The notes under the pieces: model-generated
Seen by the model: the letters and a program-made list of their open reading frames with translations, nothing else
What the model was told of the DNA's origin: nothing
Databases searched by the model: none
Source of the DNA: a virus
DNA length: 41,959 nucleotides
Virus record (IMG/VR): IMGVR_UViG_3300047562_000455
Coordinates: 1-41,959 of that record
Strand: one strand, 5' to 3'
Position numbers and translations under genes: made by a program
Part shown: positions 1 to 41,959 of the stretch, piece after piece
Position numbering within the stretch: the stretch's first letter is position 1
Layout of the letters: each line of letters begins with the position of its first letter

Positions 1-200
1 CAAATGTTGTGCCCTTCGACAACAGCATTGAATGTACCTACAATTTCGACTTCCATCAAGTAAAAATCGACACTATCCTTATCATAGCGATACCATTCAA
101 TACCATCAGCATCAACCATCTTCAGCTTCTTCTGTACGCCTGTGAGACGGTTGAATATCTTATTCACACGCCAGAATTTGTCACCAATGTTATACTTCAT
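1..200 (-). CDS. Small hypothetical protein downstream of gp47 (partial, C-terminus outside window)
   Basis: The frame opens with ATG at 198-200 and stays open to the window edge, giving about 66 residues that begin MKYNIGDKFWRVNKIF. Its ATG overlaps the gp47 stop codon (ATGA arrangement), so it is probably translationally coupled to gp47. In related T4-like phages a small gene often lies between gp47 and gp46, and gp46 would be expected next, beyond the window. No domain is recognised; the fragment is rich in charged and aromatic residues. The function is unknown. Confidence 0.7.
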   Translation of the reverse strand, partial: MKYNIGDKFWRVNKIFNRLTGVQKKLKMVDADGIEWYRYDKDSVDFYLMEVEIVGTFNAVVEGHNI

Positions 201-1276
201 TCTATAGTCTCCAACGACAATGCTTCGGTATACACCTCGCGCATATAATGTTTCATCTTATCTGCTTCAACAGGTAATGTCAATCCAGAAATATAACCAT
301 CAAGAATGGTGAGTGTGTCTTGAGCTTCATCAATCTTCTCATCTTCTTTGGTGTCTATGAAGTTGCTAACATCTTCAACAATCGTAATGTCAGCAACTTG
401 TTCCTTATAAAGCTTATCGACTAACATATCAAATGCATATGGATTCGTCTTATTTACAACCACGATCTTCACGTAACAATCTTTATATTTGCTATAGTCT
501 GTGACATTGATTGTTTCTGTGATGTCAGGATTCTTTATATCATCATAAGCCACCATATGAAAAATACGGAAAGGATTACGAATAAAATCTTTTTCCAGTG
601 TGTCTGTATCAAGGATTGTGAAGCCGCGAGGATCATTATAGTCAGACCATATATGCTCACAAAAAGCGCCAATATAATGAATATTGTCCCGAACAGAACG
701 GTGATGATAATGACCAGTAAAGACACTATGAAAACGATTGAAAATTTTATGATCGAGTCCATGCTCAGACATCATTCCTTTTTGCATTTCAAACCCATTC
801 AATTCTAGATGGGCGCAACATATATCTGCAATGGAGTTTTCAATCTCATCAAGAGAGTTCTTCTCGTTTGCATTGTTGATCCAAGGAAGCAAAAGAATAG
901 AACAAGAGTCAATCATCAGATGAGTTGCTGTCGAATAGATATGTACGTTTTTATATCTATTACCCACAAACTCTTCAAGAGCATTGACCTTATATGTGTC
1001 TTTGAAATATTCATCGTGATTGCCAGCAATGACATGCATTTCACATAGTTCATTCAACGGCTCAAGAAAGTCTGTTCTCAACCTGGAATGAGTAAGAACG
1101 TTAATATACTTCCTACGGTCAACAAGATCGCCAAGATGAATGATATGTTTAATTCCATTCTCTTTGATATACGGGATAAGAAACTCATCTACGCTCCTCT
1201 TGAAATAGTCAAGGAAAACTGGAGAATCATTTCTAACTCCCCAGTGAGTATCCGTGAGTATTAATACTTCAGTCAT
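197..1276 (-). CDS. 47: gp47 recombination nuclease subunit (SbcD/Mre11-like)
   Basis: This 359-residue protein (T4 gp47 is 339) is the metallophosphoesterase subunit of the gp46/gp47 complex, which resects DNA ends for recombination-dependent replication and host DNA breakdown. The conserved Mre11 motifs are all visible: LTDTHWG (D9, H11), HLGDLVDRR (D50), AGNHDEY (N86, H87), CAHLE (H156) and GHYHH (H189, H191). These ligate two metal ions in the family. The start ATG overlaps the stop of the upstream 61-residue gene (ATGA), and its own stop overlaps the next small gene, so the group reads as a tightly coupled operon with gp55. The partner ATPase gp46 is not in the window. Confidence 0.96.
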   Translation of the reverse strand: MTEVLILTDTHWGVRNDSPVFLDYFKRSVDEFLIPYIKENGIKHIIHLGDLVDRRKYINVLTHSRLRTDFLEPLNELCEMHVIAGNHDEYFKDTYKVNALEEFVGNRYKNVHIYSTATHLMIDSCSILLLPWINNANEKNSLDEIENSIADICCAHLELNGFEMQKGMMSEHGLDHKIFNRFHSVFTGHYHHRSVRDNIHYIGAFCEHIWSDYNDPRGFTILDTDTLEKDFIRNPFRIFHMVAYDDIKNPDITETINVTDYSKYKDCYVKIVVVNKTNPYAFDMLVDKLYKEQVADITIVEDVSNFIDTKEDEKIDEAQDTLTILDGYISGLTLPVEADKMKHYMREVYTEALSLETIE

Positions 1277-1458
1277 GCTCTCTTCTTTTTAGTGTTTGTA
1301 ATATACAACTCATTATCAAACTTTTTTACAGACTTCTCAATTGTCTCTCTGATTGTTTCCAGTCTCTGACGATAGTTCTGTCTGATATAGACACTCTCAT
1401 TCTTATTGAGAAGACTGTTGATCAAATGCTCAATTTGAAACGGTACTTCGTTGTTCAT
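1273..1458 (-). CDS. Small hypothetical protein between gp55 and gp47
   Basis: A 61-residue protein, MNNEVPFQIEHLINSLLN at the start and a basic KKKRA tail. A purine-rich ribosome site (AGGAAGAAG) lies directly before the ATG at 1456-1458. The 5' end overlaps the gp55 coding end by about 29 bases in another frame, and the 3' end overlaps the gp47 start by four bases. The sequence is predicted largely helical, with alternating acidic and basic residues. A small gene in this position is common in T4-like cyanophages. No function can be assigned; coupling suggests coexpression with gp55 and gp47. Confidence 0.75.
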   Translation of the reverse strand: MNNEVPFQIEHLINSLLNKNESVYIRQNYRQRLETIRETIEKSVKKFDNELYITNTKKKRA

Positions 1459-2011
1459 CTTCTTCCTCGTAAAACTTTGTTAGGCCTTCTTTTGCAATTT
1501 TTCTTTTCTCTTTCTTGATTTCTTCTTTTCTTTCGTATCTTTCCATAAACTCGTTAATGTTATCGTATATGGGAGACGAAAGCAAGTGATTGTTGTCACT
1601 GTCAGTTAACAGTGCTGCATGTCCATTATTGATGATTGTTTCCTGAAAGTTCTTGTAGATGATGTATCTATTCTTTTCTTCCTTGTTGATGCGTCTTAGG
1701 AAAGCATAGTAGATCACTTGGGTGAAGTATGCGAACGGATTCTTTCCGAGTTCAGGATTATAATCATTGAAGTATAGAATACAGTTCTCAATGCCATCAG
1801 ATACCATCTCTTCCCTAAAAGAATAATTGATAAAACATGGCTTATTGGAAAGCTTGTTTGAAATCTTGTAGATGCACTCACCTATATAATTAGGAAGTCT
1901 TGGCTCTTCAAGACCATTCTCTTTTGCAATCTTCACTCTTTCCTTGTGTTTCAGAATTTCTTCATAGAATTTCTTGTTATCAACGTAGTGCGCTTTCTTA
2001 TCGTTGCTCAT
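1430..2011 (-). CDS. 55: gp55 late-transcription sigma factor
   Basis: The 193-residue protein (T4 gp55 is 185) is the phage sigma factor that directs host RNA polymerase to TATAAATA late promoters, acting with the sliding clamp and gp33 in T4. The central segment with NPFAYFTQVIYYAFLRRINK corresponds to the conserved sigma region 2 core of the family, and the preceding IENCILYFNDYNPE helix is also typical. A highly charged C-terminal part (EEIKKEKRKIAKEGLTKFYE) matches the place where the family carries its clamp-binding tail, although I cannot verify the clamp motif. Six exact TATAAATA sites in this window are its expected targets. The start overlaps the upstream nucleotidase stop by four bases. 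Confidence 0.92.
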   Translation of the reverse strand: MSNDKKAHYVDNKKFYEEILKHKERVKIAKENGLEEPRLPNYIGECIYKISNKLSNKPCFINYSFREEMVSDGIENCILYFNDYNPELGKNPFAYFTQVIYYAFLRRINKEEKNRYIIYKNFQETIINNGHAALLTDSDNNHLLSSPIYDNINEFMERYERKEEIKKEKRKIAKEGLTKFYEEEDEQRSTVSN

Positions 2012-2577
2012 ACTAGTACTCTCTCCAGACTGACTTTCAATTCTTCCAAGCTATTCTCATCAGCTTGATACTTTATACCAATACCACCCGCAGTATTCCA
2101 TGATGTGATATTCTTTCGGAAATCATCAATCAGAATGTTAGGTGTTCCATTAGTTACAGCATACTTGTGCTTCTCTCTTTCAAAGATGATTTCATCAGCA
2201 GGAACAGAGATGAACTTTGCAAGCCACTCTTTCTTTCCTTTGATACTACCATTCAAATCATAGTTTAATGGACTAGATAATATCTTGTAACCACCTGCCA
2301 TAGATTTGATCATTTCTAATAACTTGTTCGCTGTAGAGAATACAGGTAAATCTTTGAAGAGTTGATATGCATCGGTATTCTTGAAGAATGCTTCCCAATC
2401 TTCTTCCGTCATTTCATTATAGTGTTCTACATCGTATATCTCGGCTACATGATTGAACAAATCTGCCAAGACTCCATCCATATCAACATACACTACACTC
2501 TCAATATTCTTTTTCATCATTTTCACTTTCTGATTGACAAATGCTTGACATGTACTCATAATGGCTATGTCCACCAT
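2008..2577 (-). CDS. HAD-family 5'(3')-deoxyribonucleotidase-like protein
   Basis: This protein carries the HAD catalytic motif VDMDGVLADLF near the N-terminus, in which the first Asp is the nucleophile and the second the acid/base, a KILSSPL segment that fits motif II (Ser), and ILIDDF as the acidic motif IV. Size and motifs fit the NT5C/PF06941 family, which removes phosphate from deoxynucleoside monophosphates. In a phage it could tune nucleotide pools during host DNA salvage, but the substrate is inferred. The start is uncertain: the frame opens at 2577 (189 residues) behind an AAAGG about ten bases upstream, while an ATG pair at 2515-2520 would give a more typical N-terminus. It overlaps gp55 by four bases. 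Confidence 0.8.
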   Translation of the reverse strand: MVDIAIMSTCQAFVNQKVKMMKKNIESVVYVDMDGVLADLFNHVAEIYDVEHYNEMTEEDWEAFFKNTDAYQLFKDLPVFSTANKLLEMIKSMAGGYKILSSPLNYDLNGSIKGKKEWLAKFISVPADEIIFEREKHKYAVTNGTPNILIDDFRKNITSWNTAGGIGIKYQADENSLEELKVSLERVLV

Positions 2578-2594
2578 GAAATGAATACCTTTAG

Positions 2595-2873
2595 TTATAC
2601 CTTGGTTAATGTCTTTAACTTCTGTATCTGCTTGTCGATTATCTCTTTTCTGTTAGGCCACTTGATCATAGGTTTATCTGGATCTTTAGCTAGATTCTCC
2701 AGCAGAGGTAAGAAGATTTTATTCAATGCAGTCAATCTCTTCTTAAGATCATCTACTTCAGCTTGAAGAGATGAATAGTTCTGATTATTCTCAATCAGTT
2801 CATCTTCATGAGAAAATGTAAAACCAAAATCATCATCTTCAGCAAGTTCAAGATATGAATTCTTATTAGACAT
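2595..2873 (-). CDS. Conserved T4-like small hypothetical protein (coiled coil)
   Basis: A 92-residue acidic protein with a predicted coiled coil in the middle (LQAEVDDLKKRLTALNKIFL) followed by a conserved-looking segment PDKPMIKWPNRKEIIDKQI. I recognise this second segment as a recurrent feature of small proteins next to uvsW in T4-like cyanophages, but no function is known. The start codon overlaps the stop of the upstream gene (TAATG). It lies in the coupled series uvsY-uvsW-Sm-like-this gene-nucleotidase-gp55. Confidence that it is a real gene is high because of the coupling and composition. Confidence 0.8.
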   Translation of the reverse strand: MSNKNSYLELAEDDDFGFTFSHEDELIENNQNYSSLQAEVDDLKKRLTALNKIFLPLLENLAKDPDKPMIKWPNRKEIIDKQIQKLKTLTKV

Positions 2874-3334
2874 TAGTGTAGTTTTCCTTTATCTGGTTTG
2901 TTAATTCTCTCTAATAATTCTTTCAGCATGTCCATTGCATTTTCATCATCTTCCATGCCAAGATCATCATCTGTCATTATACTATCAAATTCAAGCTTTT
3001 GTTTGTCTTCTTTGCTTGAGAAATGTATAATCGAATCTTCATAGTGACTGGATAACATCTCACTGGGTGGTGACATGAATAGTACTTCTGATTTTGGTAT
3101 TTCAAATTCTTGTTGAGCGCAAATTCGAGAAAATACCCATTGCATTAATGAAATTGATAGATATCCTGGTTTACCTGATGTAAGATACATGATCTTGCAA
3201 GGATTGTGTAAGACATATCCTAACTCAGTTTCATTCACTTCTGAGATGATATCTTCACCATTTTTCAATCGGAAGAAAAGTATCTCATTTGAGATCGATT
3301 TTGTAGACTTTGAACTTGAACTTTTCCTCGCCAT
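2873..3334 (-). CDS. Conserved T4-like hypothetical protein, possible Sm/Hfq-like fold
   Basis: The 153-residue protein starts MARKSSSSKSTKS at ATG 3332-3334, chosen over an in-frame upstream start at 3355 because an AAAGGG ribosome site lies nine bases before it. After a basic Ser/Lys-rich head, the segment with FFRLKNGEDIISEV and YVLHNPCKIMYL has the short-strand pattern seen in Sm-like RNA-binding proteins of phages and is followed by an acidic tail (DDDLGMEDDENAMD). In related phages this gene is found beside uvsW. It overlaps the 3' end of uvsW by about 50 bases. An RNA-related role is only a suggestion; the fold would need a structure prediction. Confidence 0.7.
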   Translation of the reverse strand: MARKSSSSKSTKSISNEILFFRLKNGEDIISEVNETELGYVLHNPCKIMYLTSGKPGYLSISLMQWVFSRICAQQEFEIPKSEVLFMSPPSEMLSSHYEDSIIHFSSKEDKQKLEFDSIMTDDDLGMEDDENAMDMLKELLERINKPDKGKLH

Positions 3335-4760
3335 ATAATTTGACCCTTTCGGCAAAATGCTTCAACGTATAATTCTCATGCTTCTTGTATCTCATATCAT
3401 CCGCAATATCAAATAGAGTAGCAGCATCTTTGGTGTCGCTCTTACGTAGACCACGACCAATAGATTGCAAGTTTCTTATCCGAGACTTAGATGGACTAGC
3501 AAATATAATGTTATGCAGATTTCTAATATTGATGCCAGTGCTAAAAGTGCCAAAACTAGCAACAATAATAGCCTGCGTTTCCTGTTCAACAATCTTACGA
3601 ATCTCTTCACGTATGTCCACATCTGTTTCACCACTTACGAAGAATACCTTTCTGTCCACTCCCAATTTGTCAGAAATGAGTTTGTGTAGAATGCGTCCGT
3701 GCTTGTCAACATACTGGAAGAGAACGAGCGTGTTTCCTTCAAGTGAGACGGCAAGATTAGAGATGAACCGATTTCTGGCATCGTTAAGCACAAGGTATTC
3801 AATCTCCTGCTGATAGGTAAAGTTCTTTGCTGCTTGACAGATAGACTCATTATGTCTAAGAAGAAGACACTTGATTTGGAACTCAGCCAAGTGCTTTGCA
3901 TCCATGAGTTCTTTGGTGGTGATAACTTTACGAACTGATCCAAAAAGTCCTTCAAGAACCAGTTTATGTGTCTTTGTTCCATCCAGAGTACCAGTCGTTC
4001 CAATTCTATATCGTGCATTAGATAAACCCGTCATAATATCTATAAGAGATTTGGCCTTGAACAGATGTGCTTCATCACCGATCACAAAATCAAAGTCAGC
4101 AAAATACTTCTTCGGCATCTGATAGATAGATTGCCAAGTTGAAACTGTCAGAAACTTATCGCTATACTTTTCCTGACCCTGATATATCTTATGTACTTTG
4201 TTGCTAACATTCCATCCATTCGTTTCACTATAATCTTTGAAATCGCTTGTCAACTGCTCTACAAGAGAAACAGTTGGTACGATTATCAAACCTCGTTTTA
4301 AACCTCTGTGTTCCAGAAAACGAGTAAGAAGATAAATAATAAGAGACTTACCACTTGCAGTGGGGCTAAGTAGTAAAGTTCTTCGTACACGAATTGCATG
4401 AACGAATGCATCCAGTTGGTAATCTCTTGGAGCATGTTTCGGCCTTATTAGTTCTACAAACTCTTTTGCTTCCGCTAACGAAAACTCTTCATCATAGTCT
4501 TCGTTTTCATAATCCCAATCATAACCACGTTCTTCACAAAACTTTGCAATCTCAGGAACAAGCCCACGATATACTTGTCTCTGTCTGGTATCAAACAATC
4601 TGATTTTACCATCCCACAATTTTGCTCTATATTGGGGAGTGAATTGATATCCTGGAACAAGAAAAGTGAAATGCTCTCTCAGTTCGTAAGATACACCTTC
4701 TGTACATTCGACACGTACAAAAGCTTCATCTTTGTTATGAATAATGATTTTATTGTCCAC
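3285..4760 (-). CDS. uvsW: UvsW recombination helicase
   Basis: A 491-residue superfamily 2 helicase (T4 UvsW is 503). It branch-migrates recombination intermediates, unwinds R-loops and regresses stalled forks, and so helps switch from origin-dependent to recombination-dependent replication. Visible motifs are the Q-motif-like PRDYQLDA (about 111-118), Walker A SPTASGKS (132-139), DEAH (229-232), the TGT-type motif III (GTTGT) and motif VI QSIGRGLRKSD. The N-terminal part with FVRVECTEGVSYELREHF and KLWDGKIRLFD matches the T4 UvsW N-terminal DNA-binding domain. Translation appears to start at GTG 4758-4760, overlapping the end of uvsY by 11 bases, which suggests coupled synthesis. Confidence 0.95.
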   Translation of the reverse strand: MDNKIIIHNKDEAFVRVECTEGVSYELREHFTFLVPGYQFTPQYRAKLWDGKIRLFDTRQRQVYRGLVPEIAKFCEERGYDWDYENEDYDEEFSLAEAKEFVELIRPKHAPRDYQLDAFVHAIRVRRTLLLSPTASGKSLIIYLLTRFLEHRGLKRGLIIVPTVSLVEQLTSDFKDYSETNGWNVSNKVHKIYQGQEKYSDKFLTVSTWQSIYQMPKKYFADFDFVIGDEAHLFKAKSLIDIMTGLSNARYRIGTTGTLDGTKTHKLVLEGLFGSVRKVITTKELMDAKHLAEFQIKCLLLRHNESICQAAKNFTYQQEIEYLVLNDARNRFISNLAVSLEGNTLVLFQYVDKHGRILHKLISDKLGVDRKVFFVSGETDVDIREEIRKIVEQETQAIIVASFGTFSTGINIRNLHNIIFASPSKSRIRNLQSIGRGLRKSDTKDAATLFDIADDMRYKKHENYTLKHFAERVKLYGEEKFKFKVYKIDLK

Positions 4761-5199
4761 CTACAAATTTTTCCCAATCAATTATAGAACGCACTTGAAA
4801 CGTTCTGTTATTTAGTTCTTTTAATACAGCTTTGCAGAACTCGACAATCTCTTCATGAAGCACTTTCTTCAAAAGAATAGCATTCAGTTCTTGATCTGAA
4901 TCGAGATATATATTGATATCAGCGCGAAGCACTTTCTTAGTCATTGGTTGTAAATTGTGTGTAGCAAGGTCTTCTGGGTTGTTAAGGTCTCCATTGTAAT
5001 ACTCCCACTTCACTCTTCTGCGATTTTGATATTCAGACATCATCTTCTTCACAACAAGATTATGATGTGTCATAATGCGAAGATACTTTGAATGAAGAGA
5101 AGGAATTCTTTGCAGTTCTTTGCTAGGTTCAGTCAGATCAATAGAACTATCTTTTGACCATTCATCCATCAAGACATCAATATTCACTGGCGGCTTCAT
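4750..5199 (-). CDS. uvsY: UvsY recombination mediator
   Basis: A 149-residue protein (T4 UvsY is 137). In T4 it loads the UvsX recombinase onto single-stranded DNA coated with gp32. The conserved N-terminal segment with LHSKYLRIMTHHNL and the basic YQNRRRVKWEYYNG stretch are characteristic of the family; the C-terminal helix (LLKKVLHEEIVEFCKAVL) is the expected oligomerisation region. A GGAG ribosome site precedes the ATG. It is preceded by a consensus sigma70-type promoter (5226-5254) and followed directly by uvsW, so the two recombination genes can be expressed independently of the late structural genes upstream. Confidence 0.9.
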   Translation of the reverse strand: MKPPVNIDVLMDEWSKDSSIDLTEPSKELQRIPSLHSKYLRIMTHHNLVVKKMMSEYQNRRRVKWEYYNGDLNNPEDLATHNLQPMTKKVLRADINIYLDSDQELNAILLKKVLHEEIVEFCKAVLKELNNRTFQVRSIIDWEKFVGGQ

Positions 5200-5225
5200 G
5201 ATATAACTCCAATTAAATAAACTAA

Positions 5226-5254
5226 ATTCTAAAACAGAATACAGTCTATGTCAA
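5226..5254 (-). promoter_or_regulatory. Sigma70-type promoter for uvsY-uvsW
   Basis: On the minus strand a perfect -35 hexamer TTGACA (5249-5254) is followed after exactly 17 bases by TAGAAT (5226-5231), five of six matches to the -10 consensus. Transcription would start near 5219, about 20 bases before the uvsY ATG. The -35 box abuts the stop codon of the upstream gp3-like gene. This would allow host polymerase without gp55 to make uvsY-uvsW early or in the middle of infection. Confidence 0.75.
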
Positions 5255-5773
5255 TCAAATTCTTTCGATTTCAAAGTGATCGTACCGAATGCCTAGTTCA
5301 GATGTAATGACATTATCTGCTGTTTCGGATGTACTGAAAGTAACACCGCTCAGAGATACTGGATGACAGTTACGAAACTTGAAACGAACATTTGGTATAT
5401 TAGCATTTGTATTGATAGTGAGAATACCATCGTAGTATATGGGATTGTCTGGATTATAATGTTTAGCATACTCTTCAAATTTAGTGGGCATAGCAACGCT
5501 GCGAAGCCAATTATATGTTTCTTCCCATACTCTCAAATCTTCATCAACAAGAAACGACATTGTTAACTGATCGTAGTCAAGTTTCAATCCATGACGATAG
5601 ATGTCTGAGAAAGGATTCAATTGGGTTATAGCAGAGACTGATACACCAGGCATAGTAACAGTCTGACAAAAATATCTTGCAAATGACAAGTTAGGTATAA
5701 TGAACGTATACTTTGTTGGTTGCAGAAAACTTGTGTTTTCTGGCGTTCTCATTAAAATATTGTCTGTTGTCAT
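5255..5773 (-). CDS. 3: gp3-like tail completion/sheath stabiliser protein (tube-like fold)
   Basis: A 172-residue protein (T4 gp3 is 176). The pattern FARYFCQTVTMPGVSVSAI, then LDYDQLTMSFLVDEDLRVWEETYNWLR, is that of the tail-tube-like family annotated as gp3 in T4-like cyanophages, and the position between gp23 and uvsY is where those phages carry it. In T4, gp3 caps the tail tube end and sets tail length with gp15. An exact TATAAATA late promoter (5792-5799) sits 18 bases upstream of the ATG, immediately after the terminator of gp23. The family is structurally related to gp19, so a second tube-type role such as tube initiator is an alternative. Confidence 0.75.
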   Translation of the reverse strand: MTTDNILMRTPENTSFLQPTKYTFIIPNLSFARYFCQTVTMPGVSVSAITQLNPFSDIYRHGLKLDYDQLTMSFLVDEDLRVWEETYNWLRSVAMPTKFEEYAKHYNPDNPIYYDGILTINTNANIPNVRFKFRNCHPVSLSGVTFSTSETADNVITSELGIRYDHFEIERI

Positions 5774-5791
5774 TGCTTGTTACCTCTGTAC

Positions 5792-5799
5792 TATTTATA
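5792..5799 (-). promoter_or_regulatory. T4-type late promoter for the gp3-like gene
   Basis: Exact TATAAATA on the minus strand, 18 bases before the start codon at 5773. It directly follows the U-tract of the gp23 terminator. Confidence 0.85.
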
Positions 5800-5800
5800 T

Positions 5801-5827
5801 AAAAAAAGGGCAGCATTTCTGCTGCCC
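5801..5827 (-). terminator. Rho-independent terminator after gp23
   Basis: On the minus strand a perfect seven-base-pair GC-rich stem (GGGCAGC / GCTGCCC) encloses a six-base AGAAAT loop (5808-5827) and is followed by seven T residues (5801-5807). It lies 29 bases beyond the gp23 stop codon and should end the heavy gp23 transcript. Confidence 0.92.
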
Positions 5828-5855
5828 AGTTTGTACTCTTTGTTCTTGCTTCTTA

Positions 5856-7202
5856 TTAGGTAAGATTGCGAACTCTGAATAGTCTGTAGTACTGATTGGT
5901 ACGATCCGCGATGACACCAAGACCAGGTGAAGAATAGTCATAACCACGAGCAAATGGATTTGCTACCATGCCATAACGTGTCTTGAAGCCAATCTTTGGC
6001 TGGAATGTATCCTGACCAATAGCACGAACCATCTGTAGAGGAACGTATGGGCAGTAGAATAGACCAGCGTCATAAGGAGAAGTACCCTTATAACCAACGC
6101 AAGCAAGTTCGTCACCTGATGCAGAACCACCGAAGTAAGGATCAATATAGACCTTTACACGACCGTGCATTGTACCAGCGAATGTGTTACCTGTATCATC
6201 AACCTGTAGGTTAACGTTTAGAGCAGGTGTATAATCAAGAACACCAGCCATAGCAAGAGCAGATGCAACATCTGAAGATACAAGCAAGATGTTGCCCTTA
6301 CCACGACGAGTTGCCTTCGCAATCGCGTTACATTCACGTTCGATCTGGAACACAAGACCCTTGAACTTTTCAACTGACCAACGGCCGTTTGAGTCAGTAT
6401 CAAGATCGAATGTACCAGCAGTTGTTACACCATACTGGGCACCTACAACAGCAGATGTGTAAACAGTTCTTACAACTTCACGATTGATTTCAGCAAGAAT
6501 TTCTGTTGAAAGAATGTTTGCAAGCTCTGTTTCAGCATCAAGACCGTGAACAGCCTTAAGATCCTGTGCAAGTTCCATTGTGTATTCAGCCTTTAGAGCG
6601 CGTGAACGTGCTGTGACTGTTACCTTTTCAATGCTGAATGCCATTTCAGCGAAAGCGTTTGTACCGCTGTCACCAAGAGATTCAGCCTGAGTTGTTGACA
6701 TACCGTTAGCTGTTGTATAAGCACCGGTATTTGCTGTATTTGAAACAGGGTTGTTACCAACCATGCCATTTGGAGAACCGTTAGCACCAAGAGCATTACG
6801 TGCAGAGAATGCGTTGTCAACTTCATTGAAGAATGTTTCAGCACCTGACTGATTTGTGTAACGTGAACGCATAGCGAAGATAAGTCCTGTTGGACCTGTC
6901 ATTGGCTGAACGCCTGCGATATCATAAGCAATCAAGTTAGGAAGGGCACGACGAACCAAGCTGATAAGAATTGGATCGTATGCAGCAATGGCAGAGTTAC
7001 CGCCAGCAGCATTACCAAGACCACCACCATAGTTGGTTGGAGCAGATTCGTTAAGAACACGAGATTCTTCTGCCATTGCGCGTTCCTGGTTTTCCAAGAT
7101 CATGGCAGTTACGGCACGACGATAAGGATCCTTGATCTTACCGGCACCTTCATGGTCAAGAACTGGTGACCACTTTGCTTCTAAGTTTTCTGAAAGATAC
7201 AT
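5856..7202 (-). CDS. 23: gp23 major capsid protein precursor
   Basis: The 448-residue protein (T4 gp23 is 521) forms the hexamers of the head shell. The N-terminus MYLSENLEAKWSPVLDHEG and the following IKDPYRRAVTAMILENQERA are diagnostic of T4-type gp23. LNE at residues 50-52, within SRVLNESAPTNYGGG, fits the (L/I)xE rule for cleavage by the gp21 protease, so the mature chain may begin at Ser53. The C-terminus keeps the family pattern around GFKTRYGMVANPFARG. An AAGGAG ribosome site and an exact TATAAATA promoter (7235-7242) precede it and a strong terminator follows it, as expected for the most abundant virion protein. No separate gp24 vertex protein gene follows. Confidence 0.97.
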   Translation of the reverse strand: MYLSENLEAKWSPVLDHEGAGKIKDPYRRAVTAMILENQERAMAEESRVLNESAPTNYGGGLGNAAGGNSAIAAYDPILISLVRRALPNLIAYDIAGVQPMTGPTGLIFAMRSRYTNQSGAETFFNEVDNAFSARNALGANGSPNGMVGNNPVSNTANTGAYTTANGMSTTQAESLGDSGTNAFAEMAFSIEKVTVTARSRALKAEYTMELAQDLKAVHGLDAETELANILSTEILAEINREVVRTVYTSAVVGAQYGVTTAGTFDLDTDSNGRWSVEKFKGLVFQIERECNAIAKATRRGKGNILLVSSDVASALAMAGVLDYTPALNVNLQVDDTGNTFAGTMHGRVKVYIDPYFGGSASGDELACVGYKGTSPYDAGLFYCPYVPLQMVRAIGQDTFQPKIGFKTRYGMVANPFARGYDYSSPGLGVIADRTNQYYRLFRVRNLT

Positions 7203-7234
7203 TGTTGTTATCTCCTTTAATCTTTCTTTTATTA

Positions 7235-7242
7235 TATTTATA
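7235..7242 (-). promoter_or_regulatory. T4-type late promoter for gp23
   Basis: Exact TATAAATA on the minus strand, 32 bases before the gp23 start codon, in the gap between gp22 and gp23. Confidence 0.87.
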
Positions 7243-7250
7243 ATTTTCTA

Positions 7251-8747
7251 TTACTTTGGAAGAGTTCTACCAAGTGTCTGTACGTACTTTGCCATAGGAC
7301 CTGATAGTTCTTCGTTAATCATGTTTCTACCATCTGAAACAGATTCAGCAGAATCTAAAACTCTGTCTGTCTTTACAGATGAAGAGAAATAGTTTTCTTT
7401 TAGAATATTCAACTTCTGTGCATATTCATTCACATCAGAATATTCAATACCTTCAGCCAATGTCTTAAGCTTATCAGCTTGTGTAGCTGTCAAACCTTCA
7501 CAAACATCAACTAGAATTTCGTTTGTCTTAGACTCGTTAAGCATCTTGCTTAGAGCAACATTGCGTTCAATCTCTTCATTGAGCTTGTCAGTCAATTCTT
7601 CAACCTGATTACCCATTTCTTCAAGAACATTAATCTTATCTTCTGGAATATCAATGTAATGTTCAGTGAATAGATTACGAAGACCTGAAATGAAGTCTTC
7701 TGTTAGTTCTGTACGAAGACCTGCTTCAATAGCAATTTCGTTGTCAGATGTCCACTGTTCAACAACATAGTTGAGATAATCATCAACGTTTGATGTTAGA
7801 CCTTCTTCAAGTGCCTGAACTTCTTCAACAAGAGTAGCAGCATATGCTTCTTCAAGAACTGCAAGTTCTTCTGCAAGCTTTACCTTTACAGCGGCCTCAA
7901 AGATTGTCGCAGCCTTTGTCTTGAATTCTTCTGAAAGCTCTTCGCCAGCAAACAATGCATCCATTGCTTCTTGCATATCGATTTCATAACTTTCAAGTTC
8001 TTCTGAGATTTCATCTTCAACTTCTTCTGATACTAGTTCGAAGTTTTCATCAATTGCCTGTGCAATCTGATCTTCATCATAGCCTTCAGCAACAAGAGCA
8101 TCAATGAATGCTTCTAGTTCTTCCGAGATTTCAATTTCGTTTTCCTCTTCTTTAAGAGCGACTCTACCTGCTTTGGCTTGCATAGCTCTTTCTTTTCTTG
8201 CCATTTCCGGTCCTAGAGCTTGAGATACAGCACTAACTTCTCCGCCGCCTTTCATTTCTTCTAACTCTTCTTCTTCAAGCTTGCGATTACGATTAGTTGA
8301 TATTGCTTTACGACCAATATCACCAACAGCACCTTTACTCTTAAATGTTCCTGAAGAATTTTTTGCTTTACCAGCAGGTAAAGTTGTTACTTTTCTTCCT
8401 GCTGCCTTGTATGCAGCCACTGCCTTTTCACCTTCTTCACGTTCTTGTGCTTTACCCTCTTCAAGTGTATCACCATCTTCGTCAAGTTCTTCAGCAATTG
8501 AACCCATTGGTTCTGCTGGTCTTGCACCTGAAGTTGGCTGACTCTTATCTTTCTTCATTGCGCCAGAAGCCGCAGCACCAACGTTTGAACCTTCACCAGC
8601 AGACTTTGGTGCATCAGCAACAAGCTGTGCAGAACCTAAAGACTGTGCTGGATCAGAATATGCTGAACCTGGTCTTAAAGTTGCAGCAAGAGCAGTATTC
8701 TCATTCATAAGAATTGCCTTTGCTGTTTCAGTAAGTGACTTACCCAT
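7251..8747 (-). CDS. 22: gp22 prohead core scaffolding protein
   Basis: A 498-residue, very acidic protein (T4 gp22 is 269; exo-T-even versions are longer). gp22 is the main internal scaffold of the prohead and is degraded by gp21 during maturation. Evidence is the place between gp21 and gp23, the N-terminus KSLTETAKAILMNENTALA, an Ala/Gly/Lys-rich variable region (about 20-200), long Glu-rich helices with coiled-coil character (about 200-450), and the C-terminal GPMAKYVQTLGRTLPK, which matches the conserved capsid-contacting end of the family. Many (L/I)xE sites are available for proteolysis. It has its own TATAAATA promoter (8772-8779). Confidence 0.88.
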   Translation of the reverse strand: MGKSLTETAKAILMNENTALAATLRPGSAYSDPAQSLGSAQLVADAPKSAGEGSNVGAAASGAMKKDKSQPTSGARPAEPMGSIAEELDEDGDTLEEGKAQEREEGEKAVAAYKAAGRKVTTLPAGKAKNSSGTFKSKGAVGDIGRKAISTNRNRKLEEEELEEMKGGGEVSAVSQALGPEMARKERAMQAKAGRVALKEEENEIEISEELEAFIDALVAEGYDEDQIAQAIDENFELVSEEVEDEISEELESYEIDMQEAMDALFAGEELSEEFKTKAATIFEAAVKVKLAEELAVLEEAYAATLVEEVQALEEGLTSNVDDYLNYVVEQWTSDNEIAIEAGLRTELTEDFISGLRNLFTEHYIDIPEDKINVLEEMGNQVEELTDKLNEEIERNVALSKMLNESKTNEILVDVCEGLTATQADKLKTLAEGIEYSDVNEYAQKLNILKENYFSSSVKTDRVLDSAESVSDGRNMINEELSGPMAKYVQTLGRTLPK

Positions 8748-8771
8748 ATTAGATTACTCCTTGTTTTAATA

Positions 8772-8779
8772 TATTTATA
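8772..8779 (-). promoter_or_regulatory. T4-type late promoter for gp22
   Basis: Exact TATAAATA on the minus strand, 24 bases before the gp22 start codon, between gp21 and gp22. Confidence 0.87.
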
Positions 8780-8783
8780 ATTC

Positions 8784-9428
8784 TTAAAGTTTTGAGAGAT
8801 AATTCTTGAACACTTTCAATGCTACATCTTCAATGTCATGTCTAGACGCTTCACGAAGTAGTTTTTGAGCGCGTTCCTGATGAACTGCCTTCCATCCTTG
8901 ATTAGTCAGAATCCATTCAGCACCTTCCATGATACCTTGTACAAAAGCATCTGGTGCAGAAGGATCTGCGACGATATCTGCCGCTGTGGCAAGATGAAAA
9001 TCGTCTTGAACGAGTTGATATCCATTGGCGGGTTTAAGAGACCCTACGCCTCTTGTTGAAACGCCTAGAGATGCTCCTCCGTCTAATAAACTCTTCACAA
9101 TTTTTCCATTAGGAGTATCTAAGATTTTAGCCTTACCGATAAAGTTATTACCATCTGGCATGAGACTTGTGATCATGTGTGATACACGATCCAAGTTGAT
9201 TGTTGGTGAATCAGGATGACCTAGTTCACCAAAAGCTCTATTCTTCATTACATAGTTTTGATTATATCTATCAACTTCTTTTGTTAAAACGTGTCGTGGA
9301 TATACACGACCATTACGGTTTTGCTTCTCAGCTTGCATAAAGATGCCTTGAATGAAAGCTTCTTTCTTACCGTTTACTTCTTCTGTTATGTACTGAACAT
9401 TCAGTACTTCTTCTTTGATTAGTTTCAT
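8784..9428 (-). CDS. 21: gp21 prohead core protease
   Basis: The 214-residue serine protease (T4 gp21 is 212) cleaves scaffold and gp23 during head maturation. The sequence keeps the family motifs FMQAEKQNRNGRVYP (about 31-44), FGELGHPDSP with the catalytic His (H71) and GASLGVSTRGVGS, where Ser124 is the likely nucleophile as in the herpesvirus-assemblin-like fold of this family. It lies directly upstream of gp22 and gp23 as in T4, with three bases separating it from the preceding core-like gene. No separate promoter is visible, so it is read with the genes upstream. Confidence 0.95.
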   Translation of the reverse strand: MKLIKEEVLNVQYITEEVNGKKEAFIQGIFMQAEKQNRNGRVYPRHVLTKEVDRYNQNYVMKNRAFGELGHPDSPTINLDRVSHMITSLMPDGNNFIGKAKILDTPNGKIVKSLLDGGASLGVSTRGVGSLKPANGYQLVQDDFHLATAADIVADPSAPDAFVQGIMEGAEWILTNQGWKAVHQERAQKLLREASRHDIEDVALKVFKNYLSKL

Positions 9429-9431
9429 CTG

Positions 9432-10115
9432 TTACAGTCCCAGTGATGCTCTTTTACGTAGTGATTTCTGTCTCTTCATGAGAGTTCTTGTCATCTTTGA
9501 TCTACGCTTGATTTTGCCACGGCGTTGACCTAATTTTCTATTTCGTCTTTCAGCAGGTGACATTCTTTGCAATTGACCACCTGTAACTTTGTATCCTTCA
9601 ACATTGGATACTTTCTTGCGGCGCTGAATCTTACCGCCACGAATACGTGCTTTTACGATCTTGACACGAGCTTCGTCTAGTTGTTTTGTTTCTTCTCTTT
9701 GTATGCTTAAAGGATAATTTCCTATTTCAGGTGAAATGCTTTTTATTCTTGATCTTTCTTTTGCAAGAGCTTCTGTATTTCTTCTAATAAGATCATCTGC
9801 TTCAACGTCATCAACATTTTTTGAAGGTGATGGTGTAGTATCACCTAAATCTTTTTTTCCGCTTGCATCTGGCTTTTCTAAAGTTGTATATGAACTGCTT
9901 GCCATTTCATCAATCTCATCTTCTTCAAGAACATCAGAACGAAGCTTCTCAGCACGAGATGGACCAACTATTCCCATTTGTTCAGACATCTTTGCTGCCA
10001 CAGATTTCTTCATCTCAAACAGTTTCTTTTCCATGATAAGTGTGATATTCTCTGAAAGAATTTCGTTTGCTGTATTGTAGTTTCTATTCTTGATGTTTGA
10101 GATAAAGTTATTCAT
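9432..10115 (-). CDS. Probable head-core protein with long arginine/lysine-rich tail
   Basis: A 227-residue protein when started at ATG 10113-10115 (MNNFISNIKNRNYNTANEIL); the frame is open upstream to 10172, but that part overlaps the preceding gene. The N-terminal helical segment resembles prohead-core proteins of T4-like phages (short MNNF-I-K heads ending in a MEKKLFEMKKSVA helix). The last 75 residues are strikingly basic (KARIRGGKIQRRKKV; RRNRKLGQRRGKIKRRSK; LMKRQKSLRKRAS). The position beside gp21 and gp22 fits a gp67/gp68-type core component, possibly one contacting DNA or the acidic gp22. Homology to gp67 or gp68 is not proven. Confidence 0.7.
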   Translation of the reverse strand: MNNFISNIKNRNYNTANEILSENITLIMEKKLFEMKKSVAAKMSEQMGIVGPSRAEKLRSDVLEEDEIDEMASSSYTTLEKPDASGKKDLGDTTPSPSKNVDDVEADDLIRRNTEALAKERSRIKSISPEIGNYPLSIQREETKQLDEARVKIVKARIRGGKIQRRKKVSNVEGYKVTGGQLQRMSPAERRNRKLGQRRGKIKRRSKMTRTLMKRQKSLRKRASLGL

Positions 10116-10116
10116 G

Positions 10117-10608
10117 CTATGATACTCTGTTAAATGCATATGGATCGGCAGTCTGACCTGCATCATAATCACGACTGTCTTTTCTCAGATCAAGAATGAT
10201 TGTTGCACCTTCGCCTGCCACAAGACTTGATGTTGTTATTAATATATCACCTGATGAGTTTGCTTCTGGATTTGTGATAACCGCGCCATCACCCATACTC
10301 TGGAAGTCATAATCAAAACTACCAGAACCTACGAAAACAACTTCTCCGTTGGCATCACCATGCCATTGAATTTTAATGTTTCCATTTGAAGATAATGTTC
10401 CGGCACATCTCTTTATTGTTGTTCTATACAAAGACTTGGGATGTGTATTTGATGCCATTATTTGACCATTAGCATTCAATGCAAGAGCGAGAGTTGACAC
10501 ATCTACAAGAACTGTATTTGAATTTTGTGTGCCATTACCTAATATGATATACTTTATCAATGCTCTTTTATTGCTATCGATCAATCTTTGTTCTTTTATT
10601 AAAGCCAT
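10117..10608 (-). CDS. Conserved virion structural protein, exo-T-even type
   Basis: A 163-residue beta-rich protein that begins MALIKEQRLIDSNKRALIKY. I recognise this opening and the later IKIQWHGDANGEVVFVGSG segment from proteins in the same position (between gp20 and gp21) in T4-like cyanophages, where they are treated as virion structural proteins. It has no signal peptide or membrane segment. Its stop is one base from the next start and its start is three bases after the preceding stop, so it is part of the head operon. A head decoration or completion role is possible but unproven. Confidence 0.75.
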   Translation of the reverse strand: MALIKEQRLIDSNKRALIKYIILGNGTQNSNTVLVDVSTLALALNANGQIMASNTHPKSLYRTTIKRCAGTLSSNGNIKIQWHGDANGEVVFVGSGSFDYDFQSMGDGAVITNPEANSSGDILITTSSLVAGEGATIILDLRKDSRDYDAGQTADPYAFNRVS

Positions 10609-10611
10609 CTC

Positions 10612-12954
10612 TTAGTGCCTTACTGCAAATGTTAAAACTTTATTGAAAGAAGTTGCATTTTCATTTAGCATTTCTTCCATTTTCTTTTTGTTCTTCTTGT
10701 TCATAGACTCATGTAATGAAACAATCTTTTTTGCTACAGTGTTATTTATTGTAATTGCCTGCTCACCAATTACGATTTCTTTCTCTGTTATGTCGTTTTC
10801 TACCATGTTCTGAATAGCATGATAAACGGATTCTTGCTGATCTTGTTGTCTAAGCATTGCCTGATTAGCTTGACGACCAATTCTTTCTAACCATCTTTGA
10901 ACAGCAGCATCAGTAGAAGTTGCTTTGTTTACACCTACTCTAGGTCTTTTTCTAAAGTTATATACTGGTTTAGTATTTCCTTTAGTATCTTGTGTAGTTG
11001 TTGCTGAACCAACTTCTTCATCGTTTTCGTTTCTAGATGTATTTTCTCTAAGCATTGCTTGGTTTGCTCTACGATTGAGGATATCCATCTGTCTGTCTAT
11101 AGTAGCACGATTGGTTACTGGTGTAGGTGTAGAGATGGACGGTTTCAAACCAAACTGATAGTTTGGACCTGGTTCTTTTGGACGATCTTTTGTAGAAGCT
11201 CCAAGCGAGATATCAGGAAGACGGAATTTGCGGCCTCTACTCAATCTTGGTTTTGCGCGGCTTCTCACTCTTGCAATTGTTTGTGCTGCATTTCTTGCTT
11301 TAGCTTGAGATTGCGCTTTTGCATCAGCTTTTTCTTCAGCTTTATCTTTCACTCTTGTCTTATCACCAGCTTGCGCCGCTGCTATATCACCTGTTTGCAC
11401 TTGTGCTTGTCCGCCAGCAGCCGCTTCTTTGGCTCTTGCTCTAGCTCTCTTTTCAGCATCAGCAATTGCTTTTTCCATTTCGTTAGGTGGTACATCAACG
11501 CCTATTCCTGAAGGTATAGCAATAGCTGGCACGCCGCCTTTTGCTTGCGCCGCTTTAAAGATATCTGTATTCGTTATAGAACGACCTTTTGCGCCTGCAG
11601 CAACATCAGCATCTTTATATCCAGCAACATCTTGACCTCTAGATGGGATTCTTATTGGCTTGATATCTGTACCAAGGCCAAGTGTTTCTGCTCCTGGAAA
11701 AGCTAAAGCCCTTGAACTTGTCTCTGCTTTTGCTCTAGCTAACCTTTGCTGAGTTTCTTTTGCTGCTTTTGTTTGAGAATATGTATCTGACCAAGTGTCA
11801 GCAGCACCTTGTTGTTTTGTGGCATCTTTTAATGCATCAAATGTTCTTTGGTTTGCTGCTTTTGTAGCTGCCGCCGCGGCTGCATCTGCTCTTGCTCTGT
11901 CTTGGGCTGTTCCAACTCTTTTTTCTTTCGTTTTTAGCCATTCGACCTCAGGAGCATTTGCCGCAGTAGGACTTAAAGCCATTTGAGCAGCGGCAATCCA
12001 TGGATTTGCTTTAGTTAAAGCTCCTATACCTATTTTTGGTATGCCACCGGCAATAAAAGGAGCAGTTCTTTTTGCAAATTTAAGTGCTTTAGGACCATAT
12101 TTTTTGGCAAATTTTTTTGCTTTTGAACCTACTTCACCCCAATCAATACCTGTTGGCATTGTTGCTGTAGCAGATTGTTCTCTCAGAAAGCTTAAATGGT
12201 TTTCAAAACTCTCTTTGACTATACGTGGTTTCCATCCTGGTTGACCACGAGGAGCGCCAGCATTCTGTGTAACAACAGGTGTTTGAACAGGTGTTGGTTT
12301 AGGAGGTTTTGCAGGTTGATTTGCTTTCGCTTTAGCAGCTTTTCTTAGTCTTGACTTTATACCAGAATAGATACCTAAGTTCATGATTGCATCTGCCAAT
12401 GGATTAGTTGAAGTGAGTGTTTTCATTATAAGATGCTTTCTTATCTCAGGCAGATCAGCATCAGTAATGTTTTTCTTTTTACCAATATCTGGTGGTACTG
12501 GTGTTTTTGCTTCATTTACTGCCATGATGTGATCTCCACCATAAGGAACAGATACATATCTGTCTATTGATTGAGCATAGTATAATGCTACTTTTGTATT
12601 GTCAGGATATACACGAATTGCCTTACGCTTCAGTATGAGAACTGGTGGTAGATCACTATCAGAAGGCCAGTTCTTTGGTCCTCTTGGATCATACTTCGAC
12701 AGATAGTCTTTCTTTGCTTCAGACAATTGATCATTTGAAAACTGAACGATGAGTGATTCCAAAAGATTAACAATAAATCTCTTTTCAGAACCACTCATCT
12801 TGTCAGCAGAACTCTCAAGGATCTTTTTAAGTACAGGAAGTTTTCTTTCTTCAAACAAACCAGCTTCAACCAACGCATCAAGATTGCGCTGTTCTCTTTG
12901 TGATTTCTCAGTGATAAAATCGTATGATTCTCTGATTTGCTTGATATTTTTCAT
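10612..12954 (-). CDS. Large alanine/lysine-rich protein in the head operon
   Basis: A 780-residue protein of unknown function. Residues 1-150 form an ordered, conserved-looking part (IKQIRESYDFITEKSQREQR; LKKILESSADKMSGSEKRFI; IRVYPDNTKVALYYAQ). A Lys/Gly/Ala segment with mild hydrophobicity follows at about 275-320 (APFIAGGIPKIGIGAL). The middle (about 330-600) is low-complexity, rich in Ala, Lys, Arg and Gln. Near the C-terminus a short motif is duplicated: RRANQAMLREN (about residue 632) and RQANQAMLRQQ (about 699). It ends in a Lys-rich helix. The location between gp20 and gp21 suggests an internal head or core protein; I do not recognise a catalytic domain. Confidence 0.75.
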   Translation of the reverse strand: MKNIKQIRESYDFITEKSQREQRNLDALVEAGLFEERKLPVLKKILESSADKMSGSEKRFIVNLLESLIVQFSNDQLSEAKKDYLSKYDPRGPKNWPSDSDLPPVLILKRKAIRVYPDNTKVALYYAQSIDRYVSVPYGGDHIMAVNEAKTPVPPDIGKKKNITDADLPEIRKHLIMKTLTSTNPLADAIMNLGIYSGIKSRLRKAAKAKANQPAKPPKPTPVQTPVVTQNAGAPRGQPGWKPRIVKESFENHLSFLREQSATATMPTGIDWGEVGSKAKKFAKKYGPKALKFAKRTAPFIAGGIPKIGIGALTKANPWIAAAQMALSPTAANAPEVEWLKTKEKRVGTAQDRARADAAAAAATKAANQRTFDALKDATKQQGAADTWSDTYSQTKAAKETQQRLARAKAETSSRALAFPGAETLGLGTDIKPIRIPSRGQDVAGYKDADVAAGAKGRSITNTDIFKAAQAKGGVPAIAIPSGIGVDVPPNEMEKAIADAEKRARARAKEAAAGGQAQVQTGDIAAAQAGDKTRVKDKAEEKADAKAQSQAKARNAAQTIARVRSRAKPRLSRGRKFRLPDISLGASTKDRPKEPGPNYQFGLKPSISTPTPVTNRATIDRQMDILNRRANQAMLRENTSRNENDEEVGSATTTQDTKGNTKPVYNFRKRPRVGVNKATSTDAAVQRWLERIGRQANQAMLRQQDQQESVYHAIQNMVENDITEKEIVIGEQAITINNTVAKKIVSLHESMNKKNKKKMEEMLNENATSFNKVLTFAVRH

Positions 12955-12960
12955 AGTGTA

Positions 12961-13521
12961 TTAGGCCTTCTTCATTTTACGAGCTATCATCTTCTTCATT
13001 GGAATAGCCATTGATTTTTCTTCACGTTCATCTTTATCATCATCGTTCATATCTTTACCTTCATATACTCTCTTGGCACCAATCTGAGTCATTCTAGCGC
13101 CTTGATCATCTATCTTTGCTGTACCAATAGGAGCACCAGTACCAAGTCTTGATACAGATACTGTAGCCTGACCATAACCTGTTTTTGGTTCATTTACGGT
13201 ACTTGCTACCATTTTTCCACTTCCAGAACCAGGAACAGTACCTGATACTGTTCCAGTTTGTGCGCTTCTATCGCCCATGTTAAAACCAGGACGACCAAAT
13301 GGTCTCTTTTCCATTGCACCAATAGCCTGAGATAATTGTGATGCCTGAACTGGTGATAACTGCTGTTCATCTAGCTGTGCAAAGTAAGACTGAGCAATAT
13401 CAATCTTTCTTTCTTCAAGCTTCTGAACTGCTTTTTCCATCAAGGCACTTGTGAAATTTTGGCGCATTTCATCAAGATTACCTTCAATGATATTTGATAA
13501 TGCTTGTTTGATGTTATTCAT
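12961..13521 (-). CDS. Prohead core-like protein (N-terminal helix plus disordered tail)
   Basis: A 186-residue protein. The start MNNIKQALSN at 13519-13521 is preferred to a start at 13575, because a GGAGAAG ribosome site and an exact TATAAATA promoter (13548-13555) lie between the two. The N-terminal helix with LDEMRQNFTSALMEKAVQKL and RKIDIAQSYFAQ is a pattern I recognise from small core proteins encoded beside the portal in T4-like phages. The rest is Gly/Ser/Pro-rich and ends in a basic stretch (KKMIARKMKKA). Likely a prohead core component of the gp67/gp68 type, possibly cleaved by gp21; the exact T4 counterpart is uncertain. Confidence 0.7.
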   Translation of the reverse strand: MNNIKQALSNIIEGNLDEMRQNFTSALMEKAVQKLEERKIDIAQSYFAQLDEQQLSPVQASQLSQAIGAMEKRPFGRPGFNMGDRSAQTGTVSGTVPGSGSGKMVASTVNEPKTGYGQATVSVSRLGTGAPIGTAKIDDQGARMTQIGAKRVYEGKDMNDDDKDEREEKSMAIPMKKMIARKMKKA

Positions 13522-13547
13522 TTTCTTCTCCGAAATAGTCTTTGAAA

Positions 13548-13555
13548 TATTTATA
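13548..13555 (-). promoter_or_regulatory. T4-type late promoter for the head-core gene group
   Basis: Exact TATAAATA on the minus strand, 26 bases before the ATG at 13521. It overlaps the final codons of the ADP-ribosyltransferase-like gene and serves the genes from the core-like protein down to gp21. Confidence 0.85.
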
Positions 13556-14474
13556 TTTCTTCTACTAGCTGACAATAAAATAGTGTAATAGACAATTGTG
13601 ATCCTGAACCTAATAATACATCACTAGGCAATGAGTGTGGACCTGATACAACTACAATTTTTGATCCTCTTGGTAGCATTGTTTCCATTTCACCAGATTG
13701 TGTAAATGCTTCTGTATAGATTGACTTTTGTCCTTGTCCTATATCAATCTGCAACAGCGTGACAGAAGACATCTGTGCTTCTTCTGTTGCAGATTCAATG
13801 CATACATTGTAATCAAGAGATGTTGAAACATATCCTCTGAATACATATTCACTATTTACTTCTATCTGAGACGGATTGTATCTGCCGCTCAAGCAAGTAT
13901 AGACTGAGTAGTTGAAAGGCGCTTGACTGTCTTCAAAAAGTACATCAATTTCATTTACCATCTGAGTGACAAATCCTGCCAACTCTTCATCTGTTCCAGC
14001 ATCAAAACCTTGATATAGATATGTGTTAACAATTTCAAAGTCAGAAGAAACAAAATCGATAAGAGTATTGATTTCCATCGAATCAAACATCGAATCGTTG
14101 TAAAACTCTTTTAGAGCTTGATCGACTTGCATGACCATATTACTTTCATCACTGAGAATTTTTTGGTCATTCTGAGTTCTTTTGTAGACTGTATTTGTGT
14201 ACTGATCAGCTTGCTTTTTCAGTTCAGAAGTCTTTTCATTCTTACCGCTTGCTGAAGCTTTATTGTAGTTCGCATACATGTCTTGCTGATTACTAAAAGG
14301 AACAAGATTATCTCCATCAAGAAGGTATGCTATTGATCCTTGATTGTCAGCAAATCTATTAAATCCAACATATGTCAAACCCATCTTTTGAGCCTGTAAC
14401 ATTGCTTTTGACTTAGGTTGATTCAGTACCTGTGCAGCTAAAGATTCTTTTAAGAACTCATCATACTTGAGCAT
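13551..14474 (-). CDS. ADP-ribosyltransferase-like protein, possibly head-packaged (Alt-like role)
   Basis: A 307-residue protein whose C-terminal half carries features of R-S-E mono-ADP-ribosyltransferases (VIP2/ExoS type): the central motif VFRGYVSTSLD, with STS at about 217-219, and an ExE loop EMETMLPRGSKIVVVSG, with Glu262 and Glu264. The hydrophobic strand VTLLQIDIG between them also fits. Where most members have YRG for the first catalytic Arg, this one reads YTCLSGR, so the Arg is shifted or replaced. The helical N-terminal half (about 1-170) is unassigned. The start at 14474 is chosen for its GGAG ribosome site and overlaps the portal gene by 14 bases. T4 packages Alt in its head; this position suggests a similar fate, as inference. 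Confidence 0.72.
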   Translation of the reverse strand: MLKYDEFLKESLAAQVLNQPKSKAMLQAQKMGLTYVGFNRFADNQGSIAYLLDGDNLVPFSNQQDMYANYNKASASGKNEKTSELKKQADQYTNTVYKRTQNDQKILSDESNMVMQVDQALKEFYNDSMFDSMEINTLIDFVSSDFEIVNTYLYQGFDAGTDEELAGFVTQMVNEIDVLFEDSQAPFNYSVYTCLSGRYNPSQIEVNSEYVFRGYVSTSLDYNVCIESATEEAQMSSVTLLQIDIGQGQKSIYTEAFTQSGEMETMLPRGSKIVVVSGPHSLPSDVLLGSGSQLSITLFYCQLVEEI

Positions 14475-16149
14475 TCGCAGGCTCCATCGTATCATTCACA
14501 AAACGTTTCTTACTGGGTTGTGCTAATGGATTTGTCTGATTTTTACCCATGCCTGTTTGTGGTTCTGGTGCAACACCGGCACTTGCTGCTTTTAGACTTT
14601 CAGCAGGTGTAGGTGGTGGAACATTTACTGGCACATTGCCAGCACCCGGCATAGGATTACCAAACTCATCTGTTGGCATATTTTGAGATGCTTCTTGATT
14701 GATTTGCTCTAACATCTCTTCGATTTCTTCATCATCCATCTGAAGAATATTTCTGCGAACCCATTCCATAGAGTAATAGCGACCTACATATGGATCAATA
14801 AGCTGTAGTGTTTGAACACGATTTTGAAGAAGCTCTGCTTCTTTCAATTCTGTAAAATTGTTGTCTTTCTTGAAGTCGTACCACAGTTCTTCTTTGAATT
14901 CTTTCCATTCATCTTCGGTACAAATCTTCTTGAGAATACATTGTACTCTAAGAAGATCATCAAATAGAGTTGAGAATTTGTTACGAAGACGATTAACAAA
15001 CTTGGTAAACTTCAATTCATCTCTGGTAATTTCTGTTGTACGACCTAATGAGAATCCTTGTTGCTGTTCAAGTCGTGAGATAGGAACACCAAGAGCTTTG
15101 TAAAGCTTTTTTTCAAAGTACTTAACATCTTCCAATTCACCAAGGTTCATACCACCAGGAAGTGTTGTGATTTCTGTACCTTTACCACCTTCTCTACGTG
15201 GCAACCAAAAATCTTCAAGCATTGAAAGATGTTTGCGGTCGTCTTTGATTTCGCCTGTGCTGGAATCGTATACTAGTTTGTTACGATACTTGACCATAAC
15301 ATCACGCAAATATTGTTCGGCTTTGATTGTTGGCATATTACCAACGTCGATATAGAACACTCTGCGCTCAGGCGCGCGTGAGAGTCTGTAGATAACTGTT
15401 GCGTCTTCGACCATGCGAAGCTGATTGAGTGGCTTGATAGCTTTGTGTAGATAAGAGAGTACCATAGCTCTCTTAGAATCCATCAGACCTGAATTGACAT
15501 TTACAATAGCATCTAATGTGATCTTTGTACCAAGCTGTGAATGAGCACCAATCATACCTCTTTCATTGTAGAGGTAATATTCTTTAATCTGCTTGATGAC
15601 TTCCATTCCACTGTTTGGATCTTTTGTCTTTTGTACTTCGCGGATTTTGCGAATTCTGCGAGGATCAATGTATCTGATCTCTTGAATACCCTTCTGAGGC
15701 GACTTCTCATCAATGACAATATGATAGAATATTCTACCGTCAATGTACCATCTACGGAAAATATCATGTCCCATATTACCAAAATCAAGAAGCTTTAAAA
15801 TCTGATCAAATTCATCTCTGATCTTTTTCTTTACTGCATTAGATTCTTTGATTTCGTCTGTGATAAGTTCAACACCGCGTTCTTCATCATCATTAACAAT
15901 AGCTTCATTGACAATTTCATCTATAGCAGTTTCAAGTTCTGGCTGCATAGACATTTCACGATATCTTGTGATGAGTTCAATTTCATTACGAACAACACCA
16001 TCTAAGTCAACATATGTGCCATAGTAAGCACCCGACTGAATGGTTACAGCACCATCGTCGGTTGTTGGAATAGCAAACGATTTGTTACGTTCGTCTTCTT
16101 GCTGATTTTTCTTACGGCTTATTTCAAAACCGAAAAAGCTTACGGCCAT
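14461..16149 (-). CDS. 20: gp20 portal vertex protein
   Basis: The 562-residue protein (T4 gp20 is 524) forms the dodecameric portal through which DNA is packaged and to which the neck attaches. Diagnostic segments include GAYYGTYVDLDGVVRNEIEL, YREMSMQPELETAIDEIVNE and VQCILKKICTEDEWKEF, with QGFSLGRTTEITRDELKF in the typical place near the tunnel region. The Pro-rich tail (about 510-560) is variable. A CGGAGTG ribosome site precedes the ATG and a GC-rich hairpin lies just upstream (16168-16187). No exact late promoter was seen directly before it. Confidence 0.96.
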   Translation of the reverse strand: MAVSFFGFEISRKKNQQEDERNKSFAIPTTDDGAVTIQSGAYYGTYVDLDGVVRNEIELITRYREMSMQPELETAIDEIVNEAIVNDDEERGVELITDEIKESNAVKKKIRDEFDQILKLLDFGNMGHDIFRRWYIDGRIFYHIVIDEKSPQKGIQEIRYIDPRRIRKIREVQKTKDPNSGMEVIKQIKEYYLYNERGMIGAHSQLGTKITLDAIVNVNSGLMDSKRAMVLSYLHKAIKPLNQLRMVEDATVIYRLSRAPERRVFYIDVGNMPTIKAEQYLRDVMVKYRNKLVYDSSTGEIKDDRKHLSMLEDFWLPRREGGKGTEITTLPGGMNLGELEDVKYFEKKLYKALGVPISRLEQQQGFSLGRTTEITRDELKFTKFVNRLRNKFSTLFDDLLRVQCILKKICTEDEWKEFKEELWYDFKKDNNFTELKEAELLQNRVQTLQLIDPYVGRYYSMEWVRRNILQMDDEEIEEMLEQINQEASQNMPTDEFGNPMPGAGNVPVNVPPPTPAESLKAASAGVAPEPQTGMGKNQTNPLAQPSKKRFVNDTMEPANAQV

Positions 16150-16167
16150 AGTTCACTCCGAGAAAGC

Positions 16168-16187
16168 GGCGGGGATTTCTCCCCGCC
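16168..16187 (-). terminator. GC-rich hairpin between gp19 and gp20, possible weak terminator
   Basis: A perfect seven-base-pair stem GGCGGGG / CCCCGCC encloses the loop AGAAAT when read on the minus strand. It lies 15 bases after the gp19 stop codon and 18 bases before the gp20 ATG. The following bases on the minus strand (GCTTTCTC) are a poor U-tract, so it may attenuate, protect the gp19 mRNA 3' end, or act at the RNA level rather than fully terminate. The loop is identical to that of the gp23 terminator. Confidence 0.6.
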
Positions 16188-16202
16188 TTTGTTATAATAT
16201 AA

Positions 16203-16823
16203 TTAGACTGTAATAGTATTATTAAGCGAGTTTGGATTATTCACATCGTCAGTTGTTCTAACACCAGACTCAAATGATTCCCACCACTGATATGCAAAGG
16301 TCACAGCGAATTCTTCGATAGTATCATTTGCACCCCAATCCATTTCAATTGGACTAAGATCAATTGGAAATAAACCAATGAACTTATACTTTTTAATACC
16401 GGCTTCGCCTTCAATATTGGCTTTTCCATATTGAGTGATAATAGCATCTTTCTGATAAGAATCTGGATTTACTCTACCTATTGCTCGTGTATTACCAACA
16501 TGAGAATTCAGTTGACTCATCCAAATTTCAAAAGCGTTACGAATTAAAAAGTCTTCATCATTGATAATTGTTACTGTCCATTCGGTAAATGTTCTATTAC
16601 CAGAAAATTTCAATTCACGACCAAAATAGTTAACTGGAATTTGATTTACTGTTGAACCAGGCAACTGTGCAGCACGACACATAAATGAAAATTTATCTAT
16701 TGCATTGGTAGATCCGCTTGTATTGATAAAACTACCAAGAGCAGGAATTTCACACTTAAATAAATTAGGACGGGCCCCGTCACCAACCATACGTGTTCTA
16801 AATTCGTTTACATTAAAAGCCAT
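16203..16823 (-). CDS. 19: gp19 tail tube protein
   Basis: A 206-residue protein, longer than T4 gp19 (163) but typical of exo-T-even phages. It polymerises as hexameric rings inside the contractile sheath. The segment FSFMCRAAQLPGSTVNQIPV, the FGRELKFSGNRTFTEWTVTI strand pair and the C-terminal FAVTFAYQWWES are hallmarks of the family. It lies between gp18 and gp20 as in T4. An AAAGGAG ribosome site and a near-consensus late promoter CATAAATA (16842-16849) precede it, fitting strong late expression. Confidence 0.95.
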   Translation of the reverse strand: MAFNVNEFRTRMVGDGARPNLFKCEIPALGSFINTSGSTNAIDKFSFMCRAAQLPGSTVNQIPVNYFGRELKFSGNRTFTEWTVTIINDEDFLIRNAFEIWMSQLNSHVGNTRAIGRVNPDSYQKDAIITQYGKANIEGEAGIKKYKFIGLFPIDLSPIEMDWGANDTIEEFAVTFAYQWWESFESGVRTTDDVNNPNSLNNTITV

Positions 16824-16841
16824 TTATTTACTCCTTTTGTC

Positions 16842-16849
16842 TATTTATG
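16842..16849 (-). promoter_or_regulatory. Probable late promoter for gp19 (one mismatch)
   Basis: CATAAATA on the minus strand, seven of eight matches to TATAAATA, 18 bases before the gp19 start codon and in the gap after gp18. Confidence 0.6.
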
Positions 16850-16863
16850 TTCATTTTTAGCAA

Positions 16864-18579
16864 TTAGAATCTACCAACGATTTCTTCGAAGGCAACACCA
16901 GTTCTTACAGCAACAAAGTTAAGCTGAATGAAGTTGATGCTTCTAGCTGGCTTAATGTAGATATCACCGACAAATTCGTTTCTGTCGATAACTTCAGGAG
17001 TGTTATTTGTAGTATCGCAAACTACACGATATGCGTAGATACCTCGGCGGCCCTGCACATCACGTAGGTAAGGCTCAACGAGACCTACAAACTGTGAACG
17101 TGTAAACTCATCGTTGAATTCAAACAAGCTGTACTTGGCTGCTCTTGCAATTGCCTTTTCAAGAACAATGAACAGGCGACGAACGTTGATACGGTCGAAT
17201 GCTGAAGGTCTTGAAAGAAGGGTCTTATCACCATATAGAATTGTACCTTCGCCTGGGAATGATACAACAGGATTGATACCACTCTTGTAAAGAGTATCAC
17301 GATCTGTCTTACCTGGATTCCATGCAAGCTTTACTACATTCTTGATCTGACCACGATTAAATCCAGCTGGTGAGTACCAAGGATCACGCTCAAAGTCTGT
17401 TCTTACACATAGACCTGCAATATCACCATTCAGAGGCACCCAACGATATACGTTATTGTACTTGTCAAACTGATACTTCCAACCTGAGTCCATTACAGCA
17501 TATGATGTAGATGGTAGAATATTTCTGTAGTTTACAGCATTTGTCGCTTCATTACCATACTTGTTGATTACGTTAGAAGATTGTGGAGACAAGAATGCTA
17601 CACAGTCTTTGCGTGTTTCAACAATGTTATTGATAATGTGCAAATGAACGTTAGAAGAAGATGCGCCGGCCATGATAAGAGAGATATCGACTTCTTCACC
17701 GTTCTTGAAACGATCATATGCTCTTACAAGTTCAGCATCAGAAACGTTAGCTGTTACACCATTTGACAACACAAAAGAATATGAATCATTTGATGTAAAT
17801 GTATTATTACTTGCTACATTACCCCAATTTGTAGAATTTGTTGGATGATTGATAATGTAAATGTACTTTGATCTGTCATTTATCACATTTACATAATAGT
17901 TAGATGAACCATCATCATTTTTAGCATCAACGGCTTTTGAAACATATGAGTACTTTTCAAGAATTGTATTTGGTGCAGCAAACTTACCTTTTTCGTCAAT
18001 GACAAGAATATGCATTTCGTCACGTAGTCCACCACGAGTATTTGCATATCCTGTTGTTAGTGGTATACCGTCAAATTGATTTGCATAATTTATTGTGCTG
18101 CTGCTCCATGCAGTCCATGCATTTGAGTTTGTGCCGTTTGCAAATACTTCAATTCTAAGACCATTTCCTAGATCGCCAGCATAACGTGCAGCAATAACAC
18201 CATTGTTAGCTGCATCACCTACGAAAGGATAATTCCAATTGTTATTATAGTCTTCTTGATTTGCAATGAGAACGCCTGCTCCTGAACCGCTTGTTGCGTT
18301 CTTGTCTGTTGATGTATTGGAAGCACGAACGACCTTAAGGTCACGACCGTATGCCAAGAAGTTAGCCGCAGTAAACCAACTTGATATCACGTTAGCATCA
18401 CCTGTTGGCTTACCATAGGTGTCTACTAGCTCGTTTTCGTCTGAAATTGTCATAATTGTATTTGAAGGACCCCATGAAAACTGCGCCGCAATAGCACCTT
18501 GTGTGGTGCCCACTGAAGGCACAATAGTAGTAAGGTCGAACTCAGATACATTTACACCTGGTGACAGTTGAAATGCCAT
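16864..18579 (-). CDS. 18: gp18 contractile tail sheath protein
   Basis: A 571-residue protein (T4 gp18 is 659). Its subunits form the contractile sheath that drives the tube into the cell. The N-terminus FQLSPGVNVSEFDLTTIVPS and the C-terminal core (FIVLEKAIARAAKYSLFEFND; SQFVGLVEPYLRDVQGRRGI; INFIQLNFVAVRTGVAFEE) are strongly conserved in myovirus sheath proteins. Variable surface domains occupy the middle. A GGAG ribosome site precedes the start, and a seven-of-eight late promoter is found at 18619-18626. Confidence 0.96.
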   Translation of the reverse strand: MAFQLSPGVNVSEFDLTTIVPSVGTTQGAIAAQFSWGPSNTIMTISDENELVDTYGKPTGDANVISSWFTAANFLAYGRDLKVVRASNTSTDKNATSGSGAGVLIANQEDYNNNWNYPFVGDAANNGVIAARYAGDLGNGLRIEVFANGTNSNAWTAWSSSTINYANQFDGIPLTTGYANTRGGLRDEMHILVIDEKGKFAAPNTILEKYSYVSKAVDAKNDDGSSNYYVNVINDRSKYIYIINHPTNSTNWGNVASNNTFTSNDSYSFVLSNGVTANVSDAELVRAYDRFKNGEEVDISLIMAGASSSNVHLHIINNIVETRKDCVAFLSPQSSNVINKYGNEATNAVNYRNILPSTSYAVMDSGWKYQFDKYNNVYRWVPLNGDIAGLCVRTDFERDPWYSPAGFNRGQIKNVVKLAWNPGKTDRDTLYKSGINPVVSFPGEGTILYGDKTLLSRPSAFDRINVRRLFIVLEKAIARAAKYSLFEFNDEFTRSQFVGLVEPYLRDVQGRRGIYAYRVVCDTTNNTPEVIDRNEFVGDIYIKPARSINFIQLNFVAVRTGVAFEEIVGRF

Positions 18580-18618
18580 ATTATCTCTCCTTTAAAAGTG
18601 GATTATTATTCTTGTTAT

Positions 18619-18626
18619 TATTTAGA
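18619..18626 (-). promoter_or_regulatory. Possible late promoter for gp18 (one mismatch)
   Basis: TCTAAATA on the minus strand, seven of eight matches to TATAAATA, 39 bases before the gp18 start codon between gp17 and gp18. It is called mainly by position. Confidence 0.45.
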
Positions 18627-18637
18627 AAAATGAAGAT

Positions 18638-20302
18638 TTATAGTCTGTCTGACCAGTTCAAATCGTTCCAAGGATATCTTTTATCGATGTCTTCAAACCA
18701 TACTGTACCTCTTTCGTCCACTTCCATTTTAGGAGTATATCTATCAAGTCCATCATCTATGATCGGCAAAGGAGTCAAGTCTGAATCCATCAACTGTAAT
18801 TGCTCTTCTTGCAGAGTTCTACGGATATCGTTCTTGATGTTTTCCTTGAAGTATCTTTGAGCAGTCAACCAGCCAAAATGCACCAAAGTCATCGCAAGAT
18901 CGTCGTTATTACCCTCTTCTGCCTTGAACGTCTTCTTATCTGCTGAGAAAGTAGTCAATTCCATGATCGTCTCAGCATCTTGAATGATGAGCTTATCGCT
19001 CTCAACTAATGTCTTCAGATTAGCACAACCGATATTCTTTGTCTGTTGTGATGTTCTGATACCATATGCAATCTTCTTTTTAAAACCCGGTGTTTGCTGC
19101 TGGCCTTGTTTACCTTTGACTTCAATCTTGATGAGATTTTCATAAGCAATTTCATGATGAAGTATTTCAGAAACTTGCAGGCCAATTGTATTGATTTCTA
19201 CCAAAACAAATGCTTCATTATAATATCTGGCATGATTTGCTATGATAGAAGGATACAACATAGGCGATATCTTGTTGTTTCGGTACTTGGCAACTTGTCG
19301 ATAAGGTATTTCAGTAACGTCTATGATTGAAAAAGTTGAGTAGTCAAGGTTCAATCCTTCTGCGACATCCACAGTCATGGTATATGTATGATCTTTTATT
19401 GGCTCTTCATAGATGTCGAGAAAACCTTCTTTACGAATAGGATTTTTGAAAGCCAATGCTCTCAGCTTCGACGGATGAATAAGTGTATTTGTAGAACCAA
19501 TGAATTCACACTCAAATTCTTGTCTAAACTGGTCAGGAGATGTGTTACGAATTGTTAGTTCTTTCCACTCTTCATCTCTTCCTGGCACCATACTCCAGTG
19601 AATTTCAATAGGTATATAATCTGAACGCTTTTCAGTTGCTTCTACCCACATACGATAGAACAAGTTCAAACCATTTGGTGTCGAAACGATAATAACTTTT
19701 GTGCTATTACCAGATGAAATGGTAGGGTATGTGGACATGAAGAATGCCTCTGCGATGTTATTCGGCACGAAGGCAAACTCGTCCAAGAAGATAACATTGA
19801 AAGACTGACCACGGACAGAGCTACCTGATGTGGAATCAGCGACAGCTATTGAACCGTTTGCCAATTTGATGGAACCTTTGTTCCACAAAAGAACGCCTTG
19901 CTGAAGAAATCTAGGTAGATACTCAAAAGCAAGCTGAAGTCTACCCATGATTTCACGAGCAGTTGAAGACTTGTTTGCAAGAATAGCTATCTTGACATTT
20001 TCATTGAACAGTATGTAGTGTAGCAAAAATGCAACAGATGTTGTAGTCTTACCTACCTGTCTTGGTAGTTTACAGATAGAGAAGCGGTTCTCATGAAAAG
20101 TTCGCAGCATGTCCTGCTGAAAGTCCCACATACGAAACGGCATGAGACCGTGATCGACGTTAATGATCTTCATGTATGTTGTGGCAAAGTAAACAGGATC
20201 TTCCATGCATTTGGCAAACTCATCACGCTCAGTCTGGGTGAAAGCATGTTGGTAATCTTCTTTTGGTAAGTTAGGATTACCTTTATAACCATTATTAAAC
20301 AT
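18638..20302 (-). CDS. 17: gp17 large terminase subunit
   Basis: A 554-residue packaging motor and nuclease (T4 gp17 is 610). The ATPase part shows a T4-type Walker A CKLPRQVGKTTTS (about 78-89), Walker B VIFLDEFAF with D174 and catalytic E175, and the coupling motif IIVSTPNG. The C-terminal RNase H-like nuclease begins with MTVDVAEGLNLDYSTFSIID, in which the first Asp should be a metal ligand, and ends with a conserved NNDDLAMTLVHFGW segment. It works with gp16 and docks on gp20. It follows a 58-residue gene and gp16 with almost no spacing. Confidence 0.97.
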   Translation of the reverse strand: MFNNGYKGNPNLPKEDYQHAFTQTERDEFAKCMEDPVYFATTYMKIINVDHGLMPFRMWDFQQDMLRTFHENRFSICKLPRQVGKTTTSVAFLLHYILFNENVKIAILANKSSTAREIMGRLQLAFEYLPRFLQQGVLLWNKGSIKLANGSIAVADSTSGSSVRGQSFNVIFLDEFAFVPNNIAEAFFMSTYPTISSGNSTKVIIVSTPNGLNLFYRMWVEATEKRSDYIPIEIHWSMVPGRDEEWKELTIRNTSPDQFRQEFECEFIGSTNTLIHPSKLRALAFKNPIRKEGFLDIYEEPIKDHTYTMTVDVAEGLNLDYSTFSIIDVTEIPYRQVAKYRNNKISPMLYPSIIANHARYYNEAFVLVEINTIGLQVSEILHHEIAYENLIKIEVKGKQGQQQTPGFKKKIAYGIRTSQQTKNIGCANLKTLVESDKLIIQDAETIMELTTFSADKKTFKAEEGNNDDLAMTLVHFGWLTAQRYFKENIKNDIRRTLQEEQLQLMDSDLTPLPIIDDGLDRYTPKMEVDERGTVWFEDIDKRYPWNDLNWSDRL

Positions 20303-20305
20303 CTA

Positions 20306-20482
20306 TCAGTCTTTTCTATCGTTCTTTTTGATTTCTTCGTAACGATCACTGAGTTCTTTCATCTTCTTACGGAACTCATCACTATCGATCAATTTTCTAC
20401 CAAGTGCTTTTTCGATCTTGGTTGTAGGTGAAACATAACCTTTACCGTATGCTTCTTTCAAAAAGTTTTTAAGTGTTTTCAT
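20306..20482 (-). CDS. Small 58-residue protein between gp16 and gp17
   Basis: A short gene with ATG at 20480-20482 and TGA at 20306-20308. The product begins MKTLKNFLKEAYGKGYVSP and is basic and helical, ending in DRYEEIKKNDRKD. It overlaps the 3' end of gp16 by 14 bases and stops three bases before the gp17 ATG, so it fills the gap exactly and is likely a real, translationally coupled gene. The function is unknown; by position it could be a packaging accessory factor. Confidence 0.75.
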   Translation of the reverse strand: MKTLKNFLKEAYGKGYVSPTTKIEKALGRKLIDSDEFRKKMKELSDRYEEIKKNDRKD

Positions 20483-20894
20483 TCTTCTTTTCTTTCATCT
20501 GTTTAAGTAGATCGGCAGTAGTTCCTACAAACACTGCTTTTTCTACTGTAACATTTGGCTTTTCATCTTTCTTTGTACCATGTAAATCTTTGTTTTTCTT
20601 CTGCAAATCATACAAATCTTTAGTGATATCTGCGATAGTCTTCATGGTCGTCGCTAATACCTCATATGCTCTAGGAGATTCAGATTCTTTGGCCAAATCA
20701 GTCAAGTTTTCCATTGCAGCATTACCTTTCTCTATAAGAGATCGAAATGTGCGTCTTGATAGATTGTAGTCAGCATCAGCGTCATCTTGCTCGTGCGGTG
20801 TATTGATTATCACTTCTCTCTTAGGCTCTATGATTTCAACTTGATTGTCAATACCAAGAGAACTTGAGATTATATCATTTGATTTTTCACTCAT
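20469..20894 (-). CDS. 16: gp16 small terminase subunit
   Basis: A 141-residue protein (T4 gp16 is 164). It recognises DNA for packaging and stimulates the gp17 ATPase. The central helices carry the family pattern DYNLSRRTFRSLIEKGNAAM, LAKESESPRAYEVLATTMK and ITKDLYDLQKK, which form the oligomeric ring's coiled-coil core. Acidic N-terminal and basic C-terminal tails flank it. The start overlaps the gp15 stop by four bases (ATGA). Confidence 0.92.
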   Translation of the reverse strand: MSEKSNDIISSSLGIDNQVEIIEPKREVIINTPHEQDDADADYNLSRRTFRSLIEKGNAAMENLTDLAKESESPRAYEVLATTMKTIADITKDLYDLQKKNKDLHGTKKDEKPNVTVEKAVFVGTTADLLKQMKEKKNENT

Positions 20895-21901
20895 TCAGTT
20901 TCGGGCCATTCTGTTATTGTTGTAGTAAATCCAAAGTCTTCATCTGGTTCAGCATCGATTGGATTAGGATCAATCTGTATCTGAGCAAGCTTGATAGGTG
21001 TTGCATCAAAACTTGATATGTTGCAAACAGCATTTGTTGATGCTGCTCTGATAGTATTGTTTACCTTAAACTGTCCCTGAGAACCACCAATGACAAGTCT
21101 GTTTGTTTCACCATGCCAACTCAATACATATCCATATGCTGTAGCAGTTTGATATGTGGCACCCTGATACACGATATCATCAGGTTTGAATGTGCCATTT
21201 GCCAATGGTTCTGTTGTATTGATTTTGATGATATTACCAGCTTTGAGGGATTCATCATTGTAAATATTGGCAAACACACGACGAATGATCTTACCTGTAG
21301 AAACTGGACCGTAATAGTATGCTTTCATCGTGAAAGAAAGAGTCCAAGACACATATCTCACAGCATCAAAGTTACCTTCATGTTCAATTACGTTTGATAC
21401 AGAATTTAATATGATAGGAATGTCTTTCAAGAATCCCATTGTAGGTACAGAATCGATTGTCACTGTGTAGTCAGGATTAAAATATGGTAGGATCTGTTCT
21501 ACAATGTGTGTGCCATCATCAACATTTCTTGCATATATCTGTAGATCAAAGTTCAAGTCGTAAGGTACACCCATGTACTGAGACGCACCACGAGAAGATG
21601 TGTTTGCAACAGGATTCTTTAATAGTGAGTTTTGTTTTCTAGAAGCATCGTATGAAAATCCAGTCAACTCAAATGACATTCTCGGTAGAACAACCTGTAC
21701 TGGTCTTTCCAAGTCTGGATCTGCTCTTAGTCTTGAGTAATACTTTTCTTTTGGTGCATAGACAACAGGCACCTTGAAACGTTCAATTTCAACTTCTGAA
21801 GTCTTGTTGACTCGCTTCACAGTAATGTTGTTGAACATATTACCAAAAAGTATAACATATTTACGAGTTAATTGGTGGTAAAAGTAGGCATTAGATAACA
21901 T
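20891..21901 (-). CDS. 15: gp15 tail terminator/sheath stabiliser
   Basis: A 336-residue protein (T4 gp15 is 272). It forms the hexameric ring at the head-proximal end of the tail, stabilises the sheath and connects to the neck. The N-terminus, with NAYFYHQLTRKYVILFGNMF followed by NNITVKRV and FKVPVVYAPKEKYYSRL, aligns in pattern with the start of T4 gp15, which supports the start at 21901 rather than an internal Met. It continues with the family segment LPRMSFELTGFSYDASRK. It lies between gp14 and gp16 as in T4. Confidence 0.94.
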   Translation of the reverse strand: MLSNAYFYHQLTRKYVILFGNMFNNITVKRVNKTSEVEIERFKVPVVYAPKEKYYSRLRADPDLERPVQVVLPRMSFELTGFSYDASRKQNSLLKNPVANTSSRGASQYMGVPYDLNFDLQIYARNVDDGTHIVEQILPYFNPDYTVTIDSVPTMGFLKDIPIILNSVSNVIEHEGNFDAVRYVSWTLSFTMKAYYYGPVSTGKIIRRVFANIYNDESLKAGNIIKINTTEPLANGTFKPDDIVYQGATYQTATAYGYVLSWHGETNRLVIGGSQGQFKVNNTIRAASTNAVCNISSFDATPIKLAQIQIDPNPIDAEPDEDFGFTTTITEWPETE

Positions 21902-21903
21902 TT

Positions 21904-22776
21904 TTACGGCATCCCAAACGGATTGATTTCTGATAGATCAATGAATGTATTGGCTTCGTTTTGTATGACGCGATTATCTGAATCGTCATAGTCAATCAGA
22001 TCAGACATATCATCAAACGATATGACATTATATCTTGTATTTGAACTTACACCAATGACGTTGACTGAAGCACGAAGATTACCTGCCACATTGATGATCT
22101 GCAATGCTTTTGTTCCAGGATTCCAGTTCTTGACTTCTGCTGTTGCTGTAGCATATTCAAGATTAGCACCCTGATATAGTATTTCATCTTGCAAGAAATT
22201 GCCTGATCCTGTGCCCAGTATCATTTCAACAGAATAAGATACTGAGTGTTCAATATCATCAACCTCTGCAACACCAGTCTCAAAGTCTTCGTTACTGTAA
22301 CGGAATGCTTCACAACGCAATTCATACATGTATGGCTTTCTTTTGCCAAGTGAGAAGAACATCAATTCTTCTTCAACGAACTTGATTTCAAATATCTTGT
22401 TTAGAAGAGGTACATATATCAGATCACCTTCTCTTGGTCTGATTGCTGTAGTTGAAGGTACATATTTCTCAAATGATCTTCTTGATACGACAAAGTTTGA
22501 TGTATCTCGTATTTCAAGACCAAACTTAGAAAAGAAGTCACCGTCACCTTCATAACCTTCTACGTTAGCAAGATACATTTCCATTGTGTATGCTCTGCTG
22601 AATTTCGAATTTACACTCTCACCAAGAACATCATCAGCGGCATCATAGACTTCTCTAGGCATATACTTGACATCATGGCCCATGATCTGAATTGATTCAA
22701 CAATTAAATCTTCAAGAAGATATTGTTCATTGATGACAGATGGTGAAAAATTATTAAAGTAGACGGACGTTGCCAT
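21904..22776 (-). CDS. 14: gp14 neck protein
   Basis: A 290-residue protein (T4 gp14 is 256) that with gp13 builds the neck joining head and tail. The N-terminal VYFNNFSPSVINEQYLLEDL and the segment VKYMPREVYDAADDVLGES are characteristic of the family, as are FFSKFGLEIRDTSNFVVSRR and LIYVPLLNKIFEIKFVEEE. Three bases separate it from the gp13 stop, and the gp15 start follows after two bases, so the three form one transcription unit. Confidence 0.95.
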   Translation of the reverse strand: MATSVYFNNFSPSVINEQYLLEDLIVESIQIMGHDVKYMPREVYDAADDVLGESVNSKFSRAYTMEMYLANVEGYEGDGDFFSKFGLEIRDTSNFVVSRRSFEKYVPSTTAIRPREGDLIYVPLLNKIFEIKFVEEELMFFSLGKRKPYMYELRCEAFRYSNEDFETGVAEVDDIEHSVSYSVEMILGTGSGNFLQDEILYQGANLEYATATAEVKNWNPGTKALQIINVAGNLRASVNVIGVSSNTRYNVISFDDMSDLIDYDDSDNRVIQNEANTFIDLSEINPFGMP

Positions 22777-22779
22777 GAC

Positions 22780-23520
22780 TTATCCCATTATGAAATTTGG
22801 AGGTTCTTCGTAAGTATCTCGAATCAACTGTTCTATCTCTTTGATTTCAGCATCTGCTTCATTATAGATTTGTTGACCATTCATTGTGATACCACCCGGT
22901 AACTGCATACCACCAAACTTCTTCATATTGTTGCCCCATATTCTCTTGATATGTGCTGTTGTCAATCTCTTGAGCATACGATCATTCCAGACATCAGCAT
23001 AAGAATCCGGATCAACTATGATAAATCCTTCAATGATAAGATACTCACCGACTGAAGCCATGCCCCAATTCCAATCAAGATAAAGTTTGTCTGTGTGTCT
23101 ATTAAAGCGAATTGGTTGTTCACCTGAGAATAGCATGTCTAATGTTCTGATATGCTGCATAGTCAAGGCATAGTTTACATATGACACTGAGGTAAAATCA
23201 TAGAGTTCGTGTAAGCGAAGTTGATATCGCAAATCGAACATGTTAATATTGGCATTTGTTGTAGATACAGGAAATATTCGAGTAACACCAATGATGTTCT
23301 CTGTTATAGGAATATACCCATTTGTGATATTTTCCGCTGTAATTTGATGTTTCATGTACCAGCGTTCGACACCATCAAAATGGAAGTCTTGAAAATACTG
23401 CAATGCGGAATCTACACAGTCGTCAACTTGATCATCATCAACGTTTATGTTAATAACTGGATGACCCAGTTGTCTCAAACACCAATCTTTATGCTGTTCT
23501 CTTGTGGTAGGAATAGCCAT
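22780..23520 (-). CDS. 13: gp13 neck protein
   Basis: A 246-residue protein (T4 gp13 is 309) that binds the portal side of the neck. Evidence: N-terminal TREQHKDWCLRQLGHPVINI, then VDDCVDSALQYFQDFHFDG and ERWYMKHQI, and the central YLIIEGFIIVDPDSYADVWN with the ITMNGQQIYNEADAEIKEIE helix near the end, all typical of T4-like gp13. It is the first gene of the morphogenesis block, with an exact TATAAATA promoter (23560-23567) upstream. The divergent heptose operon begins 66 bases away on the other strand. Confidence 0.94.
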   Translation of the reverse strand: MAIPTTREQHKDWCLRQLGHPVININVDDDQVDDCVDSALQYFQDFHFDGVERWYMKHQITAENITNGYIPITENIIGVTRIFPVSTTNANINMFDLRYQLRLHELYDFTSVSYVNYALTMQHIRTLDMLFSGEQPIRFNRHTDKLYLDWNWGMASVGEYLIIEGFIIVDPDSYADVWNDRMLKRLTTAHIKRIWGNNMKKFGGMQLPGGITMNGQQIYNEADAEIKEIEQLIRDTYEEPPNFIMG

Positions 23521-23559
23521 TTTGCTTTATTTTCCTTCATTTTTGTAGTAGTATACATA

Positions 23560-23567
23560 TATTTATA
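23560..23567 (-). promoter_or_regulatory. T4-type late promoter for gp13-gp14-gp15-gp16-gp17
   Basis: Exact TATAAATA on the minus strand, 39 bases before the gp13 start codon, in the 66-base gap between the divergent gp13 and hldE-like genes. No convincing sigma70 pair is seen for the plus-strand genes in the same gap; a TATAAG hexamer at 23564-23569 with a TTGTAG 15 bases upstream is only a weak candidate. Confidence 0.85.
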
Positions 23568-23586
23568 AGAATTGAGGAATTACATT

Positions 23587-24786
23587 ATGATAGTTATCGG
23601 TGATTACATAAAAGACAAGTACATTTTTGGAACCAGCACAAGGCTCTCACCAGAAGCACCAGTTCCTGTGATAATACCCACACATGAAGAAGTTCGTCTT
23701 GGTGGTGCTTATAATGTAGTCAAAAATCTGCAAGCTTTTGGTGAAAATCCTCTATTCATACACAATCAAGATCAAGGAACGACTAAAACTCGCATCATTG
23801 CAAATGGTCACATTATCTGTCGCATAGACGATGAAGAGTATATTCCGTTTGTACCTGATCTGAATTTTGATCTTTCTCAGCACAAGTATGCTGTACTTTC
23901 AGACTATAACAAGGGCGTTCTGGACGATGCTCAGACTGTCATATGGAAACTCAATCTGGATGGCGTCAAAGTTTTGGTAGACCCCAAGAAAAGCTTTACT
24001 CACTATAGACATTCTTGGCTGATCAAAGCTAACAAGTCTGAGTATGAGTCTGCTATCGGTAGAAAATACTCATGGAACGAGTTCAGAGAATGTGCTGAAA
24101 TGCTGTGTGTCGAGTATGATTTTAAGTATCTGATCGTTACACTTGGCGCAGACGGTTATGCACTATATGATTATGAAAGAAACTCTTGTCGTTCTGAAAA
24201 AGGTGAAGAGCGTACAGTTCTTGATGTGACAGGCGCTGGTGATGTATTCATGGCAGCACTCGCATATTTTGTTCAGACTATGCCCGTAGAAAGAGCAGCA
24301 AGTCGTGCAAACATTCTAGCTGGTATTTCAGTCGGGCATATGGGCACTTATGTGTTGACAGAAAAAGACATTGAAACTGTATGTGCGAAACCAAACACCG
24401 TGTTTACCAATGGCTGCTTTGACATACTGCATCCTGGTCACATTCATCTACTCAAAGAGTCAAAAAAGCTTGGTCGCAGACTGATTGTCGGTATCAACTC
24501 AGATGCGTCAGTGCAGAAGATCAAGGGCTTTGACCGACCAATTCTAAAGCAGCATCAACGCAAGATTATGCTGGAAACGCTAGACATTGCAAATGAAGTG
24601 ATCATCTTTGATGAAGAGACGCCTTATGAACTGATCAAAAAGATCAGACCTGATATTATCACCAAGGGTGGTGATTATAAAATAGAAAATGTTGTGGGCA
24701 ATGACATTGCAAAAGTAGTGATCATACCTACTGTAGAGAACTATTCAACCACGAGAGTGATAAATGAGATTGTACGGAAGAGTTGA
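23587..24786 (+). CDS. hldE: Bifunctional heptose-7-phosphate kinase/heptose-1-phosphate adenylyltransferase (HldE-like)
   Basis: A 399-residue two-domain enzyme of ADP-heptose synthesis (E. coli HldE is 477). The N-terminal PfkB-type kinase has STRLSPEAPVPVI and RLGGAYNVVKNLQAFG, as in heptose kinases, and the PfkB signature DVTGAGD (about 213-219). The C-terminal cytidylyltransferase-like domain has TNGCFDILHPGHIHLL, with the nucleotide-binding HPGH at 282-285, and RPDIITKGGDYK. The ATG at 23587 is used because GAGGAA lies about eight bases before it; an upstream TTG at 23572 overlaps that site. It would phosphorylate heptose 7-phosphate and then adenylylate heptose 1-phosphate. The phosphatase GmhB and isomerase GmhA are not in the window. 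It overlaps the cupin gene by 23 bases. Confidence 0.9.
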   Translation: MIVIGDYIKDKYIFGTSTRLSPEAPVPVIIPTHEEVRLGGAYNVVKNLQAFGENPLFIHNQDQGTTKTRIIANGHIICRIDDEEYIPFVPDLNFDLSQHKYAVLSDYNKGVLDDAQTVIWKLNLDGVKVLVDPKKSFTHYRHSWLIKANKSEYESAIGRKYSWNEFRECAEMLCVEYDFKYLIVTLGADGYALYDYERNSCRSEKGEERTVLDVTGAGDVFMAALAYFVQTMPVERAASRANILAGISVGHMGTYVLTEKDIETVCAKPNTVFTNGCFDILHPGHIHLLKESKKLGRRLIVGINSDASVQKIKGFDRPILKQHQRKIMLETLDIANEVIIFDEETPYELIKKIRPDIITKGGDYKIENVVGNDIAKVVIIPTVENYSTTRVINEIVRKS

Positions 24787-25111
24787 TAAGTCTTGGGGTT
24801 ACGAAGATATCTTTGTGTCTACTGACGAATACTGCGGCAAATACCTTGTATTTAATCAAAAGGGTGATAAAACTACCATGCACTTTCACAAAGAGAAGAA
24901 AGAGACATGGAAAGTTGAACGAGGTCGTTTCATTGTGCGCTTCATTGATACCAATGATGGTAGAGAATTGGAAACCGTGATTGGTTCTGGTGATGTATGG
25001 ACAAATGAACCTCTGTTACCTCATCAGTTAGAAGCAATGGAAGATGATTCGTGTGTGTTAGAAATTTCAACACCAGACTCAGTTGAAGACAACTATAGGC
25101 TATACAGATGA
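24764..25111 (+). CDS. Small cupin protein, sugar-nucleotide pathway type
   Basis: A 115-residue single-domain cupin. The motif HFHKEKKETWKVERGRF (about 41-57) supplies the metal-binding His and Glu pattern, and a second motif region NEPLLPHQLEAMEDDS follows. It resembles the C-terminal cupin domain of mannose-6-phosphate isomerase/GDP-mannose pyrophosphorylase (WGYE near the start is typical), and small cupins of this kind often sit in surface-sugar clusters. The reaction is unknown: isomerase, epimerase or sugar sensing are possible. It overlaps hldE upstream and the epimerase gene downstream (ATGA), so the three plus-strand genes form one operon. Confidence 0.8.
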   Translation: MRLYGRVDKSWGYEDIFVSTDEYCGKYLVFNQKGDKTTMHFHKEKKETWKVERGRFIVRFIDTNDGRELETVIGSGDVWTNEPLLPHQLEAMEDDSCVLEISTPDSVEDNYRLYR

Positions 25112-25911
25112 AAGTATTAGTAACAGGTTCAGAAGGTTTCATTGGTCGTAACCTTGTTGCTGCTCTCAAAAACCGCGGCGATGATGTATTGGAATTTGAT
25201 ACCAAGAACTATCGACCAGAAGAGTTACCTGCGCTCTATAATATAACTGAAGTTAAGATGATCTATCATCTAGGTGCTATTTCTAGCACACTTGAAACAA
25301 ATCTTGATGCTCTATATCGACACAATGTAGAGTTCTCACTTGATCTGTTCAATACAGCTATCAGTCATAGAATTCCCGTTGTGTATACCACATCTGCATC
25401 TGTCTTTGGTAACACAATGAAAGACGGACAGTACATCTACAATCCTCTGAACTACTACGCAACAACCAAGATGCTGACTGAGATGTGGTTGTTTCAGAAC
25501 AAAAGCAAGTTTCATGCCCTATCAGTACCTAGACTGTTCAATGTCTACGGTGCAGATGAACGCAAAGCTGATATGTCTACTAGCCCAATCTGCAAGTTCA
25601 CTCAACAAGCGAAAGAGACAGGTGTGATTACCTTATTTAAGGGATCACACAACATGATCCGTGACTTTATTGCTATTGAAGATGTGCTTGAAGTTCTTAT
25701 AGATATTCCAAAATGGAGCTTCTATGATGTTGGCACTTGTTTACCTATCAGCTTTCAAGATGTTGCTGAAATGATAGCTGACAAGTATAATGCGACTATC
25801 AAGTATGTGCCGATGCCAGATCATATGCGACCGTCATATCAGTACTACACCAAAGCAAGACAGAATGTTATTTGGTTTAAAACTGTAGAACAGTGGTTGA
25901 AGTCTCAATAA
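25108..25911 (+). CDS. NAD(P)-dependent sugar-nucleotide epimerase, HldD-like
   Basis: A 267-residue extended short-chain dehydrogenase/epimerase. It has the Rossmann motif GSEGFIG (7-13), IYHLGAISSTLET (the HLGA-SST pattern is characteristic of ADP-heptose 6-epimerases), TSASVFG with the catalytic Ser/Thr, and the active-site YxxxK as YATTK (Y117, K121). The short length compared with E. coli HldD (310) comes mainly from the C-terminal half. With the HldE-like gene two genes upstream, the simplest reading is ADP-D-glycero-D-manno-heptose to the L-glycero epimer, but other NDP-sugars cannot be excluded. It ends only four bases from the convergent sulfotransferase gene. Confidence 0.85.
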   Translation: MKVLVTGSEGFIGRNLVAALKNRGDDVLEFDTKNYRPEELPALYNITEVKMIYHLGAISSTLETNLDALYRHNVEFSLDLFNTAISHRIPVVYTTSASVFGNTMKDGQYIYNPLNYYATTKMLTEMWLFQNKSKFHALSVPRLFNVYGADERKADMSTSPICKFTQQAKETGVITLFKGSHNMIRDFIAIEDVLEVLIDIPKWSFYDVGTCLPISFQDVAEMIADKYNATIKYVPMPDHMRPSYQYYTKARQNVIWFKTVEQWLKSQ

Positions 25912-25915
25912 GATA

Positions 25916-26704
25916 TCAACGATATTGATACTGCTTTTCTATCTCAACAAATCTGTTATACAATTCTTCACCTAAAACTTCTCTTGCAGCTTTTGATGTT
26001 TTATTAACAGAAGATCGGATTTTGTGAAGATCAGGAAATCCCCAAGCACCTAAATCATCAGAGGCTTCTTGTTTGATGTTGTTCATATCATAGTCATATG
26101 AAGGCAAATCCAAGAAGCTTTCTATTCTTCTTATCTCTCTCAAAGGATCGGCAACAAAATCATCATAGTCTACAAGAAGCAGCCTGTTTGATGCTGTTTG
26201 TCTAGCCATCACAACAGATTCCATACAATCTTTTGTCATGTTGAACCACATTTCACCCATGCGATTTTCATCTGTGTCTGGCAATCCTTTAGAAGCAAGT
26301 CTTCTGTCAAACTCATATGGATATTTTCTAATGAGTGTTAGCCAAGATGCCATAATGCTAGGCAAATCACGAACAGTTGCGACGATCTTTATTTCTTTAC
26401 CAAAGACAATCGTTGAAGCATTCATATTTTTACCCCAACCGCGATGCTTATCAATTATGATCTCTTCACTTCTGTGTTCCCAAGCAGAGTTGATCATTGC
26501 TCTTGATATGTTTGTGAGTTGTTCGGGAATAGGATTTGCTACTACTTCCTCAAGTTTGTGAAATGCTTCCTGATTGTGTAGTAATAATCCAAGCAGTGGT
26601 GATGTTGGTGTGACATACACTTTGGGATTTTGATTGAGAATCGAACATAATACTGTGCTACCTGTTCTAGGCAGACCTGAAAGAAAATGAAAAGTTTTTG
26701 TCAT
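25916..26704 (-). CDS. Sulfotransferase family protein
   Basis: A 262-residue protein. The N-terminal PAPS 5'-phosphosulfate loop FLSGLPRTGSTVLCSIL (about 7-23) is diagnostic of cytosolic/tyrosylprotein-type sulfotransferases. A 3'-phosphate-binding motif is visible at VATVRDLPSIMASW, and IDKHRGWGKN and LLVDYDDFVADPLREIRRIE match conserved later blocks, the latter being a common sulfotransferase helix. It transfers sulfate from PAPS to a hydroxyl or amine; the acceptor could be a sugar, lipid or protein. It lies beside glycosyltransferases and heptose genes, which favours a glycan acceptor. The ribosome site is weak. Confidence 0.88.
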   Translation of the reverse strand: MTKTFHFLSGLPRTGSTVLCSILNQNPKVYVTPTSPLLGLLLHNQEAFHKLEEVVANPIPEQLTNISRAMINSAWEHRSEEIIIDKHRGWGKNMNASTIVFGKEIKIVATVRDLPSIMASWLTLIRKYPYEFDRRLASKGLPDTDENRMGEMWFNMTKDCMESVVMARQTASNRLLLVDYDDFVADPLREIRRIESFLDLPSYDYDMNNIKQEASDDLGAWGFPDLHKIRSSVNKTSKAAREVLGEELYNRFVEIEKQYQYR

Positions 26705-26725
26705 TCTGTAATAGAACTTTCATGA

Positions 26726-27499
26726 TTATATATTGCTGTGTTGCAGTATTTCATTTTCATTCCAAACTTGTTTCCAGTTACTTGGCTCATCTCTATTTGA
26801 TTCATCAGAGATATGCCAAGCAAGAGTTTCCATTGGATAGATCAATCTTGTTTCCTGTTCGCGCCAGATTCTGTTTATGATCTTATCTTCTGGTGCACCA
26901 TTGATTTCCCACATGTATGCTTGCTCTTTGAGAATACTATCATACTTGATCGATCCTTCTTTACTCATCAAGAAAGTTGCTGTTGTGTGAAACGCTGATC
27001 GCCAATATCCTTTCGGTCCTTTGATGATATAGCTAGGATTCATAGCACCCACACTATGATATCTATGAGGATGATTCATAGGAAATACTGCATAGTCACC
27101 TGGCCAAAAAACTTTCATGTACTCACACATATCTATCATGTCATCAATCGCTGATGTTACATGAAGATAATCATCTTCAACTAGATACACATAGTCACAA
27201 TCTTGTTCTTTGAGCCAGTGATATTGTGTCTTGAAGTTATTCTTCTTACCAGAATCAATGAACTCACATTTCACACCGTGCATTGCAACCATCAACTGCA
27301 TCTGATTTCTCTGTTCTTCTGTAGAACTATCATCATGAATGCTGAATATGATTTCATTCTTGCTTGCTGCAATTGTCTTGAGCAAGCTGTTTAGGCAAGT
27401 GAACATGATCGTAGGCTTGTCAGCATCTACTATTCTTGGTTCACCCCAAAGACTATAGACTGTACCGCATGTCTTTACAGCAATTGCAACTTTCTTCAT
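26726..27499 (-). CDS. GT-A type glycosyltransferase
   Basis: A 257-residue protein with a GT2-like pattern: an N-terminal strand VAIAVKTCG, LLKTIAASKNEIIFSIHDDSS, and YVYLVEDDYLHV, where E108-D109-D110 would be the metal/nucleotide-sugar DXD motif. Later blocks (KGPKGYWRSAFHTTATFLMS; WEINGAPEDKIINRIW) resemble acceptor-binding parts of phage and cyanobacterial glycosyltransferases. The ATG at 27497-27499 overlaps the stop of the TPR-transferase gene by one base; a GTG one codon earlier is an alternative. The sugar donor is unknown. It belongs to the methyltransferase-TPR transferase-this gene-sulfotransferase series. Confidence 0.83.
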   Translation of the reverse strand: MKKVAIAVKTCGTVYSLWGEPRIVDADKPTIMFTCLNSLLKTIAASKNEIIFSIHDDSSTEEQRNQMQLMVAMHGVKCEFIDSGKKNNFKTQYHWLKEQDCDYVYLVEDDYLHVTSAIDDMIDMCEYMKVFWPGDYAVFPMNHPHRYHSVGAMNPSYIIKGPKGYWRSAFHTTATFLMSKEGSIKYDSILKEQAYMWEINGAPEDKIINRIWREQETRLIYPMETLAWHISDESNRDEPSNWKQVWNENEILQHSNI

Positions 27500-28815
27500 C
27501 ACATATTTTCCTTAACATGATTGATAGCAAGATCAATCGTTTCTTGCCAGTTTTTGTGCTTCTTCTGACAAAAGACTTTTGTGTTCTTACCATACCAATA
27601 ACTATGATTGTCTTCAGCGAGAGGTACCCATGTGTAGTAAGCTGCAATAGGTGGAAGAATGACTGTCTTAACATCCATTGCTGCTGCTGAATGTGCAGTG
27701 CTTGTACAGCTTGTTACATTGAATGATGCAAGATACTGGATAGCAAGTGTATCTTGCCAGCTTTCAATTTCAACATCAATCAATCTGCTGTCTGCTTGCT
27801 TCTGATCTATCTGTAAAGAAACCAGAGGTAGATTGAATTTGGACAATCCTTCAAGAAGTAAATCTTTATCTACAACTCGGTGTAAATCTTGATCATAGTA
27901 TGGATTGCCACTCCAACGAACAGTCATGAACTTCTCAGGCAGCAAAGCTTTCCACTTATTCAGATACTCATGTGTTGGCTTCAAATAAGGTCCATTCCAT
28001 AGTTGATGTGTATCAAGATCAAGATAGATAGGCAAAGACATCGACTCTATGTAGACATACTCTTCGGTAGGATCAAGTTGTACAGAACTATGAATAGCAT
28101 TGTATTCATTAGCAACAAATAGGTCAACCAAGTCTTTTCTAAAACCGATCCAGATTGCTTTTTGCCCACGCTTTTTTAGTTCGCTCATAAAGCGAATATT
28201 GATCAGTTCATCGCCTATACCTGCTTCCGCATAGACAAGAAGAGTTTTGTCTGTGAGTTCTCCTGTCCATTTCAGATAAGGTTTCTTTGCTGGTGGCCAG
28301 ATACCAATACCTCTACCACCCAAGATCATGTTGCGAATACCCGACTTGAAATTGCCGCGTTCCATCTGAAATGTGCCCATATTATACATGATGCGTTTCT
28401 TCATTTCTTCTGGTATGTCTTTATCAAGCAGTTCAGTTTGAATCTCATATGACTTGACTGAATCACCAAGCAGATAGTATGAGAAAGATTCTTCCATCTT
28501 CATATCACCGTCTTTTGGATTTTGTTCTATGTTGATTTGAAGATAGTCTAGTGCTTTTTGAGGCTCGTTCATATGATTGTAGACTTTAGCCAAGTTACAA
28601 CGAATCTGATACATCTGCTGATTATTTGCTATTGCTGCACACTTCTTCAGCATCCGAAGTGAACTTTCATAGTCTTTTGCCTTCTCGTAGAGCATACCTA
28701 GTTCATCGTACTGCTCTAGATTATTGGCATACTTTTCAAATGTCTTCAATAGACTACGCGCCACTTCAAGTTCGTCTACTTGCTTGAGAAATTTTACAAC
28801 CGCTGTGAGGTGCAT
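27499..28815 (-). CDS. TPR protein fused to GT9/GT41-like (heptosyltransferase-like) domain
   Basis: A 438-residue two-part protein. Residues 1-190 are tandem TPR-like helices (for example LGMLYEKAKDYESSLRMLKK, NLAKVYNHMNEPQKALDYLQ). Residues about 190-435 form a GT-B transferase: YAEAGIGDELINIRFMSEL (195-213) resembles the first GT9 motif, VRWSGNPYYDQDLHRV (299-314) matches the W-G-N-P...D..R block, and SCTSTAHSAAAMDVKTVIL (369-387) matches the ADP-heptose-binding TS..H.A motif, followed by WY....VFCQ. The family includes ADP-heptose:LPS transferases and TPR-bearing transferases that act on proteins. The two ADP-heptose synthesis genes nearby make ADP-heptose the favoured donor, by inference. 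Confidence 0.8.
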   Translation of the reverse strand: MHLTAVVKFLKQVDELEVARSLLKTFEKYANNLEQYDELGMLYEKAKDYESSLRMLKKCAAIANNQQMYQIRCNLAKVYNHMNEPQKALDYLQINIEQNPKDGDMKMEESFSYYLLGDSVKSYEIQTELLDKDIPEEMKKRIMYNMGTFQMERGNFKSGIRNMILGGRGIGIWPPAKKPYLKWTGELTDKTLLVYAEAGIGDELINIRFMSELKKRGQKAIWIGFRKDLVDLFVANEYNAIHSSVQLDPTEEYVYIESMSLPIYLDLDTHQLWNGPYLKPTHEYLNKWKALLPEKFMTVRWSGNPYYDQDLHRVVDKDLLLEGLSKFNLPLVSLQIDQKQADSRLIDVEIESWQDTLAIQYLASFNVTSCTSTAHSAAAMDVKTVILPPIAAYYTWVPLAEDNHSYWYGKNTKVFCQKKHKNWQETIDLAINHVKENM

Positions 28816-28819
28816 ACTA

Positions 28820-29368
28820 TTATTCCTTTACCACTTTCCAAACCACATGTGCTTCAATCGTTGTATTCAGTGCTTCACGAAACAATCGTTCGTTTTGCTC
28901 TGGTGTATTTTTCTTGATTATCTCTTCGTAGAATGGATCAATGACATAATCATAGCTGACAATCTCAAAGTCAACATCAAACATCAGACCAAGAGTTGAT
29001 GTTGCTGAACCTATAGCAATGTCTCTTTGATTGAATGTCTTAGAGAAAAGTCTAAGCCCTTCTACTGTGATTGGGCGTTTATGAGTGGGATCATTGTAGA
29101 AGACTTCATGCCCGTGATGTGGCACACGAATATCTATAATCGCATCATGCTTACACACACGATAGAGTTCTTTGAGAAGATGAAAATAACCATCACCTAG
29201 ATGTTCTAGGATGTGATGTGCAACGACTTTGCTTACTGAGGAATCTTCAAAAGGCAGTCTATCTGTTTCAAGATTACATAGATGATCTGGTTTGCAGTTA
29301 GGATCGTTGTCTACATTGAGGTAGCCATTGAAATGCTTATAGCCACCACCAAGATTGATGTTTATCAT
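28820..29368 (-). CDS. SAM-dependent methyltransferase (class I)
   Basis: A 182-residue methyltransferase. It starts MININLGGGYKHFNGYLNVD, where LGGG is a motif I variant and the Asp at the end of the second strand fits SAM ribose binding. DRLPFEDSSVSKVVAHHILE and LLKELYRVCKHDAIIDIRVP are the typical motif II-III region of Methyltransf_11-type enzymes that act on sugars or small molecules in surface-polysaccharide clusters. The start at 29368 follows a GGAG ribosome site; the frame is open five codons further. The final codons run into the TPR-transferase ribosome site, so the two are coupled. Confidence 0.85.
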   Translation of the reverse strand: MININLGGGYKHFNGYLNVDNDPNCKPDHLCNLETDRLPFEDSSVSKVVAHHILEHLGDGYFHLLKELYRVCKHDAIIDIRVPHHGHEVFYNDPTHKRPITVEGLRLFSKTFNQRDIAIGSATSTLGLMFDVDFEIVSYDYVIDPFYEEIIKKNTPEQNERLFREALNTTIEAHVVWKVVKE

Positions 29369-29413
29369 GATATAGGTCTCCACACAAGAATATACTAGTA
29401 TATAGTTGTGCTT

Positions 29414-30601
29414 TTAGTAGTCACCTGATGAGATTGCTGTTGTGTGATAAGTACCAGCAGAAACTAGTTTCCAGTTAGTTAATGAACCAATCTGAACTGG
29501 TGATGATTTAGAAACAATAGTGCCATCACCGAGACGACCAGAACCATTACCACCCCAAGTCCATAATGTACCATCAGTTTTTATTGCTGCTGTGTGATAA
29601 CCGCCGGCAGATACTAGTTTCCAGTCAGTCAATGATCCAATCTGAACTGGTGATGATTTAGGAACAACAGTACCATCACCGAGACGACCATTAGTATTAC
29701 GACCCCAAGCCCAAAGAGTACCATCAGTCTTTATTGCTACTGTGTGATTACCACCACCAGAAACTTGTTTCCAGTCAGTCAATGATCCAATCTGAACTGG
29801 TGATGATCTACGAGTAATAGTACCATCACCAAGTTGACCATTATCATTAAAACCCCAAGTCCAAAGTGTGCCATCTGTCTTGATTGCTAATGTAAAAGAT
29901 CCACTAAAAACTGTGCGAGAAACAACAACTTGTTTCCAGTTAGTCAATGAACCAATCTGAACTGGTGATGATTTATAAACAACAGTACCATCACCAAGTG
30001 CACCATAAAAATTCTGACCCCAAGTCCATAATGTACCATCAGTCTTTATTGCTGCTGTATGACGACCACCAGCAGAAACTTGTTTCCAATTTGTTAATGT
30101 GCCAACTTGAATCGGAGATGATTTAGATACAGTAGTACCATCACCAAGTGTACCATCAAAATTATTACCCCAAGTCCATAATGTACCATCAGTCTTTATT
30201 GCTGCTGTGTAACTACCACCAGCAGCAACTTGCTTCCAGTTAGTCAATGAACCAATCTGGACTGGTGATACTTTGTCAGTAGCAACACCGCCAGTGCCAT
30301 CACCAAGTTGACCAGAACCATTCTGACCCCAAGTCCAAAGTGTGCCATCTGTCTTGATTGATGTTGTATGTTCATAACCAGCAGAAAGTAGTTTCCAGTT
30401 AGTTAATGAACCAATTTGAACTGGTGATGATTTGTCAACAATAGTACCATCACCGAGACGGCCATCATCTCCTTCGCCCCAAGCATACAGTCCTTTCTCA
30501 TAGAAAGTATCAGCAGACACAAACATATCATCCATGTCAACATAAGTTGTTGATGGTGTGCCGTCTGAGTTTAGTATTGCGAATCTGTAGTTTGTGGTCA
30601 T
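29414..30601 (-). CDS. RCC1-repeat seven-bladed propeller protein, copy 1
   Basis: A 395-residue protein of which nearly all is RCC1-type repeat, about 50 residues each, with seven WxWGxNxxGxLGDGT blocks, enough for a closed seven-bladed beta-propeller. Each repeat also has SSPVQIGSLTNWK and SAGxxHTAAIKTDGTLW. A short N-terminal cap (about 35 residues, MTTNYRFAILNSDGTPSTTY) may attach it to a virion part. Blade four to five contains an insertion (SRTVFSGSFT). There is no signal peptide. The location between surface-sugar genes and fibre genes indicates a tail-fibre tip or other virion adhesin. It is a close paralogue of the two other RCC1 genes here. Confidence 0.85.
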   Translation of the reverse strand: MTTNYRFAILNSDGTPSTTYVDMDDMFVSADTFYEKGLYAWGEGDDGRLGDGTIVDKSSPVQIGSLTNWKLLSAGYEHTTSIKTDGTLWTWGQNGSGQLGDGTGGVATDKVSPVQIGSLTNWKQVAAGGSYTAAIKTDGTLWTWGNNFDGTLGDGTTVSKSSPIQVGTLTNWKQVSAGGRHTAAIKTDGTLWTWGQNFYGALGDGTVVYKSSPVQIGSLTNWKQVVVSRTVFSGSFTLAIKTDGTLWTWGFNDNGQLGDGTITRRSSPVQIGSLTDWKQVSGGGNHTVAIKTDGTLWAWGRNTNGRLGDGTVVPKSSPVQIGSLTDWKLVSAGGYHTAAIKTDGTLWTWGGNGSGRLGDGTIVSKSSPVQIGSLTNWKLVSAGTYHTTAISSGDY

Positions 30602-30610
30602 GTTACTCTC

Positions 30611-31816
30611 TTAAATGTATCCGTCAAGGATTGCTGCTGTGTGATTACCACCACCAGAAACTTGTTTCCAGTTAGTCAATGAACCAATCTGAACTGGTGA
30701 TGATTTGTCAACAATAGTACCATCACCAAGACGACCGCTAGCATTATTACCCCAAGCCCATAAAGTACCATCTGTCTTGATTGCTGCTGTGTGACTACCA
30801 CCAGCACCAGCAGCAACTAGTTTCCAGTTTGTTAAGGATCCAATCTGAACTGGAGATGATCTATGAGTAACAGTACCATCACCAAGTTGACCAGAAATAT
30901 TACGACCCCAAGTCCATAAGGTACCATCTGTTTTAATTGCTGCTACATGATCTTCGCCAGTCGCAACTTGTTTCCAGTTAGTTAATAATCCAACTTGAAT
31001 TGGTGATGACTTACTAACAATAGTACCATCACCAAGTTGACCATCTTGACCAAGACCCCAAGTCCATAAAGTACCATCAATTTTGACAGCAACTGTGTAA
31101 CCTCTGCCAGTCGCAACTTGTTTCCAGTTAGTCAATGAACCAATCTGAATTGGTGATAATCTATCAGTAGTAAGATTATTACCAAGTTGACCATCATCAT
31201 TACGACCCCAAGACCACATAGTGCCGTCTGTTTTAACTGCTGCTGTGTGATTAAACCCAGCAGAAACTAGTTTCCAGTTAGTTAATAAACCAATCTGAAC
31301 TGGTGATGATCTGTTTGTTGTAGTACCATCACCAAGACGACCGTTAGTATTATCACCCCAAGCCCAAAGGGTACCATCAGTCTTTATTGCTGCTGTGTGA
31401 CCACTATCAGCATCAACTTGTTTCCAGTTAGTCAGTGATCCAATCTGAACTGGTGATGATTTAGAAACAATAGTGCCATCACCGAGACGACCATCAGCAC
31501 CATTGCCCCAAGTCCATAAAGTACCATCAGTCTTGATTGCTGCTGAATGGGTACCACCACCAGACATTTGTTTCCAATTCGTCAATAATCCAATCTGAAC
31601 AGGTGATGATTTATCAACAATAGTACCATCACCAAGTTGACCGACATTATTACGACCCCAAGTCCAAATCCCCGGAGTAGTTCTACCAGGTATCAATTCC
31701 GGATACAGATCAAGCAAGTAATCTTTGCTGACATAACGCTCACCGAGATCCTGTGTATTAGGACCACCATCAACATTGACTATCTTGAATCCAGTATTTG
31801 GACCTGTTACAGACAT
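30611..31816 (-). CDS. RCC1-repeat seven-bladed propeller protein, copy 2
   Basis: A 401-residue protein with a 45-residue N-terminal cap (MSVTGPNTGFKIVNVDGGPN, then YVSKDYLLDLYPELI) followed by seven RCC1 blades. The blade 4 core deviates (GQLGNNLTTDRLSPIQIG), while the others keep LGDGT. Blade-to-blade differences concentrate in the loop between WG and LGDG and just before SSPVQIG. The cap differs from that of copy 1 but shares the idea of a short strand plus a YVS/DMDD element. It lies nine bases upstream of copy 1 and three bases after the DUF4376-like gene, so all are cotranscribed. Confidence 0.85.
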   Translation of the reverse strand: MSVTGPNTGFKIVNVDGGPNTQDLGERYVSKDYLLDLYPELIPGRTTPGIWTWGRNNVGQLGDGTIVDKSSPVQIGLLTNWKQMSGGGTHSAAIKTDGTLWTWGNGADGRLGDGTIVSKSSPVQIGSLTNWKQVDADSGHTAAIKTDGTLWAWGDNTNGRLGDGTTTNRSSPVQIGLLTNWKLVSAGFNHTAAVKTDGTMWSWGRNDDGQLGNNLTTDRLSPIQIGSLTNWKQVATGRGYTVAVKIDGTLWTWGLGQDGQLGDGTIVSKSSPIQVGLLTNWKQVATGEDHVAAIKTDGTLWTWGRNISGQLGDGTVTHRSSPVQIGSLTNWKLVAAGAGGSHTAAIKTDGTLWAWGNNASGRLGDGTIVDKSSPVQIGSLTNWKQVSGGGNHTAAILDGYI

Positions 31817-31819
31817 TTG

Positions 31820-32467
31820 TTATTCCAATACGATTGCTTTAAGTTCTTGTTCTGTCTGAGCAGCATTGATTGCATTATGAGTTGTGAGTTCCCAATCAAA
31901 GCAAGTCTGAATGTGTGTTTTGCCTGCAAAGACAATCTGTTCCATATCATTCTTTGTTACACTGATCCATGTCTCAGGAAACTTCCAGTTGATTGTTTCT
32001 GTGTCTGCCATAGCAAGATATGTATCCAAGAATATCTGTCTACCTTCTCTTGTCGTATCAACTGTTACTTCCGTACTTTGAATTGTGATCTTGAAACCAC
32101 CTACTTCTTTTTTGTAGCGATTGTTCGTCACAGTAGTTTTCAATGTGCCTTTGATCTGTTCAAGAGGTGAGGAAACAGCGTTGTATGTCTCTGTTGCTTC
32201 GTTGTTAGCATATGAATAGTATGGTCCAGCAAGCTGCTCATAGATGCCATCATGTGCTGGCACATTTGATGTTATTACAGGAAATATTTCAAGCCCTTCA
32301 CCAAGAGCAAGATAGTTGCTTTCTGGTGCAATAGGAGGAATAGTGTACTGCTCAGTGATATCGCCCGCTTCAAGAAGATCATTGATTTCTCTCTGAAACA
32401 TTCTTTGTCTCCATGGCATTGGACCAAGAAGAACTGTTTGCTGATCTTTAACGATTATGTAGTTCAT
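31820..32467 (-). CDS. DUF4376-like tail fibre accessory protein, copy 1
   Basis: A 215-residue protein. The C-terminal half shows a pattern typical of DUF4376-type phage proteins: NNRYKKEVGGFKITI, INWKFPETWISVTKND, then THIQTCFDWELTTHNAINAA and QTEQELKAI. The N-terminus YIIVKDQQTVLLGPMPWRQR is a fibre-associated start also seen in marine phages. Members lie beside fibre genes and are thought to be virion or assembly accessory proteins. It is interleaved between RCC1 copies 2 and 3, which suggests a specific relation to one of them. The function is inferred from context. Confidence 0.65.
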   Translation of the reverse strand: MNYIIVKDQQTVLLGPMPWRQRMFQREINDLLEAGDITEQYTIPPIAPESNYLALGEGLEIFPVITSNVPAHDGIYEQLAGPYYSYANNEATETYNAVSSPLEQIKGTLKTTVTNNRYKKEVGGFKITIQSTEVTVDTTREGRQIFLDTYLAMADTETINWKFPETWISVTKNDMEQIVFAGKTHIQTCFDWELTTHNAINAAQTEQELKAIVLE

Positions 32468-32479
32468 GTTTTTCCTCTA

Positions 32480-33655
32480 TTATGATAATTCTCTGTATGT
32501 AATTGCTGTTGTGTGATTACCACCACCAGCACCACCAGCAGCAACTAGTTTCCAGTTAGTCAATGATCCAATTTGAACTGGTGATGATTTAGAAACAACA
32601 GTACCATCACCAAGTTGGCCATATTGATTACGACCCCAAGACCATAGAGTGCCATCAGTCTTGATTGCTACTGTGTGGGCATCACCAGCAGATACTAGTT
32701 TCCAGTTAGTCAATGATCCAATCTGGACTGGTGATGATTTATAAACAACAGTACCATCACCAAGTTGACCAGAAATATTTAAACCCCAAGCCCATATAGT
32801 ACCATCAGTTTTAACTGCTACTGTATGGGCAGAACCAGCATCAACTTGTTTCCAGTTAGTTAATGAACCAATCTGAACTGGAGATGATTTATCAAGAATG
32901 GTGTCATCACCAAGTTGACCAAAACCATTTTCACCCCAAGTCCATAGTGTACCATCTGTCTTGACTGCTGCTGTGTGATCATTACCAGCAGATACTTGTT
33001 TCCAATTCGTCAATAATCCAATTTGAACTGGTGATGATTTAGAAACAACAGTACCATCACCAAGACGACCAGAAGCACCATTACCCCAAGTCCATAGAGT
33101 ACCATCTGTCTTGACTGCTGCTGTGTGTTGATTACCAGCAGATACTTGTTTCCAATTCGTCAATAATCCAATTTGAACTGGTGATGATTTATTAACAACA
33201 GTACCATCACCAAGTGCGCCACCGATATTATAACCCCAAGACCATAGAGTACCATCAGTCTTAATTGCTGCTGTGTGATACAGACCAGCAGAAACCAGTT
33301 TCCAGTTAGTCAATGATCCAATTTGAACTGGTGATGATTTAGAAACAACAGTACCATCACCAAGTTGACCATTAATATTACCACCCCAAGTCCATAGAGT
33401 ACCATCAGTCTTGACTGCTGCTGTGTGATCCAGACCAGCAGAAACCAGTTTCCAGTTTGTTAAGGATCCAATCTGAACTGGAGATGATTTATTATCAATA
33501 GTGCCATCACCAAGACGACCAAAAGTATTACGACCCCAAGCCCATACAGCATCACCAACAAAACGCTCAATCAAATCCGCATCTGTGATGAACTTCTCAT
33601 CCAGATCAACATACTGCTCTAACTCTTGATCGTAGTATTTGTAGTTGCTAGTCAT
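32480..33655 (-). CDS. RCC1-repeat seven-bladed propeller protein, copy 3
   Basis: A 391-residue protein with a short N-terminal cap (MTSNYKYYDQELEQYVDLDE, then KFITDADLIERFVGD) and seven RCC1 blades, each with WxWG, LGDGT (LGDDT in blade 5), SSPVQIG and HTAAVKTDG. The cap again has an F/YITDADL-type element like the YVSKDYLL of copy 2, so the caps may share a docking function. The start ATG overlaps the stop of the S74 chaperone protein (ATGA), and the gene is probably read from the late promoter at 34330-34337. Confidence 0.85.
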   Translation of the reverse strand: MTSNYKYYDQELEQYVDLDEKFITDADLIERFVGDAVWAWGRNTFGRLGDGTIDNKSSPVQIGSLTNWKLVSAGLDHTAAVKTDGTLWTWGGNINGQLGDGTVVSKSSPVQIGSLTNWKLVSAGLYHTAAIKTDGTLWSWGYNIGGALGDGTVVNKSSPVQIGLLTNWKQVSAGNQHTAAVKTDGTLWTWGNGASGRLGDGTVVSKSSPVQIGLLTNWKQVSAGNDHTAAVKTDGTLWTWGENGFGQLGDDTILDKSSPVQIGSLTNWKQVDAGSAHTVAVKTDGTIWAWGLNISGQLGDGTVVYKSSPVQIGSLTNWKLVSAGDAHTVAIKTDGTLWSWGRNQYGQLGDGTVVSKSSPVQIGSLTNWKLVAAGGAGGGNHTTAITYRELS

Positions 33656-34302
33656 CTATTCTTCAATTCTTCTACTTGCTTGCTCAGGTCTTTGACTGCT
33701 TCAATCAGAACAGCAATCAGACCATTGTAGTTAACAGACTTCTCATCACCGACAAGTTCAGGCAGCACCTTCTCGACTTCTTGAGCGATAACACCAAGCG
33801 ATGGTAAACCGTTATCTTTCCAATCAAAGCGAACACCATTCAGTAAGTTAACAAGAGTTACTGCATCTGTGATCTGAGTGATGTTTGTCTTCTTGTTGAT
33901 GTCTGATGTTGAGTTGAATACAGTTGATGATAGTGTGCCTGTATCTACATTGAATGTCAGCTTAGTAGATGCGACATTGATAGATGATGCTGTACCAGAT
34001 GTGGTTGTTGTAAATGTGATGTATTGAAGTGGTGTTACGCTTGATTGATCTGTTATTGTTACTGAGCCACCACCACCACCACCAATCGCACCCCAAGCTG
34101 TAGCGTTTCTTCCTTCAAAGCTACCTGTTTCAGAGTTAAAACGAATAAGACCTTGTTCTGCTGTTGGTCTACTAGCAGTGTCCCCAACAGGCAATTTAAC
34201 CGCACCAGATGTGACACGAACAATATTATCGCCGCCAACATAATCTATGCGATTGGTACCTGCTGAATCAAAATGTACATTTGCGACTTTTAATATTGAC
34301 AT
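33652..34302 (-). CDS. Short fibre protein with C-terminal S74 intramolecular chaperone domain
   Basis: A 216-residue protein. Residues 1-75 are a fibre-type head (RPTAEQGLIRFNSETGSFEG is a motif of T4-like fibre/virion proteins). After a Gly-rich hinge (GGGGGG at 74-79) and a beta-rich Thr/Ser part, residues about 131-216 are a peptidase S74/ICA chaperone: SDINKKTNI with the likely catalytic Ser133 and Lys138, then GVIAQEVEKVLPELV and YNGLIAVLIEAVKDLSKQVE. In the family this domain trimerises a fibre and cleaves itself off just before the Ser. An exact late promoter lies 27 bases upstream. Confidence 0.88.
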   Translation of the reverse strand: MSILKVANVHFDSAGTNRIDYVGGDNIVRVTSGAVKLPVGDTASRPTAEQGLIRFNSETGSFEGRNATAWGAIGGGGGGSVTITDQSSVTPLQYITFTTTTSGTASSINVASTKLTFNVDTGTLSSTVFNSTSDINKKTNITQITDAVTLVNLLNGVRFDWKDNGLPSLGVIAQEVEKVLPELVGDEKSVNYNGLIAVLIEAVKDLSKQVEELKNR

Positions 34303-34329
34303 TTCCTAATGTTCCTGTTTGTTCTTTTC

Positions 34330-34337
34330 TATTTATA
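34330..34337 (-). promoter_or_regulatory. T4-type late promoter for the S74 fibre and RCC1 genes
   Basis: Exact TATAAATA on the minus strand, 27 bases before the start codon at 34302. It overlaps the stop region of the 66-residue gene upstream. Confidence 0.85.
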
Positions 34338-34533
34338 AGCCTTCGTCATGTTCTATGGACTTTTCGCAGTGATTTGGATCTATCTTGTCTGCTATCCAAC
34401 AAAACCATCTGCATAAAATACATGTGCTTAGTATTTTAGCACATCTGGAAGAGATAGTTTCATCTGGATCACCGCCTAAAAGAGTGTTACCAAGCTGATC
34501 TACAGATATAAGTATGTTCCAAAGATATTTCAT
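34333..34533 (-). CDS. Small conserved phage protein (GGDPDETISSR type)
   Basis: A 66-residue protein that begins MKYLWNILISVDQLGNTLLG. The hydrophobic N-terminal helix and the motif LLGGDPDETISSRCAK recur in small proteins of many phages and prophages, often near tail fibre or lysis genes; the function is not established. Cys residues are frequent in the second half (ILSTCILCRWFCWIAD). The ATG overlaps the stop of the DUF4376 gene (ATGA), which supports this start over one 24 bases upstream. A role at the membrane is possible from the hydrophobicity. Confidence 0.75.
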   Translation of the reverse strand: MKYLWNILISVDQLGNTLLGGDPDETISSRCAKILSTCILCRWFCWIADKIDPNHCEKSIEHDEGL

Positions 34534-35144
34534 GGCCAATAAGCTGTATTTGCCCAATCTTCTGGTATTGGATCCATATCCTTCAATGCTCTAGCAGCAA
34601 AGATATGCGCTCTTTCATGTTCTGCTGCTGTTTGTCCAAACGCAATAACCGTTGGCGCATCCATTTGGACAATTGAGTTGTCTTGAGCAATCCAAGAAAA
34701 TGGTTCTGTGCCACCATGCCACAGATAATTGTTTGCTTGTGCGCCCTGTGTAACTGCCATGAAAGCAAGAAGCGCAGCACCAGATATACGCTTCTGATCT
34801 TCTGGTCTGCTGTCAAACATTGTATCGTTAAACAAAAATCCTTGTGCGATAAGTTCATCCCTATATCCAGTGATAGAATCAAGTGTTTTGGTTCTTTTAG
34901 CAGCAAGTTCAGCAGCGATCTCTTCTGAAGTTTTGTCTCTAACAATCCAGTCAATCGCTTGTGAATTCCATTCCAAAACTTGTGTATCAGTAATAGTTGG
35001 CTTATCAGATACTTCAGTGTATCCAGCATCAGCAATTTCTTCTATTGTAAATGAAGTCGGATCAGTTCTTGTTCTACCATCAGACAACCTAATCCTGAAT
35101 GGTATTGTTTGTGGATATGCGCCGTTGTATGAATATAGTGTCAT
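34530..35144 (-). CDS. DUF4376-like tail fibre accessory protein, copy 2
   Basis: A 204-residue protein with the phage DUF4376 pattern in its C-terminal part: AAKRTKTLDSITGYRDELIA, LFNDTMFDSRPEDQKRISGA, WHGGTEPFSWIAQDNSIVQM, and HIFAARALKDMDPIPEDWAN. The N-terminal part (YSYNGAYPQTIPFRIRLSDG) resembles fibre-associated domains that hold incoming fibre genes. It is coupled to the downstream 66-residue gene. Such proteins accompany exchangeable fibres; whether they stay on the virion or assist folding is unknown. Confidence 0.78.
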   Translation of the reverse strand: MTLYSYNGAYPQTIPFRIRLSDGRTRTDPTSFTIEEIADAGYTEVSDKPTITDTQVLEWNSQAIDWIVRDKTSEEIAAELAAKRTKTLDSITGYRDELIAQGFLFNDTMFDSRPEDQKRISGAALLAFMAVTQGAQANNYLWHGGTEPFSWIAQDNSIVQMDAPTVIAFGQTAAEHERAHIFAARALKDMDPIPEDWANTAYWP

Positions 35145-35163
35145 TATTTTTATTCCTAAACGA

Positions 35164-35892
35164 TTATGGTTGAGTTACAACATCTACATAAAAATCAAGA
35201 GTTGTTGTCGCTCCTGTTACATCTCTTCCTTCATAAAAAGTACAACTACCTGGACTTGAACTTAATGTTATTGCTGGACTTCTTAGCCAGAACACATCAC
35301 CATTGACAACTGGACTTGATGATTCAGTATATACATAATAACTACCACTCTGTGCTGTCAATGAACCTGTACCACCAGATGGTGTTGCTCCTGTATTTCT
35401 ATTCCATTGTTCTGCTGTTGTTCCGGTGCCAAGTGTTGAAAAACTTGCTGTAGAATATGTAGAATCGCTTCCATTTGTTGTTGTTTGAAAACTTTCTGTT
35501 GTTGAATCAAAGCTATAACTATTGCCATCCACTGAAATGGTGTCTAACTGCACATCATTTTCATAAACATTTCCAGTTGTTCCTACTACAACTTTCCAAA
35601 CCAATCTAATTTCATGCCCAGCATATGCTGTTAAATTGACAGACCTTTGAGTCCATAAAGCACTAGTGCTGGTTAACTGTAATAGTGAACTGGATAATCC
35701 CAGTGGTTGTGCTGTTACTTGACTTTTAGGAAATTGAATCGTTGAACGAAGATTCCATATACCTTTGGCTTTTGAATAGTCCAGATCAGCAATAGTTTCA
35801 GGAGCAGCAACATTCTCTGATTTGAGATCATCCCAATTGTTGAAATATCTTTTTCTGCCTTTAAAAAATCCACCAAATCTACTTCTGCTCAT
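35164..35892 (-). CDS. MAM-like domain virion protein
   Basis: A 242-residue protein. After a basic head (MSRSRFGGFFKGRKRYFNNW), residues about 160-240 read AEQWNRNTGATPSGGTGSL, AQSGSYYVYTES and FWLRSPAITLSSSPGSCTFY, the pattern of the N-terminal strands of MAM jelly-roll domains. Residues about 88-125 (TAYAGHEIRLVWKVVVGTTG; YENDVQLDTISVDG) resemble the end of another such domain. MAM domains mediate adhesion in animal proteins and occur in some bacterial and phage surface proteins. With fibre genes on both sides, a host-binding or virion-adhesin role is the best guess. Confidence 0.65.
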   Translation of the reverse strand: MSRSRFGGFFKGRKRYFNNWDDLKSENVAAPETIADLDYSKAKGIWNLRSTIQFPKSQVTAQPLGLSSSLLQLTSTSALWTQRSVNLTAYAGHEIRLVWKVVVGTTGNVYENDVQLDTISVDGNSYSFDSTTESFQTTTNGSDSTYSTASFSTLGTGTTAEQWNRNTGATPSGGTGSLTAQSGSYYVYTESSSPVVNGDVFWLRSPAITLSSSPGSCTFYEGRDVTGATTTLDFYVDVVTQP

Positions 35893-35909
35893 TACTATTT
35901 CTCTATCTA

Positions 35910-37301
35910 TTAAAACGTATATGGTCCAACAAAAGTTAATCTACTAGATGTAACAGCAGCATTTGTTACAGTATCTACTGTAGTCCAATTTGAACCGTCA
36001 TTGGATACATCTATGCTCCAGTCATCTGGGTCTCTAGTTGCTTCATCATTTGCTGTAGCCCATCTATAACCATTGAAATTTCCTGATCTGCCGGCACCAA
36101 AATCAAAAACGAGTGTTGTTGTAACACCATTAAGATCTAACCATTTAGTTGCTGTATTATTATCTATTAGATTTGGCGGTTCTTCACCAGATGGATGTGA
36201 ACCGCCTGGATTTGTAACAATAACACCAGACATAGATATATCAGAACCGTTCAATTGAAGACGAAATTCTGATGCTTGAACAACTGCGGCTCCTTTGTTT
36301 CCGGTTATAACCCATCTAACAAATCTATAACCACTAGGAATCGAACTTAACGATTCTAATACTGCTTGAAGATTGAAGATACCATCATTAGAAGGAATAG
36401 TTATTGGATCTCCCTGTCCATCGCCTGTGTTTGTAGATGGAAACGCTCTATTTTCTCCCCAGATAATTCTAACTGCACCGCCTGCACCAGGACCATTTTC
36501 ATTCGATAGTTCAGCGCCACCACCACCACCGCCATAATTACCGCCTGTTGATGGATTGGCGGTGGAACCTGGACTTACGCTACCGCTATCACCACCTGAA
36601 CCACCACCACCTGGTCCACCATTACTACCTCCGTAAAATCCTGCGGTGCCATTAGCGCCTTCGCCCAATATGCCAACGCCGCCGCCTGCACCAGCAGCAT
36701 CTGAGTCGCCACCAGCGCCACCACCGCCACCGCCGCCACCAGATCCAGCTTGACCTGCATTATTGATAGCACCGCCATTGCCGCCATTTCCAGAGTAACC
36801 ACCAGCGCCACCACCACCTGTAGCATCTGCTGTGCTCGTATGAGTTGGAACATTACCGCCGTTGCCGCCACCATCACCAACATATCCACCGCCAAGTTTA
36901 GTTGCACCATCATCTGCGCCGCCTTGACCGCCAAAACCAGCAACCGTTGTATCGTCTATAAAATAGCTATTACCGCCGTCACCTGCAGCACCAGTACCAG
37001 CCCTTATTCCACCTGCACCAACAACAACAGTATATGATTGACCTGGAATAACTGTTATATTATTTTTCCATCCAAGACCGCCGCCAGCGCCACCGTAGCC
37101 ACCTGCGCCGTTACGATGATTACCACCGCCACCGCCACCAACAGCAACAACACAAACACTGGTTACACCATCAGGACATGTCCAAGAGTATGTACCTGGT
37201 GTTGTGTATGCTTGCTCTCCCGCTGCTAAGCTTGAAGCAAGCTGATAAGAAGTTGTTACACCAACAAAACCACCGTTAAGATATACACTCTGTAAAGGCA
37301 T
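35910..37301 (-). CDS. Glycine-rich fibre protein with C-terminal discoidin-like domain
   Basis: A 463-residue protein in three parts. Residues 1-50 hold a beta head with YTTPGTYSWTCPDGVTSVCV, a recurrent start of phage glycine-rich proteins. Residues about 50-280 are Gly-rich (GGGGG runs, GNGG, AGGYSGNGG), like the polyglycine-helix sandwich of T4-like adhesins such as gp38. Residues about 310-463 resemble an F5/8 type C (discoidin) carbohydrate-binding domain: ASEFRLQLNG, PPNLIDNNTATKWLDLNGVT, LVFDFGAG, WSIDVSNDGSNWTTVDTVT. It is probably a receptor-binding tip or fibre protein. The gene's Gly tracts make the DNA locally GC-richer. Confidence 0.78.
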   Translation of the reverse strand: MPLQSVYLNGGFVGVTTSYQLASSLAAGEQAYTTPGTYSWTCPDGVTSVCVVAVGGGGGGNHRNGAGGYGGAGGGLGWKNNITVIPGQSYTVVVGAGGIRAGTGAAGDGGNSYFIDDTTVAGFGGQGGADDGATKLGGGYVGDGGGNGGNVPTHTSTADATGGGGAGGYSGNGGNGGAINNAGQAGSGGGGGGGGAGGDSDAAGAGGGVGILGEGANGTAGFYGGSNGGPGGGGSGGDSGSVSPGSTANPSTGGNYGGGGGGAELSNENGPGAGGAVRIIWGENRAFPSTNTGDGQGDPITIPSNDGIFNLQAVLESLSSIPSGYRFVRWVITGNKGAAVVQASEFRLQLNGSDISMSGVIVTNPGGSHPSGEEPPNLIDNNTATKWLDLNGVTTTLVFDFGAGRSGNFNGYRWATANDEATRDPDDWSIDVSNDGSNWTTVDTVTNAAVTSSRLTFVGPYTF

Positions 37302-37304
37302 AGA

Positions 37305-37664
37305 TTACGAAATTTCCTCATAACTACAAATTGCTTCTAGATCGCCAGCTGCTGATGCTGTACATCTAAGTGCATCGCTTTCTTCAAGGTATACTGCTGT
37401 CTCTTTTGAAATAACAACCAATGTAGCATCAGCCGGCACAGTAATTGTACTAGCAATAGAATACGCACTACCACCCCTAAACAAATCAACTGTAATATCA
37501 GCAGCATTAGTGCCATCTATGTTTGATATAATCAGTGAATTTATTTTATATACTTTACCGGAAGCTGCGTTGTTAGTTACGATAGCAGTTGCGGATGTCG
37601 TAACTGCTAGAACTTCTGTATTACCACGAATTGTTGTTACATTGACTATGTTTGGCGCTGCCAT
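37305..37664 (-). CDS. Small beta-rich virion protein
   Basis: A 119-residue protein starting MAAPNIVNVTTIRGNTEVLA, with AASGKVYKINSLIISNIDGT, ADITVDLFRGGSAYSIA and LVVISKETAVYLEESDALRC. This pattern is common in small structural proteins of marine T4-like phages, placed among fibre genes. An AGAGGAAAA ribosome site precedes the ATG. It has no signal peptide or membrane helix and only one or two Cys. A role as a fibre or decoration protein is inferred from location. Confidence 0.75.
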   Translation of the reverse strand: MAAPNIVNVTTIRGNTEVLAVTTSATAIVTNNAASGKVYKINSLIISNIDGTNAADITVDLFRGGSAYSIASTITVPADATLVVISKETAVYLEESDALRCTASAAGDLEAICSYEEIS

Positions 37665-37673
37665 ATTTTCCTC

Positions 37674-38003
37674 TTATCCAAAAACGATTGCCATTGCGAT
37701 TGCTTTACCTGTTGATACTGCTGTATTAGCCTTATCAAATGCTGCCACCGCAATAGACGCTGATGCATTAGCAGTGTCTGCCGCAGCATACGCAACATTT
37801 GCAGCATTGTTTGCTGTAACATATGCATATGATACGGCAGTGTTAATCTCAGGAAAAGTTAATCCGTATAACGATCCGTTCAAAAAGATATTATCATTTG
37901 ATGAACTCATTACAAGAGATGGTCCTGATGTGTTACCTGTTTTGATAATCAAATCAGAAAATTCGTCAGGAGTTTCAATAATTGATACAGATAATGTTGA
38001 CAT
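37674..38003 (-). CDS. Small hypothetical fibre-region protein
   Basis: A 109-residue protein with a short beta head (MSTLSVSIIETPDEFSDLII, then NDNIFLNGSLYGLTF) and an Ala-rich helical second half (AYAAADTANASASIAVAAFD, then KANTA). The Ala-rich AxxxANxAxxA pattern is the same as the helical spacer [13 protein letters not shown] within the collagen-like fibre upstream, so the two may share a coiled-coil trimer element. It begins one base after the collagen-like gene's stop. No function is known. Confidence 0.65.
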   Translation of the reverse strand: MSTLSVSIIETPDEFSDLIIKTGNTSGPSLVMSSSNDNIFLNGSLYGLTFPEINTAVSYAYVTANNAANVAYAAADTANASASIAVAAFDKANTAVSTGKAIAMAIVFG

Positions 38004-38004
38004 G

Positions 38005-41000
38005 TTATACTATTGCTATTCTTGCGTTTGCTTGTATTGTTAGTGTTCTGTTTGCTGCAACTGTGATTGGACCAGCAGCAAGTGCATTATTACCTGAGTA
38101 TATAGTTGTGTTCGTAGTTAGCGTATTTGTATGAACACGGAAGATGTCACCAAGTCCAGTTGCGATTCCTGTATCTCCATTATTGCCTTGGAAATATCCG
38201 CCGCCACTAGAACCCTGAATACCTTGTGTGCCAATAGCGCCCTGAGTTCCTGTTGCACCCTGAGTTCCTGTTGTTCCTTGACGACCTTGAATACCCTGTG
38301 CACCAGTAGTACCTTGTGATCCAGTTGATCCAGTAGCACCTTGACTTCCTGTAGCGCCTGTTGTTCCTTGAGTGCCTGTAGTACCTTGTGATCCAGTTGA
38401 TCCTGTAGCGCCTTGAGTACCAGTAGCACCTTGTGTACCAGTAGCGCCTTGTGATCCAGTAGCACCAGTTGTACCCTGACTTCCTGTAGCACCTGTTGAT
38501 CCTGTAGCACCTTGACTTCCTGTAGCGCCTTGAGAACCAGTAGTACCTTGTGAGCCAGTTGATCCAGTAGCACCAGTTGTACCCTGACTTCCTGTAGCGC
38601 CTGTTGTTCCTTGACTTCCTGTAGCACCAGTTGATCCAGTGGTACCTTGTGATCCAGTTGCACCAGTTGATCCAGTGGTACCTTGAGTACCTGTAGTACC
38701 TTGACTTCCTGTAGCACCAGTTGATCCAGTGGTACCTTGAGTACCTGTAGTACCCTGAGTACCTGTAGTACCTTGACTTCCTGTAGCACCAGTTGATCCA
38801 GTGGTACCTTGTGATCCAGTTGCACCAGTTGATCCAGTGGTACCTTGACTTCCTGTAGTACCCTGAGAACCAGTGGTACCTTGAGTACCTGTAGCACCTT
38901 GCGTACCTGTTGATCCTGTAGCACCTTGACTTCCTGTAGCGCCAGTCGTACCTTGAGAACCTGTAGTACCCTGTGAACCTGTTGATCCAGTAGCGCCTTG
39001 AGAACCAGTCGCGCCAGTCGTACCTTGAGAACCTGTTGTACCTTGAGAACCAGTGGTACCCTGACGACCTTGAACACCTTGTGATCCAGTTGCACCTTGA
39101 GTACCAGTCGTTCCTTGTGAACCAGTTGCACCAGTAGTGCCTTGAGTGCCAGTTGCACCTTGAGAACCAGTTGCACCAGTAGTGCCCTGAGAACCAACAG
39201 CGCCTTGAGAACCAGTTGATCCAGTGGTGCCTTGAGAACCTGTGGCACCTGTTGTTCCTTGAGAACCAACAGCGCCTTGAGAACCAGTTGATCCGGTTGT
39301 GCCTTGTGATCCTGTTGATCCAGTTATACCCTGTGAACCTGTAGCACCTGTCGTACCTTGAGAACCAGTTGATCCAGTGGCGCCTTGAGAACCTGTGGCA
39401 CCTGTTGTTCCTTGAGAACCAACAGCGCCTTGAGAACCAGTTGATCCGGTTGTGCCTTGAGTACCAGTAGCACCTTGTGTACCAGTGGCGCCTTGTGATC
39501 CAGTAGCGCCTTGTGATCCAGTAATGCCTTGAATACCTTGAATCGCTTGAACAGAGTTTGCTTTATCATATGCTGCATTCGCAGTCTCATTTACTGCTCT
39601 AATCCAAATAATAGTGTTAGAGCCAGCAAGTGTTAAATTGGATGTACGGACATCAGCATTCAAAACAGCTAATGTCATATTGTTAGAAAATGCACCTATA
39701 TGATTGTTTGCTGGTTCAGCATCATAACCATTAAACAAATAATACATCTTGTCTTCATGTTCACGATAAAGACCAGTATGAACATTTTGACCAGTTGCGT
39801 TGACATAATTGCCTATAAAACCAATATCCACGATATCAGAAGAATAGTTATTTCCAGCAAGATACAGAAGTGGATCAGAAACTCTTAGATTTTCAGCGTT
39901 AACAAAAGTTGTATTGCCTGAAACAGTCAAGTTTCCAGCAACGCTCAAATCACCAGATATAGTTCCACCTGTTTTTGGAAGAGCGTTTGCAGCAATACTA
40001 TTAGCAGTGTTTGCTTGATTATAAGCTAGAACAATAGTTGCTACTACATTGGTTGTTCCGATAATAAGTGTATTTGATGCTGGATTATAAGTGAATCCAG
40101 GTGCAGATTGTGCAGTTTGATTTGATCCTGTTGTTGTTACAAATACGGGATAAACTAGATCGTTTACTGTTACGAGAGTAGAATTTATCTGTGTAGATGG
40201 ACCAATTGGACCTTGAGTGCCTTGAGTGCCTTGAGACCCTGTGACTCCTTGTGATCCAGTGATACCTTGAGAACCTGTAGTTCCTTGTGATCCAGTGGTA
40301 CCTTGAGAACCTGTAGTTCCTTGTGATCCAGTGGTACCTTGAGATCCGGTGGTACCCTGAGTACCTGTGGTACCTTGTGACCCAGTAGTGCCCTGAGAAC
40401 CAGTTGATCCTGTAGTACCCTGAGATCCAGTAGTACCCTGTGAACCTGTGGAACCCGTAGTACCTTGAGAACCTGTAGTACCTGTAGAACCTTGACTTCC
40501 TGTTGTACCCTGACTACCAGTTGATCCAGTAGTACCTTGAGAGCCAGTTGATCCAGTAGTACCTTGAGAGCCAGTTGTGCCTTGTGATCCTGTCGTTCCT
40601 TGTGATCCTGTCGTTCCTTGTGATCCTGTCGTTCCTTGAGTACCTGTAGTACCTTGACTTCCTGTTGTACCCTGACTACCAGTTGATCCAGTAGTGCCCT
40701 GAGAACCAGTTGATCCAGTAGTACCTTGAGTTCCAGTTGCACCTTGAGAACCAGTTGATCCAGTGGCGCCTTGAGAACCTGTAGTACCTGTAGAACCTTG
40801 ACTTCCTGTTGTACCCTGACTACCAGTTGATCCAGTTATACCCTGTGAACCTGTATCACCTGTCGTACCTTGAGTACCGGTTGCACCTTGAGTACCTGTA
40901 GTACCCTGAGAACCAGTGGTACCTTGAACGCCTTGAGTACCTTGTGTACCAGTAGCACCTTGTGTACCAGTAGCACCTTGTGTACCAGTTGTTCCCTGAG

Positions 41001-41352
41001 GACCTTGTATACCCTGCGCGCCAGTTGTACCTTGTGCGCCATCAGTTAGAATAGCTGAAATTGTTATGGAATCATTAAGGGCGTCACCTGTAATTTGAAT
41101 ATTATTACCAGGTAAAAGATTAAGAACATCTCCCGAAGTATCTGCAACAATAAGAGTTCCTGCTGCATTAACTGTTCCAAATGCATCAGCTTGAGGAGGC
41201 AAATCAGATACGAATGATTTGATTGTACCTGTGTTACTCTTATAATACAGTTTACCATCAGCATAGTTAATAGCCAACTCGCCGTTTGCAAGTGAAGTTG
41301 GCTCTGAACCAGGTATTGCTGATTTTTTAAGAGTTATTACTGTGTTAGACAT
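38005..41352 (-). CDS. Collagen-like giant tail fibre protein
   Basis: A 1115-residue protein. Residues 1-104 form a virion-fibre head containing [20 protein letters not shown], a common start of marine T4-like fibre proteins. Two long Gly-X-Y blocks follow (about 105-388 and 607-1052), mostly [12 protein letters not shown] and GST triplets, with very little proline. A central globular part (about 389-606) contains [54 protein letters not shown] and a helical AYDKANSVQ spacer. The C-terminal tip (about 1053-1115) is beta-rich. The collagen blocks should form trimeric rods. DNA repeats make length change by recombination likely. Confidence 0.9.
38200..39540 (-). repeat. Tandem 9-base-phased collagen-coding repeats, second block
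   Basis: The DNA repeats short units coding Gly-X-Y triplets, mainly alternating [15 protein letters not shown] with two higher-order forms seen many times: CAGTTGATCCAGTGGTACC and TTGTGATCCAGTTGCACC on the plus strand. The block encodes about residues 607-1052 of the collagen-like protein. Its length is likely to change through slipped pairing or unequal recombination. Confidence 0.85.
40200..41040 (-). repeat. Tandem 9-base-phased collagen-coding repeats, first block
   Basis: A second run of the same Gly-X-Y coding units, about residues 105-388 of the collagen-like fibre, with short exact copies such as TTGTGATCCTGTCGTTCC repeated several times in a row near 40579-40630. Near-identical units in both blocks could recombine and delete the central domain. 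Confidence 0.85.
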
Positions 41353-41840
41353 TAAAAGTCATCTATTAAAATTTCTTTTCTTTTATCTTCAACTTTGTTA
41401 GTTTGTACAGAGTTTTTAATATTTAGTGTCTTTTTAGGAGTTTTACTTACAGTCTCAAATTCTTCAATTTTCAATTTTGTAAGTTTTAACTCTTCATTCA
41501 CAGTAAAAAATTGAGATTTCAAATCATTGTACTGCTTTGTAAGAGTTTCCATATGTGCAACTTTGTTATTTATTGCATGGTATGAATCTTCCCAATACTT
41601 AGCATTCTTTTTCAATTCTTCAACATCAACAGATCGACTTTTTAAACTTGATAGTTCAGAAGAAAGTAAATTGATAGTGTTATCTTTTTCAGCAATTTGA
41701 CTGTTGATAACACTATCTTTTTCACCTAGTAGTTCGTTTGTCACACGCAACTGAGCTTTCAACTGCAATATTGTATTCAAGTTTTCATGTATGATTCCAA
41801 CAGCGGAATCAATGTATGCATTAATATATTTCTCACTCAT
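41352..41840 (-). CDS. Coiled-coil protein upstream of the collagen-like fibre
   Basis: A 162-residue protein dominated by heptad-like coiled coil ([56 protein letters not shown]) and ending in a basic then acidic tail ([18 protein letters not shown]). A GGAG ribosome site lies nine bases before the ATG. Its stop overlaps the fibre start by one base (TAATG). It may be a trimeric linker, an assembly factor or a chaperone for the fibre; I do not recognise a family. Confidence 0.75.
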
Positions 41841-41861
41841 AATTTAAACTCCAATAGTGTG

Positions 41862-41959
41862 TTAGAATGTACCGCCGTCTAAATCTCCAAACTGAGGAAT
41901 ACCAGTAGATGATGCTTGCAATACTTGCCCTTCTGTTCCTGCTGATGTTACTTTTAGAC
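41862..41959 (-). CDS. C-terminal end of a virion/fibre protein (partial)
   Basis: A minus-strand frame enters from the window edge and ends at TAA 41862-41864. The last residues read VTSAGTEGQVLQASSTGIPQ and then FGDLDGGTF. The AGTEGQVLQASSTG pattern is a recurrent end of phage fibre-like proteins, so this is most likely another fibre or virion surface protein. The rest lies outside the window. Confidence 0.7.
   Translation of the reverse strand, partial: LKVTSAGTEGQVLQASSTGIPQFGDLDGGTF

Follow-up and report, generated by a model that had tools for sequence, protein, structure and literature searches.

A cupin gene in a phage hldE-hldD operon as a candidate isomerase of ADP-heptose synthesis, beside a probable tail-fibre glycan cassette

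Which enzyme could open the ADP-heptose pathway in a phage that encodes HldE- and HldD-like proteins, and does the TPR-bearing transferase encoded next to them spend the sugar? These questions are raised by positions 1-41,959 of the IMG/VR record IMGVR_UViG_3300047562_000455, from a T4-like aquatic phage; we refer to this whole stretch of 41,959 nucleotides as the window. In the interval under study (23587-29368), two units converge and meet at 25911/25916, with hldE-cupin-hldD on the plus strand and RCC1/fibre, TPR-transferase and sulfotransferase genes on the minus strand. The original prediction held that the phage makes its own ADP-heptose and that the TPR transferase spends it. That prediction passed over three more ORFs of the interval: a cupin, a sulfotransferase at 25916-26704 and, at 26726-27502, what may be a GT-A-like protein. 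The end of the interval, 29368, falls within a methyltransferase-like ORF (28820-29383). Our best explanation, to which we assign a probability of roughly 0.55, is that the plus-strand unit would make ADP-heptose with the cupin taking the place of GmhA, while the minus-strand unit would be a separate late cassette for glycan addition and sulfation, each unit being transcribed on its own. A sigma-70 promoter scan of the region gave matches no more numerous than expected by chance.

The plus-strand operon

The first gene, hldE (23587..24786, plus strand), is assigned as a fused heptose-7-phosphate kinase and heptose-1-phosphate adenylyltransferase. It starts at the ATG at 23587, with GAGGAA upstream, and an in-frame TTG at 23572 is a possible alternative. 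Its product scored 296 bits (E=5e-88) against NF008454, the HldE equivalog model (cut-off 521), 187 bits against TIGR02198 (equivalog cut-off 345) and 157 bits against TIGR02199 (equivalog cut-off 181.5), such that none of these NCBIfam cut-offs was reached. We attribute the low scores to divergence and to a gap in the kinase half, which is compact and some 30 aa shorter than in bacterial HldE. As the best matches are HldE models, albeit under cut-off, we use the label HldE-like. Both expected halves are present, namely a PfkB kinase half (NxxE, GAGD) and a cytidylyltransferase-like half (HxGH), and the motifs GGA, NxxE, GAGD, HxGH and YSTT were all found, nearly all of them invariant across five relatives.

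The HldD-like ADP-heptose 6-epimerase (25108..25911, plus strand) matched TIGR02197 with E=4.5e-50 and 170.6 bits, below the cut-off of 274.6, and its best PDB match was E. coli HldD (1eq2, E=4e-25). The SDR triad (S96, Y117, K121) is kept, together with the HldD-type Lys, K153, at a shift of one alignment column; this column holds Lys in 68 of 75 family members, and we take the second catalytic Lys of HldD to be E. coli K178. Family matches, catalytic motifs and ORF overlaps therefore bear out the placing of HldE- and HldD-like enzymes in one plus-strand operon, and the encoded enzymes fit the proposed synthesis of ADP-heptose.

The cupin gene (24764..25111, plus strand) shares 23 nt with hldE and 4 nt with hldD, and is translationally coupled. 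Its linkage to hldE extends well beyond the window. In IMG/VR, a cupin lies within 72 of 80 hldE loci, and it accompanies hldE in all 45 loci that extend 3 kb or more in both directions. Seen from the cupin, an HldE kinase is found within 4 kb in 75 of 77 loci, and the two genes share a strand in 146 of 147 cases. The 115-aa product, with a predicted structure of pLDDT 96.8, resembles D-lyxose/D-mannose isomerases, with profile matches to 2y0o (E=2.7e-8) and 7nzo (E=6.5e-7). K26, H40, H42, K45, E47, H87, E100 and D109 are invariant among 40 phage cupins, and in the 7nzo alignment the first seven of these fall on K62, H75, H77, K86, E88, H143 and E156, which in the isomerase TsLI hold D-mannose/D-fructose (PMC8378251). 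Of the eight residues through which the D-lyxose/D-mannose isomerase contacts its sugar, seven are thus present and invariant; the eighth, TsLI D163, has no exact partner, the invariant D109 being two columns off. The metal ligands HxH, E and H correspond to H40, H42, E47 and H87. Other comparisons were less specific: single phage cupins matched Lyx_isomer weakly (36 of 40 at E<0.1, best 2e-5), a larger profile (A5) ranked oxalate decarboxylase above lyxose isomerase, and in Foldseek many cupins scored equally with the model.

The GmhA and GmhB steps

The manno-configured aldose/2-ketose pairs lyxose/xylulose, mannose/fructose and heptose/sedoheptulose involve the same C1-C2 chemistry. From the conserved residues, the linkage to hldE and the lack of GmhA in the records searched, we infer that the cupin stands in for GmhA, isomerising sedoheptulose-7-phosphate to D-glycero-D-manno-heptose-7-phosphate. 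The kinase half of HldE would then phosphorylate C1, a GmhB-like phosphatase would remove the 7-phosphate, the adenylyltransferase half of HldE would add AMP and HldD would epimerise C6, giving ADP-L-glycero-beta-D-manno-heptose. The phosphatase would be provided by the host or from elsewhere in the genome, and in many relatives it would be encoded in the cluster itself. With such a pathway, a pentose-phosphate intermediate might suffice for a phage to produce ADP-heptose, even where the host has no heptose in its LPS.

A search for GmhA (SIS fold/TIGR00441) found it in none of 44 phage records with hldE/cupin, although this is not proof of absence, as most phage records are fragments. A lone weak SIS match came from S-SRM01, a genome without an HldE match. 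The original prediction left both GmhA and GmhB to the host or to other parts of the genome; for GmhA, the cupin of the operon is the better candidate, while for GmhB that proposal is retained. No phosphatase was seen within the window. In relatives, the hldE/cupin set is joined by a GmhB-type HAD in 51 loci and by a small HAD in 22, never by both, and we infer that these are two alternative phosphatases with which many relatives would carry out the GmhB step. Among 24 records whose clusters lack a GmhB-type HAD, that of the window included, six contained one, and the record of the window was negative. A streamlined pathway in aquatic phages, in which the 115-aa cupin would have displaced GmhA non-orthologously with either HAD serving as GmhB in many, is a tentative proposal that we rate a little under an even chance. 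In cellular genomes, four of seven bacteria with the cupin lack a true GmhA and three have one; in one bacterial family, GmhA is missing from about 4 of 59 genomes with HldC, and one of these (G334) was shown to be without the cupin as well. As this pattern, from seven genomes and one family, is only suggestive of exclusion between cupin and GmhA, we did not weigh it as strong support.

Other roles for these genes should be considered. The cupin could be a later tailoring enzyme or a dioxygenase, with GmhA supplied by the host, as cupin folds are functionally diverse and RefSeq lists the protein as 'cysteine dioxygenase' in cyanophages; nonetheless, we find this rather unlikely, given the seven invariant isomerase contact residues, of which K26 and K45 are not shown in the oxalate decarboxylase alignments, the near-obligate linkage to hldE and the lack of GmhA. 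The operon might also yield an ADP-hexose, with the cupin acting on fructose-6-phosphate/mannose-6-phosphate and the HldE and HldD relatives on hexose phosphates. This would agree with the distant likeness of the cupin to mannose-6-phosphate isomerases (PF01050 matches 23 of 40 members, and 7zvy is a fold match) and with the type II PMI genes carried by cyanophages (PMC9602691), but both neighbours of the cupin match heptose enzymes best and the HldD-like protein retains the HldD-type Lys that acts at C6, C6 epimerisation requiring a heptose, which makes a hexose product distinctly improbable. That the genes are stuffer DNA, or cellular genes in decay that do nothing for the phage, as raised for cyanophage LPS genes by Sullivan et al. 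2010 (PMC3037559), is very hard to reconcile with intact frames, conserved motifs and near-constant linkage over many diverse contigs.

The TPR transferase and its cassette

As predicted, an ORF with TPR and GT-B parts (27499..28815, minus strand) is convergent with the operon. In its structure model (pLDDT 92.7), TPR helices span residues 3-169 and the transferase half, of alpha/beta type, begins near residue 180, and this predicted order, TPR N-terminal to a GT-B domain, is a GT41-type architecture. The nearest folds by Foldseek were GT41 members (SPY, OGT) rather than GT9, at 8-12% identity and with low TM-scores of 0.2-0.4. A PDB sequence and profile search with the transferase half gave TPR matches only, and a homologue from Azospirillum oryzae showed 22% identity in an alignment covering 95% (E=1e-8). 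The GT9-type motifs that had been proposed stand in part. GxGD (199-202) and SCTSxAH (369-375) are conserved, the latter block in 31 relatives, and hhalign, in one pairwise comparison, gave the GT-B half a remote likeness to GT9 (probability 85%, E 6.5e-6); in the GT9 motif D-[ST]-x-x-x-H, T371 and H375 are kept, but the Asp is replaced by Cys370 in 30 of 31. With Pfam GT9 (PF01075), two of 31 relatives gave E values of 0.006-0.1, and the protein of the window had no match. The donor cannot be read from GT9-type motifs: FlmG, likewise TPR plus GT-B, needs pseudaminic acid (PMC7591256). The donor may be a heptose, and a protein acceptor is reasonable.

The transferase lies on the minus strand together with further genes: the sulfotransferase (Sulfotransfer_3, 25916..26704; PF13469, E=6.8e-15), found near the TPR transferase in 63 of 80 loci and on the same strand in 66 of 66 ORFs; a probable GT-A-like glycosyltransferase (26726..27502), with VEDDY and WHIS motifs read from the sequence, which had no confident family match beyond a weak one to the phrog_854 glucosyltransferase (E=0.0056) and is conserved in 24 loci; and the methyltransferase-like protein (28820..29383; PF08241, E=7e-5), which is fused to the TPR transferase in three loci (L018, L030 and L032). 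Upstream are RCC1-repeat/fibre genes (29414..34302, minus strand), with gaps of -4 to 30 nt, and across loci all 199 RCC1 ORFs share the strand of the TPR transferase. A T4-type late-promoter-like site, TATAAATA, lies at 34330..34337 (minus strand), some 28 nt ahead of the unit's first gene (34302); a second TATAAATA at 23560..23567 (minus strand) would serve the divergent neck gene (22780-23520), not hldE. Such sites are consensus matches only, with 6 in the window, all on the minus strand, compared with 2.2 expected. The TPR transferase thus probably belongs to a late unit with RCC1-repeat/tail-fibre genes and sulfotransferases, and this cassette would most likely add a glycan, sulfated as well, to fibre or RCC1-repeat proteins.

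Does this transferase spend the ADP-heptose, on LPS or on a virion protein, with GmhA and GmhB taken from the host? Beyond its remote GT9 likeness, it neighbours hldE in many phages (on opposite strands in 28 of 33 shared loci), and on the TPR-transferase tree, for which many rows were fetched through hldE, hldE co-occurrence is clustered, with 7 changes compared with a shuffled mean of 18.2 (0 of 500 shuffles as low). As hldE clusters by branch, we rejected a reading of the two as independent from linkage counts alone. Nonetheless, among loci sampled independently of hldE, with 8 kb downstream available, only 9 of 59 contain hldE; 24 of 37 whole records with the TPR transferase have no HldE match, the 240-kb S-SRM01 genome among them; and on the window's own branch, L168 carries the transferase at the same site, between fibre genes and a neck gene, and lacks hldE at that place. 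The GT9-like protein that does go with hldE is a different one (5 of 12 TPR-set loci with hldE, compared with 1 of 68 without). Together with the replaced Asp, these data make the original heptosyltransferase assignment unlikely, and the claim that the transferase spends ADP-heptose is not supported; the transferase belongs to a separate tail-fibre cassette, not clearly tied to heptose. The users of ADP-heptose could be this transferase, a host or other phage transferase acting on LPS, or both.

Known systems and significance

The operon resembles the bacterial HldE-HldD pathway in the fused order of HldE, its motifs and the catalytic residues of HldD, and differs in its shorter kinase half, in the cupin inside the operon and in the lack of GmhA and GmhB in the window. 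The phage cupin shares the fold and the YCxK, HxH, KxE, H and E residues of D-lyxose/D-mannose isomerases (TsLI 7nzo-7nzq, B. subtilis 2y0o), but is shorter (115 aa compared with 170-204 aa) and is found in a nucleotide-sugar synthesis context. The TPR transferase shares its N-terminal TPR and C-terminal GT-B half with the flagellin O-glycosyltransferase FlmG (PMC7591256) and with TPR glycosyltransferases of Azospirillum and others, the likeness to FlmG being one of architecture, as FlmG uses pseudaminic acid on flagellin and the phage protein sits among RCC1/fibre genes; with GT41 (SPY, OGT), too, the common ground is TPR plus GT-B and the top Foldseek rank, at low identity and with no Pfam match shown. 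The closest known set is the cyanophage 'LPS' cluster of P-SSM2, S-SM2 and S-SSM7 (T4-GC 304, 305, 307 and 308), whose co-occurrence was noted by Sullivan et al. 2010 (PMC3037559). It likewise groups adenylyltransferase, kinase, cupin and nucleotide-sugar epimerase, although there the kinase and the adenylyltransferase each have their own gene, whereas the window has them fused, and the P-SSM2 cluster additionally has a carbamoyltransferase and a small HAD. Cyanophage records name the cupin 'cysteine dioxygenase' and the neighbouring HAD 'phosphoheptose isomerase'.

Our literature search found no report of a cupin sedoheptulose isomerase or of phage ADP-heptose auxiliary genes, and no proposal of the cyanophage cupin as an isomerase. 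Phage heptose genes were already known from cyanophages, and the cupin step in ADP-heptose synthesis appears to be new. Were the cupin indeed the missing isomerase, heptose synthesis would have a second, unrelated enzyme for its first step, one that escaped annotation, and testing this one enzyme would offer a way into the LPS gene set that in 2010 was left without a settled function (PMC3037559). The question is made pointed by cyanobacterial LPS being reported to be without heptose and KDO (PMC4515613); on that account, cyanophages would, if our reading is true, make a sugar that is absent from the LPS of their hosts.

Gene layout and predicted expression timing

Judged from its sequence, the 41,959-base viral contig derives from a T4-like myovirus; its major capsid protein shares 66% identity with that of Pelagibacter phage Mosig and about 64% with those of cyanophages, and its portal protein is 52-56% identical to those of Synechococcus phages. 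Flanked by a neck gene (22780-23520, minus strand) and tail-fibre genes, two gene sets converge. The plus-strand set comprises hldE (23587-24786), a cupin gene (24764-25111) and hldD (25108-25911), overlapping by 23 nt (hldE/cupin) and 4 nt (cupin/hldD). The minus-strand set runs leftwards from 34302, with intergenic gaps of -4 to 30 nt, through fibre and RCC1-repeat genes (several of the latter in tandem in the fibre region, 29414-33655), a methyltransferase-like gene, the TPR transferase, a GT-A-like ORF and a sulfotransferase. The T4-type late-promoter core TATAAATA occurs six times in the window, always on the minus strand (5792, 7235, 8772, 13548, 23560 and 34330), where 2.2 occurrences would be expected over both strands. 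One site lies about 28 nt upstream of the gene that opens the fibre/TPR unit and another upstream of the neck gene, while the window scan found none upstream of hldE. This placement suggests that the fibre/TPR cassette would be expressed late and the heptose operon would not.

The predicted heptose operon and its cupin

Both HldE halves were matched in the HldE ORF, the top match being the HldE equivalog model; all of these matches score below the curated cut-offs. The kinase half is about 30 residues shorter than in bacterial HldE, as seen from alignment breaks, and the phage relatives are shortened likewise. The original prediction had named the loss of kinase residues as evidence against it; the motifs expected of a functional kinase and adenylyltransferase are in fact present and conserved. 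The HldD-like epimerase retains the SDR triad and, at a one-column shift, the additional catalytic Lys that characterizes HldD.

To characterize gene company, IMG/VR loci were sampled via HldE (80), via the cupin (77 new) and via the TPR transferase (80), and neighbouring genes were detected by profiles made in this analysis. Of the 80 HldE loci, 72 have the cupin no more than 4 kb from hldE, and it is present in all 45 loci whose flanks extend 3 kb or more in each direction; reciprocally, an HldE kinase was found at 75/77 cupin loci, and the two genes agree in strand in 146 of 147 cases. These counts rest on non-independent contigs, but thinning at 80% identity still leaves 67 distinct HldE sequences.

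When a profile of ten cupins was compared with the PDB, D-lyxose isomerases ranked first (B. subtilis 2y0o, E=2.7e-8; 7nzo, E=6.5e-7). After correcting the 7nzo chain numbering by 24 residues, cupin K26, H40, H42, K45, E47, H87 and E100 align with K62, H75, H77, K86, E88, H143 and E156, which are seven of the eight residues holding D-mannose and D-fructose (PMC8378251). Neither these seven positions nor D109 vary across 40 phage cupins. A broader cupin profile ranks oxalate decarboxylase first, and the fold matches of the confident structure model (pLDDT 96.8) do not single out isomerases. We infer that the cupin is probably an aldose-ketose isomerase of manno configuration, and its gene neighbours point to sedoheptulose-7-phosphate as the likely substrate. 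Cellular genomes provide a weak argument for this role: all seven cupin-bearing bacterial genomes carry HldE-like domains and four lack a true GmhA, while GmhA is likewise missing from a few further HldC-bearing genomes of one family, of which one or more lack the cupin too. In two genomes, Marinoscillum (L248) and a MAG doubtfully labelled Rickettsiales (L251), a lone cupin is flanked by genes in the same order.

A search of 44 hldE/cupin phage records for GmhA (TIGR00441) detected none, the sole weak SIS match being in S-SRM01, a record without an HldE match. The P-SSM2 'phosphoheptose isomerase' (YP_214542.1; L004 15119-15463) opens with MSKRYCIDIDGTICTP, and its DIDGT motif marks it as a HAD-type protein rather than a SIS-fold GmhA; the same name recurs on other cyanophage records. 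The heptose set is accompanied by a GmhB-type HAD at 51 loci or by a different small HAD at 22, never by both, with neither within the fetched DNA at 74; no GmhB-type match turned up in the window record. Contigs L249 and L250, assigned by binning to Neomarinimicrobiota MAG RS350, consist of phage DNA carrying hldE-hldD-cupin-gmhB. Phage heptose genes and their co-occurrence (PMC3037559), and rfaE in pelagimyophages (PMC7029224), were previously known; the fusion of HldE, the nearly invariable presence of a cupin bearing isomerase residues and the choice between two phosphatases appear to be new, as no description was found in the searchable literature.

The TPR transferase and its gene company

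The TPR transferase model is confident (pLDDT 92.7), and its closest folds, at low TM-scores, are SPY and OGT (GT41). Its transferase half has a remote likeness to GT9 (hhalign 85%), but Pfam GT9 does not match the protein, and in 30 of 31 relatives Cys370 stands where the C-terminal motif of GT9 has Asp. Related TPR-containing glycosyltransferases exist in Azospirillum and other bacteria. In some phages the transferase is fused to the cassette methyltransferase (L018 13282, L032 15272, L003 8281-9996).

The original prediction paired this enzyme, as a heptosyltransferase, with phage ADP-heptose synthesis. Such a pairing is possible, but as a rule it is unsupported, since hldE is inconstant, occurring at 9 of the 59 TPR-transferase loci with 8 kb downstream, and since L168 (41% identity, fetched independently) has the cassette flanked by RCC1/fibre genes and a neck gene without hldE. 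Likewise, 24 of 37 whole TPR-transferase records have no HldE match, and among the 13 that do, BUCT-ZZ01 matches only marginally. On the TPR-transferase tree hldE presence is clustered (7 changes vs 18.2 in shuffles), and the window's branch is hldE-rich, although many of these rows had been fetched through hldE. Also against the rule, a second GT9-like protein of 315-400 residues, with the Asp present and a GGAGR...GCDSxGQHxA motif (L004 11090-12199; L006 6245-7192; L336-L339), follows hldE more closely than the TPR transferase does, occurring at 5/12 loci with hldE vs 1/68 without. Absent from the window, it is the better candidate for a phage heptosyltransferase.

The company of the TPR transferase is constant in RCC1 and sulfotransferase genes, whereas hldE is not: RCC1-repeat ORFs occur at 66 of 80 loci, and all 199 of these ORFs, as well as all 66 sulfotransferase ORFs, share its strand. 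RCC1 proteins, which consistently adjoin TPR transferases and sulfotransferases, are a possible acceptor for sulfated glycans.

Follow-up and report, generated by a model that had tools for sequence, protein, structure and literature searches.

We propose that a T4-like (cyanophage-like) myovirus probably recognizes its host with a set of RCC1-type propellers, encoded by three genes, in which blades recombine and one face of the propeller diversifies. The window analyzed here is the whole stretch of 41,959 nucleotides, positions 1-41,959 of IMG/VR record IMGVR_UViG_3300047562_000455. Under the proposed mechanism, each member would carry a short paralogue-specific N-terminal segment that serves as a docking tag, followed by a propeller whose frame is a fixed scaffold and whose 42 variable positions form one exposed, rapidly changing face that may bind a variable surface ligand. 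Homologous recombination would copy blade DNA inside each gene as well as among the three, homogenizing the frame and moving loop variants between blades, and selection for new binding would keep the face diverse.

Three seven-bladed RCC1 genes reside in a fibre locus

Gene A (paralogue type 1; minus strand, 32480-33655), gene B (type 2; minus strand, 30611-31816) and gene C (type 3; minus strand, 29414-30601) each encode a seven-bladed RCC1 propeller, of 391, 401 and 395 amino acids, respectively. The window contains 21 PF00415 matches, seven tandem repeats of about 50 amino acids per gene and all above the curated cut-off, and the RCC1 propeller repeats (PF00415/PF25390) were detected as seven stretches per protein at 290-305 bits, confirming an initial sequence-only reading of three RCC1 paralogues with exactly seven blades each. 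A search of NCBIfam yielded no match. Each protein begins with a segment specific to its paralogue, covering amino acids 1-37 in gene A (minus strand, 33545-33655; motif VDLDEKFITDADLIERFVG), 1-50 in gene B (minus strand, 31667-31816; motif DLGERYVSKDYLLDLYPEL) and 1-38 in gene C (minus strand, 30488-30601; motif YVDMDDMFVSADTFYEKG).

The three genes share one locus, as had been described, but are not strictly tandem, because a gene for a DUF4376 (PF14301) tail-fibre-type protein (minus strand, 31820-32467) lies between A and B. Directly upstream of A is a gene for a peptidase S74 (endosialidase chaperone) fibre or baseplate protein (minus strand, 33652-34302), and the fibre locus encodes another DUF4376 protein at 34530-35144 (minus strand). 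The RCC1 genes are thus located within a tail-fibre cluster, as is expected of receptor-binding proteins or tail adhesins, and the locus, with its S74, two DUF4376 and collagen-like fibre genes, fits a tail-fibre or adhesin module.

Other genes of the window were noted as well. The collagen-like tail fibre of the same locus (minus strand, 38005-41352) is 1115 amino acids long and matches Collagen at 357 bits, and a protein with glycine-rich and F5/8 type C (discoidin-like) domains (minus strand, 35910-37301) is a candidate for a further adhesin. The rest of the window is occupied by clustered T4-like structural genes (portal, tube, sheath, terminase, scaffold, protease and capsid), among which the portal is closest to those of Synechococcus phages. 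Adjoining the portal gene, the product of 13551-14495 (minus strand) weakly matches Alt-like ADP-ribosyltransferases. Beside the structural cluster, on the opposite (plus) strand, are heptose kinase/adenylyltransferase-like (23572-24786) and nucleotide-sugar epimerase-like (25108-25911) genes.

Variation is concentrated in six columns of the blade

The 21 window blades were aligned by anchor motifs into 50 columns. Successive blades are 50 residues apart, except for four short insertions (+3 in blade C2, +5 in C4, +4 in A7 and +2 in B6) that all sit in the same two loops as the variable sites. Columns 5, 7 and 8 (after WxWG), 18 (before K/R-SSPVQIG) and 38-39 (before HTAAI) have entropies of 2.4-3.1 bits and 7-10 residue types, while all other columns range from 0 to 1.7 bits; variation is moderate at columns 2, 10, 16, 35, 36 and 42, and the invariant columns include 3, 4, 9, 11, 12, 21, 22, 24, 31 and 32. 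These six columns account for 35% of all pairwise differences, compared with 12% on average and at most 29% when six columns were drawn at random 10,000 times, so the proposed focusing of variation at fixed blade positions stood up to direct measurement. Six columns in each of seven blades correspond to 42 fast-changing residues per propeller. The residues at these sites are of a binding type (D, N, S, G, R and Y), with D the commonest, and K, W, M and C are absent.

The same columns stand out among 163 blades of nine genomes, and each genome taken alone gives nearly the same top columns, with column-rate correlations to the window of 0.71-0.80. Among 1,847 blades from the loci obtained by a wider search, the entropy order in a 51-column numbering was 39, 5, 40, 8, 7, 18, which are exactly the six sites of the 50-column alignment.

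The variable columns lie on one face of the predicted propeller

AF2 models of genes A and C show a full propeller of seven four-stranded blades. The gene A model has a pLDDT of 87.4 and a pTM of 0.85, with amino acids 1-33 below a pLDDT of 50, and the gene C model has a pLDDT of 87.6 and a pTM of 0.83, with a less certain N-terminal hairpin. The top PDB folds were HERC2 (Z 54) and UVR8 (Z about 51), these two together spanning Z 50-54, in match lists that do not exclude other families. By DSSP assignment of both models, columns 5-18 lie in the loop that links the LWTWG strand to the SSPVQIG strand, and columns 38-39 lie in the turn that joins KLVSAG to HTAAIK. Because the strands alternate in an antiparallel meander, both variable loops are on one face. 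The turns of the opposite face, TDGT and SLTN, are nearly constant.

The face assignment was cross-checked by alignment to UVR8 (rmsd 1.4-1.8, 33-35% identity). Column 5 is equivalent to W94 of UVR8, column 7 to D96, column 18 to D107, column 38 to W233/W285 and column 39 to R234/R286, and column 8 corresponds by register to D44. These counterparts are residues of the UVR8 dimer interface (PMC5108777, PMC8748919), whose contacts comprise R286-D96/D107, R338-E43/D44 and the Trp pyramid (PMC8748919, PMC5108777). The buried tryptophan ring of UVR8, described in the same two papers, is the counterpart of invariant column 3. On the models and on UVR8 homology, all six variable columns therefore lie on one propeller face. 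This entropy mapping was the check proposed at the outset, and the variable sites proved neither scattered nor buried, so the idea of a binding scaffold is partly supported, namely in its geometry.

Although they share this fold, and although UVR8 uses the same face for protein contact, UVR8 and HERC2/RCC1 are single proteins with other functions and no repeated hypervariability. BLIP-II also has an RCC1-like propeller fold and binds protein with picomolar affinity (1jtd, 3qhy), but it is a non-phage beta-lactamase inhibitor of lower structural similarity (Z 32).

Relatives retain the gene order

Related proteins are encoded by 19 viral-contig loci and several cyanophage records. A query with the TPR protein gave one close relative, L044 (contig 3300010885_019762), whose methyltransferase and TPR neighbours are 85% identical to those of the window; a query with the S74 protein gave distant loci only. 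In all loci with recognizable N-terminal types, the genes occur in the order 1, 2, 3, and in six relative records conversion of contig to locus coordinates places the sole DUF4376 match between genes 1 and 2. Three genes were present in 19, and 21 blades in 18, of the 35 non-redundant arrays flanked by at least 1.5 kb on each side; several three-gene arrays (e.g. L015, L017, L046 and L110) have quite different N-termini. The count of seven blades, exact in A, B and C, is not absolute in relatives, as the type 3 protein of the nearest relative (L044, 2317-3339) and the type 1 protein gp335 of Synechococcus phage S-SRM01 (L028:1755-2789) have six, a sign of blade loss.

The proteins of S-SRM01 (Kyanoviridae; gp335, gp337 and gp344) are about 50% identical to those of the window. 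The two share the order of N-terminal types, a concerted frame, a DUF4376 gene between the first two members and an S74 distal long-tail-fibre gene before them, but in S-SRM01 the type 3 gene lies further off behind other genes. The S-SRM01 paper makes no mention of RCC1 and describes neither variability nor function of these proteins.

Other arrangements were also observed among viral contigs. L061, L077, L058 and L084 encode giant multi-propeller fusions of 21, 21, 42 and 48 blades, and blade counts in such fusions are often multiples of seven. L106 and L109 carry not three single-propeller RCC1 genes but about seven or eight in a row.

Propeller frames evolve in concert and N-termini remain private

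Blades outside the six columns were compared across 16 loci with an ordered triplet. Frame identity averaged 0.753 between blades of different paralogues within one genome and 0.655 between genomes, whether the gene position was the same or another (difference -0.0001, sd 0.0032), so that the propellers retain no orthologue signal. For the N-termini, the roughly 40-45 residues before the first blade, the best match in another genome came from the equivalent gene position in all 48 cases. This opposite behavior indicates that the paralogues are old and that the propellers, not the N-termini, were homogenized in each lineage. Paralogues were more alike than to any other genome's orthologue in 9 of the 16 genomes, and in the remaining genomes their likeness was slightly below that to the nearest relative. 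The isolate S-SRM01 has the same concerted frame (0.753 versus at most 0.717). Module swapping was not found, as the type-specific N-termini were not seen on non-RCC1 open reading frames of the loci compared.

A conserved N-terminus followed by a fast-evolving distal part, as is typical of tail adhesins, was also evident in substitution rates. Between gene B and its L044 orthologue, pN was lowest in the N-terminus (0.106), intermediate in the frame (0.179) and highest at the variable sites (0.529). Together, the fibre-locus context, the fast distal face, the conserved N-terminus and the binding-type residues suggest a role in recognition.

Non-silent changes are in excess at the variable codons

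Exposed loop residues could instead drift neutrally under relaxed constraint, on blades that are alike through recent duplication and have no selected binding face. In 16 close orthologue pairs, pN/pS was 0.099/0.433 in the frame and 0.463/0.423 at the variable sites, as neutral drift would produce, and codon sharing among blade frames (0.74 versus 0.41 expected) shows that the blades have a recent common ancestor. With pN and pS so similar at the variable sites of orthologues, relaxed constraint near saturation could account for some of the signal. However, the other-face turns, TDGT and LTN, scarcely vary, and the variable sites favour D, N, S, Y and R and have no K. In addition, among variable-codon pairs in the window, codon bases 1 and 2 differ at frequencies of 0.72 and 0.66, compared with 0.35 for base 3. 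Within the window array, pN was 0.62 and pS 0.39 at variable codons (bootstrap lower limit of the difference 0.12), and the corresponding pN/pS values were 0.61/0.28 in S-SRM01 and 0.39/0.08 in L065. This excess of pN was clear in recently homogenized arrays (window, L028, L065, L057, L072, L076 and L023); in older arrays both values were near saturation. On this balance, neutral drift appears rather unlikely as the explanation of the whole pattern, and a selected binding face is preferred.

Possible alternative functions of the variable face

The propellers might recognize each other or other fibre subunits, providing assembly specificity or exclusion of rival phages, and not a host receptor. 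The homologous face of UVR8 is a homodimer interface, and an ordered three-gene set with paralogue-specific N-termini is suggestive of assembly. A co-inherited interface should nonetheless keep matched residues, and likeness at the variable sites was 0.14 within and 0.12 between genomes, which leaves mutual recognition a fairly improbable function.

The annotations "regulator of chromosome condensation" and "DNA condensation protein" would imply a role in packing DNA in the virion. The name is inherited from eukaryotic RCC1, which is a Ran exchange factor. The variable faces are not basic (no K, with D the commonest residue), and the neighbouring genes encode fibre and chaperone proteins, not head proteins. 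Despite the homologue annotation and the suggestion of such a role by the authors of the phage W70 study (PMC11370258), DNA packing is therefore a very improbable function.

Recombination as the probable means of renewal

The sequence-only reading had remarked that most variable codons end in T, and this proved correct for 101 of 126 codons, compared with 64.6 (sd 5.1) expected if these codons followed the usage of the window as a whole. Plain codon usage was ruled out as the source at about 7 sd and is also contradicted by conserved frame sites that keep AAC (column 30) and ACA (column 41). The excess fits a third base that keeps the state of the copied ancestor as the first two change, with codon selection at these sites as a less likely alternative.

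T-ending codons with near-random first two bases, together with variable residues clustered on one display surface of a fixed scaffold, are also what would be expected of targets of a diversity-generating retroelement, in which reverse transcriptase turns template-repeat adenines into variable codons (NNT from AAT). Neither a reverse transcriptase in the genome nor adenine-specific substitution, by which such targets are recognized, was found. No PF00078 match was present in 15 records, including the complete genomes of S-SRM01 (240,842 b) and BUCT-ZZ01 (156,057 b), although the window genome itself is incomplete, and no template repeat was seen; a retroelement is thus not supported. Furthermore, consensus A is not the most changeable base at the variable sites, frame adenines are mostly fixed (0.13 changed in the window), and column 6, which has a hypervariable codon on either side, keeps AAT in 17 of 21 blades. 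We give a retroelement origin hardly any credence. Because reverse transcriptase was not found in these records, adenines are not preferred and AAT is kept, homologous recombination coupled with selection is the best account.

Sharing of loop-residue blocks between blades was considered as proof of shuffling and set aside, being weak in most genomes, and shuffling was judged by exact DNA tracts instead. In L065, the newest array, genes 1 and 2 have exact tracts of 179, 124 and 102 nt in common between non-equivalent blades, and these tracts bring variable residues along. Such mosaics could stem from metagenomic repeat assembly, but the S-SRM01 isolate shows the same concerted frame. In the window, the longest exact tract is 54 nt between genes and 71 nt within gene A. 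The window array is older than the L065 array, and since its inter-gene tracts are short, we infer recombination there mainly from shared frame and codons.

Phage RCC1 sets and their meaning

Phage RCC1 proteins and virion-borne RCC1 sets are already known, and the earlier assumption that RCC1 propellers are chiefly known from eukaryotes and would be unusual in phages was mistaken. RCC1 matches were obtained in 50-72 phage records (72 at E 0.01), in 94 plasmid records and in at least 600 stretches of viral contigs. Multi-copy phage sets have also been published. The proteins W70_237-239 of Escherichia phage W70 were detected in virions by mass spectrometry with 141-233 spectra each (PMC11370258), and GAP_001 of phage GAP32, a distant RCC1 homologue, was also reported in virions (PMC5259590). 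The W70 triplet (phrog_4219) resembles that of the window in being three adjacent RCC1-annotated proteins of about 400 amino acids. It differs in having similar N-termini (MLEMxNL motif) that are not paralogue-specific, diverged propellers of about 23% identity with no homogenized blade, and flanks of small hypothetical genes, not fibre genes. In the open-access literature searched, we found no description of a hypervariable face, a triplet with private N-termini or concerted evolution, and nothing on topic linking RCC1 to phage adhesins, propellers or diversity-generating retroelements.

The proteins of the window would likewise be carried on the virion. More tentatively, the locus could constitute a repertoire without reverse transcriptase, in which three constant, paralogue-specific docking segments lead to one (pseudo-threefold) tip, 21 blade cassettes are shuffled and homogenized through recombination among the genes, and a variable surface of 126 residues is renewed on a scaffold that remains uniform. 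Assembly of A, B and C as a heterotrimer would be speculative.

Phage RCC1 proteins have been filed under a eukaryotic name and at times guessed to pack DNA. The data presented here point instead to a common scaffold of environmental phages with a defined variable face and recombination-based renewal, comparable in purpose to the targets of diversity-generating retroelements, though the retroelement itself was not found. For annotators, this offers a probable identity for these genes, and for experimenters, it names 42 positions per protein to probe.
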